Assembly: GCA_021778415.1 (NCBI GenBank)
Contig: JAJYCL010000023.1
Span: 1 to 47,696, forward strand
Direction of reading: 5' to 3'
Source: a bacterium
GTDB taxonomy: Bacteria > Vulcanimicrobiota > Vulcanimicrobiia > Vulcanimicrobiales > Vulcanimicrobiaceae
DNA length: 47,696 nt
A program made the position numbers and the translations under genes. The notes beneath the pieces are model-generated. The model worked only from the letters and a program-made list of their open reading frames with translations, searched no databases and was not told the DNA's origin. Positions 1 to 47,696 of this stretch are shown piece by piece; positions within the stretch are counted from its first letter, which is position 1, and every line of letters starts with the position of its first letter.

Positions 1-265
1 GCGCGGCATCACGGAAGGCGAACCAAAAAATGACGAGCACGACGAGGGCCATACCGACAAGCATGAATGCGTTGCTGCCAAAGAGGCCAAACGCACCATG
101 CGTATTTTGCTCGTAGGTCCAGCGCAATAGGCCGTTGATCGCGAGTTTGGATTCTCCAGGCAAAAAGTTCTTAGTGATGATGCCTTTGGACCATTGGTCG
201 AGAATGAACGCGACAAACGCGAAAAAGGCGATAAGAATGATGTTAGAGTTGCGGTTGCGGGACAA
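1..265 (-). CDS. lspA: Lipoprotein signal peptidase II (partial, C-terminus off window)
   Basis: This is the first ~88 residues of the inner-membrane aspartyl protease that cleaves signal peptides of diacylglyceryl-modified prolipoproteins. Visible are a hydrophobic first segment, the family motif LDQWSK at residues 22-27, and the QNTHGAFGLF stretch at 53-62, which matches the conserved N-x-G-A-F block carrying one catalytic region. A second membrane segment follows before the window edge. The only plausible start is TTG at 265, which overlaps the ccdA 3' end by 23 nt. Operon ccdA-lspA reads leftward, back-to-back with lgt, the preceding enzyme of the same pathway. The second catalytic Asp lies outside the window. 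Confidence 0.88.
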   Translation of the reverse strand, partial: MSRNRNSNIILIAFFAFVAFILDQWSKGIITKNFLPGESKLAINGLLRWTYEQNTHGAFGLFGSNAFMLVGMALVVLVIFWFAFRDAA

Positions 266-971
266 TTTGATACAACTTTCCGGCGATGGTGAGGAAGGCA
301 TTATTCACGAGGACGAGTCCGACGATCACGAGGAACAGTCCAGCAGCAAATTCGATTTTCGGTAGCGCGGGTTTGATGCGATTGAGCAGCGGAAGCATAG
401 CGCCCAGCGCCAATGCCGTGAGGAAAAATGGCAGTGCCAGCCCGGCGGAATACGCCAAAAGATAGCCCGCCGCCTCGGCCGTGTGCGCCTGCGAGGCCAA
501 AGCAAGAATAGCGGCGAGGATCGGCCCGATGCAGGGCGACCACCCGGCGGCGAAGGCCATGCCGACCAAAACGGAGGTCCAGATGCCGCGCCGCTTATGT
601 TGCGTGTGAAAGCGCGTATCCATCATCAAGAAGGGAATGCGTAGCAGCCCCATCATGTGCAAGCCCAAGACGATGACGATGAGGCCGCCGATCTGCGCGA
701 TGAGCATTTGATTGCTGCGCAGCAAACCGCCGAGCACCGACGCGGACATGCCGAGAATCACGAAGATCAGCGTGAAGCCGAGAATGAAGGACAACGCTTG
801 CACGAGGGTTTCGATACGTGCTTGAGCGCTGGTCTCGACCTTGAGATCTTCTAAGGACGATCCGGTCAAAAAGGAGAGATAGGCGGGGACAAGCGGAAGG
901 ACGCACGGAGACACGAAGGAAACGAGCCCGGCGAGAAACGCTATTCCAGCTGATAGAGGCGGCGATTGCAC
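243..971 (-). CDS. ccdA: Cytochrome c biogenesis protein CcdA (thiol-disulfide membrane transporter)
   Basis: A polytopic inner-membrane protein of 242 aa, the normal size for short CcdA proteins. CcdA carries electrons from cytoplasmic thioredoxin to periplasmic thiol proteins such as cytochrome c maturation factors. The two redox cysteines are visible in the paired motifs FVSPCVLPLVPAY (Cys about 23) and GWSPCIGP (Cys about 145), each opening one half of the internally duplicated fold. About six hydrophobic segments can be read. It overlaps lspA by 23 nt and starts 43 bp from the divergent lgt. No ResB/ResC or thioredoxin-like partner is in view, so the exact periplasmic client is unknown. 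Confidence 0.93.
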   Translation of the reverse strand: MQSPPLSAGIAFLAGLVSFVSPCVLPLVPAYLSFLTGSSLEDLKVETSAQARIETLVQALSFILGFTLIFVILGMSASVLGGLLRSNQMLIAQIGGLIVIVLGLHMMGLLRIPFLMMDTRFHTQHKRRGIWTSVLVGMAFAAGWSPCIGPILAAILALASQAHTAEAAGYLLAYSAGLALPFFLTALALGAMLPLLNRIKPALPKIEFAAGLFLVIVGLVLVNNAFLTIAGKLYQIVPQPQL

Positions 972-1014
972 GCTCTCTCTTTCGGCTCGCCCGCCAAGGT
1001 AGGCCTGTAAAAAA

Positions 1015-1854
1015 ATGCATCATTGGTTCGTCTATCCGACAAATATCAGCCCCATCGCGTTCCATTTGGGACCGATTGCCGTCCATTGGTATGGCATCGC
1101 CTACCTTTTGGGCTTCGTCGCGGTCTATCTCTGGATGAGCCGGCCCGCCGGGCGGACTCGCCTCGGCCTGACCAGCGATCAGATCCAAGACTTCATGTTT
1201 TACGCGCTCATCGGGGTGCTTGTCGGCGGCCGGACGCTCTTTGTGATCGCCGATATTCTCACCCGGATGCAACATCATAATGATCCGGGCATCTATTTTG
1301 CGCACCCGATCAACCTCATTGCCGTTTGGAACGGCGGCATGGCATTTCACGGCGGACTCATCGGTGTCGTCATCGGCGTGTTTTTGTTCCTGCGCAAACA
1401 CCCCGCTCTCACATTTACAGTGCTCGGTGATGAAATCGTGATGCTCTTGCCGCTCGGAATCGGGATCACGCGCATCGTGAACTTCATCAACGATGAACTC
1501 TGGGGACGCGTCTGCGACCCTTCGAATCCTATCTGCATGATCTTCCCCGCCGATCCGAGTGGGCAATATCGATTCCCGTCGCAGTTATTTGAATCGGCGA
1601 TGGATTTAGCGACGCTGCCGATTCTTTTTCTCATCTATCGGATGAAGCCGCGCGATGGCGTCGTGGCTTGGTCGTGGGTGACGGTGTACGGAATTACCCG
1701 CACCATTGCTGAGGTTTTTCGCGCTCCGGGCCTATGGTTCATGGGCTTGCACGATGGCCAACTTTTAGCCGTTCCGCAGATTGTCATCGGGCTCATCGGG
1801 CTGTGGTATTGCCTTCGTCATGGTAGCCACACCGATGCGACGCCAGCTTCCTAA
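1015..1854 (+). CDS. lgt: Prolipoprotein diacylglyceryl transferase
   Basis: The 279-aa inner-membrane enzyme transfers diacylglycerol from phosphatidylglycerol to the lipobox cysteine of prolipoproteins, the step before LspA. The N-terminus has the usual HLGPIAVHWYGIAY block (about residues 22-35), then GMAFHGGLIG, then the Lgt signature RIVNFINDELWGR with the conserved Arg, Asn and Glu. ATG at 1015 is preceded by a purine-rich AGGTAGG at 996-1002. It is divergent from ccdA-lspA across only 43 bp and followed after 6 bp by yggS. The many lipobox proteins in this window are probable clients. Confidence 0.95.
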   Translation: MHHWFVYPTNISPIAFHLGPIAVHWYGIAYLLGFVAVYLWMSRPAGRTRLGLTSDQIQDFMFYALIGVLVGGRTLFVIADILTRMQHHNDPGIYFAHPINLIAVWNGGMAFHGGLIGVVIGVFLFLRKHPALTFTVLGDEIVMLLPLGIGITRIVNFINDELWGRVCDPSNPICMIFPADPSGQYRFPSQLFESAMDLATLPILFLIYRMKPRDGVVAWSWVTVYGITRTIAEVFRAPGLWFMGLHDGQLLAVPQIVIGLIGLWYCLRHGSHTDATPAS

Positions 1855-1860
1855 CTGCGC

Positions 1861-2526
1861 GTGAACGCGACGACCATCGCCACGCGCCTTCATCGCGTGC
1901 GCGACGATCTCGCCGCTCATGCACGTGCATGCGGTCGTAGCATCGATGGCATTGATGTGTTGGTGGTTACGAAGCAACAGTCGACAAGCGCGATCATCGA
2001 GGCGATTGCTGCCGGTGCGACGCAGATCGGTGAAAATTACGTGCAAGAAGCGCGTGCGAAATTCGCCGATCTCCCGCCCGTGCGGCGCCACTACATCGGG
2101 CATATTCAAACCAATAAGGCCAAAGCGCTCGTCGAGCTCTTCGACTGCGTGCAATCCGTGGATCGTCTGGATGCCATTACGGCCTTGGATCGCGCGGCGA
2201 CGGCCATCGGCAAGCGGTTGAGCATCCTGCTCCAAGTGAACATATCGCCAAGCGATCGCTTCGGTTGCGCTCCAGCCGAGGTGGACGCGTTGGCGGAGGC
2301 GGTGCGCGCAAGCGCGAGTCTGCAGTGCGACGGGATGATGGCCATCGGGCCGACGGACCCGGCCGCCGTGCCCGATGCCTTTGCCCTTGCAGCAGCGTGC
2401 TTCGCGCGCATCGGGGGGCGGACGCTGTCGCTCGGGATGAGCGGCGATTGGCGCGAGGCCGTGGCTGCCGGATCGACGATGATTCGCCTGGGGACGGCAA
2501 TCTTTGGCCCGCGAATTGCCAGATAA
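1861..2526 (+). CDS. yggS: YggS/YlmE-family pyridoxal phosphate homeostasis protein
   Basis: A 221-aa PLP-binding single-domain TIM-barrel protein of the PLPBP family, which buffers cellular PLP and has no firmly known reaction. Family blocks are visible in order: VLVVTKQQ with the PLP lysine, QIGENYVQEARAK, HYIGHIQTNKAK, ILLQVNIS, DGMMAIGP and LSLGMSGDW followed by STMIRLGTAIFGPR. The start is GTG at 1861, 6 bp after lgt. In Firmicutes, Actinobacteria and Cyanobacteria this gene commonly precedes sepF and divIVA near the division cluster, as here. Confidence 0.93.
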   Translation: MNATTIATRLHRVRDDLAAHARACGRSIDGIDVLVVTKQQSTSAIIEAIAAGATQIGENYVQEARAKFADLPPVRRHYIGHIQTNKAKALVELFDCVQSVDRLDAITALDRAATAIGKRLSILLQVNISPSDRFGCAPAEVDALAEAVRASASLQCDGMMAIGPTDPAAVPDAFALAAACFARIGGRTLSLGMSGDWREAVAAGSTMIRLGTAIFGPRIAR

Positions 2527-2562
2527 AGCAGGCTCGGACAGCGAAAAAACGAAGCCGCAACC

Positions 2563-2973
2563 ATGTCCATGTTTAGCAAGATCGGATCGTTCTTCTCGAT
2601 TGGAGACGAAGAAGAGCTCCTCGATGAGGACTCGATCTCGTCTCGCGTCGTTCCGCTTTCGAACGTCCCACGTCGCTCCGGCGCCGAAGTGGCCGTCTTT
2701 GCCCCGCGTTCATTCGCCGATGTTGTCGAAATTGCCGACGCTTTGCGCAGTCGTCGCGTCGTGATCGTCAATCTCCAGTCGGCCGATCGTGCACTCTTGC
2801 AACGTGTTGTCGACTTTACCTCAGGCGTTGCCTATACGATCGATGGTAAAATGCAAAAATTGGCGGATTCCATCTACCTTATCGTTCCAGCGGGAGTCAG
2901 CGTGAATGCCAGTGGCTTGCGCGACACCGTGCTTGGCGACGCATCACTCGATTTTATGACCAATCGGGGCTAA
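2563..2973 (+). CDS. sepF: Cell division protein SepF
   Basis: A 136-aa cytoplasmic protein that tethers FtsZ to the membrane and supports septum assembly. The first ~25 residues (MSMFSKIGSFFS then an acidic stretch) resemble the amphipathic membrane-targeting helix and linker of SepF. The folded domain begins near residue 44 with VAVFAPRSFADVVEIAD, continues with VVIVNLQSAD, and ends with RVVDFTSGVAYTIDG and IYLIVPAGV, all typical of SepF. ATG at 2563 is preferred because it retains the amphipathic helix; ATG 2569 is an alternative. divIVA follows after 3 bp. SepF in an organism with TonB receptors supports a diderm Terrabacteria assignment. Confidence 0.93.
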   Translation: MSMFSKIGSFFSIGDEEELLDEDSISSRVVPLSNVPRRSGAEVAVFAPRSFADVVEIADALRSRRVVIVNLQSADRALLQRVVDFTSGVAYTIDGKMQKLADSIYLIVPAGVSVNASGLRDTVLGDASLDFMTNRG

Positions 2974-2976
2974 ACT

Positions 2977-3486
2977 ATGGACAGAATTACCCCAGTCGAT
3001 ATTCAACATCGGACATTTAAAAAAGTTTTACAGGGCTATGATCGCAGCGAAGTCGATCAATTTCTCGATGAAATTATCGAGACGCTCGAAGACGAAGCGC
3101 AGCGCCGAGCAGCGTTAGAAGCCGATATCGCCGATCTTAAAGAACGCATTTCGCATTTTAAAGCGATGGAAGAATCGCTGCAAAATACGCTCGTGCTGGC
3201 GCAGCGCACGGCCGATGAAGTCAAGGCTTCGGCGCACAAAGAAGCCGATCTGATTCGCGAACAGGCGCGATTGGCTGCCGAACGTGAGATTGCCAATTAT
3301 AACGATGCCATTGCCGAAGTGCGGCGCGAACATCAGCGCGCTCACGATGCCACCGAAAAAGCGCGCAGTGAATTGCGCAGCTTGCTCACCACGCATCTAG
3401 CCCTTCTCGAGCGCGAACCCGCAACGAGCGCGGCGGCGGCCATTTCGGCTGCCAATGGCGATACGTCGCGGCTGAATCTCTCGTAA
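2977..3486 (+). CDS. divIVA: DivIVA-domain cell division/polarity protein
   Basis: A 169-aa coiled-coil protein that senses negative membrane curvature at poles and septa. The N-terminal lipid-binding domain is clear: MDRITPVDIQHRTF, then GYDRSEVDQFLDEI around residues 22-35. A long heptad-rich coiled coil from about 35 to 130 (EDEAQRRAALEADIADLKER onward) follows, with a low-complexity Ala-rich tail. It lies 3 bp after sepF, the order seen in Gram-positive relatives, and 1 bp before leuB. The intervening YlmG and YlmH genes of Firmicutes are absent. Confidence 0.92.
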   Translation: MDRITPVDIQHRTFKKVLQGYDRSEVDQFLDEIIETLEDEAQRRAALEADIADLKERISHFKAMEESLQNTLVLAQRTADEVKASAHKEADLIREQARLAAEREIANYNDAIAEVRREHQRAHDATEKARSELRSLLTTHLALLEREPATSAAAAISAANGDTSRLNLS

Positions 3487-3487
3487 A

Positions 3488-4546
3488 GTGTCCCAGAGGG
3501 TAGCCGTTTTACCGGGCGACGGAATCGGCCCGGAGGTGACGCATGCTGCGCTTCGCGTGTTGCAAACCGTTCGTCCCGATCTCGTCTGTGAAGTCGGCAC
3601 CGTTGGTGGCGCGGCGCTGGCGCGCGGCGAGTCGGCGTTGCCGGATCACGTCCGAACCCTGTGCGATGCGAGTGCGGCGATTCTCTTCGGTGCCGTCGGC
3701 CTGCCCGAATACGATGGCAAACCGCTCGCCGAACGCCCCGAATATGCACTCTTTCTCTTGCGCCGCGATTATGAACTCTTCGCAAATATTCGCCCGGTTC
3801 GGGTTTTCTCGGGCCTGGAAGATGCATCGTCGCTCAAGGCCGAACTCGTGCGCGGTCTCGATCTCGTCGTCGTTCGCGAGCTCACCGGTGGCATTTATTT
3901 CGGGCAACCCAAAGAGCAGCGCATCATCGATGGTGTTGAAGCGGCGGTCGATACGATGATCTACCACGCCCCGGAAGTCGAGCGCATTGCACGGGTTGCC
4001 TTTGATCTTGCTCGTGCCCGTCGCAAGCGGCTCACATCGGTTGATAAGCAGAATATTTTGGAAACATCGCGGTTATGGCGTCGGGTTGTCGATCGCATCG
4101 CGCCCGAGTATCCCGATGTGCAACTCGATCATCTTCTGGTCGATAATGCGGCGATGCAGTTGGTGCGCCGGCCCGGTGATTTCGACGTTATCGTGACGGA
4201 AAATATGTTCGGCGATATTCTTTCCGATGAAGCGGCGATCCTCACCGGTTCCGTTGGGACGCTGCCGAGCGCATCGATTCGCGCCGATGGATTCGGCTTG
4301 TATGAACCAGTTAGCGGGTCGGCTCCCGATATCGCCGGCAAAGGTATTGCCAATCCCACCGCGGCGATTCTTTCGGCGGCAATGCTGCTGCGGATGAGTT
4401 TGCACGATGATGAACATGCGGCCCAAATCGAACGCGCCGTCGATGCCGCGTATGCACATGGTGCGCGCACATCCGAGCTCGTGCATCCTGGGATGCCGAG
4501 TCTCTCAACTCAAGCCTTCACCGAGGCGGTTCTCGCCGCATTGTAA
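3488..4546 (+). CDS. leuB: 3-isopropylmalate dehydrogenase
   Basis: A 352-aa NAD-dependent oxidative decarboxylase of leucine biosynthesis, normal length for the family. Visible motifs are VAVLPGDGIGPEV at the N-terminus, VVRELTGGIYFG, the lysine block DKQNILETSRLWR, the metal-binding FDVIVTENMFGDILSDEA with GSVGTLPSAS, and YEPVSGSAPDIAGKGIANP at the NAD site. The start is GTG at 3488, 1 bp after the divIVA stop, implying co-transcription. The residue pattern (VRELTGGIYFG) favours isopropylmalate over isocitrate as substrate. No other leucine gene is nearby. Confidence 0.95.
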   Translation: MSQRVAVLPGDGIGPEVTHAALRVLQTVRPDLVCEVGTVGGAALARGESALPDHVRTLCDASAAILFGAVGLPEYDGKPLAERPEYALFLLRRDYELFANIRPVRVFSGLEDASSLKAELVRGLDLVVVRELTGGIYFGQPKEQRIIDGVEAAVDTMIYHAPEVERIARVAFDLARARRKRLTSVDKQNILETSRLWRRVVDRIAPEYPDVQLDHLLVDNAAMQLVRRPGDFDVIVTENMFGDILSDEAAILTGSVGTLPSASIRADGFGLYEPVSGSAPDIAGKGIANPTAAILSAAMLLRMSLHDDEHAAQIERAVDAAYAHGARTSELVHPGMPSLSTQAFTEAVLAAL

Positions 4547-4602
4547 CCTCGCGGTAGCCTTGCTGTAATACGGCGTTCATGTGCGAAGCGTAGGCTCGAT
4601 GC

Positions 4603-5205
4603 ATGGACGGAATTGCCTGGGCTGCAAGCGCGATGCGCGCTGCGCAACAACGACTCGATATCGCAACCGATAATCTCGCTAACGCGCAAACCGATGGATT
4701 CACGCGGCTCTTCGCACGCGGCCGAATCACCGAGAACGGCGTGCAACTGCGCGCGGTTCCGTGGCGCGGATACGCCGCATTACGGCCAACGCAGCGACCC
4801 TTCGATCTTGCCCTCGTAGGGCCCGGGGCGTTTTTTGTGCAGACGCCAACGGGTGCGCGCATCGCCTCCCGCGATGGTGCTTTTGAACGCAGTACATCGG
4901 GAACGCTCGTGGATCGTCGGGGAAATGTTCTGTTAGGCCGTCATGGGGTGGTGCATGTTGCTGCCGATGCGCAGATCGATGTTCATGGCGTGGTGCACGA
5001 AAATACGGCCGTTATCGATACTATCGCGCATACGCCACACAGTCGGATTCGCAGCGGATGGTTGGAGGCATCGTCAGTCGATTCGATCTCCGAGATGATC
5101 GATGTGATGAGCGCTCAGCGCACGTTTGAAATGGCCGAAAAAACCGCTGCGGCAATCGATTCCACCCATCAAAAGGCGGCGCAAAATGTCGCCACCTTAT
5201 CGTGA
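4603..5205 (+). CDS. Flagellar basal-body rod protein, FlgF/FlgG family (short)
   Basis: A 200-aa axial rod subunit, exported by the flagellar type III system to form the proximal or distal rod. The N-terminal rod signature reads MRAAQQRLDIATDNLANAQT (residues 12-31, motif D-NLAN) and the C-terminal coiled-coil signature reads MSAQRTFEMAEK. The middle domain is shorter than in FlgG (about 260 aa), so it is more likely an FlgF-type or minimal rod protein. The next gene starts 7 bp downstream and is a paralogue, so the pair probably forms successive rod segments. The N-terminus is intact at ATG 4603. Confidence 0.88.
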   Translation: MDGIAWAASAMRAAQQRLDIATDNLANAQTDGFTRLFARGRITENGVQLRAVPWRGYAALRPTQRPFDLALVGPGAFFVQTPTGARIASRDGAFERSTSGTLVDRRGNVLLGRHGVVHVAADAQIDVHGVVHENTAVIDTIAHTPHSRIRSGWLEASSVDSISEMIDVMSAQRTFEMAEKTAAAIDSTHQKAAQNVATLS

Positions 5206-5212
5206 GGTGCAG

Positions 5213-5941
5213 ATGAATCGCGCATTATACGCCGCCGCCTCGGGTATGGCCGCACAGCAGGCGAATCTCGATACCATTAGTGATAATCTTGCAAACGCCG
5301 ATGTCCCGGGTTTTAAAGAACGCTCGCGCGTCTTCGCACAGCTTGCTGCACCCGACGGAACAGGCTTAGGAACGAGTATTGTCGGGCAACGCACGACGTT
5401 TACAGCCGGAAAATTGGAGAAAACCGGCGGCCCATTCGATCTTGCGATTTCCGGTCCTGGGCTCTTGCGTATTATCGACGCTTCCGGCGCAACGATGTAT
5501 ACACGCAGCGATTCGTTTTCGCGATCGGCCGATGGTTCATTGCGCGATGCGAATGGACGACGTCTTGCCGATATCGTCATTCCCCCGCAGGCAACGAGCG
5601 TTAGCGTCGATCGTAGCGGAATGGTGACGGCGCATACGAGCGCCGGCGAAAAACATCTGGGTCGGATTTATCTGTACGCGTTTGATGCACCGGATGCCTT
5701 ACGGCGCATCGATGGTGCAACGTTTGCACAGACGAGTGCTTCAGGATCTCCGTTGCGTGTAGACTGCGGCCCGGGAAAGACGAGCACGTTGCATTTTGGA
5801 ATGCTTGAGAAATCGAATGTTTCGATCATTGCCTCGATGATGGAATTATTGACGGCCCAGCGCGCGTATGAAGCCGATGCCAAGGGTGTGCAAGCAGCAG
5901 ATGAAATGCTCCGTATCGCGGACAATCTCAATCGTGGATAG
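5213..5941 (+). CDS. flgG: Flagellar basal-body rod protein, FlgG-like
   Basis: A 242-aa flagellar rod protein. ATG at 5213 is chosen over upstream in-frame codons because it follows a GAGGTG ribosome site and gives the canonical N-terminus MNRALYAAASGMAAQQANLD. The NLANADVPGFKE motif follows (residues 25-36), and the C-terminus ends with the rod/hook signature ELLTAQRAYEADAKGVQA. The central region is 20 or so residues shorter than E. coli FlgG. Its start lies 7 bp after the related upstream gene. A small ORF and a FliA/WhiG-type sigma factor follow directly, so this is a flagellar operon fragment. No other flagellar genes lie in the window. Confidence 0.9.
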   Translation: MNRALYAAASGMAAQQANLDTISDNLANADVPGFKERSRVFAQLAAPDGTGLGTSIVGQRTTFTAGKLEKTGGPFDLAISGPGLLRIIDASGATMYTRSDSFSRSADGSLRDANGRRLADIVIPPQATSVSVDRSGMVTAHTSAGEKHLGRIYLYAFDAPDALRRIDGATFAQTSASGSPLRVDCGPGKTSTLHFGMLEKSNVSIIASMMELLTAQRAYEADAKGVQAADEMLRIADNLNRG

Positions 5942-5960
5942 CGTCGCTGTTCGTCACGTG

Positions 5961-6101
5961 ATGGCGCAACTCGAAGCCGGCGTTTTCGTTAAAGCCTTTG
6001 ATTCCGTGAGTAAGGGTTTTGATGCCGGAGCGTCCACCGCTATAGAATCCGGATTTGAAATGGTGTTGGCGAAAGCGCTGGAGTCGCGCAATGATCGTTA
6101 G
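5961..6101 (+). CDS. Small ORF between flgG and the sigma factor (unknown, 46 aa)
   Basis: A 46-codon frame beginning at ATG 5961 (GTG 5958 is an alternative) and overlapping the sigma-factor start by 11 nt. The product starts MAQLEAGVFVKAFDSVSKGF and is predicted helical. The pattern of aromatic and hydrophobic residues faintly resembles the start of the FlgJ rod-binding domain, but it is too short to assign. Support comes from position: it fills a 149-nt space between two genes of one operon and uses an overlapping stop/start. It could still be untranslated spacer. Confidence 0.4.
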   Translation: MAQLEAGVFVKAFDSVSKGFDAGASTAIESGFEMVLAKALESRNDR

Positions 6102-6771
6102 TGTAGCCGAGCGTGACGATGCGATTGCTTCCTTGCTTCCGCTTGTGCGGCGAATTGCCCGGCGAATTCATCGCCTGATTCCGATGGTGGATATCGATGA
6201 TCTCATCGGCGATGGATCGCTCGGCGCAATTCGGGCGGTGGATGCGTTCGATCCGCTTCGTGGCCCGACGCTTGCGCAGTATGCTGCGCACATTATTGCC
6301 GGGGTTATGCTCAACGGTGTGCGTCGATGGGATCCGCTCTCGGAGCGGGCGCGGCGCGAATTGCGCCGGGCGGATCGCGAGCGCTATGATACCGCGATGC
6401 TCAGTGGGACGTTAATCAGCGAGGCTGCCTTGGAGGCACGGCGGCCGCAACTCGCCAAGGCGCGATCGGCGGCCTGGGTTGCTCAACCACTTTCCATGGA
6501 TTCCGGCCTGCCACCGGGCATGGATTTGCCGGTTGATTGGTCATCCGATCCGGCGACTATTTGCGAGCGCGAATATCTCCGCGGAACGGTACGCGGATTG
6601 CTCCAAACATTGCGGCCCCGTCAGCGCGAGTTGTTGATTACACACTATTATGATGATCAATCGCTGCGTTCGATAGCGCGAAAACGAAACGTATCGCCGC
6701 AGCGGCTGAGTCAAGTGCATCGTCGAGCAATTGAAAGCCTGCGCCGAAAATTCGATGCTCAAGCATATTGA
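6091..6771 (+). CDS. RNA polymerase sigma factor, FliA/WhiG type
   Basis: A 226-aa sigma-70 family factor. Region 2 is visible at about residues 10-90: LLPLVRRIARRI, then VDIDDLIGDGSLGAIRAVDAF (the D-DL motif for core binding and the -10 contact), then the YAA block and RRWDPLSERARRE. Region 4 is LRPRQRELLITHYYDDQSL followed by the helix-turn-helix SIARKRNVSPQRLSQVHRRA. The region 2/4 spacing and the LVR...WDP..ERARRE pattern fit the flagellar FliA/SigD/WhiG class. ATG 6091 overlaps the preceding small ORF; the 3' end overlaps the next small gene by 17 nt. Its likely targets are late flagellar genes, an inference from context. Confidence 0.88.
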   Translation: MIVSVAERDDAIASLLPLVRRIARRIHRLIPMVDIDDLIGDGSLGAIRAVDAFDPLRGPTLAQYAAHIIAGVMLNGVRRWDPLSERARRELRRADRERYDTAMLSGTLISEAALEARRPQLAKARSAAWVAQPLSMDSGLPPGMDLPVDWSSDPATICEREYLRGTVRGLLQTLRPRQRELLITHYYDDQSLRSIARKRNVSPQRLSQVHRRAIESLRRKFDAQAY

Positions 6772-7060
6772 AGTCGACGCAAATTCGGCGTTTGAAACTG
6801 CGGCGCTTGCCGTTCCGGCCCACGCAATAGCCCCGGTTAATGCCGATGAAAGCATCGATGTAACGCACCTTCCTCACGATCATCCCGCATGGCCGTCAGA
6901 TACGCTCTCGCTTTCTTCGCGCGCGCGAGCATTGCTGGCGAAGGTCGTCCCGATCGTCATTCGCGTGCTCACGTTTTGGGATCACCGCGTACGTGCCGTC
7001 GCCATAGGCTCCGCCCGCATCACCATCGATCCCGCCGGAAGCTATCGTCTAGAACGCTAA
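6755..7060 (+). CDS. Hypothetical protein following the sigma factor (101 aa)
   Basis: A 101-aa protein of unknown function. ATG 6755 overlaps the sigma-factor end by 17 nt, suggesting translational coupling. The central stretch SDTLSLSSRARALLAKV recalls the serine/helix segment often seen in FlgM-type anti-sigma factors. The C-terminal VIRVLTFWDHRVRAVAIGS does not look like FlgM, so a FlgM role is only a possibility from neighbourhood and size. No signal peptide or clear membrane span. It is the last gene before the first repeat cluster. Confidence 0.55.
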   Translation: MLKHIEVDANSAFETAALAVPAHAIAPVNADESIDVTHLPHDHPAWPSDTLSLSSRARALLAKVVPIVIRVLTFWDHRVRAVAIGSARITIDPAGSYRLER

Positions 7061-7063
7061 AGC

Positions 7064-7604
7064 TTGTCACCCTGAGCCCTTCGACTCGCTCCGCTCGCTC
7101 AGGATGACAAAGTCTCGAAGGGTTCTGTCACCCTGAGGAGCGTTCGGAACGAACGCGTCTCGAAGGGCGCGCCCCACGTGCGCTCCGCATGCTTCGAGAC
7201 GCGCACTGCGTGCGCTCCTCATGCTTCGAGACGCGCACTGCGTGCGCTCCTCAGCATGACAGGGTTTGGTACTGTCACCCTGAGGAGCGTTCGGAACGAA
7301 CGCGTCTCGAAGGGCGTGCGCTCCTCATGCTTCGAGACGCGCACTGCGTGCGCTCCTCAGCATGACAGGGTTTGCAACTGTCACCCTGAGGAGCGTTCGG
7401 AACGAACGCGTCTCGAAGGGCGCGCCTCATGCTTCGAGACGCGCACTGCGTGCGCTCCTCATGCTTCGAGACGCGCACTACGTGCGCTCCTCAGCATGAC
7501 AGGGTTTGCAACTGTCACCCTGAGGAGCGTTCGGAACGAACGCGTCTCGAAGGGCGCGCCCTCATGCTTCGAGACGCGCACTGCGTGCGCTCCTCAGCAT
7601 GACA
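7064..7604. repeat. Hairpin repeat cluster 1 (between convergent genes)
   Basis: The whole gap from the preceding gene to punA is repeats. Four forward copies of GTCACCCTGAGGAGC...GTCTCGAAGGGC begin at 7127, 7274, 7380 and 7514, with inner stem GCGTTCG/CGAACGC and loop GAA. Between them lie inverted copies CTTCGAGAC...CTCCTCAGCATGACA with inner stem GCGCAC/GTGCGC. A different palindromic unit opens the cluster at 7065-7110 (TGTCACCCTGAGC ... GCTCAGGATGACA). Long stop-free frames across it are low-complexity translations of the repeat and are not taken as genes. Confidence 0.93.
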
Positions 7605-7615
7605 ATGGGGCGGGT

Positions 7616-8428
7616 TTAGGCGATTTTTGAGATGGTGGCGTCGAGGAGGGAGGCGAGACGTTGGCCGGTTTCGCGGCCGGTGGCGGTGACCTCGTCGTGC
7701 GACGTTGTGGTTCCGGCAGCGTTGGTGATGACCGAGAAGCCGAGCACGTTCATGCCGTTTGCACGCGCGCTAATCGTTTCGAGAACCGTCGACATTCCAA
7801 CAGCATCGGCGCCGATCGTTCGCAAGTACGCCGATTCCGCTGCGGTTTCATACGTTGGCCCGAGGAGTCCGGCGTAGACCCCTTCGCGGAGACGATGTTC
7901 AGGCTTTGCCGCTGCGCGAACGATTTCGCGAAGGCGAAATGAATACGCGTCGTGCATCGAGATAAACGGATTATCGCTTCCCGCAGCGACGAGCGGGTTT
8001 GCGCCGGTGAGATTTAAATGATCGGAGATCATCATCAGATCGCCCACGTTATACGTGGAGTTTAACGCGCCGGCTGCGTTGGTGAGAATGATCGTGTTTG
8101 CGCCGGCAGCGTGAGCGAGTCGGACGGCGACGGTAATTTGTTGTGCGGAAAAACCCTGGTAGAGATGTACGCGTCCGGAGAACGCGACAACCCGTTTGCC
8201 ATGCCAAGTGCCGATAAGCGCTTCGTGTCCTTGCCCCGCAATCGGTGCAATCGGCATCCCGAGCAGCAAATCATACGGAATGGTGCGGAACGAAAAAACG
8301 TCCGCGAGGGCATCGAAGAGGCCACTACCCAGCACGATGGCGAGATCGAAGGCTCCGCCGCCGGCATCGGTAAGTGTACTGGCATCACGGGTGAGAAGTT
8401 TTTCACTCGGGCTACGGCGGTCAATCAC
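7616..8428 (-). CDS. Purine-nucleoside phosphorylase
   Basis: A 270-aa enzyme that phosphorolyses inosine/guanosine to free base and ribose 1-phosphate in purine salvage. The trimeric (PNP/MTAP) family is indicated by AIVLGSGLFDAL (phosphate loop, about 29-40), FSGRVHLYQGFS (His/Tyr of the active site), LTNAAGALN, GLLGPTYETAAE and GMSTVLETI, followed by SVITNAAG near the C-terminus with the base-binding Asn. It is the last gene of the glycolysis operon and is joined to gpmI by an ATGA overlap (8425-8428). The ribose 1-phosphate formed could feed back to the upstream glycolytic enzymes. Confidence 0.93.
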   Translation of the reverse strand: MIDRRSPSEKLLTRDASTLTDAGGGAFDLAIVLGSGLFDALADVFSFRTIPYDLLLGMPIAPIAGQGHEALIGTWHGKRVVAFSGRVHLYQGFSAQQITVAVRLAHAAGANTIILTNAAGALNSTYNVGDLMMISDHLNLTGANPLVAAGSDNPFISMHDAYSFRLREIVRAAAKPEHRLREGVYAGLLGPTYETAAESAYLRTIGADAVGMSTVLETISARANGMNVLGFSVITNAAGTTTSHDEVTATGRETGQRLASLLDATISKIA

Positions 8429-9975
8429 GTCATTACTCCGATCGGTGCAAAGAGATTATTTCCGGTCATGCTCGGTGGTACGGCAATTCCCATAAGATGG
8501 AGAATCGTCGGTGCAACATCGCCGAGTTTGCCTCCGCTCGTCGGCGTTCCCGCTATCCCCTCGCCAACGAAAAGTAGCGGGACGGGGTTGGTGGTATGAG
8601 CCGTAAGCGGGTTGCCGTTGGCATCGATTTTCTCTTCGGCGTTGCCGTGATCGGCAGTAATGACCAAGAGGCCGCCGGCGGCAAGCACTGCAGACGAAAG
8701 TTTTGCAAGGCACGCATCGAGAATTTCTATCGACTCAACTGTTGGTTGCCACTTCCCCGTATGCCCAACCATATCGGCATTGGCGTAATTCATCACAATG
8801 ACGTCATAGCGAGCGGCCTCGATTTGGGCGACGGCATACTCGGTAATTTCGCTCGCACGCATCTGCGGGGCAAGATCGTAGGTCTCGACCGTGCGATCCG
8901 AGGCAATTAATTTCCGATCTTCCCCGGGAAAAACGTCTTCACGTCCGCCATTAAAAAAGTACGTCACATGGGCGTATTTTTCGGTCTCGGCGAGGCGCAG
9001 TTGTGAGAGTCCATGGTGCGAGATAATTTCCCCAAAGGTATCATATTGCGGGCGCGGCCCGAACAACACAAGGTTTGGGTTCGATTCCTCGTATTTCGTC
9101 ATTGTTGCGAAAAGCAAATGTTCGTATGCGATGGTAGGAAATGCGGTAAATCCGGTATGATTGAATGCGGCGGTGAGTTGGCGTGCGCGGTCGGGCCGGA
9201 AATTAAAGAAAATGCACGCATCGCCATCTTTAATGGGACGTTCAACGCCAATGATTGTCGGCTCGATGAATTCATCGTCGAGTCCTCGCTCATACGTACT
9301 TTTGATCGCCTCACGAGCAGTGGCGGCATGCTGAGGGGCCTGTGCGCGGGCAAGCATATCGTACGCTGCTTGCGTGCGCTCCCACCGCGAATCACGGTCC
9401 ATTGCGTAGAATCGGCCGCAGACGGTTGCAATCGTGCCGGGTCGCGATTGGTTGGCGAGGTGTTCTTCAAGCATGTCGATGTATGTTCGTGCCGAGCGCG
9501 GTGGCGTATCCCGCCCATCTAAAAAGGCGTGAATTGCAAAAGGCACGGTTGCTGCGACGGCGCCATCGATGATCGCAAAAAGGTGCGAGATCGATGAATG
9601 CACTTTACCATCGGAGAGTAACCCGAGGACATGCAAAGTTCCGCCCGATGCGCGAACATGCTCGATGCACCGAGCGAATGCGGTGTTACTTTTGAATTCT
9701 CCGGACGCGATATCGGCATCGATTATCGTCACGCCTTGCGCAACGACGCGTCCGCTGCCAAGGTTCATATGCCCAACTTCGCTGTTTCCCATGACACCCG
9801 CCGGCAAACCGACGGCCTCACCCGATGCATCGATTTGGGTATGCGGATAAGTGGCAAGGAGCCTGGCCCATGTCGTGGGGGCGGCAGCCGCGATTGCGTT
9901 GCCGTGCGCATGGGGATTGATCCCCCAGCCATCGAGGACCGTTAAAACGACTGGGCGATACGGTTTATGCGGCAT
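8425..9975 (-). CDS. gpmI: 2,3-bisphosphoglycerate-independent phosphoglycerate mutase
   Basis: A 516-aa manganese-dependent enzyme interconverting 3- and 2-phosphoglycerate in glycolysis, full length. The alkaline-phosphatase-like metal site is visible in VVLTVLDGWGINP near residue 10, the phosphoserine loop in MGNSEVGHMNLGSGR near residue 60, HAFLDGRDTPP, and the C-terminal VITADHGNAEEK. It overlaps tpiA by 11 nt upstream and punA by 4 nt downstream, so translation is coupled through this part of the operon. Confidence 0.96.
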   Translation of the reverse strand: MPHKPYRPVVLTVLDGWGINPHAHGNAIAAAAPTTWARLLATYPHTQIDASGEAVGLPAGVMGNSEVGHMNLGSGRVVAQGVTIIDADIASGEFKSNTAFARCIEHVRASGGTLHVLGLLSDGKVHSSISHLFAIIDGAVAATVPFAIHAFLDGRDTPPRSARTYIDMLEEHLANQSRPGTIATVCGRFYAMDRDSRWERTQAAYDMLARAQAPQHAATAREAIKSTYERGLDDEFIEPTIIGVERPIKDGDACIFFNFRPDRARQLTAAFNHTGFTAFPTIAYEHLLFATMTKYEESNPNLVLFGPRPQYDTFGEIISHHGLSQLRLAETEKYAHVTYFFNGGREDVFPGEDRKLIASDRTVETYDLAPQMRASEITEYAVAQIEAARYDVIVMNYANADMVGHTGKWQPTVESIEILDACLAKLSSAVLAAGGLLVITADHGNAEEKIDANGNPLTAHTTNPVPLLFVGEGIAGTPTSGGKLGDVAPTILHLMGIAVPPSMTGNNLFAPIGVMT

Positions 9976-10720
9976 GGCGAATCATCTCGGCAAAACTTTC
10001 CGGCGCAAGGGCTGCACCGCCGACGAGGCCGCCGTTGATTGCTTGCGATGCGAGATACTCGCGAACATTCTCCGGCTTCATACTTCCGCCATATAAAATC
10101 GGTACGTCGGCGAGACCGTCGACGGAACCGCGTATTGCAGTCATCGCGGCGTGGGCATCGGCTACAGCGCAGTTGCGGCCGGTGCCAATCGCCCAAATGG
10201 GCTCGTAGGCAAGAATAGTGCGCTCAACGGCTTCCCGGATGAGTCCATGAAGCGCTCCACGCGTTTGCGAGACGACGCGTTCGATGGTGTGCAATGCATC
10301 GCGCTCGTCGCTGGATTCTCCCACCGCAATAATCGGGGTGAGATCGGCTGCGAGTAACGCGCGAGTTTTTGCGTTGATATCGGCATCGGTTTCATGAGCA
10401 TACAAGCGACGCTCGCTGTGGCCGACAATCACGTGCGTGACACCGAGCTCTTGCAACATCGGAATTGAAATCTCGCCCGTATAGGCACCCGATGGTTGCG
10501 GATGAACGTTTTGCGCGCCGAGTTTGATACGGTGATTCACGCCTAGGCGCCCGCGCATCGCGGCAAGGGCCGTAAATGGAGCCGCGATCACAATTTCCAC
10601 ATCGGCGGGAAGCGAGGGCAACTGCGGGATGAAGACTTCTAAGAAATCGATGGCATCGACGCAGGTCTTATGCATCTTCCAATTCGCGACAAGCACTCGC
10701 CGCGGCGTATGTTCCATCAT
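9965..10720 (-). CDS. tpiA: Triosephosphate isomerase
   Basis: A 251-aa TIM-barrel enzyme interconverting dihydroxyacetone phosphate and glyceraldehyde 3-phosphate. Key elements: VANWKMHKT (Asn and Lys of the active site, residues 10-18), VIVGHSERR (catalytic His near 100), LAYEPIWAIGTG (catalytic Glu and flexible loop) and ILYGGSM (phosphate binding). Its ATG overlaps the pgk stop by 4 nt (10717-10720), and its own 3' end overlaps gpmI by 11 nt. Typical length, nothing missing. Confidence 0.96.
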   Translation of the reverse strand: MMEHTPRRVLVANWKMHKTCVDAIDFLEVFIPQLPSLPADVEIVIAAPFTALAAMRGRLGVNHRIKLGAQNVHPQPSGAYTGEISIPMLQELGVTHVIVGHSERRLYAHETDADINAKTRALLAADLTPIIAVGESSDERDALHTIERVVSQTRGALHGLIREAVERTILAYEPIWAIGTGRNCAVADAHAAMTAIRGSVDGLADVPILYGGSMKPENVREYLASQAINGGLVGGAALAPESFAEMIRHAA

Positions 10721-11895
10721 CCTAGTGCGGCAACGCCGGGGAGGGTTGCGCCTTCGAGAAATTCGAGTGTTGCGCCGCCGCCAGTGCTTACGTGGCTGAC
10801 TTTTGAAGCAAATCCGAGCATTTGTGCTGCGGCAGCAGCATCGCCGCCGCCGACGACGGTACGCGCACCTAGGCTTGTTGCGCGGGCGATTGCCGCGCCG
10901 ACAACGCGCGTGCCTTCGCGATACGAGGCTTTTTCGTACACACCCATCGGTCCGTTAAAGACGATTGTTTTAGCTTTTTCGATCACGCGCGCATAGGCAC
11001 TCGAGGTCGCCGGGCCGATATCGAGAATCATTTCAGTTCCGATCTCGGCGAGATTTACCACATGTGCGGCGGTGTCCGCATCGAAGCTTGGCGCAACGAC
11101 TGCGTCCGTTGGAAGCTGTAAAACGACCCCGCGCTCTTCTGCTAAGGAAAGAATGGATTTTGCCGGAGCGAGATCTTCATCGCGCAATGATTTTCCAACG
11201 TCAAAGCCTTGTGCTGCAAGAAACGTATTCGCCATTCCGCCACCGATACAGAATGCATCGACTCGCGCGATGAGGTTGGTGAAGACGCCGACTTTATCTT
11301 TGACCTTTGCGCCGCCAATAACGCAGACGTAGGGCTTTTCGGGAGAGGTTAGGAGCGAGCCGAGTGCTGAAAGTTCGGCGGCCATCAACGGACCGGCATA
11401 ACTTGGCAACAGGTGCGCAATTCCTTCGGTCGATGCGTGCGCACGATGCGCGGTTCCGAATGCGTCGTTGATATAGATTTCCCCGAGGGCGGCCAACTGG
11501 GCAGCAAACGTCGGATCGTTCTGTTCTTCACCAGCGTGGAAGCGCACATTTTCGAGGAGAATAACGGCGCCGTCATTCATTTCGCTCACGGCCGCATGAG
11601 CGACTGTCCCGATGCAATCGTGGATAAACATGACGGGAAAGCCGAGGCGCTCTGAGAGCGCTTCGGCGACGGGTCGCAACGAATATGCTTCGTTGCGCTT
11701 GCCATCCGGACGGCCCAGATGGGAGAGAAGTATGACACGCGCTCCGGCTCGGGAGAGTCTGGTAATCGTCGGCAATGCAGCATCGATGCGGGTGAAATCC
11801 GCGACTGCGCCGTCTTTCATGGGGACGTTGAGATCTTCACGAACCAGAACGCGCTTGCCGTGAACGACGACGTCGTCAAGCGTTTTAAATGCCAT
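10717..11895 (-). CDS. pgk: Phosphoglycerate kinase
   Basis: A 392-aa enzyme transferring phosphate from 1,3-bisphosphoglycerate to ADP. ATG 11895 is chosen over a further-upstream in-frame start because it gives the usual N-terminus MAFKTLDDVV and leaves only an 11-nt overlap with gapA. Visible: RVLVREDLNVPM, ILLSHLGRPDGK (substrate site), NDAFGTAHRAHAS, VIGGAKVKDKVG and the nucleotide-binding GGGDAAAAAQM with STGGGATLEFLEG near the C-terminus. Confidence 0.96.
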   Translation of the reverse strand: MAFKTLDDVVVHGKRVLVREDLNVPMKDGAVADFTRIDAALPTITRLSRAGARVILLSHLGRPDGKRNEAYSLRPVAEALSERLGFPVMFIHDCIGTVAHAAVSEMNDGAVILLENVRFHAGEEQNDPTFAAQLAALGEIYINDAFGTAHRAHASTEGIAHLLPSYAGPLMAAELSALGSLLTSPEKPYVCVIGGAKVKDKVGVFTNLIARVDAFCIGGGMANTFLAAQGFDVGKSLRDEDLAPAKSILSLAEERGVVLQLPTDAVVAPSFDADTAAHVVNLAEIGTEMILDIGPATSSAYARVIEKAKTIVFNGPMGVYEKASYREGTRVVGAAIARATSLGARTVVGGGDAAAAAQMLGFASKVSHVSTGGGATLEFLEGATLPGVAALG

Positions 11896-12889
11896 CCAAA
11901 ACCATTGCCGCAAGATCGGCGAGACGACACGAATAGCCCCATTCGTTATCATACCAGGCAGCGATTTGAATCAAATCGCCATTGGCGCCGGTAAGGGCGC
12001 TATCGATGATCGAGCTAAACGGCGATTGCTTGAAATCGCTGGAAACCAATTCTTCCGTCGAGTACTGCATGATGCCGGCCAAATCGCCGGATTGCGATGC
12101 TCGTTGCAGGATCGCGTTCAGATTCTCTTTCGTCGTTTCTTTTTTAACTTGTGCGACGAGATACACCATTGAAACGGTCGGCGTGGGAACGCGAAGCGCG
12201 AATCCATCGAACGTTCCTTTGATTTCGGGAATCGTCAGATAGAGCGCTTTGGCTGCGCCGGTTGAGGTCGGAATGATGTTTGTCGCCGCATTGCGTGCGC
12301 GGCGGAGATCTTTATGGGGTGCGTCGAGAATATTTTGATCGTTCGTGTAGGAATGAATCGTCGACATGAAACCCTTCGACCACCCAAGCTCATCGACGAT
12401 CGGTTTTACGGCAGTAGCCAAACAATTCGTGGTGCATGACGCATTGGAAATCACATGATGTTTTGCCGGATCGTAGGAGCGATGGTTCACGCCGAGGACG
12501 ACGGTGATATCTTCGCCCTTTGCCGGGGCCGAAATAATGACTTTCTTTGCGCCGCCTCCATCGATGTGAGCGCGTGCGCGGCTTGCATCGGTGAAAATTC
12601 CGGTCGATTCGATGACGATATCGCAGCCGAGTTTTCCCCACGGAATTTTCGCCGGATCGCGTTCGGCTAAAACGTTAACGGAGTGGTCACCGATGTGCAA
12701 ATGATCGTCGTGCGCTCCAACGTGGCCCGCGAAGGTCCCGTAATTGGAATCGTACTTAAAGAGATGCGCGCACTCCGCTGCACTCGTGAGATCGTTGATT
12801 GCTCCGATTTCAACGGAGGGGTGACGCTCCATAAGCGCCTTGGCGAAATTTCGCCCGATGCGGCCAAAGCCATTAATACCTATACGCAT
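11885..12889 (-). CDS. gapA: Glyceraldehyde-3-phosphate dehydrogenase
   Basis: A 334-aa NAD(P)-dependent phosphorylating dehydrogenase. It has the N-terminal Rossmann motif MRIGINGFGRIGRNF, the catalytic SNASCTTNCLA (Cys near residue 152), the RRARNAATNIIPTSTGAAK phosphate site and the C-terminal WYDNEWGYSCRL. It begins 11 bp after whiA and overlaps pgk by 11 nt, so it is the first glycolytic gene of an operon headed by rqcP and whiA. Whether it serves glycolysis or gluconeogenesis cannot be told from sequence alone. Confidence 0.96.
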   Translation of the reverse strand: MRIGINGFGRIGRNFAKALMERHPSVEIGAINDLTSAAECAHLFKYDSNYGTFAGHVGAHDDHLHIGDHSVNVLAERDPAKIPWGKLGCDIVIESTGIFTDASRARAHIDGGGAKKVIISAPAKGEDITVVLGVNHRSYDPAKHHVISNASCTTNCLATAVKPIVDELGWSKGFMSTIHSYTNDQNILDAPHKDLRRARNAATNIIPTSTGAAKALYLTIPEIKGTFDGFALRVPTPTVSMVYLVAQVKKETTKENLNAILQRASQSGDLAGIMQYSTEELVSSDFKQSPFSSIIDSALTGANGDLIQIAAWYDNEWGYSCRLADLAAMVLDGI

Positions 12890-12900
12890 AACCGCAAGGA

Positions 12901-13815
12901 TTACCGGGCCTGCTTGCTGTGCTCCTTGTCCTCTGAGCCCAGGCTTGCGGCAAGGCGGTTGAGAGCGGCAAAGCGACTGGCTACGGTCGGTTTGCTGATC
13001 GGCGGATTGCAGCGATTTCCGAGCTCGGCCAGACTTTCGTCGGGGAATCGTTGTCGTAATTCGGCGATTTCGCGGAGGGGCGGTGTGAGGCGGCCCATGC
13101 CGCAGGCGGATTCGAGCAATGCGACGGTCCGGCTTTGATGCGCTGCGGCCGCGGCCGTGCGATCGAGATTCGCCGCTTCCGTATTCACGAGACGATGAAT
13201 GCGGTTTTTCGTCTCTCGTAATGCGCGAACATCTTCGAGTGAGAGAAGGGCGGCATGCGCGCCGATGGTCGCGAGGAGATCGGCGACGGCATCGAATTCT
13301 TTAAAGTAGAGAACCGGACGAGCGCGTCGTTCGATCAACTTCGGATGGGCAGAGAGCGAGCGCATGATTGCAGCCAATCGTAAGGCTTGCGGCCGCGTTC
13401 GCAAGACGAATTCCAAATGGTATCCGGAGACACTTGCGGCTAACGAGCCGCAGGCGAGAAATGCGCCGCGAAGTTCCATGATACGATCGCACTTGTGCGT
13501 CGGCTTGGCGGGTACGTGTCGAAATTCCACGGGGAGGACCAAGCGAAATGCTGTCGCTCCACGTAACCTGCGATCGGCGAGTCCTGTGATGTGTGCGTCG
13601 ATTTCGACGCCGCGCATATCTGCAAGGAGCAGATGGCGAATCAAACGCGCAATGGAGTTGCGTCGCGTGACGACCGAGATGCCATCGGGGGAACCGTAGT
13701 ATGAAAGAGCTGCGAGCAGAGCGCTTCGACAATGCGGCGACGCGGGGATATCGCGAGCTAATGCGTCTTTGGCATCGCCGCTGAAACTAGAATCCGTTCC
13801 GCGCATTCCCGTCAT
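12901..13815 (-). CDS. whiA: DNA-binding regulator WhiA
   Basis: A 304-aa WhiA-family protein: a degenerate LAGLIDADG homing-endonuclease-like N-terminal part plus a C-terminal helix-turn-helix. The N-terminus SFSGDAKDALAR matches WhiA, and the HTH region is ESACGMGRLTPPLREIAELR then ESLAELGNRCNPPISKPTV, the most conserved part of the family. In Actinobacteria WhiA activates sporulation septation; in Bacillus it affects division and carbon metabolism. It is coupled to rqcP by ATGA (13812-13815) and lies 11 bp before gapA, an unusual position, since it is normally next to yvcJ/yvcK. Confidence 0.92.
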   Translation of the reverse strand: MTGMRGTDSSFSGDAKDALARDIPASPHCRSALLAALSYYGSPDGISVVTRRNSIARLIRHLLLADMRGVEIDAHITGLADRRLRGATAFRLVLPVEFRHVPAKPTHKCDRIMELRGAFLACGSLAASVSGYHLEFVLRTRPQALRLAAIMRSLSAHPKLIERRARPVLYFKEFDAVADLLATIGAHAALLSLEDVRALRETKNRIHRLVNTEAANLDRTAAAAAHQSRTVALLESACGMGRLTPPLREIAELRQRFPDESLAELGNRCNPPISKPTVASRFAALNRLAASLGSEDKEHSKQAR

Positions 13816-14084
13816 GGACGAAGTGGATCTTCCTTGCGCGTATCGAGCACATCGTACAAGGCACTAGGGTTCACTCCCGGTGTCGCACGCAATGGAACGT
13901 CGCGAATGGCAACGGTGACGACGCGTGTTGCGTAGTGAATCTCAAGAATATCGCCGGCTTTCACCGAATACGCGGGTTTTAACGGCATGCCGCCCTTGAG
14001 GATTCGGCCGTGCTCAAGCGCATCATGCGCTTCGGTGCGCCGCTTTGCTAAGCGGGCGACCTTCATGAATTTATCGAGTCGCAC
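13812..14084 (-). CDS. rqcP: RqcP/YabO-like S4-domain RNA-binding protein
   Basis: A 90-aa protein that is almost entirely an S4 domain. MRLDKFMKVARLAKRRTEAH and GDILEIHYATRVVTVAI closely follow the Bacillus RqcP pattern (MRLDKFLKVSRL-KRR, GDEL-V-FG-K-VTV). RqcP binds the 50S subunit and 23S rRNA/tRNA to assist RqcH in adding alanine tails to stalled nascent chains. The Hsp15 family is the alternative but is longer. It is the first gene of the minus operon with whiA and the glycolytic genes, and is divergent from the MATE gene. Confidence 0.85.
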   Translation of the reverse strand: MRLDKFMKVARLAKRRTEAHDALEHGRILKGGMPLKPAYSVKAGDILEIHYATRVVTVAIRDVPLRATPGVNPSALYDVLDTRKEDPLRP

Positions 14085-14146
14085 CGTTCTACGGTTTGCT
14101 ATTTTTCGGTGCAGGCCTCCGCTCTGTGCGCTCGAACGGGCGAAAG

Positions 14147-15520
14147 ATGCGTAACCCGGGTGTTAATGTCTTGGATACATCCAAGCCCATGTGGCGGACG
14201 ATGCTGATTTTTCTCGTCCCGCTGATGCTCAGTAACGTCATGCAGTCGGCCTCGCAGACGCTCGCATCCGTCTTCGTTGGCCGCATGCTCGGAGTCGATG
14301 CGTTGGCTGCCATGTCGGCTGTCTTTCCTGTTTTTTTTCTGCTGTTCTCGTTTTTGATCGGTATTGCAACCGGTTCGACGATTCTCATCGGGCAGGCATT
14401 CGGTGCGCAAGACACTGCGCGCGTGAAAAAAGTCGCGGGGACGGTTTTGGGTGCCACGTTTGCTTTTGGAGTAGGTATCGCCGTCGTTGGATGGTTCGTT
14501 TCGCCGACATTATTGATGTGGCTCGGAACGCCGCCGAGTATTCTTGCCTCATCGGACGCGTACTTGCGGTTGGTGGTTCTCACCGCGCCGCTTATTTTTC
14601 CCTACATTTCGTATACCACATTTTTGCGCGGAACGGGCGACGCGCAAACGCCGTTCTATTTTCTTATCGTCGGTACCGTGCTTTCGATTGTTTTGACCCC
14701 GGCTTTTATTGCCGGATGGTTCGGCCTGCCGCATCTCGGCGTCTTGGCCGCAGTCGTCGGAGGCACTCTGGGGCAAGCGATCTCCTTTGCTGCATTTCTC
14801 ATCACGCTTTCGCGTCAAAATCACTTGCTGAAATTCGATGGTGAAATGGCCCGCGATATGCTTGTCGACTGGTCTATTCTGTGGACGGTCATGCGCGTTG
14901 GCATTCCAACCGGAATCCAAGTCATCATGGTGTCGCTTGCGGAAATTGCGTTGATTACGTTTGTCAATCACTACGGGCCGCATGCAACCGCCGCGTACGG
15001 AGCGGTCAATCAAATCGTCGGCTACGTCCAATTTCCGGCGATGTCCATTGGAATCACGGCCTCAATCTTCGGAGCCCAATGCATTGGGGCTCGTCGTGAG
15101 GACTTGTTGCGCATGGTCGTCCGTTCGGCCGTCGCGCTGAATTACGTTATCGGCATCGTTTTGATCGGCGCGTGTTATCTTGCGTCGTGGAGTATTCTCG
15201 GATGGTTTCTGACGAACACCGAGACGCTGGATATCGCTCACGCATTGCTGATGATTACGCTCTGGTCGTATTTGTTGTTCGGCAACAGCGCGGTCATTAG
15301 CGGCGTCGTGCGTTCAAGCGGTGCCGTTCTTTGGCCGATGATCAACGGCATTTTCGCAATTTGGGCTGTGGAAGTGCCGAGCGCGTATTATTTCATGCAT
15401 CAGTACGGCATCGATGGAATCTGGTATGGGTATCCCATCTCGTATGCCGTCGTTCTCGCTCTACAGTTCAGCTATTACGAATTTTTCTGGAAACGCCGAA
15501 CACACGCACGCCTAGCCTAA
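14147..15520 (+). CDS. MATE-family multidrug/metabolite efflux transporter
   Basis: A 457-aa inner-membrane exporter of the MOP superfamily with about twelve hydrophobic segments in two similar halves. The N-terminal half shows PLMLSNVMQSASQTLASVFVG interrupted pattern typical of MATE helix 1, and GSTILIGQAFGAQD; the second half repeats the theme with VGIPTGIQVIM and ASIFGAQCIGARR. ATG 14147 is preferred over an earlier in-frame codon at 14096, whose extension is Arg-rich and would crowd the divergent rqcP promoter. Substrate unknown. It ends at repeat cluster 2. Confidence 0.9.
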   Translation: MRNPGVNVLDTSKPMWRTMLIFLVPLMLSNVMQSASQTLASVFVGRMLGVDALAAMSAVFPVFFLLFSFLIGIATGSTILIGQAFGAQDTARVKKVAGTVLGATFAFGVGIAVVGWFVSPTLLMWLGTPPSILASSDAYLRLVVLTAPLIFPYISYTTFLRGTGDAQTPFYFLIVGTVLSIVLTPAFIAGWFGLPHLGVLAAVVGGTLGQAISFAAFLITLSRQNHLLKFDGEMARDMLVDWSILWTVMRVGIPTGIQVIMVSLAEIALITFVNHYGPHATAAYGAVNQIVGYVQFPAMSIGITASIFGAQCIGARREDLLRMVVRSAVALNYVIGIVLIGACYLASWSILGWFLTNTETLDIAHALLMITLWSYLLFGNSAVISGVVRSSGAVLWPMINGIFAIWAVEVPSAYYFMHQYGIDGIWYGYPISYAVVLALQFSYYEFFWKRRTHARLA

Positions 15521-15540
15521 TTCCCCGCTGACGCAACGCC

Positions 15541-16037
15541 CCGTCACCCTGAATAGCAATGCGCAGTATGACAGGAACTCCGTCACCCTGAGGAGCGATG
15601 CGCCGCATGACAGGAACTCCGTCACCCTGAGGAGCGATGCGAAGCATCGCGTCTCGAAGGGCGCGTTTCGAAGGGCCGTCAAAAATGTTGCACGCTTACG
15701 CGTGCTCCGAATGATCGTGCTTCGAGACGCGCACTCCGTGCGCTCCTCAGCATGACAGGACGTGATACCGAGTCCCTGTCACCCTGAGGAGCGATGCGCA
15801 GCATCGCGTCTCGAAGGGGGCGTTTCGATGGGCCGCCAAAAAGTTTTGCTCGCGTATGCGTGCTCCGAATGATCGTGCTTCGAGACGCGCACTCCGTGCG
15901 CTCCTCAGCATGACAGGACGTTATAGTGAGTCCCCGTCAGAGGACCGATGCGCAGCATGACAGGACGTGATACCGAGTCCCTGTCACCCTGAGGAGCGAT
16001 GCAACGCATCGCGTCTCGAAGGGCGGGTCTCGAAGGG
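15541..16037. repeat. Hairpin repeat cluster 2 (between convergent genes)
   Basis: This fills the gap between the MATE gene and the hotdog-protein gene. Copies of GTCACCCTGAGGAGC begin near 15582, 15620, 15778 and 15983. The dominant inner stem is GCGATGC/GCATCGC with loops GAA, GCA or AAC-like variants; the inverted copies use GCGCAC/GTGCGC. Several copies are cut short, for example at 15543-15620 and 15937-15965, where the left arm joins directly to GCATGACAGG. A 23-nt spacer at 15916-15938 recurs in cluster 4. No gene is supported here. Confidence 0.9.
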
Positions 16038-16427
16038 TTATGGGATTCGCTTTTTTTCTTTTGGTGTGACGCAAGTGCCGGTTGCGCGACAGACGGTGAT
16101 TGGCGTTTCAAGAAAATCTGCCGCGGAATTATTGATGTCGGGCCTTACTGTGATAACTTTTTTGGCCTCGAATCGCATAGCTCGTGATGAGTTACCGATT
16201 TTCGTAATTTCTGCCTCGGCTTCGATGTAATCACCGGCGTAGACCGGCGCAAGAAACTCCACATTATCGTAGGCAACAAAGAGCCCCTCATCGCCATCCA
16301 TGCGGATGAGAAGTTCCGTCGCGAGATCTCCAAAGAGCGCTAACATCCGCGCGCCATCGACAAGGTTTCCGCCATAATGGGCGTCGTGTGCGCTCATGCG
16401 CAGACGTAAAAATGCATGATCGCTCAT
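16038..16427 (-). CDS. kal: Hotdog-fold protein, probable 3-aminobutyryl-CoA ammonia-lyase-like
   Basis: A 129-aa hotdog-fold protein. The blocks [57 protein letters not shown] and [13 protein letters not shown] match what I recall of Kal, the L-3-aminobutyryl-CoA deaminase of lysine fermentation (EC 4.3.1.14), over essentially its full length. No other lysine-fermentation gene (kamA, kamD/E, kdd, kce) is in view. It is joined to mazG by an ATGA overlap (16424-16427). A thioesterase-like role on another acyl-CoA is the main alternative. Confidence 0.75.
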
Positions 16428-17626
16428 AGTGATTGTGCCTTACTTTGTTGCCAAAGATCTTCGAGTTGCGTTAGCGAGAGATCGGTGAGTGCTTTGCCAT
16501 CGCGCGTGGCTTGCTCTTCCATAAACGAGAAGCGGCGATAGAATTTTTCGTTTGCCTCGCGCACGGAAGTTTCTGCATCGATTCCTAGGACGCGTGCGAG
16601 ATTCACAAGCGTGAAAAAGACGTCGCCAAGCTCTTCGCGCACGTGAGGATCATCGCTTTTGCTCCGACGCGCCTGCGAAAGTTCGGTGAGTTCTTCGGTG
16701 AGTTTATCGAGGACGCCCTCGACATTCGGCCAATCGAATCCGACGCGCGCAGCTTTTTCTTGCATGCGTTGCCCGCGCTGTAGGGCTCCGAGATGCACTG
16801 GAATGCCATCCAGGCGCGATTTGCGCGCAAGACCGGTCTTTTCTTTGCTTTTGAGGAGTTCCCAATTGCGCCATTGCGCATCGACATCTTCGATGACGGC
16901 ATCGGCAAAGACATGCGGATGTCGTCGGACCATTTTGTTGGACAGTGCGTCGATCACATCGGCAACGGTAAATTTTCCCGTTTCGCTGCCAATCTGCGCG
17001 TGAAAAACAATCTGTAAAAGAAGATCGCCAAGTTCTTCGCACAGGGCGTCGATATCGTCATTCTCAATTGCTTCGACGACTTCATACGTTTCTTCGATGA
17101 GGTACGGGACGAGCGTTCGATGGGTTTGTTCGCGATCCCACGGACAGCTCTGACGCAACCTGGCCATCACTTCGACGAGACCGTCAAACGTATAATGCGC
17201 CGACTGCGGCGGAAGCGGAACAAGCGGCATCGTCAGCGATGCCGATAGCGTTGCGCGAGGCATGCCGGGAATAATTTCGGCGACGATCCCGTGGGCATCG
17301 AGAGCGCGCAATAAGAGCGGAAGGCCGGGAAAATCCGAGAGTGGGTTGCCGAGTATTCCGATGCCGAGGCTGCGCGCATCATTGCGGTGGCGGGTTGTTA
17401 ATCGGTCGACGAACTCGGCGATTTCCTCGCTTCCGCCACGCACCAGCAGCGATGCATCGTGAACGAGATTATCTTCGATGGTGACTCCATTGGTGCTCAG
17501 CGATCCCCGAAGATCTGCGGGCGCGAGCAAAATAATGGCGCGACCGCACTCACGCAATGCATTAATGGCACCGATGGTGAGTAACGAAGGATCGCCGGGG
17601 CCAAGGCCTACAACGCGAACGAGCAT
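16424..17626 (-). CDS. mazG: MazG nucleoside triphosphate pyrophosphohydrolase with partial tetrapyrrole-methylase-like N-terminus (YabN-like)
   Basis: A 400-aa two-part protein. Residues 1-140 look like the first subdomain of an SAM-dependent tetrapyrrole methylase ([19 protein letters not shown]; later [11 protein letters not shown] and [15 protein letters not shown]), but the second subdomain seems missing compared with the ~490-aa YabN. From about 150 comes Maz[31 protein letters not shown], the metal-binding [14 protein letters not shown] and [11 protein letters not shown], with a second MazG-like repeat [19 protein letters not shown]. MazG hydrolyses (d)NTPs to NMP and pyrophosphate. 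It follows a terminator hairpin and is coupled to kal. Confidence 0.9.
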
Positions 17627-17649
17627 ACGAACGCGGGGCTTCGCCGCCG

Positions 17650-17692
17650 AATGAAAACGGCCTCGGCAAAGTATGCCGAGGCCGTTTTCATT
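17650..17692 (-). terminator. Intrinsic terminator between the parvulin lipoprotein gene and mazG
   Basis: A perfect 19-bp stem (17650-17668 pairing with 17674-17692) around a 5-nt loop. Read on the minus strand the left arm is A-rich at its foot (AATGAAAACGG) and the right arm ends CCGTTTTCATT, giving the U-rich run of a Rho-independent terminator. It lies 12 nt beyond the stop of the parvulin gene and 24 nt before the mazG start, so it separates the two transcripts. The symmetry could also serve the other strand, but no plus-strand gene ends here. Confidence 0.85.
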
Positions 17693-17704
17693 GCGAGGGT
17701 AGGG

Positions 17705-18664
17705 TTACGGCTTCGTGCTTGCAGCCGGTGCCGAGGTGGCCGCAGGTGCCGACGTTGCCGCCGGAGCTTGCGTTGGTGCTGGCGACGGGAAGACATCGGC
17801 GAAGCGCGGATCCGTTACGGTGATCGTTGCTTTGGCCTGGAGGTCTTGGATGAACGGCTGAATCAGCGGCTGTTCTTCTTGCTGACGCAGCAGATCGGCA
17901 ATTTTATCGTGGGTGTTTGCCAGCGTCGCTTTGACGGCCGGTTTACGCTCTTCGACTTGGATAATGTGGTAGCCGAACGGCGATTTCACCGGAGGTCCGA
18001 CCACGCCAACTGCCTGCGAGGCTGCGGCATTCCAATACGGTGCAACAAGTTGCGTTTTGGTATTAAAGCCAAGCTCGCCGCCTTTATCTTTGCTGCCCGG
18101 GTCTTGGCTATACTGCTTTGCAAGTGCGGCGAAGTCGCCACCCTTTTTGAGCAAGCCTTCGACTTTTTGCGCGGTGGCAAGATCGGAAAGCAAGATGTGG
18201 CGCGTGCGCAGTTGCAACGGTTGATCGAACTGCGCGTGGTTTTTATCGAAGTATTGCTTGATCTGAGCGTCGCTCACGGTCACGTTTTTGCCGACCGCTT
18301 TGTCGATAATAATTTGTTGTGCGAGCGCGTCGTGGACGTCTTTTTCCGTCAGGCCACGTGCTTTAAGCATCGTGTCCCAGGAACCGCTCGGAAAATTCGC
18401 TTTAATCGTATCTTCTTTTTTGGCGATATCGGCGTCGGTAACCGTGATACCGTTCTTTGCAGCGTATTGCTTGAGCAATTCGCCGATCACCATCTGTTGA
18501 AGAATGCCTTTAGCGGTGGGCATACTTTCGAGCTTTTGATCGAAGGCAGCAGTCGTGATGGGAGAACCATTCACCGTCGCGACAGAGCCGCTCGCACAGC
18601 CGGTTAGGCCGGCGCCGAGGAGAACAGCAGCGATGCCGACGACACCGCGAAAGGATTTACGCAT
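17705..18664 (-). CDS. Parvulin-type peptidyl-prolyl isomerase lipoprotein (PrsA/SurA-like)
   Basis: A 319-aa exported foldase. ATG 18664 gives MRKSFRG plus a hydrophobic signal and lipobox GLTGCAS, so it is probably lipid-anchored. A SurA_N-like helical region follows (FDQKLESMPTAKGILQQMVI). The parvulin domain runs from about 165 to 260: LRTRHILLSDLATAQKV, FAALAKQYSQDPGSKDKGGELG and SPFGYHIIQVEERK are the PpiC/SurA signatures. The tail is an Ala/Pro/Thr-rich spacer. It would assist folding of secreted or outer-membrane proteins such as the TonB receptors. Terminated by the hairpin at 17650. Confidence 0.9.
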   Translation of the reverse strand: MRKSFRGVVGIAAVLLGAGLTGCASGSVATVNGSPITTAAFDQKLESMPTAKGILQQMVIGELLKQYAAKNGITVTDADIAKKEDTIKANFPSGSWDTMLKARGLTEKDVHDALAQQIIIDKAVGKNVTVSDAQIKQYFDKNHAQFDQPLQLRTRHILLSDLATAQKVEGLLKKGGDFAALAKQYSQDPGSKDKGGELGFNTKTQLVAPYWNAAASQAVGVVGPPVKSPFGYHIIQVEERKPAVKATLANTHDKIADLLRQQEEQPLIQPFIQDLQAKATITVTDPRFADVFPSPAPTQAPAATSAPAATSAPAASTKP

Positions 18665-18773
18665 AATTGACTCCATGAGCATATTGAGGGCGTAACGTTA
18701 GGCCGCGGCGCAAAATGCACCACACCGCTTGGTGGGGTTCGCGCAGGCCCCGCCTGGTCCTTTCGCTCGGTCG

Positions 18774-19166
18774 CTAGACTGCGACTGGCCGGCGGGCTAC
18801 GGGTAGCCAGGCTCGGGCCGACATTCCGTGCTCCACACGTTCAAATGCGACGCGAACGGCCAATTGGGTCACGATAAAGAGCCCGCGCCCCGTCTCGGCG
18901 AGCGGATCCGGGAGATGGGCGCCGATCCATTCAAACCCCGGTCCGAAATCGCGAACGTGAAGAACAGCCCGTTCGGCTTCCCAGCTTAAGTGGATTTCAA
19001 CCGGGCCTGGCGCGTGGCGAACGACATTGCCAACGAGTTCACCAAATATAAGCAGTGCTGCGTCGACATCGGAGTCGTCGCTCGCGTGCTCGCGAAGGGT
19101 GGCCTGAAGATCGTGCCGGGCGCCGAAGGCGCCGCGAGCATCGACCGATGCAAAGTGCCAGCTCAT
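18774..19166 (-). CDS. RsbW-like anti-sigma factor / histidine-kinase-fold ATPase
   Basis: A 130-aa protein that consists of a HATPase_c_2 domain. The Bergerat ATP-binding motifs are visible: N-box FGELVGNVVRHA (residues about 41-52), G1 box RDFGPGFEW, and G2 box ETGRGLFIVTQLA. Stand-alone proteins of this type are serine kinases that sequester a sigma factor and phosphorylate an STAS anti-anti-sigma factor. No sigma-B, STAS protein or PP2C phosphatase is adjacent, so its partners are elsewhere. It is a single gene, just upstream of repeat cluster 3. Confidence 0.82.
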   Translation of the reverse strand: MSWHFASVDARGAFGARHDLQATLREHASDDSDVDAALLIFGELVGNVVRHAPGPVEIHLSWEAERAVLHVRDFGPGFEWIGAHLPDPLAETGRGLFIVTQLAVRVAFERVEHGMSARAWLPVARRPVAV

Positions 19167-19222
19167 GAGTGCAGGCTAGCTCGCTTCGTCGCGCCAAAGG
19201 TCGCCCCTGCCTTATCGACGCT

Positions 19223-19657
19223 TGTCACCCTGAGGAGCGGTCGGAACGAACGCGTCTCGAAGGGCGCGCACTCACGCATCCACACGCATCGTTGCTCATG
19301 CTTCGAGACGCGATGCTTCGCATCGCTCCTCACGCTTCGAGACGCGATGCTTCGCATCGCTCCTCAGCATGACAGGGATGTTGTGCGACGCTTGTCACCC
19401 TGAGGAGCGTTCGGAACGAACGCGTCTCGAAGGGCGCTGCTCATGCATCCACACGCATCGCTGCTCATGCTTCGAGACGCATCGCTACACATGCTTCGAG
19501 ACGCGATGCTTCGCATCGCTCCTCAGCATGACAGGGATGTTGTGCGACGCTTGTCACCCTGAGGAGCGTTCGGAACGAACGCGTCTCGAAGGGCGCGCAC
19601 TCACGCGCGCTGCTCATGCTTCGAGACGCGATGCTTCGCATCGCTCCTCAGCATGAT
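19223..19657. repeat. Hairpin repeat cluster 3 (between two minus-strand genes)
   Basis: Three forward units start with GTCACCCTGAGGAGC near 19224, 19395 and 19553 and carry inner stem GCGTTCG/CGAACGC (the first copy has one mismatch, GCGGTCG). Each is followed by inverted units CTTCGAGACGCGATGC...GCATCGCTCCTCA ending GCATGACAGG, with inner stem GCGATGC/GCATCGC, plus runs of ACTCACGCATCCACACGCATCG-like filler. This is the only cluster not at a convergent junction. Nothing else is visible in the 525-bp gap. Confidence 0.92.
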
Positions 19658-19692
19658 GGGTGCGGACGGTATGACGGGTGGGGGAGTGGGGT

Positions 19693-20889
19693 TTAGGTTC
19701 CGGCGGCTTCGAGAATGCGGCCGGGGATCATATCATCCTGCGCGGGAATCGTATGCGTATTAGCGATTTGCGCAATCAGTGCCGCAATGCGTCGCGATGA
19801 TCGCACCGGCGCAACAAGCGTCTGATTGTGACGAATTTGTGCCAGTCGATCCGGTGTGCGAATCATCCGGGCAACCGCAGCGACGACTTCGGCCGAACTG
19901 TGGATGGCAACTTCGCCCAAGCCATTATGGCGAACGAAATCGACGTTGCCGCGCTCTTGTCCGGGGACGTAATCGTAGACAACGACCGGCAATTGCGCCG
20001 CATTCGCTTCGGCGAGTGATCCGGGGCCGGCTTTGGTGACAAGCAAATCGACGGCACGGAAATATTCGGGAATCTGATCGGTGAAACCGATGGCCGTAAG
20101 CGGCGTTTGCAAACGCGGTTGCAACTCGTTGAGTTTTTCGAGCAGCGTATCGTTACGTCCGCACACCACGAGCAAATGAATCGGCAAACGCGCGCGCGCC
20201 AAAGCAAGTGCCGTCGTTTGAATTTTTCCGCCGCCTTCGCCGCCGGCCATAATCATGACGACGAGTGCATCTTGTGGAAGGCCGAGTTTTGTGCGCAATT
20301 CTTGACGCGTGCCGGCAACATCATCGAAGCGCGGGTGAATCGGGTGGCCGAGCAATCGCAAACGCGATGGCGGAACGCCTCGCGAAAGTGCGCGATCATA
20401 GACTTCGCGAGCCGGGACGACGACAGCATCGGCCTCTGGCATCAGCCACGATTCGTGTACTTTTCCTAAATCGGTAATGACGGTGACAAGCGGAATATGC
20501 TGCATCGATGCGTCCGCTCGCGCCCGAAGCGCGGCATGATTTAACAGGGGATGCACCGAGACGATGACATCGGGATCGTAGGAAAGGAAAAGATCTCGAA
20601 GGCGTTCGCGATAGAGCGGTTCGCAGAAGCGAACGATCGCTTTATATCGACGGCGTCCGTTCGTGGCATAGTAGAGAGCGCCATAGACGGGTGGGGCGTA
20701 GCGCAGCGCCATGGAGTAGCCCAATCCGAGTTGTGTGAGCGGGAACGAACAATGTGCGGCGACATCGTCGATTCGATGCTCGAACGAAAAGGGATCTCGG
20801 ACTTCATCCAGCGCGGCCGTAATTGCGTTGGCAGCGCTTCGATGCCCACCCCCGGTGTCGGAGATGAGGAAAAGGGCTCGTTTGGTCAT
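19693..20889 (-). CDS. MGDG-synthase/UgtP-type diacylglycerol glycosyltransferase
   Basis: A 398-aa GT28-type glycosyltransferase. The N-terminal acceptor domain begins LFLISDTGGGHRSAANAI, the hallmark of monogalactosyldiacylglycerol synthases and processive diacylglycerol glucosyltransferases; the C-terminal donor domain shows VMIMAGGEGGGKIQ, LVVCGRNDTLLEKL, and the UDP-sugar site VTKAGPGSLAEANAAQLPVV. It likely makes membrane glycolipids on the cytoplasmic face. It lies 9 bp downstream of a di-iron hydroxylase gene, suggesting a joint lipid-modification unit. The sugar and number of residues added are not readable. Confidence 0.88.
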   Translation of the reverse strand: MTKRALFLISDTGGGHRSAANAITAALDEVRDPFSFEHRIDDVAAHCSFPLTQLGLGYSMALRYAPPVYGALYYATNGRRRYKAIVRFCEPLYRERLRDLFLSYDPDVIVSVHPLLNHAALRARADASMQHIPLVTVITDLGKVHESWLMPEADAVVVPAREVYDRALSRGVPPSRLRLLGHPIHPRFDDVAGTRQELRTKLGLPQDALVVMIMAGGEGGGKIQTTALALARARLPIHLLVVCGRNDTLLEKLNELQPRLQTPLTAIGFTDQIPEYFRAVDLLVTKAGPGSLAEANAAQLPVVVYDYVPGQERGNVDFVRHNGLGEVAIHSSAEVVAAVARMIRTPDRLAQIRHNQTLVAPVRSSRRIAALIAQIANTHTIPAQDDMIPGRILEAAGT

Positions 20890-20898
20890 TAAGGGACC

Positions 20899-21444
20899 TT
20901 ATGTCGTGCCGCGGGCCGGAACCCTCCTGGTCGAGCGTTTTGCCCGCCGGGAAAGGGCACGCCTGTTCGCTCGGCTCGTGGGGGCCAGCCAGGCGAGCAT
21001 GGCGCGCGCCGGTGCGTCGTAAAAGCGAAAAATATCGCCAAACTCCACGTTGGGATTGCGGTGGTGCCCGTCATGATCCTCGGGAAGAACGATCTGGAAG
21101 ACGCGCGAGATGGCACGAAGCCACTTCGGCGTGACCCAGCCGATTGGCGTGGTATGGCGCCACCAAACATGCAACTGGCCGAGGGCTAGGCCGATAAGCG
21201 CGCCCGGCCACGATATCCGCGACGCGAGGATCGCGACCACGATATAAGGGAGTGCTCCCAAAAATCCGTCGAGCAGAATCCATGGATCGAGCGAAATGAC
21301 CGCTTGATCCCAAAAGGAGCGACGGCGATCGTGGTGCGTACGCATATGCAATGTAAACCACAAATGCTGGGGAACATGGTAGAAGAAGGTGGAGCCGAGA
21401 TCGCCTAGCAGTAAGACGAGAAGTGCCGCGACGAGAACCGACAT
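20899..21444 (-). CDS. Membrane di-iron fatty acid hydroxylase/sterol desaturase-family protein (short)
   Basis: A 181-aa integral-membrane protein with the histidine clusters of the fatty acid hydroxylase superfamily: LHMRTHHD near residue 35, QLHVWWRHT near 110, and EDHDGHHRN near 140. These would hold two irons for hydroxylation or desaturation of a lipid tail. Three or four hydrophobic segments lie between them. ATG 21444 is taken because it directly precedes the first membrane segment (MSVLVAALLVLLLGD); longer versions add an Arg-rich lead. It is followed by the glycosyltransferase. It is shorter than most relatives, and substrate is unknown. Confidence 0.75.
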   Translation of the reverse strand: MSVLVAALLVLLLGDLGSTFFYHVPQHLWFTLHMRTHHDRRRSFWDQAVISLDPWILLDGFLGALPYIVVAILASRISWPGALIGLALGQLHVWWRHTTPIGWVTPKWLRAISRVFQIVLPEDHDGHHRNPNVEFGDIFRFYDAPARAMLAWLAPTSRANRRALSRRAKRSTRRVPARGTT

Positions 21445-22154
21445 ACCATTTCCTTTGCGCGTGCGCGAGTAGCGTTGTGCTCGCGTTGTTGTGCGCGTGT
21501 GCGTCGTTCCCCTCCGCAATTGAGCCGAGAACGCCCATTCCACGGCCTCATATTGCGCATCTTATTAACGTCGCCTTAAGCTATTCTGTACCGTTTGCCA
21601 TCGAGGGAATTCGCGGTTCGCGGCTTTTTGAGGACGGAACGCATTTTGGCGATGCGGAGTCCGCGATTGCACGACAAATTCTGCGAACCAATCCCCGCAT
21701 TACTGGCCCGCAAGCCTTATGTTTTGCGGTGACGACGGCAAACGCAGCCCGGCGATATGGCATCTCGCCGGAATTTCTGGCGTCGACGTTGCTCCAGGAG
21801 TCGGCGTATGATCCGCTTGCATTCTCCTCCGGCGGGGCCGAGGGAATCGCTCAGTTTGAACCTGATACCGCCGCTGAAATGGGGATCGATCCGCTCGTTC
21901 CGGATGCCTCCATTGATGCCGCTGCCGCGCTCCTGTCGCACTATCAACGGAGCTATCGCGATGCGGAAACGCCGTCATACGAATTGGCTCTTGCAGCTTA
22001 CAACGCGGGCCCTGGAGCCGTCGCCGCATATCACGGCATCCCGCCCTATGACGAGACGCGTGAGTATATCGCCGATATCACCTGGCGCTGGATGCAGATT
22101 CTCATCCACGAACGGCGGGATATTCGCTCTTCCCGGCAAAAACGCGCGCCATGA
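21423..22154 (+). CDS. Lytic transglycosylase (SLT domain) with signal peptide
   Basis: A 243-aa exported murein-cleaving enzyme that forms 1,6-anhydromuramyl ends. The SLT fold is clear: SPEFLASTLLQESAYDP with the catalytic Glu near 123, SSGGAEGIAQFEPDTAAEMG, and AAYNAGPGAVAAY near 195. The N-terminus has a hydrophobic signal ending LLCACAS, possibly a lipobox. The GTG at 21423 makes it overlap the start of the divergent hydroxylase by 22 nt; a GTG at 21477 would avoid this but shorten the signal. Its 3' end is coupled by ATGA to the next lipoprotein. Confidence 0.88.
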   Translation: MPRREPTYHFLCACASSVVLALLCACASFPSAIEPRTPIPRPHIAHLINVALSYSVPFAIEGIRGSRLFEDGTHFGDAESAIARQILRTNPRITGPQALCFAVTTANAARRYGISPEFLASTLLQESAYDPLAFSSGGAEGIAQFEPDTAAEMGIDPLVPDASIDAAAALLSHYQRSYRDAETPSYELALAAYNAGPGAVAAYHGIPPYDETREYIADITWRWMQILIHERRDIRSSRQKRAP

Positions 22155-22633
22155 AATATGCAATTCGTTGTATCGTTGCAGTTGTTGCTGCTGCGACCAT
22201 TGCCGCGTGTAGCGCGAGCCCAACCGAGGGCATGAAATTTACGGCGCCATCGGGCTGGACCGGAACCCCCGCCGTATTCGGTTTTCAGCTCTGGTTTAAT
22301 CCGGCCGATAAGGGCGAGTTCTTAATGCTCGGTAAATTGCCGAAGCAGATCCCGCTGACGGAATATAAATTCGATTCATCGCAGATCAAAGGTCAAATGA
22401 AAAATGCGACCATCGATAAGACCGAAGATATTTCCATCTGCGGCAACCAGCCGGCGAAAATGATCGCGATGCACGGTACATCCTCCACGACGAACAAAAA
22501 TGAGAAGATGGAACTGCTCGTAACAAACGTCGACAAGAGTTCGTACATGGCGATGTATGGCTATCCTGGAGACGGTAAAGCGAATGCCGATGCGGAAAAT
22601 GCCATCAAGAACATCTGCGCAACAACGAAGTAA
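22151..22633 (+). CDS. Hypothetical lipoprotein (160 aa)
   Basis: A small exported protein with signal peptide MKYAIRCIVAVVAAATIAAC, where IAAC is the lipobox, so it is probably membrane-anchored. The mature part (FTAPSGWTGTPAVFGFQLWF, then QMKNATIDKTEDISICGNQP) has the look of a small beta-rich PsbP/DUF-type domain, with a second conserved-looking Cys pair (ICGNQP and NICATTK). No function is assigned. Start overlaps the transglycosylase stop by 4 nt (22151-22154) and the permease follows 9 bp later. Confidence 0.72.
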   Translation: MKYAIRCIVAVVAAATIAACSASPTEGMKFTAPSGWTGTPAVFGFQLWFNPADKGEFLMLGKLPKQIPLTEYKFDSSQIKGQMKNATIDKTEDISICGNQPAKMIAMHGTSSTTNKNEKMELLVTNVDKSSYMAMYGYPGDGKANADAENAIKNICATTK

Positions 22634-22642
22634 TTCGGCGTT

Positions 22643-24052
22643 TTGAGTCTCTTGCGTCGGTTATTCGTTCGGCAACCGCTAACGTGGGTTGCAGGTGCGA
22701 ATGAAGGGCCGACGCTACGTCGGACATTAGGCTGGCCGGCACTGACGGCAATCGGTCTTGGCACGATGTTGGGCGGAATTTTTCCGACAGTTGGGGCCGG
22801 CGGAATCACTGCCGGCCCCGCCGTCATTGTGTCGTTTGCCTTATCCGGTCTCGTATGCGTGTGTGTCGCGCTTTGCTACGCCGAATTTGCTTCGATGGTT
22901 CCTGTTGCTGGAAGCGCCTATACGTATGCCTATGCAACGCTGGGTGAAATCGTCGCCTGGATTATCGGCTGGGATCTCATTCTTGAGTACGGTGTTAGCG
23001 TAGCGCCAACGGCATCGTCGTGGTCGGCCTATGCACAAGGCCTTCTTGCGCAAATTGGCATTCATCTTCCGGCGTGGGCGATGACCGCGCACGTCGTGTT
23101 CGGACAAGCTCCGAGTTTTGATCTCATCGCCGCCGTCATCGTGTTGTTCGTAACGGGCATCGTGGCCATCGGCATTCGGGAATCGGCAAATGTTAACGGT
23201 GCCTTTGTGTTTCTCCAGGTCATCGCCATGATCGTCTTTGTGGTTGTCGCCTGGCGATTTATCCATCCCGTTAATCTTCATCCGTTTGCTCCGCACGGCT
23301 GGCACGGCGTCGTTACCGGCGCGGCTCAAGTCTTTTTTGCGTACATCGGATTTGATACGGTGACCGTTGCCGCCGAGGAAGCGAAGAACCCCAAACGCGA
23401 TGTCCCTATCGGTATTCTTATTTCATTGCTTGTTGGCGGACTTCTGTATTGTGCGATTGCCTATGTGACCGTCGGCGTTCTCTCGCCGGCGCACTACACA
23501 AACGGAGGCGGAGCGGCGATGAGCGATGTGATTGCATCGATTTCCAGTAATCCGTGGTTACTAGCCGTTGTGGGCTTCGGTGGCATTGCCGGGAATCTGA
23601 CAGTTATGCTGACATCATTGCTCGGCCAAATTCGCATTTTTTATGTGATGGCGCGAGATCGGATGCTGCCGCCCGCCGTGGCGCGCATCGACCCGCGCTT
23701 TCGTACGCCGATGCAAATGACGATGATCACCGGGTGCGTCGTCGCCGTCTTGGCGGCCGTCTATCCTCTGGGTATTCTCTTGGAGTTTACCAATATCGGC
23801 ACACTTTGTGCCTTTGCCATTGTCTGCGCGGGCGTCCTTGTGTTGCGAGTGGTACGCCCCGATGCGCCTCGTCCATTCCGAGTTCCAATGGCACCGGTCT
23901 TGTGCATTGGCGGCGTCGTCGGCTGCATCTATCTCATGTCCGGACTTGCGTTACCCACATGGCTGCGCTTCGGCATCTGGTTTGCGCTGGGGATCGTTAT
24001 CTATGCAGTCTATGGATACCGTCATTCACGATTGCGAACGGCCACACCATGA
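22643..24052 (+). CDS. APC-superfamily amino-acid permease (CAT-like)
   Basis: A 469-aa inner-membrane transporter with about 12-13 hydrophobic segments. The helix 1 break motif GLGTMLGGIFPTVGAGG, the consensus CYAEFASMVPVAGSAYTYAY and the helix 6-8 region FFAYIGFDTVTVAAEEAKNP are typical of the CAT/YhdG branch that carries cationic and neutral amino acids. The start is TTG 22643, as no ATG/GTG fits better. The stop overlaps the egtD start (ATGA, 24049-24052), so the two are translationally coupled; histidine, the EgtD substrate, is a reasonable but unproven cargo. Confidence 0.88.
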   Translation: MSLLRRLFVRQPLTWVAGANEGPTLRRTLGWPALTAIGLGTMLGGIFPTVGAGGITAGPAVIVSFALSGLVCVCVALCYAEFASMVPVAGSAYTYAYATLGEIVAWIIGWDLILEYGVSVAPTASSWSAYAQGLLAQIGIHLPAWAMTAHVVFGQAPSFDLIAAVIVLFVTGIVAIGIRESANVNGAFVFLQVIAMIVFVVVAWRFIHPVNLHPFAPHGWHGVVTGAAQVFFAYIGFDTVTVAAEEAKNPKRDVPIGILISLLVGGLLYCAIAYVTVGVLSPAHYTNGGGAAMSDVIASISSNPWLLAVVGFGGIAGNLTVMLTSLLGQIRIFYVMARDRMLPPAVARIDPRFRTPMQMTMITGCVVAVLAAVYPLGILLEFTNIGTLCAFAIVCAGVLVLRVVRPDAPRPFRVPMAPVLCIGGVVGCIYLMSGLALPTWLRFGIWFALGIVIYAVYGYRHSRLRTATP

Positions 24053-25038
24053 TCGATGAGCGCGAGCGCGTTGAATATGTTCGAGTTCCGGTCCGTCACG
24101 CCGCTCCGACGTTCGCGCAAGACGTGCTTACCGGACTCACCGGCAAGCAGAAAAGTTTGCGCGCACTCTACTTTTATGACGATGTCGGTTCGGCGCTGTT
24201 CGATGCCATTACCAAACTTGATGCATATTATCTCACGCGCGCGGAGACGGAAATCTTGCGCGAATCGAGCTGGGAAATCGTGCGCGCACTCGATAGCCCT
24301 CCGGAATTTTTTGAACTGGGCAGCGGTAGTGCAGAAAAAACCCGGCTGCTCATCGATGATGCTATCCGTGCGCATGGATCGCTGCGCTATTCTCCCGTGG
24401 ATATCTCTGCTAGTGCACTTCATGGATCTGCAAAGCGCCTGACTGCTTCGTTTCCGGATTTACGTATTCGCGCCTACGAAGGCGACTATTTCGATGTGCT
24501 TGCATCGCCGCAACTGCAGTTTGACGGTCGTGTCTTGGCAATGTTCATGGGTTCGAATATCGGTAATCTCGATCCGCAGGAAACCAGCACATTATTAATG
24601 GCGCTCGGGAGGGCGTTGCGACCGGGCGACGGGTTGCTTCTTGGTGCCGATCTTAAGAAAGATCGGGCAATCCTCGAACGAGCCTACGACGATCCGGCCG
24701 GGGTTACGGCTGCTTTCGATAAGAATCTGCTGGTTCGGATCAATCGCGAATTCGACGGTGATTTCGATCTTGCCGATTTTCGTCATGTGGCCGAGTATGA
24801 CGAGCGGCGCGGCGTCGTCGAATCGTATTTGGAAGCGTTACGGCCAGTCTACGTTCGACTCGCCGCGCTCGATACGACGATTCATTTTGCGCGTGAAGAG
24901 CGCATCCATACGGAATCATCGTATAAATACGATATCGAACAATTGCATCGCTTAGGTGTGGAGTGCGGATTCGTTCCGCAACGAGAATGGTTTGATCGGG
25001 GGCATCGCTTTACCGTAACCTTATTGGTGCGCGCGTAA
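24049..25038 (+). CDS. egtD: L-histidine N-alpha-methyltransferase EgtD
   Basis: A 329-aa SAM-dependent enzyme that trimethylates histidine to hercynine, the first step of ergothioneine synthesis. Family blocks: KSLRALYFYDDVGSALFDAI, DAYYLTRAETEIL, the SAM site FELGSGSAEKTRLLIDD, MFMGSNIGNLDPQE with the substrate-binding Asn, and the C-terminal EERIHTESSYKY with the Glu and Ser that contact the amino group. ATG 24049 overlaps the permease stop. No EgtB or EgtE is in view, so the pathway may end at hercynine here or continue elsewhere. Its 3' end overlaps the convergent ABC permease by 18 nt. Confidence 0.9.
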   Translation: MIDERERVEYVRVPVRHAAPTFAQDVLTGLTGKQKSLRALYFYDDVGSALFDAITKLDAYYLTRAETEILRESSWEIVRALDSPPEFFELGSGSAEKTRLLIDDAIRAHGSLRYSPVDISASALHGSAKRLTASFPDLRIRAYEGDYFDVLASPQLQFDGRVLAMFMGSNIGNLDPQETSTLLMALGRALRPGDGLLLGADLKKDRAILERAYDDPAGVTAAFDKNLLVRINREFDGDFDLADFRHVAEYDERRGVVESYLEALRPVYVRLAALDTTIHFAREERIHTESSYKYDIEQLHRLGVECGFVPQREWFDRGHRFTVTLLVRA

Positions 25039-25644
25039 CGTCGCTATCCGCTCTCCCTGGCGAACGGCAAGATCGGTGACGATTGCTAGGAGTGCAACGG
25101 GAAGTGCGCCGGCGATCGTCATTTGCATATTGTGAAGGGCCAGGCCGGAGAAAATCAATTCTCCCATTCCCCCGGCACTGACGTACCCGGCGAGTGCGCC
25201 AAGCCCGATGCAGGCGATGGCGGCGATGCGAAAACCGGCAAGGAGCTTGGGTAAGGCAAGTGGCAATTCGATGCGCGCAAAGCGTTGTCGCGCCGACATT
25301 CCCATTGCGATTGCGCTTTCGCGAAGTGGTATCGGGATGTCCGTATGTGCTGCAATGATTGCACGGGTGAGGAAGATTTGCGCATATGCTGCCAGTGCGA
25401 TCACCGCAGGCAGAAAGCCTAAGCCGAACATGCGTACCAGGACCGCAAGCACAGCGAGTGACGGAATCGTATAGAGCATCGTAAGCGACCCAAGAATGAT
25501 CGCAGCGAGGCCCGTATTGCGCAGGGCAAGGAACGCCAACGGAACGGCGACGACGCTTGCGAGCATGAGCGCGCTCGTCACGAGGACCAGATGTCCGCCG
25601 AAAAGGCTCAGCATACGATCCGGATGGGAGATGGCGTAGTTCAT
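25021..25644 (-). CDS. Betaine-type ABC transporter permease (OpuC/YehW-like)
   Basis: A 207-aa inner-membrane permease of the OpuB/OpuC/YehW class with about five to six hydrophobic segments. The ABC permease loop is readable as ESAIAMGMSARQRFARIELPLALPKLLAG-like, i.e. EsaiaMGms...ielPlAlp, which docks to the ATPase. GYVSAGGMGELIFSGL follows. The start overlaps the ATPase stop by 4 nt (25641-25644). It is the last gene of a four-gene importer operon with a second permease at the other end, the usual arrangement of YehWXYZ and OpuC systems. Confidence 0.88.
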   Translation of the reverse strand: MNYAISHPDRMLSLFGGHLVLVTSALMLASVVAVPLAFLALRNTGLAAIILGSLTMLYTIPSLAVLAVLVRMFGLGFLPAVIALAAYAQIFLTRAIIAAHTDIPIPLRESAIAMGMSARQRFARIELPLALPKLLAGFRIAAIACIGLGALAGYVSAGGMGELIFSGLALHNMQMTIAGALPVALLAIVTDLAVRQGERIATLRAHQ

Positions 25645-26351
25645 TGCTGATCCCGTAAGGCGAGCAACGGTGCTTCGTCGTCGCCGAGAATGCGATGAAG
25701 AATGTCGTACGAGGTTGCCGTTCCGGCTTGTAACAGGGACCGAACGAAGGCGTCTCCGGGATTTCGCAGGAGCTCCGACGGGGTGGCGCAGGCAACGACT
25801 GCTCCTTCGCGCATCACCGCAACGCGATGGGCCACGGTCAGCGCCTCGCCAATATCGTGAGTAACGAGAAGCACCGTTGTTCCCGAGGCACGTACAGCGG
25901 TGAAAAGTTCGCGCTGCAGCGCCGTGCGAACCAAAGGATCGACGGCGGCAAACGGCTCGTCCATAAGCATGAGACGAGGCTCGGCAGCGAGAGCGCGTGC
26001 GACGCCGGCACGCTGCGCTTGCCCACCCGAGAGCGATGCCGGATAACGATTGCGTAATGCATCATCTAAACGCACCAATTGCAAAAGCGCGCCGACACGG
26101 GCTGCGATGCGCTCGCGATTCCATCCGAGAAGCGAAGGAACGACAGCGATATTTTCTGCCACAGTCATATGGGGAAAGAGACCGACCGATTGAATCACAT
26201 AGCCGATAGACCTCCGCAGCGTCACTGCATCCATCGTCGCTGTGTTGACGCCGTCAATTTCAATGCGACCGGATCGATGATCGATGAGACGATTGATGGA
26301 TCGTAAGAGGGTGGTTTTGCCGCAGCCCGATGGCCCAACGAGTGCAAGCAC
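25641..26351 (-). CDS. Betaine-type ABC transporter ATP-binding protein (OpuCA/YehX-like; start unresolved)
   Basis: ATPase subunit of the importer. Motifs: Walker A GPSGCGKTT, Q-loop YVIQSVGLFPHMTV, signature LSGGQAQRAGVARAL, Walker B LMLMDEPFAAVD, H-loop LLVTHD. The first ATG/GTG/TTG, GTG 26351, falls only 5 codons before Walker A and would delete the first beta strands. The same frame stays open upstream through CIDLSIRHPKASSDAVVGVN, which aligns with the expected N-terminus, up to a CTG at 26462 overlapping the binding-protein TGA. True translation probably begins near 26462 with a rare start codon. The CBS domains of OpuCA are absent. Confidence 0.88.
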   Translation of the reverse strand: MLALVGPSGCGKTTLLRSINRLIDHRSGRIEIDGVNTATMDAVTLRRSIGYVIQSVGLFPHMTVAENIAVVPSLLGWNRERIAARVGALLQLVRLDDALRNRYPASLSGGQAQRAGVARALAAEPRLMLMDEPFAAVDPLVRTALQRELFTAVRASGTTVLLVTHDIGEALTVAHRVAVMREGAVVACATPSELLRNPGDAFVRSLLQAGTATSYDILHRILGDDEAPLLALRDQQ

Positions 26352-26458
26352 TTCGCCTGCAGAGGCGTGGAGGTTGACGCCGACGACGGCATCACTGCTC
26401 GCCTTCGGATGTCGAATGGAAAGATCGATGCATTGGAGCGATGCGCCGCGATGGTTGC

Positions 26459-27334
26459 TCAGGGTGCAATCTCCGCAAGGAACGCTGCTGCGACATCGTG
26501 CGGATCGGCGTGATCACTTTCGATGCGTGCATTCATTGCTTGCATGCGTTCCGTCGTAATGGCAGATTCAATCGCATTAAGCGTTGGGGCAATCATGGGA
26601 AACGCTTTCATGGTTGCTTCACGGACGACGGGAGCAGGGCGATACGGCGGCCAGAGATGCTTGTCGTCATCGAGCAAAACGAGATGTTGCGTCGCGACGG
26701 TTCCATCCGTGCTAAAGGCCGTTGCAACATCTGCATGACCCGTCAAGAGCGCGTCGTATTTCAACCCAATATCGTATGTGCGTATCTCTTTGAAGGCGAA
26801 ACCTCCATAGCGCTTGCGTAACCCGGGCAAGCCGTCGGCGCGGGTGAGAAACTCAGGGATGGTTGCCAAACGAAGTTGGGGCGCCAAGCGACTGAGTTGC
26901 GAGAGCGTATGCAGATCATGTCGCGTTGCAATCATCTTCGTCGTAGCGATGGCTTGCGTATCGTTCATCGGTGCGGGATCAAGCCAAAGAAGGCCGTATT
27001 TCGTTTTAAACGCGTCGGCAACAGTGCGATAGATTGTGGCGGCATCTTGGGATGCCGGGAGGTTGAGCACGGTGAGCAGCGCTGTCCCGGTGTACTCCGG
27101 ATACAAATCGATCTCGCCGCGCGCAATGGCCGCCATGGCGATCTGCGTGCTACCGAGATTTAATCTCGTCGTGACACGCATGCCCGCTTTGCGTAGCGCT
27201 TGTGCATAGATTTCTGCGAGCAGTATCGATTCCGTGAAATTTTTTGAACCCACGATAATGGATGATGATGGCGAGCACGCTGCAAGCGAACATGCGCCGC
27301 CGATCAAACCGAGGGCTGTGCGTCGAGAAATCAT
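26459..27334 (-). CDS. Substrate-binding lipoprotein of a quaternary-amine ABC importer (OpuCC/EgtU/YehZ family)
   Basis: A 291-aa exported ligand-binding protein. The signal MISRRTALGLIGGACSLAAC has both a lipobox (LAAC) and a twin-arginine-like SRRTALG. Mature start VGSKNFTESILLAEIYAQAL and DLYPEYTGTALL are signatures of the OpuAC/ProX type that binds betaines in an aromatic cage. The next family motif (normally NNTYAL) reads PMNDTQAIATT, so the ligand pocket differs from glycine-betaine proteins. It is coupled by ATGA to the permease before it (27331-27334). Ligand could be betaine, choline, hercynine or ergothioneine. Confidence 0.87.
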   Translation of the reverse strand: MISRRTALGLIGGACSLAACSPSSSIIVGSKNFTESILLAEIYAQALRKAGMRVTTRLNLGSTQIAMAAIARGEIDLYPEYTGTALLTVLNLPASQDAATIYRTVADAFKTKYGLLWLDPAPMNDTQAIATTKMIATRHDLHTLSQLSRLAPQLRLATIPEFLTRADGLPGLRKRYGGFAFKEIRTYDIGLKYDALLTGHADVATAFSTDGTVATQHLVLLDDDKHLWPPYRPAPVVREATMKAFPMIAPTLNAIESAITTERMQAMNARIESDHADPHDVAAAFLAEIAP

Positions 27335-27933
27335 GCTTGTGGAACCTTCACCTTTCGGGCGAGCAGTGAGAACGCAGCATCGGTTGCAAGAGCGAGAAGC
27401 GCAACGGTCATGACTCCGCGCATTAACGTCACGTCATTATTCGTCTGAAGGCCGTTGATGATGATGTCTCCTAAGCCGCCCGCGCCGACGAACGTTGCAA
27501 GGGTGGCGCCGGCCACGATTTCCAGGGCTGCAAGGCGCACGCCGGCGGCGCAAAATCCAAGGGAAAGTGGAACGCTGATACGCCAAAACAGCGCTCGCGA
27601 ACTCAAACCCATGGCTCGGCCCGATTCTATGACCGCCGAAGGAACCGCCCGTAGGCCCGCGTCGGCGTTGATGACGACCGGAGCGAGGGCCAGCGCGAAG
27701 AGTGCCACGACGGCCGGTGGCGTGCCGATCCCGAGCGACGGGATGAGCAGGGTGAGCAACGCCAGGCTGGGGATCGTGCGGGCTAGCGCAGCGAACGCGA
27801 GAATGGCCTGACGTGCCTTGGTATACGCGGCGGCGACGCCCAGGGGCAAGCCGATTATGAGCGTGCAAATCAGCGCTTGCGCGCTTAGGATCACATGGTC
27901 GCCCAGCGCGACGAGAACGGCATGCCAACTCAC
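27331..27933 (-). CDS. Betaine-type ABC transporter permease (OpuCB/YehY-like), first gene of importer operon
   Basis: A 200-aa inner-membrane permease, paralogous to the one at 25021. It opens MSWHAVLVALGDHVILSAQA and has the coupling loop ESGRAMGLSSRALFWRISVP followed by GAGGLGDIIINGL. About five or six membrane segments. Operon order permease, binding protein, ATPase, permease, all joined by short overlaps, is standard for importers of quaternary amines. Divergent ppk1 begins 43 bp away, so the two promoters share a very short space. Confidence 0.88.
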   Translation of the reverse strand: MSWHAVLVALGDHVILSAQALICTLIIGLPLGVAAAYTKARQAILAFAALARTIPSLALLTLLIPSLGIGTPPAVVALFALALAPVVINADAGLRAVPSAVIESGRAMGLSSRALFWRISVPLSLGFCAAGVRLAALEIVAGATLATFVGAGGLGDIIINGLQTNNDVTLMRGVMTVALLALATDAAFSLLARKVKVPQA

Positions 27934-27976
27934 GCGCAGAGGTTTCCTCGGTCACACGCGAACTCCGTTGCCAGAT

Positions 27977-30079
27977 ATGATCTCGACCCTACCGAGCCTC
28001 CCCGATGAATCGTCCGATCCGCTCGCCGATCATCAGTACTACTTCAGCCGCGAACTCTCGTGGCTCGAATTCAATGATCGCGTCCTGGAGGAAGCGCTCG
28101 ACGATCGGAATGCGCTGCTCGAGCGGCTGAAATTTATTGCCATCTACGGCACGAATCTCGACGAATTTTTCATGATTCGCGTCGCTGCGATCAAGCAACA
28201 AATCGATGCCGGTGTCCTCAAGCCTTCCGACGATGGGCTTTCCCCGGCCGAGCATCTTGCAGCGGTGTCGTCGCGCTTACGCGGATCGTTGCAAAAGCAG
28301 ATGCGCTTGCTTGGCGGCGATCTCTTTCCGGCGCTGGCAAGCAAGGGCTTGTCGGTTCGCCGCGTCGATGAACTCGATGCGCAGACGCGCGTCGATGTTG
28401 AACGCTATTTCGACGAGCGCGTGTTTCCGGTGCTCACACCGTTAGCCGTCGATTCGGGGCATCCGTTTCCGTATATTTCGAATCTCTCGCTCTCGCTCGC
28501 AGTCGAGTTGGAAGAAGTGACGGCAGAAGGCGTCGAGTTGCATTTCGCGCGGGTGAAAATCCCTCCGACATTGCCGCGTTTTGTGCCAGTTGCAACGGCG
28601 GCCGGCCACGGGCAGACGTTCGTCGTGCTCGAAGATTTGATTGCGCATCATTTGGGTTCGCTTTTTCCCGGGTTGCAGGTGCGTGATTCATATCTCTTCC
28701 GCGTGACGCGTGATGCCGATATCGAAGTGCAAGAAGACGAGGCGGATGATCTGCTTCGGGCGATCGAATCCGAATTGCAAAAACGTCGTTTCGGTGAGCC
28801 GGTGCGTTTGGAAATCGAGCGCGGCATGCCGGAGTATCTGCAAGATTTCTTGCTGAAATCGCTTGACCTTGCCGAATCGGATTGCTACGAAGTCGACGGT
28901 TTGATGGGCACATCCGATCTGTGGAGCCTGGTGAATCTTCCCGGATACGATGGACTCCGCGATAAGCCGTTTACGCCATCGATTCCTAAGCGTTTGCTTG
29001 GGGTCACGAATATCTTCTCGGCAATTCGCGAAGGCGATATTCTGCTCCATCATCCCTACGAATCGTTCGACCCCGTCGTCCAATTCGTCGCCGAGGCCGC
29101 GCGCGATGAGCGAGTTCTCGCGATTAAGATGACGCTGTATCGTACTTCCGGAAATAATTCACCGATTGTTCGCGCCTTGCTTGAAGCGGCAGAAAACGAA
29201 AAGCAAGTCGCCGTGATCATGGAACTCAAAGCGCGTTTCGATGAAGAGAACAATATCGAGTGGGCTAAACGCCTGGAACGCGCGGGTGTGCACGTGGTCT
29301 ATGGCTTCCCCGGCCTTAAGGTGCATGCGAAGCTCATTATGGTGGTGCGCGAAGATGACGATGGCTTGCGTCGGTATCTGCATTTTGGAACGGGAAATTA
29401 CAACGAGAAGAGTGCGCGGCTCTATACCGATGTGAGCTTGTTTACGGCGCGCCCGGAACTTGGCGATGATGCAGCGCAATTATTTAATGCGCTGACCGGT
29501 TTCTCGCGTGTCTCGGATTATGAGGCCTTGCACGTTGCTCCGGTCACCTTGCGGCGTGAACTTATCACGCTCATCGAACGCGAGACCGAACACGCGAAAG
29601 CGGGACGTCCCCGCGGAATCAAAGCCAAACTCAACGCCGTAACCGATGGCGAGGTGATTCGTGCCTTGTACCGTGCCTCGCAAGCCGGTGTCCAGATCGA
29701 CTTGCTCGTGCGCGGTATGTGCTCGCTGCGCCCGGGTCTGCCCGGTGTGAGCGAGACGATTCGCGTGCGGAGCATCGTCGGGCGCTTTCTCGAGCACTCG
29801 CGGGTCTTTGCCTTCGAGAACGGCGGCAAGCGGGAAATCTTTATCGGAAGTGCCGACTGGATGGGGCGTAATCTGGATCGCCGCGTCGAGTTGTGCGTGC
29901 CGGTCCTGGATACGTTCGTGGCCGATGGTCTGTACCGCCGGATCTTAGGGACGCTCTTCTCCGACAACATGAAGAGCCGCGAATTGCGCTCCGATGGGAG
30001 CTACATCCGCAAAGCCCCAGGCGAGGGTGAGCGTAAAAGCGACGCGCAAGCGGCTTTTTTGCGGCACTATGCGACATAA
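27977..30079 (+). CDS. ppk1: Polyphosphate kinase 1
   Basis: A 700-aa enzyme, full family length, that reversibly makes polyphosphate from ATP. ATG 27977 gives the usual N-terminus with YYFSRELSWLEFNDRVLEEA. Four domains can be followed; the phospholipase-D-like C-terminal halves hold LHHPYESFDPVVQFV, FPGLKVHAKLIMVVRE with the autophosphorylated His, and RFLEHSRVFAFENGG with the second His, then FIGSADWMGRNLDRRVEL. Divergent from the betaine importer. Polyphosphate stores would suit a phosphate- or energy-limited lifestyle, but no phosphate regulator is adjacent. Confidence 0.96.
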   Translation: MISTLPSLPDESSDPLADHQYYFSRELSWLEFNDRVLEEALDDRNALLERLKFIAIYGTNLDEFFMIRVAAIKQQIDAGVLKPSDDGLSPAEHLAAVSSRLRGSLQKQMRLLGGDLFPALASKGLSVRRVDELDAQTRVDVERYFDERVFPVLTPLAVDSGHPFPYISNLSLSLAVELEEVTAEGVELHFARVKIPPTLPRFVPVATAAGHGQTFVVLEDLIAHHLGSLFPGLQVRDSYLFRVTRDADIEVQEDEADDLLRAIESELQKRRFGEPVRLEIERGMPEYLQDFLLKSLDLAESDCYEVDGLMGTSDLWSLVNLPGYDGLRDKPFTPSIPKRLLGVTNIFSAIREGDILLHHPYESFDPVVQFVAEAARDERVLAIKMTLYRTSGNNSPIVRALLEAAENEKQVAVIMELKARFDEENNIEWAKRLERAGVHVVYGFPGLKVHAKLIMVVREDDDGLRRYLHFGTGNYNEKSARLYTDVSLFTARPELGDDAAQLFNALTGFSRVSDYEALHVAPVTLRRELITLIERETEHAKAGRPRGIKAKLNAVTDGEVIRALYRASQAGVQIDLLVRGMCSLRPGLPGVSETIRVRSIVGRFLEHSRVFAFENGGKREIFIGSADWMGRNLDRRVELCVPVLDTFVADGLYRRILGTLFSDNMKSRELRSDGSYIRKAPGEGERKSDAQAAFLRHYAT

Positions 30080-30118
30080 GTCGCATGCGTTCGTAACCTT
30101 CGCTTAATACTCTCCGGG

Positions 30119-30124
30119 TATACT
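30119..30124 (+). promoter_or_regulatory. Possible -10 element (TATACT) for the first TonB receptor gene
   Basis: TATACT, a good match to the sigma-70 -10 consensus, 58 nt before the GTG start. The -35 position 17-18 bp upstream (near 30095-30101) is a poor match. The same hexamer precedes the cupin and the second TonB receptor genes. Confidence 0.35.
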
Positions 30125-30135
30125 CTGATTATTGA

Positions 30136-30162
30136 CTTCGGCAAAAGCCGGAGCCGATTTTT
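30136..30162 (+). terminator. Terminator-like hairpin in the ppk1/TonB intergenic space
   Basis: CTTCGGC (30136-30142), loop AAAA, GCCGGAG (30147-30153) with one G-T wobble, then CCGATTTTT. It may end ppk1 transcription or, if the TATACT at 30119 is a promoter, act as an attenuator in the receptor's leader. Confidence 0.45.
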
Positions 30163-30182
30163 CACTTGTTTTTGGAGGATGT

Positions 30183-33101
30183 GTGACTACATTCATTCGC
30201 ATCCTGCTCACCAGCGCAATCGCCGCTATGCTCGTTGGACCCATTAGTTCGGCAACGACATTCGCAGCGACTCAAGGCGCATCGGTGGCGCAGACTGCCC
30301 CACAATCGACCGGCGGCGTTAACGGCGTCGTCAAGGATAACACCGGCGCTCCGGTGGCCGGCGCGACCATTCGCCTCGAAGGCAAGAAATCGTACAGCAC
30401 GATTTCCGACGCTAAAGGCGCCTTCTCGGTGACCAACATGGTCGCCGGATTCTACACGGTGTCGGTCTACAAGGCCGGCTACCAAACCGCACGTGAATCG
30501 CAATTCGCGGTCTTCACCGGCGAAACCGAGACGCTCGCAGTGGAACTCCACATCGCGACGCTCACCTCGCTACGCACGATTGCGCGCATTACCAGTAATT
30601 CGCGTGCACCGCTGAACGATTCAACGGCTTCAATAAATGTTGTCACCAACTCAACGTTTGTTGATCAAGGCACACCGCAAGTAACGCGTGTTCTTAACCA
30701 AATTCCGGGCGTGCAAATATCATTTCCGAGCTCGTCGGGAGCAGCCGCGTCGTCGCCGGGGGCGATTTCCTTTCCGACGATTCGCGGTGCTGCTGCTTTT
30801 GAAACAGCCTCGCTTATCGATGGACATCCGCTTTCTGTCGGTCAATACGGCGATTACGTCACAACGTTTTTGAACTCTGGAGTTCTTGGCTCGGTTGAGA
30901 CCATTAAAGGACCCGGAGCAACATCGCCACAAGTCAATTACGCTATCGGTGGAACCATAAACTTCCGGACGCGAGAGCCATCTCTGAAACCGGAAGCATC
31001 CCTATCGACGTCATTCACCAACCACGGTGGTACGTACTCGGAGTTCAGTCTTTCGAATACTGTTCTAAACGGGCGGCTCGGCTTTGTTGCCGTTCTTGCG
31101 CGTAACTTAGATCAGGCAGCCTATGCGAATAAAACGGTGTGTTTTGATCCGACCGGAAATTCGACCGGCGGTGTTTCGCTCGCTGGCTACAACGGTGCCA
31201 ACACGTCGACCACAATTCCAGGGACCAGCAGTTCATTGCAGACAATTTATCCGTTGCTTGCATGCGGCGAGACGCTTACCAGCGACCTGGATTCTATGTC
31301 GGAACTTCTTAAATTTCGCTATCGTCTCTCATCCTCAACTCGTGCTACGGTGAGCTACCTTGGGGGGCAAGCATTTGCCGATCAGAATGCGAACACGGGG
31401 AGTCTCCAAGCTCAAAGCGCATTCTCGCCACTTGCAGGTGCAGGATATACCGGCTCGATCGCTCCCGGAGCATACCCGGTGAATTTCCTACATCCCGGTG
31501 GTGCCGACCGTGAGACAAATAATGAACCGATTTTTCAAGCCGAAATTCAAACAACGCTTGGGAAAGACACATTACTTGGCCGCTTTTACCATGCATCGAT
31601 TGATCGTCTTGTTAACGAAGGTAATCCCGGTGTAAATGCCGTTGAGAACTTGCCGCTATTCGGAACCTCATGTTCTAAGTTCGCATATCCACCAACTTCC
31701 CCGCCGACCTGCACAGGAACGGTTACGACGTACAATGGGCAGTTAACGCCAATTTCGTTCAATAATTATTATCAGCAAGCTGAGCTAGATAAACTCGCTG
31801 GACTTTCATTTGAATACAATCACCCAGTTGGGGATTCGGGAAAAATTGCGTTCTCGGTGGACCAAACGCGATCAACGACGACTGCGTATTCAGTCTCGTC
31901 CTTCACGAACGTAACGCTTCCGACCGGCTCTGGCCAGGCATTCACAACTCTTCGTCTCATGGGTGACTTTTTCCCGAGACCGAAATTGGAAACCATCGTT
32001 AGCCTCTACCAGAACATTTACCAAAGCACGTATCCTACGGCATGCCCGTTTTATAAGCAGTTCAACTCGTGTAAAATCGATGGCTCGAACGTGACGTTCG
32101 CGACCTCGACCAATTCGCACTTCGACCCACGTTTCGGCCTCGTCTATCGTCCTAAGGACAACGTCGCAGTTCGGTTCAGCGCAGGGTCTGCGATTGCTCC
32201 TCCGTATCTGGCGCTTCTTTCACAAATCACGACTCCGTTTGTGACCTATTCCTCGAATACGGGGCAGGCACTTATTACTCTCAATAACGGATCGCTGAAA
32301 CCTGAAACTGCATTTGGCTACGATCTCGGCGCAGACGTCCGACTGAAAGACGACGTAACGGTTATTTCAGGTGACGTATTCATGACGAATTTGTTTAATC
32401 ACTTCTTCCAACAAACATCGGCAACTGGCCAGGTTTGTGGTTCGTCATTCAAGTGTTCGGTTTTAAGTGGCACAGTACCACCAGCTGGAACGCCAGTTCT
32501 TGCGCAATCAAACATCAACCTGAGCAATGCCCGTTTCGCAGGCATCGAACTATCAGTGAAGCACGATCCAAAAGTTGGTTTTGGCTATGACGTTGCCGGC
32601 TCATTGCAGCGTGGGTATGTGTATAACTTACCGCCATATTTCTACTGCACGAATCCGGCGCCGAATTGTACCCAGAACCAGAATCTGAACATCCTTCCGA
32701 ACCAAAACTTCAACGGTGGCGGCGTCGGTATCGCCGGTCTCAGCACTGGGGCCGGGAATGTGCGTATACCTTATGCGCAAGGAAATTTCGCGCTTTCGTA
32801 CCGCACGAAAAATGGTGCGTTCTTTGAATTCGGTGAAACGCTGATGGGGAAGAACAACTCACTCAACCAGCCGCCATATGGCATCGGCTATTTGTCGGTT
32901 CGTTATCCAGTGATGAAGCATTTCGATCTTCAACTCTCTGGCGATAACGTGTTTAATACGTTACCAGGTTACTATGCTGTCTACGGCGGTGGTGTCTCAG
33001 TGCCACTCGTCAATGGTCTGCAGGCAGCCACGTACGGTAACACGCTCGGACCGGCGACGTATCGCCTCGTCCTTTCCACGAAGCTGGGCGGCGACAACTA
33101 G
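30183..33101 (+). CDS. TonB-dependent outer-membrane receptor with N-terminal carboxypeptidase-regulatory-like domain
   Basis: A 972-aa outer-membrane beta-barrel transporter. GTG 30183 sits 4 nt after GGAGG and begins a signal peptide (MTTFIRILLTSAIAAMLVG). Residues about 50-140 form a beta-sandwich CarboxypepD_reg domain (GVVKDNTGAPVAGATIRLEG, AGFYTVSVYKAGY). Then comes RTIARI, a plug domain (VTRVLNQIPGVQISF, IRGAAAFETASLIDGHPL, GSVETIKGPGATSP), and a barrel ending in an amphipathic strand. Substrate unknown. Codon use through the barrel looks more AT-rich than neighbours. A strong terminator follows at 33126. TonB/ExbB genes are not in view. Confidence 0.92.
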   Translation: MTTFIRILLTSAIAAMLVGPISSATTFAATQGASVAQTAPQSTGGVNGVVKDNTGAPVAGATIRLEGKKSYSTISDAKGAFSVTNMVAGFYTVSVYKAGYQTARESQFAVFTGETETLAVELHIATLTSLRTIARITSNSRAPLNDSTASINVVTNSTFVDQGTPQVTRVLNQIPGVQISFPSSSGAAASSPGAISFPTIRGAAAFETASLIDGHPLSVGQYGDYVTTFLNSGVLGSVETIKGPGATSPQVNYAIGGTINFRTREPSLKPEASLSTSFTNHGGTYSEFSLSNTVLNGRLGFVAVLARNLDQAAYANKTVCFDPTGNSTGGVSLAGYNGANTSTTIPGTSSSLQTIYPLLACGETLTSDLDSMSELLKFRYRLSSSTRATVSYLGGQAFADQNANTGSLQAQSAFSPLAGAGYTGSIAPGAYPVNFLHPGGADRETNNEPIFQAEIQTTLGKDTLLGRFYHASIDRLVNEGNPGVNAVENLPLFGTSCSKFAYPPTSPPTCTGTVTTYNGQLTPISFNNYYQQAELDKLAGLSFEYNHPVGDSGKIAFSVDQTRSTTTAYSVSSFTNVTLPTGSGQAFTTLRLMGDFFPRPKLETIVSLYQNIYQSTYPTACPFYKQFNSCKIDGSNVTFATSTNSHFDPRFGLVYRPKDNVAVRFSAGSAIAPPYLALLSQITTPFVTYSSNTGQALITLNNGSLKPETAFGYDLGADVRLKDDVTVISGDVFMTNLFNHFFQQTSATGQVCGSSFKCSVLSGTVPPAGTPVLAQSNINLSNARFAGIELSVKHDPKVGFGYDVAGSLQRGYVYNLPPYFYCTNPAPNCTQNQNLNILPNQNFNGGGVGIAGLSTGAGNVRIPYAQGNFALSYRTKNGAFFEFGETLMGKNNSLNQPPYGIGYLSVRYPVMKHFDLQLSGDNVFNTLPGYYAVYGGGVSVPLVNGLQAATYGNTLGPATYRLVLSTKLGGDN

Positions 33102-33125
33102 TCGTTCACTCGCTTCGCACGTTAA

Positions 33126-33159
33126 GTGGGGCCCGTGGTAACACGGGTCCCACTTTTTT
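33126..33159 (+). terminator. Intrinsic terminator of the first TonB receptor gene
   Basis: Twelve-base-pair stem GTGGGGCCCGTG / CACGGGTCCCAC (one G-T wobble) around loop GTAA, directly followed by six T. It lies 24 nt past the receptor stop and before repeat cluster 4. Confidence 0.95.
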
Positions 33160-33207
33160 ATCCTGGTTTGCAGCATCAATTGCCAGCCTCACCATCGTTA
33201 CTTTCAA

Positions 33208-33850
33208 CGCCCTTCGAGACGCGATGCTGCGCATCGCTCCTCAGGGTGACAGGTTGCGTCCCCGTCATGCTGAGGAGCGCACCTCCGACGGGGACTCACT
33301 ATAACGTCCCGTCATGCTGAGGAGCGCACGAAGTGCGCGTCTCGAAGCACGCTCGCTCGCCCTTCGAGACGCGATGCTGCGCATCGCTCCTCAGGGTGAC
33401 AGGTTGCATCCCCGTCATGCTGAGGAGCGCACCTCCGACGGGGACTCACTATAACGTCCTGTCATGCTGAGGAGCGCACGAAGTGCGCGTCTCGAAGCAC
33501 GCTCGCACGCCCTTCGAGACGCGATGCTACGCATCGCTCCTCAGGGTGACAGGGTGCGTCCCCGTCATGCTGAGGAGCGCACGAAGTGCGCGTCTCGAAG
33601 CACGTACGCACGCCCTTCGAGACGCGATGCTGCGCATCGCTCCTCAGGGTGACAGGTTGCGCATCGCCCCTCAGGGTGACAGGTTGCGTCCCCGTCATGC
33701 TGAGGAACGCACCTCCGACGGGGACACACTATAACGTCCTGTCATGCTGAGGAGCGCACGAAGTGCGCGTCTCGAAGCACGCTCGCACGCCCTTCGAGAC
33801 GCGATGCTGCGCATCGCTCCTCAGGGTGACAGGTGGCGCATCGCTCCTGA
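33208..33850. repeat. Hairpin repeat cluster 4 (between convergent genes)
   Basis: About 150-bp composite units in tandem. Each has CCCTTCGAGACGCGATGC then GCATCGCTCCTCAGGGTGACAGG-type arms (copies near 33209, 33360, 33510, 33612, 33789), followed by a GTCATGCTGAGGAGC unit with inner stem GCGCAC/GTGCGC and loop GAA. Three further copies have the right half replaced by ACCTCCGACGGGGAC, which pairs with the preceding GTCCCCGTC to make a new stem. The spacer GACGGGGACTCACTATAACG at 33287 also occurs, inverted, in cluster 2. No gene is supported between the terminator and the EVE gene. Confidence 0.93.
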
Positions 33851-33868
33851 CGGACTACGCATTGCTTC

Positions 33869-34330
33869 CTAGTGCGGGGTGGCGGCCAATTTCGTGATGA
33901 GTTTCCACTCTGCGGGGCTGACGGGTTGGACGGAGAGGCGGGAGCCTCGAGAAAGGAGCACCATGCCTTCTAGGCGCGGTTCGGCGCGGAGCTGGGCTAG
34001 CGTGATTGGCAGTGCAAACGCTTTCTCGAAGGCAACTTCCACGTTCATCCAGCGGGGTTTTTCGGGTGTTGCTTTCGGATCGTAATAGTCGCTTTTTGCG
34101 TCGAACTGCGTTGGGTCGGCAAAAGCCGTGCGTATCACTTTGCAGATGCCGGCGATATGCGGTTCGGCAATACTGCTGTGATAGAAAAAACCGAGATCTC
34201 CGACCTTCATCGTCATCATCGTGTTGCGGGCTTGATAATTGCGCACCCCGCTCCAGAGCGTCGTCCCGTCTTTTCGGAGTTGCTCGAATGAATACGAATG
34301 AGGTTCACTCTTGAAGAGCCAGTACTGCAT
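33869..34330 (-). CDS. EVE-domain protein
   Basis: A 153-aa single-domain protein of the EVE/THYN1 group, a PUA-like fold that binds modified bases in DNA or RNA. The family pattern is clear from the start: MQYWLFKSEPHSYSFEQL, then TTLWSGVRNYQARNTMMTMK, VGDLGFFYHSS, and PHIAGICKVI. The aromatic pocket residues Trp and Tyr are present. In several bacteria EVE proteins go with modification-dependent restriction, but no nuclease is adjacent here, so a housekeeping role is as likely. Divergent from the cupin gene (75 bp apart). Confidence 0.93.
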   Translation of the reverse strand: MQYWLFKSEPHSYSFEQLRKDGTTLWSGVRNYQARNTMMTMKVGDLGFFYHSSIAEPHIAGICKVIRTAFADPTQFDAKSDYYDPKATPEKPRWMNVEVAFEKAFALPITLAQLRAEPRLEGMVLLSRGSRLSVQPVSPAEWKLITKLAATPH

Positions 34331-34367
34331 GAAAGCCGTAGTTCGTCATTGATGCCACGCATTTCTG

Positions 34368-34398
34368 TTGGCGTCACCGGGGGCAAAGATGCTATACT
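34368..34398 (+). promoter_or_regulatory. Candidate promoter for the cupin gene, compatible with a leaderless mRNA
   Basis: TTGGCG (34368-34373), 19-bp spacer, TATACT (34393-34398). The ATG at 34406 is 7 nt after the -10 element, where transcription would normally begin, so the mRNA may start at the AUG itself. No Shine-Dalgarno sequence is seen. Confidence 0.45.
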
Positions 34399-34405
34399 CC
34401 GAGCG

Positions 34406-34897
34406 ATGAAAACGCGGGTGGTTCGCGCTGGCGAGCATGGTTGGGATGGCATCGAGATCGAGGGGTATCGTCCGGGCGCTGCCGTGGGCGTTGAACGTCA
34501 CACGATTCTTGGTGGCCGAAAAGACGATCCGCAGGCAGCGGGGCCAAAAATGGAGCTTCGCTATTTCGAACTTGCACCAGGCGCGGTTTCTCGACTAGAA
34601 AAACACGAGCATGAACATTACGTTATTGTGAAATGCGGGGTCGGTTATGCGATTCTCGGCACGACGATGACGGAAATTTCGCCGAACGATGTCATTTATG
34701 TCGGTCCGCTGCAAGTGCATCAGTTCGTGAATCGTGGCGATGCGGCATTCGGTTTTTACTGCATCGTCGATGCGTGTCGCGATTTTTCGCAAGAACCAAG
34801 TGCCGATGAACTGGCCGCATTGCAGGCTTCTCCGGCCGGCACTATTGCAAAGCCGTTTGCCGTGCCGCCGCCGGCTAAGCGGGTTTCGGCTTCGTAA
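34406..34897 (+). CDS. Cupin-domain protein
   Basis: A 163-aa single cupin barrel. Motif 1 is KHEHEHYVIVKCGVGYAILG (three metal-type histidines and a Gly-rich turn), motif 2 is NDVIYVGPLQVHQFVN with a fourth His. This suggests a metal-binding enzyme or sensor, but cupins cover many reactions and none can be named. ATG 34406 is preferred to an in-frame ATG at 34298 since the latter would run antisense through the EVE start. The 3' end overlaps the convergent sulfurtransferase by 23 nt. Confidence 0.85.
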   Translation: MKTRVVRAGEHGWDGIEIEGYRPGAAVGVERHTILGGRKDDPQAAGPKMELRYFELAPGAVSRLEKHEHEHYVIVKCGVGYAILGTTMTEISPNDVIYVGPLQVHQFVNRGDAAFGFYCIVDACRDFSQEPSADELAALQASPAGTIAKPFAVPPPAKRVSAS

Positions 34898-35729
34898 CCA
34901 TCGGGCGCGTGGGATCCGCGCACCATTCACTCCATCCGCCGGCATACAATCGCGATCCGGGCAAGCCAGCCAATTCCATCGCCAGCATATTGACTGCAGC
35001 GGAAACGCCGCTGCCGCATTGATGCACGATATGATCGGCGGGTAAGCCGATAGTTTCGTACTCGGCGCGCAGTTCTTGCGGAGATTTCATGCGGCCATCG
35101 GACGTGAAATTTTCTTTGAACACACGATTGCGAGCGCCGGGAATATGCCCGGCACAAGGATCGAGCGGTTCTACATCGCCGGCGAATCGTTCCGGTGCGC
35201 GCGCATCGAGAATCGCGTAGGCGGAATCACCGATAAGCGGCGTGAGCTGCGCAGTATCGAGGGCCGTATCGGATTGTAGCGCGATGGAAAGATCTCCGTT
35301 CATGCGTTGATGCGGCAACTCGGACGTCGTTGAAAAACCGGCGCTTTGCCACGCAGAGAAACCGCCATCGAGAATCGCCACGCGATCGTGCCCGATCCAG
35401 CGACTTAAAAACCACAATCTGGCCGCAAACATATCTCCGCCTGCATCGTAGGCGACAATTTGCGTCTCGTTATTCGTGCCAAGCGCGCGAAGAAACGCGG
35501 CAAACCCCTGCGGATCCGGGAGCGGATGTCGGCCGTTGGTGCCGCTCTTTAGGCCGGCGAGATCGCGCTCCATATCGGCAAAGAACGCTCCCGGAATATG
35601 CGCTTGCTCATAGAGTTTGCGGCCTAATCCAAAATCTGCCAGAGAATGACGAACGTCGATGATCAGCCACGTTGGATCATCAAGATGATCGTTCAGGGTG
35701 GATGCATCGACGATCGTCGTGTAAGGCAT
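34875..35729 (-). CDS. sseA: Thiosulfate/3-mercaptopyruvate sulfurtransferase (two rhodanese domains)
   Basis: A 284-aa enzyme with tandem rhodanese domains. The first, inactive, domain carries WLIIDVRHSLADFGLGRKLY and VAYDAGGDMFAARLWFL (Asp in place of Cys). The second holds the catalytic loop VHQCGSGVSAAVN (Cys near 241), whose CGSGVS form is that of 3-mercaptopyruvate sulfurtransferases. It transfers sulfane sulfur to thiols or cyanide. It is the last gene of the bolA-grx-sseA operon, with a TAATG stop/start junction with the glutaredoxin, consistent with a sulfur or iron-sulfur role. Confidence 0.92.
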   Translation of the reverse strand: MPYTTIVDASTLNDHLDDPTWLIIDVRHSLADFGLGRKLYEQAHIPGAFFADMERDLAGLKSGTNGRHPLPDPQGFAAFLRALGTNNETQIVAYDAGGDMFAARLWFLSRWIGHDRVAILDGGFSAWQSAGFSTTSELPHQRMNGDLSIALQSDTALDTAQLTPLIGDSAYAILDARAPERFAGDVEPLDPCAGHIPGARNRVFKENFTSDGRMKSPQELRAEYETIGLPADHIVHQCGSGVSAAVNMLAMELAGLPGSRLYAGGWSEWCADPTRPMVTKPKPA

Positions 35730-36088
35730 TAGCGAAGGCTGATCGTGGGCTTCTGTTCGGTTTCGTAACCGAATGCGGTTTTTAGAATCGTCTGCAGCTC
35801 GCCTTTTTGTGCCATTGGTCCAAGAACATCGGTGTCGCCATAAAATTCACCGTTGATAAATACTTTCGGCAACGTCGGCCAATTCGTCATTGACGAGAGC
35901 ACGTCGCGTTTCGGCATATTTTCCAGGACGTCGATCACTTCGAATGGATAGCCGAAGGCCTGAAAAAATTGCACGGTTTCGAGCGTGAAACCGCAGCGCG
36001 GCATATCTTTAGTGCCCTTGCCGTAGACGAGGATTTTGTTGGCGCCGATTTCGGCTTTGATTTCGTCATGAAGTTGATCGGGGGTCAT
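35729..36088 (-). CDS. grxD: Monothiol glutaredoxin, Grx4/GrxD type (CGFT variant)
   Basis: A 119-aa monothiol glutaredoxin that would carry a [2Fe-2S] cluster together with BolA. Family features: ILVYGKGTKDMPRCGFTLET (active site near 32), NWPTLPKVFINGEFYG and a C-terminal helix. The active site is CGFT, not the near-universal CGFS, and the glutathione-site GG-D motif reads GDTD. It is translated with bolA (ATGA, 36085-36088) and followed by sseA. The gene pairing strongly supports the Grx4-BolA assignment despite the changed motifs. Confidence 0.9.
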   Translation of the reverse strand: MTPDQLHDEIKAEIGANKILVYGKGTKDMPRCGFTLETVQFFQAFGYPFEVIDVLENMPKRDVLSSMTNWPTLPKVFINGEFYGDTDVLGPMAQKGELQTILKTAFGYETEQKPTISLR

Positions 36089-36330
36089 GCTATCGTTCCT
36101 TCGGGAGTGAGGGTTTGCAATTGTACCGCATGCAGACGCCCGTCATCGAGAGCCGGACGCAATGCTGCGTAGACGAGTTGGTGTTGTGCGAGAATTGATT
36201 TTCCGGCAAATGCTGATGAGCGAATGCGAATATTGTAATGATCGAGCGTGCCGGAGTAGTCGACGGCATGCACATCGGCATCGGGCATCGTGCCCTGAAT
36301 TAATTGTGTGATTGCGAATTCATCGATCAT
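36085..36330 (-). CDS. bolA: BolA-family protein
   Basis: An 81-aa BolA/YrbA-type protein, partner of monothiol glutaredoxins in [2Fe-2S] handling. Visible: an N-terminal helix MIDEFAITQLIQ, DADVHAVDYSGTLDHYNIRI in the loop region, and SAFAGKSILAQHQLVYAAL with the conserved cluster-ligand His. Coupled to grxD by a 4-nt overlap. A small membrane-protein gene lies 8 bp upstream in the same operon. Confidence 0.9.
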   Translation of the reverse strand: MIDEFAITQLIQGTMPDADVHAVDYSGTLDHYNIRIRSSAFAGKSILAQHQLVYAALRPALDDGRLHAVQLQTLTPEGTIA

Positions 36331-36338
36331 GTGCTTGC

Positions 36339-36596
36339 CTACGGATTCAGCGACGGGCGCTCGGGGCGCGTGGAAGTAAAAAGGCCTCGTGCCTCACGAA
36401 GGGTTTCAGGCATGCGGTCACCAGCGCGCATGAGCATGCCGGCGGCTCCCGCGGCCAATGTGATCGCGGCTGAACCAAGCAGAATCGCCGGAACGCCGCG
36501 CGCTCGCAACGGACCAATTTCGATTTCGTAGGTATCGGCGAGTTTGGCGAGTCCACGAAAGACTGCGCGAATAGTGCGGGCAGGAGAAGAGGCCAT
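36339..36596 (-). CDS. Small hypothetical membrane protein (85 aa)
   Basis: An 85-aa protein with one hydrophobic segment (VPAILLGSAAITLAAGAAGM, about residues 35-54) following a short amphipathic stretch. No family is recognised. It lies 8 bp before bolA and 41 bp after an upstream lipoprotein gene, so it is probably co-transcribed. No motif hints at function. Confidence 0.6.
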   Translation of the reverse strand: MASSPARTIRAVFRGLAKLADTYEIEIGPLRARGVPAILLGSAAITLAAGAAGMLMRAGDRMPETLREARGLFTSTRPERPSLNP

Positions 36597-36637
36597 GCCG
36601 TGATTCTACGTGGCGATGGGCCTTGAAGCCTCGCGCC

Positions 36638-37273
36638 TTAGTCGTCTTCTCCGGCTTTGCCGCCATCGGCGAAGGTCACCGCCTCGACATCGACGAGCAC
36701 CCTGCGAGCCGTATGAGCCCCCTGGCGCATGGTGCCGGAATCTTCAGCGAAGTGGAGATAGGGGAGCGCCTGGGTAAAGCGCTCAACCGATTTTGGAGCA
36801 AACGTGCGGTCGATCGTCCACTCGGTCAAGCCGATGCGCTTGCCCGTCGCTCGGTCGAAAATCGAAAGCCCGAATGTGATGTGCGTGATCTTCTCCGCGG
36901 TAAAGTTATGCGCCAAAAACGTAAAAATAACATGCGAGCTATCGTCGGCTATCGCAACGGGAGAAAGAGAAAATGTCCGTTGCATGAGCGCTCGCCGAGC
37001 GGCAATTTTTGCCCGATCCGCTGCGATGAGCTTCTGCCCCGTTTCGTAGGCCTTTTGCAAGGCAACGATTTCGGCGACGGTATGCCCGATATAGGCGTTG
37101 GGGTTGCCTTTGTGGGCAGTAATAAACGCGGCGAAGCGCACGCTATCGGCACTATTCGCAGAAGTGATGACGACGTTTCGAAATTCCGGCGTGTGAGCGG
37201 AGCAACCGAAGAGGCTCGTCGCTGTCGCGACGAGCCCCACGGCTAGGAACATGATGCGGACCGACGTCAGCAT
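36638..37273 (-). CDS. Hypothetical lipoprotein (211 aa)
   Basis: ATG 37273 gives a signal peptide ending SLFGCSAH, a lipobox. The mature part contains a helical hairpin (VAEIVALQKAYETGQKLIAA, residues about 65-85) and a beta-rich region with IFTFLAHNFTAEKITHITFG and RFTQALPYLHFAED, reminiscent of the immunoglobulin-like domains of small periplasmic proteins that take part in protein-protein contacts. No known family is assigned. The start overlaps the upstream gene's stop by 7 nt, so both belong to one operon. Confidence 0.7.
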   Translation of the reverse strand: MLTSVRIMFLAVGLVATATSLFGCSAHTPEFRNVVITSANSADSVRFAAFITAHKGNPNAYIGHTVAEIVALQKAYETGQKLIAADRAKIAARRALMQRTFSLSPVAIADDSSHVIFTFLAHNFTAEKITHITFGLSIFDRATGKRIGLTEWTIDRTFAPKSVERFTQALPYLHFAEDSGTMRQGAHTARRVLVDVEAVTFADGGKAGEDD

Positions 37274-38625
37274 CCGGATATGAAGTGTACCGAGAGAATC
37301 GGATGCAATTCGATACCGTTCGGCGCGACGCCCGTTTGCCCGTGAAGAGCATCGAAGAGCGGAACGCCGGTGACATCTGCGACGACGCCGGATGGTAACG
37401 TTTGGAATGATGTCGATGCCGTACCAAAACATGTTTGGAACTGCGAGCGATTATTGCCGAAAATCGTTCCGAAACCGGAATCACACGCTGCCGAGCAGCC
37501 GGGATCCGGCATTTCACCGATCATCGTTGCCGACGAATTATTCGGATCGACGAGCACGATGTGAAAATCGTGATCCGATTCTTCTTTCCACACCGTGAGA
37601 ACGGCGCGCACCGTGTAGACTTGCGTTTCCGTCGGGGCATAGCGCGTCGTATCGTTGTATTGCTGATACCCTGATGGCACCGGGATAGCCGCCATCGTGC
37701 TGACGCTTGCGAGTGTCGGAATCCAGTTGATGAGGCCTTCGTCGCCATCATCGAGCGTTTTGATGTGCCAACGCTGTACGCCGCACGAGGTACCGCATGA
37801 GGTCCCTTGTGGGCCGCTGCCGGCGGGCGTCGGGAACGGTGTCGGTTGGCCGTTTCCTGGCGTGGCCGTTGGGGCGGGGGTGGGAGCCGGAGTCGCCGTG
37901 GGGCCGCTCGTCGGCACCGGGGTTGCCGTTGGGCCGCTCGTGGGCGCCGGGGTTGGCGTCGCGCCGCCAGCGCTGGAAAGCACGACGTCGTCAACATATT
38001 GGTAGTTGTAATCCGTCGATGAGCCGCTGCCGTAGATGCCGAAGAACAACTGAACGGTTTGGCCAGCATAGGCGCTGAGATCGTAGGTGTATTGTACCCA
38101 GCCGTTGGTGTTGCCGTTCTCGTAGTACAGCGTGGTGATGGTGTTGCCGCTCATATCGAGAAGATCGGCTTCTTGATCGGCATTATAGGTGCTCGTTTCG
38201 CTGGTGCCTTCGTTCACCCAGAACGAAACTTGCCCGCCGGTTGGCACGGTGATTTGTTGGCAAACGCCATCAAGGCCCGATTCTTCCGGCGTCGTGGTAT
38301 CGATATTACCGGTGAGTGCGGCATAGGAGCCCGAGTGGACAACGCCGCTCTGAATCGTTGCCGCCATATTGCCGCACTGCAGCCAGCCGGCAGCGAAGCC
38401 GCCGCTTTCGAAGCCGTTGTCGACGAGGTTCCCGGTCGCATCCATGACGTGACGCTTTCCGGCGACTTTGTTTGAGAGCGTCACATGATGCTTAAGCGCT
38501 ATTTTCAGCGGCTGGCGCACCATCGATTTTAACGTCGACGGAAGCGGGCCCGAAGGGCTACCGCCGTGGCAGGCGGCTAATGCAAGCGCTAACGCCGCAA
38601 ATCCGCCGAGTATAGATCGTTTCAC
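37267..38625 (-). CDS. Secreted lipoprotein: N-terminal beta-sandwich, Thr/Pro linker, conserved C-terminal domain
   Basis: A 452-aa surface protein. GTG 38625 is selected since GGAGG lies 5 nt upstream. The signal ends ALAACHG (lipobox). Residues about 60-220 form a jelly-roll/MAM-like sandwich (NGFESGGFAAGWLQCG, GGQVSFWVNEGTSE, QYVDDVVLSS). A linker of TPAPTSGPTATP-type repeats follows (about 225-275). The last ~170 residues carry DHDFHIVLVDP, EMPDPGC and HGQTGVAPNGIELHP. I recall this C-terminal module in many secreted bacterial proteins of unknown role, but give it no function. It heads the operon running to sseA. Confidence 0.8.
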   Translation of the reverse strand: MKRSILGGFAALALALAACHGGSPSGPLPSTLKSMVRQPLKIALKHHVTLSNKVAGKRHVMDATGNLVDNGFESGGFAAGWLQCGNMAATIQSGVVHSGSYAALTGNIDTTTPEESGLDGVCQQITVPTGGQVSFWVNEGTSETSTYNADQEADLLDMSGNTITTLYYENGNTNGWVQYTYDLSAYAGQTVQLFFGIYGSGSSTDYNYQYVDDVVLSSAGGATPTPAPTSGPTATPVPTSGPTATPAPTPAPTATPGNGQPTPFPTPAGSGPQGTSCGTSCGVQRWHIKTLDDGDEGLINWIPTLASVSTMAAIPVPSGYQQYNDTTRYAPTETQVYTVRAVLTVWKEESDHDFHIVLVDPNNSSATMIGEMPDPGCSAACDSGFGTIFGNNRSQFQTCFGTASTSFQTLPSGVVADVTGVPLFDALHGQTGVAPNGIELHPILSVHFISGC

Positions 38626-38739
38626 GATATCCTCCACGTAAAAACATTTTGAAGCAAGACCAAACCGGCGGCTGCCACAAGGGCGCCGTCGTTATGCGGA
38701 TACTATAGCAGAAGCAAACGAGCACCACGAGAGTGCGAT

Positions 38740-38769
38740 TTGCATCTAATTGCATCCCTGGCTTATACT
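38740..38769 (+). promoter_or_regulatory. Candidate sigma-70-type promoter for the second TonB receptor gene
   Basis: TTGCAT (38740-38745), 18-bp spacer, TATACT (38764-38769), 37 nt before the ATG at 38806. This would leave a ~30-nt leader with a purine run AAGGGG. It lies in the 180-bp divergent space shared with the secreted lipoprotein gene. Confidence 0.6.
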
Positions 38770-38805
38770 ACGCGAGCGAAATTATCTCACGGTTAAGGGG
38801 TTGTT

Positions 38806-41082
38806 ATGGGATCGAGCGTGCTTCTCGCACTATGTTGCCTCATCGGCGGAAATGTCCATACGAGTGCGGGTACACCGATCGCGCACGCACAGGTTTCTGT
38901 CGTCGGATCGCATCGTTACGCGACGACAACCGATGTGCGAGGACATTTTTCGGTTCAGGTTGAGAACGGAACGTATCAGGTGAGTGTCACTTCGCCGGGA
39001 TTTTCCGGCGCCCGCATTGCGCGACTCGAAGTGAATCACCCTATTGCGCTAGATATCGCTCTCCAATCGCTCAACTCCGCGCACATTCGTACGATTGCGC
39101 GCATTATCGTGGATGGTCGCCTCGCGCTTTCTCAGTCGTCGATTCCAACGGTGAATCTTGTCCGCTCGGATATCGAACGCGTCGGCTATGATCGCATTAT
39201 CGATGCGTTGAGTGAAGTTCCCTCGGTGACTTTTGCGCGACCGGACGGCGGCTCGGCAACCGGACCTACGGTGGTTGCGTTGCGCGGCCCCGATCCGTCG
39301 GAAACGCTCGTTTTGCTCGACGGGCAACTGCTCAACGACGGCAATACCGGTGATCTCGATCTTTCGCGGTTTCCGGTTGCAGCGTTTTCAGGAATTGATG
39401 TGAGCGAAGGCCTCGGCCCGCAGGATCGTCTTGGGAGCAATACCATCGGCGGTGCCGTTAATGTGGTTTCTTTGCAGCCCGTTCGCGGTCAGCAGACGCG
39501 TGCATCGACGAGCATTGGTTCTTTCGGTTCCTCGGACTCATGGGTAAACACGAGCGGGACACGCGGGCATCTCGGCTATGCGATTGCCGTCGATAATCAG
39601 CAAGAGAGCGGTTACGTCAATCAAGATGGCCTCCTTTGTAATCCCGCAGCATCGACGCCTTGCGCTGGCGCTCCAACGGTCCATCTCGGTTCGACGATAT
39701 CATCGCGCGCTGCGCTTTTAAACATGCGTTATTCGTTTTCTCAAGCTTCGGATCTCGCGTTTCGCGTCTTTACGCTCGGTGACGTCCGTGACGAAAGCGG
39801 CCTCTTAAATGCTCCGCTCGCGGGAACGCCGGGGTTTGTCGGCCCTGGCGACGCGCTCTTTGGGCAAAATCTGCGCGCCTATCAATTGCGGTCGCATTTT
39901 GGCTTGGGCGCCGGTTCTTTGCAAGCAACGTTTGGGCTCTCAAACGACGGCGTCAATTACTCCGGAGCCACGCCGGGGTCTCCGTATGATCTTACGCACA
40001 TCGATCGCCGCGGTACGGCCGATTTCGCGTGGACACGTTCGTTTTCGAATTCGGAACTCACGATTGCGGCTGGATTTCGTGGCGAATCGCTTATCGGTAC
40101 CGGCATTGCTCCCATTCAAAAACGCACTGTTCGGACATTTTCCGTTCATGGCGCGACGCATCCGACATCGCGATTATCACTCGATGGCGGAATCTATTCC
40201 ACCAACGATAATACCTTTGGTTCGAGCCTCGATGGGCGTGCCGCGTTTGCGTATAATCTTGCACCGGGGCAACTCATTCGGTTTTCCGTCGGGACGGGTT
40301 TTCGCGCTCCATTGTTGATCGAACAGTTCCTTTTCCCACTTTCTGCATTGCCTCCACCTGATGTCAACGGCATTATTATCGGTCAAGGAAATCCGAACGA
40401 ACGCCCCGAGCACGCGACGGAATATGAACTCGGCTATGCGCGTCATTTCGGTCCAACGTCAACACTCGATGTGTCGCTCTATCGAACGAATCTGCGAGAT
40501 CCAATCGAAAATTATTATCCCGTCCCAATTCCGGGGACGACGCAATTTTCGTTTCCTATCAACGTCGGAAACGTCGTTTATCAGGGCGCTGAGATTCGGT
40601 TAAGTAAGCGCTTCACGCACCTTTTTGTCAGCGCAAATTATGGATTAAACGTTGCCTATCCAAAGAATTTTCCAGGATTGACCGTTTCGAATCCGACATC
40701 AGGCAGCTTTCTTGTGAATGGGGCGCAATTTATCGGTATTCCGCAACAAGTTGCATCCCTTGGTCTCGATTGGAGTGCCGGGGCGTATCATGCTGCCATC
40801 GATACTTCATTTCGCGGTTCCAATAACAGTTTGAATCAGGGGCCATATGCAACGGTCGATGCCGGATTCGGGCGGAGCTTCGGCAAGATCGATGTGACGT
40901 TGGCGGGCACTAATCTGACGAATGCCGTTGCCGGTCGTTTTACATCTCTGCAAAACGGCGTTCCGTACTACGGCGTCACGGGCCAGACGCCATCGGGATC
41001 GCTCCTCTATGGAAATCTTCCAACGAATCGCTATTTCGTTGAACCTGCAGGCGTTCGTTTGATCGTAACGATACATTCCTAA
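38806..41082 (+). CDS. TonB-dependent outer-membrane receptor (shorter paralogue)
   Basis: A 758-aa outer-membrane receptor. Short signal peptide, then a CarboxypepD_reg-like sandwich (GTPIAHAQVSVVGSHRYATT, GTYQVSVTSPGF, residues about 22-85), the linker RTIARI near 100 also present in the receptor at 30183, a plug (IIDALSEVPSVTFARP, VALRGPDPSETLVLLDGQLL, GSNTIGGAVNVVS) and a ~550-residue barrel ending AGVRLIVTIHS. The motif NNSLNQGPY near the C-terminus recurs in the paralogue as NNSLNQPPY. An MDR oxidoreductase gene starts 3 bp downstream. Substrate unknown. Confidence 0.9.
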   Translation: MGSSVLLALCCLIGGNVHTSAGTPIAHAQVSVVGSHRYATTTDVRGHFSVQVENGTYQVSVTSPGFSGARIARLEVNHPIALDIALQSLNSAHIRTIARIIVDGRLALSQSSIPTVNLVRSDIERVGYDRIIDALSEVPSVTFARPDGGSATGPTVVALRGPDPSETLVLLDGQLLNDGNTGDLDLSRFPVAAFSGIDVSEGLGPQDRLGSNTIGGAVNVVSLQPVRGQQTRASTSIGSFGSSDSWVNTSGTRGHLGYAIAVDNQQESGYVNQDGLLCNPAASTPCAGAPTVHLGSTISSRAALLNMRYSFSQASDLAFRVFTLGDVRDESGLLNAPLAGTPGFVGPGDALFGQNLRAYQLRSHFGLGAGSLQATFGLSNDGVNYSGATPGSPYDLTHIDRRGTADFAWTRSFSNSELTIAAGFRGESLIGTGIAPIQKRTVRTFSVHGATHPTSRLSLDGGIYSTNDNTFGSSLDGRAAFAYNLAPGQLIRFSVGTGFRAPLLIEQFLFPLSALPPPDVNGIIIGQGNPNERPEHATEYELGYARHFGPTSTLDVSLYRTNLRDPIENYYPVPIPGTTQFSFPINVGNVVYQGAEIRLSKRFTHLFVSANYGLNVAYPKNFPGLTVSNPTSGSFLVNGAQFIGIPQQVASLGLDWSAGAYHAAIDTSFRGSNNSLNQGPYATVDAGFGRSFGKIDVTLAGTNLTNAVAGRFTSLQNGVPYYGVTGQTPSGSLLYGNLPTNRYFVEPAGVRLIVTIHS

Positions 41083-41085
41083 CCT

Positions 41086-42063
41086 ATGCGCGCAGTACGA
41101 TTGCATGAATTAGGCGGCCCGGATGCGTTACGTATCGAGGAGCTCGCGGATCCTATTTGCGACGATGACGATGTTCTCGTTCGACTCACTTTTGCTGCAC
41201 TCAATCGTCGTGATGTCTTTATCACCCGCGGTATGTATCCGGGTATCGCCCTTCCCTCGACGCTCGGCGCCGATGGAGCGGGCGTTCGCGCTGATACCGG
41301 CGAGAACGTCGTTATCGATCCGATGTTGCACTGGGGCAACGATCCGCACGTTTGGGCCGAAGGCGCCCAAGTACTCGGAATGCCGCGCGATGGCACGCTT
41401 GCCGACGCGATCGCAATCCCGAAGCAGAATGTGTATCCAATGCCTGCGCACCTGACAGCCGATCAAGCTGCAGCACTTCCGCTTGCGGGATTAACGGCCT
41501 ACCGCGCGCTTATCACTCGCGGCCGAGCAATGATGGGCGAGACGGTTCTCGTCACAGGCATTGGCGGCGGCGTTCAGAGCTTTGTCATGCAATTTGCGCT
41601 TGCGCTCGGGGCAACGGTGATCGCGACGTCGAGTAGTGATGCAAAGCTGGCTAATGCCCGTGCTCTTGGTGCGCAGCACACCGTGAACTATCGCTCAAAC
41701 CCTGATTGGTATAAGGACTTGCGCAAGCTTCCCGCGATTGACCTTGCGGTTGATTCGGCTGGCGGCGAAGCCTTTTCGCGCGCGATCGATGCAGTGCGAC
41801 CAGGTGGTCGAGTTGTCACGTACGGCGGAACAACGGCAACGTCGAACGTGCGCTTGTTTTCCGTTTTTTGGAAACATCTCGACATACTGGGATCCTCCAT
41901 GGGCAGCCCCCGCGATTTTACCGACATGTTGGCGTTCGTTTCGCGACATCAATTACGTCCGGTCATCGATCGGATTTTTCCGGTAACCCGCATCATCGAT
42001 GCCTTCAAACATCTCGAAGCCTCCGAACAATGCGGCAAAATCGTCATCGATCTCTCGCACTAA
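41086..42063 (+). CDS. Zinc-independent MDR-family quinone oxidoreductase/enoyl reductase
   Basis: A 325-aa medium-chain dehydrogenase/reductase. GroES-like N-terminal half (MRAVRLHELGGPDALRIEEL, TFAALNRRDVFITRGMYPG, LGADGAGV), then a Rossmann domain with VLVTGIGGGVQSFVMQFALA (NADPH site) and VDSAGGEAFSRAID. The four cysteines that hold structural zinc in alcohol dehydrogenases are absent around residue 85-100, consistent with a quinone- or enone-reducing member. It begins 3 bp after the TonB receptor stop, so the two are very probably co-expressed, perhaps acting on the imported compound (inference). Confidence 0.88.
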   Translation: MRAVRLHELGGPDALRIEELADPICDDDDVLVRLTFAALNRRDVFITRGMYPGIALPSTLGADGAGVRADTGENVVIDPMLHWGNDPHVWAEGAQVLGMPRDGTLADAIAIPKQNVYPMPAHLTADQAAALPLAGLTAYRALITRGRAMMGETVLVTGIGGGVQSFVMQFALALGATVIATSSSDAKLANARALGAQHTVNYRSNPDWYKDLRKLPAIDLAVDSAGGEAFSRAIDAVRPGGRVVTYGGTTATSNVRLFSVFWKHLDILGSSMGSPRDFTDMLAFVSRHQLRPVIDRIFPVTRIIDAFKHLEASEQCGKIVIDLSH

Positions 42064-42083
42064 TACTGTCAACCTCCAGGAGC

Positions 42084-42650
42084 ACTGTCACCCTGAGGAG
42101 CGCACGCAGTGCGCGTCTCGAAGGGCGCGGGCCAATGTTGCACGCTTCGCGTGCTCCGTTTTGATGGTGCTTCGAGACGCGATGCTTCGCATCGCTCCTC
42201 ACCATGACAGTGTCACCCTGAGGAGCGTGCGAAGCGTGCGTCTCGAAGGGCGTGGGCCAATGTTGCACGCTTCGCGTGCTCCGTTTGATGATGCTTCGAG
42301 ACGATGTCACCCTGAGGAGCACGCGAAGCGTGCGTCTCGAAGGGCTCAGCATGACAGTGTCACCCTGAGGAGCACGCGAAGCGTGCGTCTCGAAGGGCGG
42401 GCCAATGTTGCACGCTTCGCGTGCTCCGTTTGATGGTGCTTCGAGACGATGTCACCCTGAGGAGCACGCGAAGCGTGCGTCTCGAAGGGCTCAGCATGAC
42501 AGTGTCACCCTGAGGAGCACGCGAAGCGTGCGTCTCGAAGGGCGCGGGCCAATGTTGCACGCTTCGCGTGCTCCGTTTGATGATGCTTCGAGACGATGTC
42601 ACCCTGAGGAGCACGCGCAGCGTGCGTCTCGAAGGGCTCAGCATGACGGG
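42084..42650. repeat. Hairpin repeat cluster 5 (between convergent genes, nested units)
   Basis: Seven copies of GTCACCCTGAGGAGC begin near 42087, 42210, 42306, 42358, 42449, 42503 and 42598. Inner stems are mostly GCACGC/GCGTGC with loop GAA, with GCGCAC/GTGCGC and GCGATGC/GCATCGC in the first units. A filler GGCCAATGTTGCACGCTTCG recurs three or more times. In three places a complete hairpin sits inside another: ATGCTTCGAGAC, then a whole GTCACCC...AAGGG unit, then CTCAGCATGACA (42291-42357, about 42435-42502, 42583-42648). No gene is supported here. Confidence 0.93.
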
Positions 42651-42659
42651 ATGGTTTGA

Positions 42660-43589
42660 TTAGCCGGGTGGAAAGATGAGATGGTAGTCGCGGAGTTCTT
42701 GGGTGTTGTTGCTGCCGAGTTCTGCCTCGACGACTGCGGCATCGCGGCTGCCGACGATGCGCGCCCAATTGGGGGCGAGAATCGCCGTTTCCGCGGGCGT
42801 AGGTTGGCGGTGTAGAGGCTGTGAGGTAATGCGCGACTCTTCTTCGAGTGCGAGGAGATAGGCGAGAACTTGTCGTGCTGCCGCCGGCCAAAGGTGCTGC
42901 GGCGTTTGCGCATAGATTTTCGCAACAATTTCCGGAATCGTCGTTGCTCCGTTGGCAAGCGCATCGATAGTCTCGCGTTCGCGCTGTTCCCGGTGCGCGC
43001 GATAATCGGCGATGCGCTCAGCTGGTGCGGTGATCACCTCGCCGTGCCCTGGATAGATGCGCAACGCATCGGGAAATTCGGTCGCCAAGCGGGCCAACGT
43101 GTTCTGATACGGGCGCATCGCACCACCGGGCGGTGCGATGACGACATAGCCGTGCCCGAGGATGACGTCGCCCGTAAACAGAGCGCGGCCTTGTGGTTCG
43201 TAGAAAACCAGATGATCGAATGTGTGGCCAGGCGCATCGACGGCAATCACATGCGCGGACCCAAACGCGATGCAATCTCCGTCGCTAACATCGACATTAT
43301 GTGGAACTGCGCAGGTGCCATGCGCGTAGAGCCGAGCCGATGAGCGATGTTGGAGCAACAAGGCACCGGGCGCATGGTCGGGATGCCCATGCGTTATTGC
43401 AATCGCCGCGATGTGGGCAGAATGTTCTGCGCAGAGATCCTCGATGTGCGAAATGTGTGCATCGAGATCCGGGCCGGGATCGATACAAAGCGCCTCGCGA
43501 GTGTCGGCATCGATCAGGAGATACGTATTGGTTCCGTCGAGTGTGAGTGCAGATGGATTATCCGCGCGGACGGTGAGAGTCGTTATCAC
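42660..43589 (-). CDS. MBL-fold metallo-hydrolase (LACTB2-like)
   Basis: A 309-aa metallo-beta-lactamase-fold hydrolase. Metal site: ITHGHPDHAPG (HxHxDH near 71-80), DAPGHTFDHLVFY, LFTGDVILGHG and IYPGHGEVI. A C-terminal winged-helix-like region follows (PEIVAKIYAQTPQHLWPAAA), as in LACTB2-type proteins, some of which are RNases. The start is coupled to the NUDIX gene by ATGA (43586-43589). Substrate cannot be read from the sequence. Confidence 0.88.
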   Translation of the reverse strand: MITTLTVRADNPSALTLDGTNTYLLIDADTREALCIDPGPDLDAHISHIEDLCAEHSAHIAAIAITHGHPDHAPGALLLQHRSSARLYAHGTCAVPHNVDVSDGDCIAFGSAHVIAVDAPGHTFDHLVFYEPQGRALFTGDVILGHGYVVIAPPGGAMRPYQNTLARLATEFPDALRIYPGHGEVITAPAERIADYRAHREQRERETIDALANGATTIPEIVAKIYAQTPQHLWPAAARQVLAYLLALEEESRITSQPLHRQPTPAETAILAPNWARIVGSRDAAVVEAELGSNNTQELRDYHLIFPPG

Positions 43590-44389
43590 CAGACGTTTTC
43601 CAGCTCTTCCGGGAGGGTAAATCCCTCGGCCGGAGTGCGATCCGGGGCAATAGTGATGATCGGTTTGTGCATCGCATGAACCATAAAGGCGTCGAGATCA
43701 TCGAACGCTGCAAGGCGTTCGAGATGTTTGATGGTCGGGAAGACGAGATTGAGACGACGTTGCGCGTAGGCATCGAGTGCCGCACGCGGTGTCATCCAGC
43801 GCGCATTATGCGTTTCGGAATCGTCGCTTGCAGCATCCTGTCCGCGAAGCGTGCGCGCAGCAAAGAAAAATGCGTTGAATCGTCTCGCTTCGCCGACCGG
43901 AGTGACCCAATGCGAGAAGAGCGCGAACTCATTTCCATCGATAACAAGGCCGAGTTCCTCTAGCGCCGAGGCAAACGTTCGTCGATTGCTTCGCACCTCG
44001 TCGCGGATTCGGGCGACCCGTGCTTCTGTCGGTCCCAAGTGCTGTAATGCGCCGTCGTGCGTGCGAACGATCAGAACTCCCGCCTCTTCGAAAAGCTCGC
44101 GCGCGGCAGCCGCGAGGAGCGAACGCGCTTCATCACGAGTCGGCGGATCGCAGGGACTCGGTAAGAGATCGGATGATCGGGCACGATACATGTGATCGAT
44201 TTTCTCATCCTCACTGCCGAGAAGATGCCCTCGCATATGTTCCGGTGCATCCCATTCATCAACCGCGCCGCCCGGAAAAACATACGCGTTGGGGGCAAAC
44301 GCACTTGCCGAAGCCCGCCGCAAGAGTAACACCTCGAAGCCTTCGCGGAGCGCCGGGCGTAGGAGCATAACGGTTGCAGCCAATCGCAT
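43586..44389 (-). CDS. NUDIX hydrolase (NUDT7/NUDT19-like)
   Basis: A 267-aa phosphohydrolase. The NUDIX box is visible as APNAYVFPGGAVDEWD, a ~50-residue insertion, then AAARELFEEAGVLIV; such an insertion is common in the NUDT19/CoA-diphosphatase branch. Later FSHWVTPVGEARRFNAFFFA matches the same branch. ATG 44389 gives MRLAATVMLLRP, a natural first strand; a TTG at 44455 would add a non-conserved basic lead. Coupled to the MBL hydrolase downstream, as is frequent for this pair of families. Confidence 0.88.
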   Translation of the reverse strand: MRLAATVMLLRPALREGFEVLLLRRASASAFAPNAYVFPGGAVDEWDAPEHMRGHLLGSEDEKIDHMYRARSSDLLPSPCDPPTRDEARSLLAAAARELFEEAGVLIVRTHDGALQHLGPTEARVARIRDEVRSNRRTFASALEELGLVIDGNEFALFSHWVTPVGEARRFNAFFFAARTLRGQDAASDDSETHNARWMTPRAALDAYAQRRLNLVFPTIKHLERLAAFDDLDAFMVHAMHKPIITIAPDRTPAEGFTLPEELENVW

Positions 44390-44522
44390 AAGGCGGGAGC
44401 GTTCTCTGCCACGAGGCTTCGGCCATGCGCTTATTTTTTGCCATGACCAATCCAAGCTCTCCGGAAGCGCGTTTCCTGGGCATTACTCGCCTTGAACACA
44501 AGGAAAGGTGCTCTAAAATCTT

Positions 44523-45122
44523 ATGAAACTTCGTCTCTCTGCACTCGCCGCGATCCTCGCTCTCGCCTTCGGATCGCACGCTGCTTCGGCCAGCATGATG
44601 TCCAACGTCACGAACGCGCCGTCGCGTTTTTCAGGCCCCGGTGTCTACACCGGAGCGCCGGCGCTGCCGGTAACGCTCTCCATGGTGATCGCCGGCGGTG
44701 GTCCGTCGCACTTTAGCACGCTGACGTTGGTTAAAACCCTCGCCGGTGATAAGACCAGCGCAGAACTCGCATCGTTGACCAACAAATTCGGCAAAGCAAA
44801 AATCGGCCACTTCGTTACCGTGTTTAATTTCGTCGTCGCCGATACGCTCAAAATTGTCACCGAAAAGAACATTGCGCTCCCGAAGTCCCCGAACCCCAAT
44901 CCGAAAGACGGCAAGGCGCTGGCCGCCGCATTGTGGGGTGCCGGCCAAACGGGGAATGGTTTCAGCGTTGAAGTGATGTTGGATCGCGCCGTATCGCACG
45001 GCATTCACGCGCAAGTGATGAAAGACATCGATGCAAAGTATGGTCTTGCTGCCGATGCTGATTATCACGCCGTTCTCAATCAAGCCATGCACGATCTCGC
45101 ATCGGTCTACGGCTTGAAGTAG
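44523..45122 (+). CDS. Hypothetical secreted protein (199 aa)
   Basis: A 199-aa protein with a cleavable signal (MKLRLSALAAILALAFGSHA, then ASAS). The mature protein, beginning near MMSNVTNAPSRFSGPG, has LSMVIAGGGPSHFSTLTLVK, FVTVFNFVVADTLKIVTEK and a C-terminal helix ADYHAVLNQAMHDLASVYGL. No family is recognised and no cysteine is present in the mature part. An AAGGAAAGG site lies 14 nt before the ATG, rather far. A perfect palindrome follows the stop. Confidence 0.72.
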   Translation: MKLRLSALAAILALAFGSHAASASMMSNVTNAPSRFSGPGVYTGAPALPVTLSMVIAGGGPSHFSTLTLVKTLAGDKTSAELASLTNKFGKAKIGHFVTVFNFVVADTLKIVTEKNIALPKSPNPNPKDGKALAAALWGAGQTGNGFSVEVMLDRAVSHGIHAQVMKDIDAKYGLAADADYHAVLNQAMHDLASVYGLK

Positions 45123-45151
45123 TCTAGTCTTCGCGCCTGCCGACATCGGCC

Positions 45152-45183
45152 CCACAAATCCACCGTGCACGGTGGATTTGTGG
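45152..45183. terminator. Perfect 32-nt palindrome after the secreted-protein gene
   Basis: CCACAAATCCACCGTG followed at once by its exact reverse complement. As RNA it forms a strong stem of up to 13 bp with a GUGCAC loop; there is no U-run on either side. It may stop or stabilise the upstream transcript, or be a protein-binding site for the downstream gene. Confidence 0.5.
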
Positions 45184-45184
45184 C

Positions 45185-45979
45185 ATGTGTGGCCACGCGC
45201 GCGGAAAAATGGCGATTTCGACGACCGACGCCTCAGGCTGGAGCCCCCCGATCGGCCAGACTCCGGCGGCGAAGCATGAATATGCTCACCCAAAGACCAA
45301 TCCCGGACAAAATCGTGATCCTACACCGTATCGCTTCGTCCATCGCTTGAAACACCTTCGACGCTTTGCCGGTCTCGGCTTGTTGCTGGCTTCCTTTGCG
45401 CTGGCCGGTTTGGTCATCCGCTATCAGCCGCAGGTCGAGCATTTCATCCACGTCGCCGGCCCCTGGGCATATCCGTTGGCGGTGGCCGTCTTTGCCGTTG
45501 TCGCTTCGGCACCGTTCTCGGTCACCGACGCGCTGGCGATTATGAACGGTGCGATATTCGGTCCTGTCGCCGGCTCGATTGTGAATGCCATCGGTCTCGT
45601 TTTCGCCGCAATGCTTGGTTATTGGGTGAATCGCCACGCAACGCATTTGCTCGATCTCAACGCGCTGCTTGAACGTCTTCCCGCCTGGGCCAAGCGTTTT
45701 CGCATCGGCTCATGGCAATTTTTACTTGCCGTGCGCGTGCTGCCGGGAATCGGCGGAACGACGGCCACGGCCACGGCCGCTGCCATGCGCGTCCCGATGT
45801 GGATTCATGTCGCAACCATGTGTGCGATAGCCGTGCCGATCTGTACGTTGCTTGCGGTCTTTGGTGACGGCGTTACTTCCGCCGTCCATCGCTACGAACA
45901 CAGTATGAAAGTCTATATCGTGAATCATCGCCCGCATTTTCATTTCACGCGCCGTCCTCGCGCTACGGCGACGCCATGA
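45185..45979 (+). CDS. VTT-domain (TVP38/TMEM64, DedA-like) membrane protein
   Basis: A 264-aa inner-membrane protein of the VTT superfamily, now linked to lipid scrambling and undecaprenyl or phospholipid flipping. Visible: LAVAVFAVVASAPFSVTDAL, NGAIFGPVAGSIVNAIG, AMLGYWVNRHA and the re-entrant-loop-like LAVRVLPGIGGTTATATAAA. The first ~55 residues from ATG 45185 are not conserved and lie over other possible starts (for example TTG 45347), so the true N-terminus is uncertain. RNase D is coupled by ATGA (45976-45979). Confidence 0.8.
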   Translation: MCGHARGKMAISTTDASGWSPPIGQTPAAKHEYAHPKTNPGQNRDPTPYRFVHRLKHLRRFAGLGLLLASFALAGLVIRYQPQVEHFIHVAGPWAYPLAVAVFAVVASAPFSVTDALAIMNGAIFGPVAGSIVNAIGLVFAAMLGYWVNRHATHLLDLNALLERLPAWAKRFRIGSWQFLLAVRVLPGIGGTTATATAAAMRVPMWIHVATMCAIAVPICTLLAVFGDGVTSAVHRYEHSMKVYIVNHRPHFHFTRRPRATATP

Positions 45980-47148
45980 CCGCCGACCTCGTTGCCGATG
46001 CTGCCTCGCTCAAGGCGCTTTGTGATCGCGTGCGTTCCGCAGAGCGCGTTGGGCTCGATACTGAATTTCATTCCGAACGCACCTATGCGCCGAAGCTGAT
46101 GGTCGTCCAACTCAGCTTCGATGACGGCGCGGTGATTGTCGATCCGCTTGCAATACCTGATTTGAGCCCGCTGATGGAAGCGCTCGACGAAACGCTGATC
46201 GTTGGGCATGCGCTCTCCAGCGATTTACGCATCTTTGCGCATCGCTTCGGACACGTTCCGAAGCATGTTTTTGATTGCCAAGTTGCCGCATCGTTTCTTG
46301 GTTATGGCATGCAGATTTCGCTGGCCGATCTCGTCCATGATTTGCGGAATATTCGCCTTGCGAAAACGCAAACCGTCAGCGATTGGTCCATTCGCCCATT
46401 TTCTGCAGCACAAATCGACTATCTCGTCGACGACGTGGTGCATCTCTTACCGATGCAGCACCAACTTGAAGAGCGCCTAACCACCGCTGGACGCTTATCG
46501 TGGGCACATGAAGAAAGCGATGCGCTCACGGATCCGTCGAAATATGAACGTGATGAACGGCGTTTGTATCTGCGCATTCCCGGTGCGATGAAAATGAACC
46601 GTCGCGAACTCGGCGTGCTCTTTGAACTCGGGAAGATGCGCGACCGCATGGCGAGCGATCGCGATGTGCCGCCCAAATATATTCTTCCCGACGATGTGTT
46701 GGGCGGATTGGCAACGTTACGACCCAAACGCGAAGAGCAACTCGCGCAATTACGGCGCCTTGAAGCCGGTGCCCGACGATCACTCGGCTCGGCGATCCTC
46801 GAGGCGGTCGCAGCAGGCGAGGCGATTCCCGATGAGGATCTGCCGCAACGCGTGCCGCGACCGCTGGGAAACGCCCGTGAGACCATCGCCTCGCTTTTGG
46901 CCGTGCTCGTCGGGGAAATCGCCGCCGCCAATCAGGTCCCGACGGGGCTGCTCGCGCCCCGCGCGACCCTCGAGCGAGTGGCTCGCGAGCTGCCGCAGGG
47001 AATCGACGCATTACGTGCGGTGTTGGACCTCTCGGAATGGCGAACTGCCCTCATTGCCGAGCCCATCTACCGACTATTGTCGGGTCAAGATGCGTTGCGA
47101 ATCGAAGGCTACATGGACGGTGACCCCAAAATACGCTCCTTGACATGA
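45976..47148 (+). CDS. rnd: Ribonuclease D
   Basis: A 390-aa 3'-5' exoribonuclease acting on tRNA and other small RNA 3' ends. The DEDDy exonuclease motifs are [13 protein letters not shown] (Exo I), [17 protein letters not shown] (Exo II) and [15 protein letters not shown] (Exo III with Tyr). An HRDC domain follows (about 205-285: [28 protein letters not shown]), with a second C-terminal helical domain, as in E. coli RNase D. It is coupled to the VTT gene upstream and the aconitase gene downstream, both by ATGA. Confidence 0.94.
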
Positions 47149-47696
47149 ATCAGCATCCCGATAGCTTTTCAGCCACCGCCCAACTGCGCGTCGGCGACCG
47201 TTCCTACCGTTACTTTCGCCTCGCGGCGATAGAAGAAGCCGGCTTAGCGAAACTCGCTGCGCTGCCGTTTTCGCTCAAGATTCTTCTCGAGAATCTTCTG
47301 CGCTGCGAAGATGGACGTTCGGTAACCAAAGCCGATATCGAAGCCCTTGCGCGATGGAATCCCAAAGAAGCTCCGTCGCGTGAAATTGCGTTTCGCCCCG
47401 CACGCACGCTGTTACAAGATTTCACCGGCGTCCCGTGCGTCGTCGATCTTGCAGCGATGCGCGATGCGATGGCGGCGATGGGCGGAGATCCCAAAGCGAT
47501 CAATCCGTTGCAGCCGGTTGAACTCGTGATCGATCACTCGGTGCAAGTTGATTACTTCGGAAGCGATGACGCGTTTGCAAAAAATGCCGATCTTGAATTC
47601 GAACGCAATCAAGAGCGATACGCCTTCTTAAAATGGGGCCAAGCGGCGCTTGATGGATTTCGCGCCGTTCCTCCGGATACGGGCATCGTCCATCAA
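47145..47696 (+). CDS. acnA: Aconitate hydratase, AcnA/IRP1 type (partial, C-terminus off window)
   Basis: The first 184 codons of a citrate-cycle aconitase, running off the right edge. [58 protein letters not shown] and [11 protein letters not shown], then [14 protein letters not shown], are the standard N-terminus of the AcnA/IRP1 branch. The cysteine ligands of the [4Fe-4S] cluster lie beyond the edge. ATG 47145 overlaps the RNase D stop by 4 nt. Confidence 0.94.

Follow-up and report, generated by a model that had tools for sequence, protein, structure and literature searches.

We found that a complete ABC importer of the OpuC/EgtU type is encoded tail to tail with the gene for the predicted histidine methyltransferase EgtD and that the two occur as a pair across the bacterium's whole class within the Eremiobacterota. 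The window, meaning the whole 47,696-nucleotide stretch of DNA analyzed here, is one entire contig (C2) of the 2.59-Mb, 61-contig genome of a soil-type bacterium whose nearest named relatives are Eremiobacterota/Vulcanimicrobiota genomes. A functional link between EgtD and the importer seems to us reasonably probable. The more specific proposal, that the importer is linked to EgtD and salvages a histidine betaine, is our best single reading but an evenly balanced one, in which we infer both the ligand and the physiological role.

The egtD locus and the users of hercynine

On the plus strand, an APC-superfamily amino-acid permease of the CAT/BcaP-like kind (22643..24052; PF13520, E=5.7e-51) is followed by egtD (24049..25038), whose start overlaps the end of the permease gene by ATGA, and the two genes are likely to be cotranscribed. 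The top NCBIfam match of the permease is BcaP (NF053761), at 475 bits against an equivalog cut-off of 690, which leaves it outside BcaP proper. It is a same-strand neighbor of EgtD in about 20 loci of the window's family and is absent in the order-level family f2 and the class-level sister family f3. The ATGA overlap itself is not general, the gaps being mostly −4 to +97 bp and about 800 to 900 bp in three loci.

The importer occupies four genes on the minus strand (25021-27933), in the operon order permease (27331..27933; PF00528, E=2.7e-20), lipoprotein-type substrate-binding protein of cluster F-III (26459..27334; PF04069, E=6e-62), ATPase (about 25641..26462; PF00005, with ProV as top NCBIfam match at 248 bits), and second permease (25021..25644; PF00528, E=1.7e-18). 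The 3′ ends of the last gene and of egtD overlap by 18 bp. An OpuAC-fold binding protein, a ProV-type ATPase, and two PF00528 permeases place the system in cluster F-III (OpuC/EgtU/YehZ). The preliminary description was right about both the permease-egtD overlap and the complete OpuC/EgtU/YehWXYZ-type importer facing it. The open frame of the ATPase reads to 26456, with no ATG, GTG, or TTG start upstream of 26351; a start at 26351 would remove the first strand of the protein (26351-26462, minus strand). Judging from the sequence, the true start is probably a CTG within a CTGA overlap with the binding-protein stop. On the far side of the importer, the polyphosphate kinase ORF as listed (27818-30079) has a TTG start inside the divergent permease gene, and its true start is probably an ATG near 27978.

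The 329-residue product of egtD (PF10017, E=5.4e-100) scores 325.9 bits against the curated TIGR03438 equivalog for L-histidine Nα-methyltransferase (cut-off, 290.9), and its closest solved structures are mycobacterial EgtD proteins, aligned over nearly the full length. The histidine-binding residues of Mycobacterium smegmatis EgtD (Y39, N166, Y206, E282, and S284) are all identical in the alignment with 4pim. By these sequence comparisons, its identity as EgtD is close to certain.

Hercynine is the precursor of the antioxidants ergothioneine and selenoneine. As the product of EgtD, it feeds both the EgtB-EgtD and the SenA-SenB-SenC pathways (Kayrouz 2022, summarised in PMC9814287), and it is the substrate of SenA in selenoneine clusters (PMC9814287). 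The preliminary description saw no EgtB, which holds within the window but not as a statement about the pathway in the genome. A domain search identified two FGE-sulfatase-domain homologues, both outside the window. One is SenA, on contig C12 (483 bits; equivalog cut-off, 420), with SenB adjoining and divergent (314 bits; cut-off, 300) and a SelD gene close by downstream; this selenoneine cluster lies at L057:5913-10335 (C12, about 81.9-86.3 kb). The other is a divergent sulfoxide-synthase homologue on contig C45, which scores below the EgtB, OvoA, and SenA cut-offs and has EgtB-IV as its top solved relative. Against EgtB itself (TIGR03440; cut-off, 360 bits) the two homologues reach 317 and 185 bits. 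SenA is above its cut-off in 20 of the 98 genomes compared, and nearly all members of the window's family have the EgtB-IV-like protein. Because the genome encodes SenA-SenB-SelD and an EgtB-IV-like enzyme, hercynine likely has users there. The host thus resembles the known EgtB-EgtD and SenA-SenB-SenC pathways in having EgtD together with SenA, SenB, and SelD but differs in that an importer adjoins egtD, to which neither the sen cluster nor the EgtB-IV-like gene is linked.

Conservation of the EgtD-importer pair

The preliminary description had staked its reading beforehand on conservation of this neighborhood in relatives, and that expectation was borne out. EgtD and the binding protein were both present in 74 of the 79 class genomes searched, and in 63 of those 74, EgtD and the importer lie on one contig no more than 10 kb apart. 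The remaining 11 mostly reflect contig breaks, with real separations in genus g18 (three genomes), in G036, and possibly in G015. Within the window's own family, synteny extends over the whole stretch from the MGDG synthase to the polyphosphate kinase, which makes adjacency there of little value as evidence. In f2, the polyphosphate kinase sits on the opposite side of EgtD. Of the 12 f3 genomes, 11 keep EgtD and the importer together, and in the remaining one both lie at contig ends. In f3 these are the only window genes still together, their flanks being unrelated to those of the window.

Other observations count against the histidine-betaine reading. In some genomes, EgtD and the importer are separated by as much as 5.8 kb of unrelated genes; when checked for a pathway role, these inserted genes proved to be mostly unrelated to one another and included no egt or sen gene. 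In genus g18, EgtD adjoins an EgtB-IV-like gene divergently and the importer is elsewhere.

The importer of g18 (L192, L193, and L194) is of another type, a binding-protein/permease fusion with a four-Tyr cage, which replaces the window type. In G036 (L195:7370-8254), the importer is about 70 kb from EgtD, and residue 127 is Glu, with M123 changed to Leu and D125 to Asn. EgtD and the binding protein are jointly absent in G021, G075, and G078 (Fisher, 1.3e-4). We dropped this joint loss as linkage evidence; a DNA comparison showed that the locus falls in a contig gap in G075 and G078. G021, the sole remaining joint absence, is also without every FGE-type homologue.

Importers of the same protein family also lie beside EgtD in 4 of the 30 Bacteroidota and 3 of the 40 Acidobacteriota EgtD loci read, while a simple placement model that ignores relatedness gives a chance expectation of about 0.2 to 0.4 such loci per 70. 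Gene orders vary. In Bacteroidota, an ATPase and a fusion precede EgtB and EgtD in L055 (binding-protein/permease fusion) and in L179 and L186 (permease/binding-protein fusion), and in L164, EgtD is followed by the importer. In Acidobacteriota, the order is EgtD, ATPase, and fusion in L251 and L258, and ATPase, permease, binding protein, EgtB-IV-like gene, and EgtD in L275, where a single gene on the opposite strand interrupts the series. Importers have probably joined EgtD loci more than once. The top solved match of the L186 importer is Streptococcus pneumoniae EgtUC (200 bits, versus 146 for ProX), and the closest natural relative of the L251 importer among solved chains is Helicobacter pylori EgtU (182 bits); by sequence, these two egtD-linked importers outside the class thus resemble proven ergothioneine importers.

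Several further features of these distant loci were recorded. The binding domain is circularly permuted in the egtD-adjacent permease/binding-protein fusions of three Bacteroidota loci (L186:3743-5314, L179:8229-9626, and L164:9148-10710), with the C-terminal half (EFxxR, YSTD, PPY) preceding the N-terminal half (GSK/GGK, YTGT, NxY). Directly upstream of the importer-EgtB-EgtD operon in L179 (10751-12136) and L186 (1192-2586) is a gene for an FAD disulfide-reductase-type protein (MerA/RclA-like), possibly an ergothioneine disulfide reductase. In the Acidobacteriota loci L244, L247, and L252, SenA, SenB, and EgtD are encoded together on one strand, making these selenoneine loci with an EgtD of their own.

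The binding-protein pocket

Pocket positions were mapped from alignments and the EgtUC-ergothioneine structure (PMC9732360). In the window binding protein they are K31, Y81, T84, D125, Q127, R165, F207, and Y231. Relative to EgtU, the S. pneumoniae ergothioneine ABC importer (EgtUA-EgtUBC; PDB 7TXK/7TXL; PMC9732360), the protein keeps K31 (K242), T63 (T275), T84 (T296), E161 (E375), R165 (R379), and Y231 (Y443). All four of the EgtU contacts K242, T296, R379, and E375 are therefore conserved; in EgtU, the K, T, and R bind the carboxylate of the ligand and the E contacts its imidazole (PMC9732360). Neither the E nor the R is confined to EgtU; both are found in relatives of other kinds, and the E161 contact is therefore no mark of EgtU. 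The positions that differ are F33 for G244, Y81 for F293, M123 for Y337, D125 for N339, Q127 for Y341, and F207 for Y419. Since G244 and F293, the latter a Tyr-to-Phe switch, are held to mark EgtU against other F-III proteins (PMC9732360), their replacement by F33 and Y81 means that the window protein is not EgtU by signature. The four-aromatic cage and Asn339 of EgtU likewise have as counterparts Y81, Q127, F207, and Y231, with D125. With two of the four cage tyrosines gone, it is not a standard glycine-betaine protein either.

The NDTQ motif singled out in the preliminary description is indeed present, at residues 124-127, but it gave an incomplete picture, because a second cage position, F207, has changed as well. 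All 61 EgtD-linked class rows examined (some genomes are counted twice) carry Q127 and F207 without exception. It is plausible, from the motif and the invariance of Q127 in the EgtD-linked lineage, that NDTQ signals a different ligand.

Overall similarity does not favor one relative. The binding protein scores 137 bits against EgtUC, 140 against OpuBC, and 137 against OpuCC (phmmer) and is thus no closer to EgtU, while its only NCBIfam match, OsmF/YehZ (NF049931), reaches 177.4 bits against a cut-off of 400. Its fold gives Z scores of about 31 to 35 to F-III chains and about 18 to other OpuAC/ProX types. In the predicted model (pLDDT, 89), the fold is tied among EgtU, OpuBC, and OpuCC (Z about 32-34), so fold comparison cannot choose the ligand. 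The cage comparison proposed in the preliminary description sets the protein apart from EgtU by its Gln and Phe changes, while the modeled fold matches EgtU and OpuCC equally. Because signature, cage, and fold do not single out one ligand, it is from genome context and not from the pocket that we infer it.

The system is like EgtU in being a binding-protein-dependent ABC importer with an F-III binding domain and the K/T/R/E contacts, but it has a separate binding lipoprotein and two permeases, and its genes adjoin egtD in an organism that is likely to be a producer; EgtU, by contrast, was found in a nonproducer (PMC9732360). In composition (one ATPase, two permeases, and one separate binding protein) it resembles the Escherichia coli glycine betaine importer YehZYXW (OsmF/YehWXY), although the Gln and Phe of the window protein correspond to Trp and Tyr in OsmF. 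Bacillus subtilis OpuBC/OpuCC and Archaeoglobus fulgidus ProX share its fold (VIA Z of about 32-34) and the YTGT and DG motifs, but their four-Tyr cage is reduced here to Tyr, Phe, and Tyr plus Gln.

Proposed role and alternatives

We propose that EgtD methylates histidine to hercynine, which would feed the genome's own SenA/SenB/SelD selenoneine pathway and probably also the EgtB-IV-like enzyme. The importer would most likely scavenge a histidine betaine (ergothioneine, hercynine, or selenoneine) from outside the cell, so that one kind of metabolite would be both made and salvaged from a single locus, and the upstream APC permease would presumably handle amino-acid traffic of the same module. 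The hercynine/ergothioneine-type module suggested in the preliminary description is supported by the class-wide pairing, the unrelated flanks in f3, the recurrence in Bacteroidota and Acidobacteriota, and the two EgtU-like importers, even though the absence of EgtB that went with it was refuted at the genome level.

The main rival, which we consider somewhat unlikely, is an ordinary osmoprotectant importer for glycine betaine, choline, carnitine, or proline betaine, whose adjacency to EgtD would be old synteny without functional meaning. Sequence and fold match OpuBC, OpuCC, and ProX as well as EgtU, and the binding protein is the sole PF04069 (OpuAC-domain) protein found in the genome, as that of a general osmolyte importer might be, a point that counts against the histidine-betaine reading. 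The polyphosphate kinase and MGDG synthase also travel with the pair in families f1 and f2, and unrelated genes are often inserted between EgtD and the importer. Old synteny sits poorly, however, with the persistence of the pair in f3 after every other window neighbor has gone and with the recurrence of egtD-linked importers in two other phyla in other gene orders, and the loss of two of the four betaine-cage tyrosines speaks against an ordinary osmoprotectant ligand.

That same loss could point elsewhere: a Gln in place of a cage tyrosine should weaken a quaternary-ammonium cage, and an amino-acid permease precedes EgtD here and in the other family loci noted above, as if the importer served the substrate side of EgtD by supplying histidine or a different amino acid, with the APC permease assisting. 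We regard such uptake of an amino acid instead of a trimethylated betaine as improbable, given that three aromatic faces remain (Y81, F207, and Y231), that the ligands named for its close solved relatives are quaternary or other amines, and that the APC permease is missing in f2 and f3. EgtD consumes three SAM per hercynine, and an importer of a betaine-type family might bring in glycine betaine or choline as the methyl source for these methylations. This would be a very improbable role: a domain search of the genome yielded no separate betaine-homocysteine methyltransferase of PF02574, the only S-methyl_trans (PF02574) match being a MetH-sized frame of 1,174 amino acids.

Returning to the histidine-betaine importer, we found no description of an EgtD-linked importer, and no report of ergothioneine or selenoneine in Eremiobacterota, in the open-licence literature. 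That a betaine-family importer can be tied to ergothioneine-type metabolism is already known from EgtU; the new elements are the Gln/Phe pocket and the fact that, in likely producers, the importer is paired with EgtD. A bolder reading, which we hold to be doubtful, is that these proteins form a branch of histidine-betaine importers not described before, which is fixed beside egtD in a whole class of Eremiobacterota and reads its ligand with a Gln/Phe-modified cage unlike that of EgtU, and that in a selenoneine-encoding genome this could be the first bacterial hercynine/selenoneine importer. The altered pocket could be used to test how these ligands are distinguished by F-III binding proteins. 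EgtU, the best-studied bacterial ergothioneine importer, comes from organisms unable to make ergothioneine. If our proposal is correct, the conservation of an importer next to EgtD would mean that salvage also takes place in likely producers, and genomes outside the Firmicutes could then be searched directly, by this linkage, for importers of hercynine, ergothioneine, and selenoneine.
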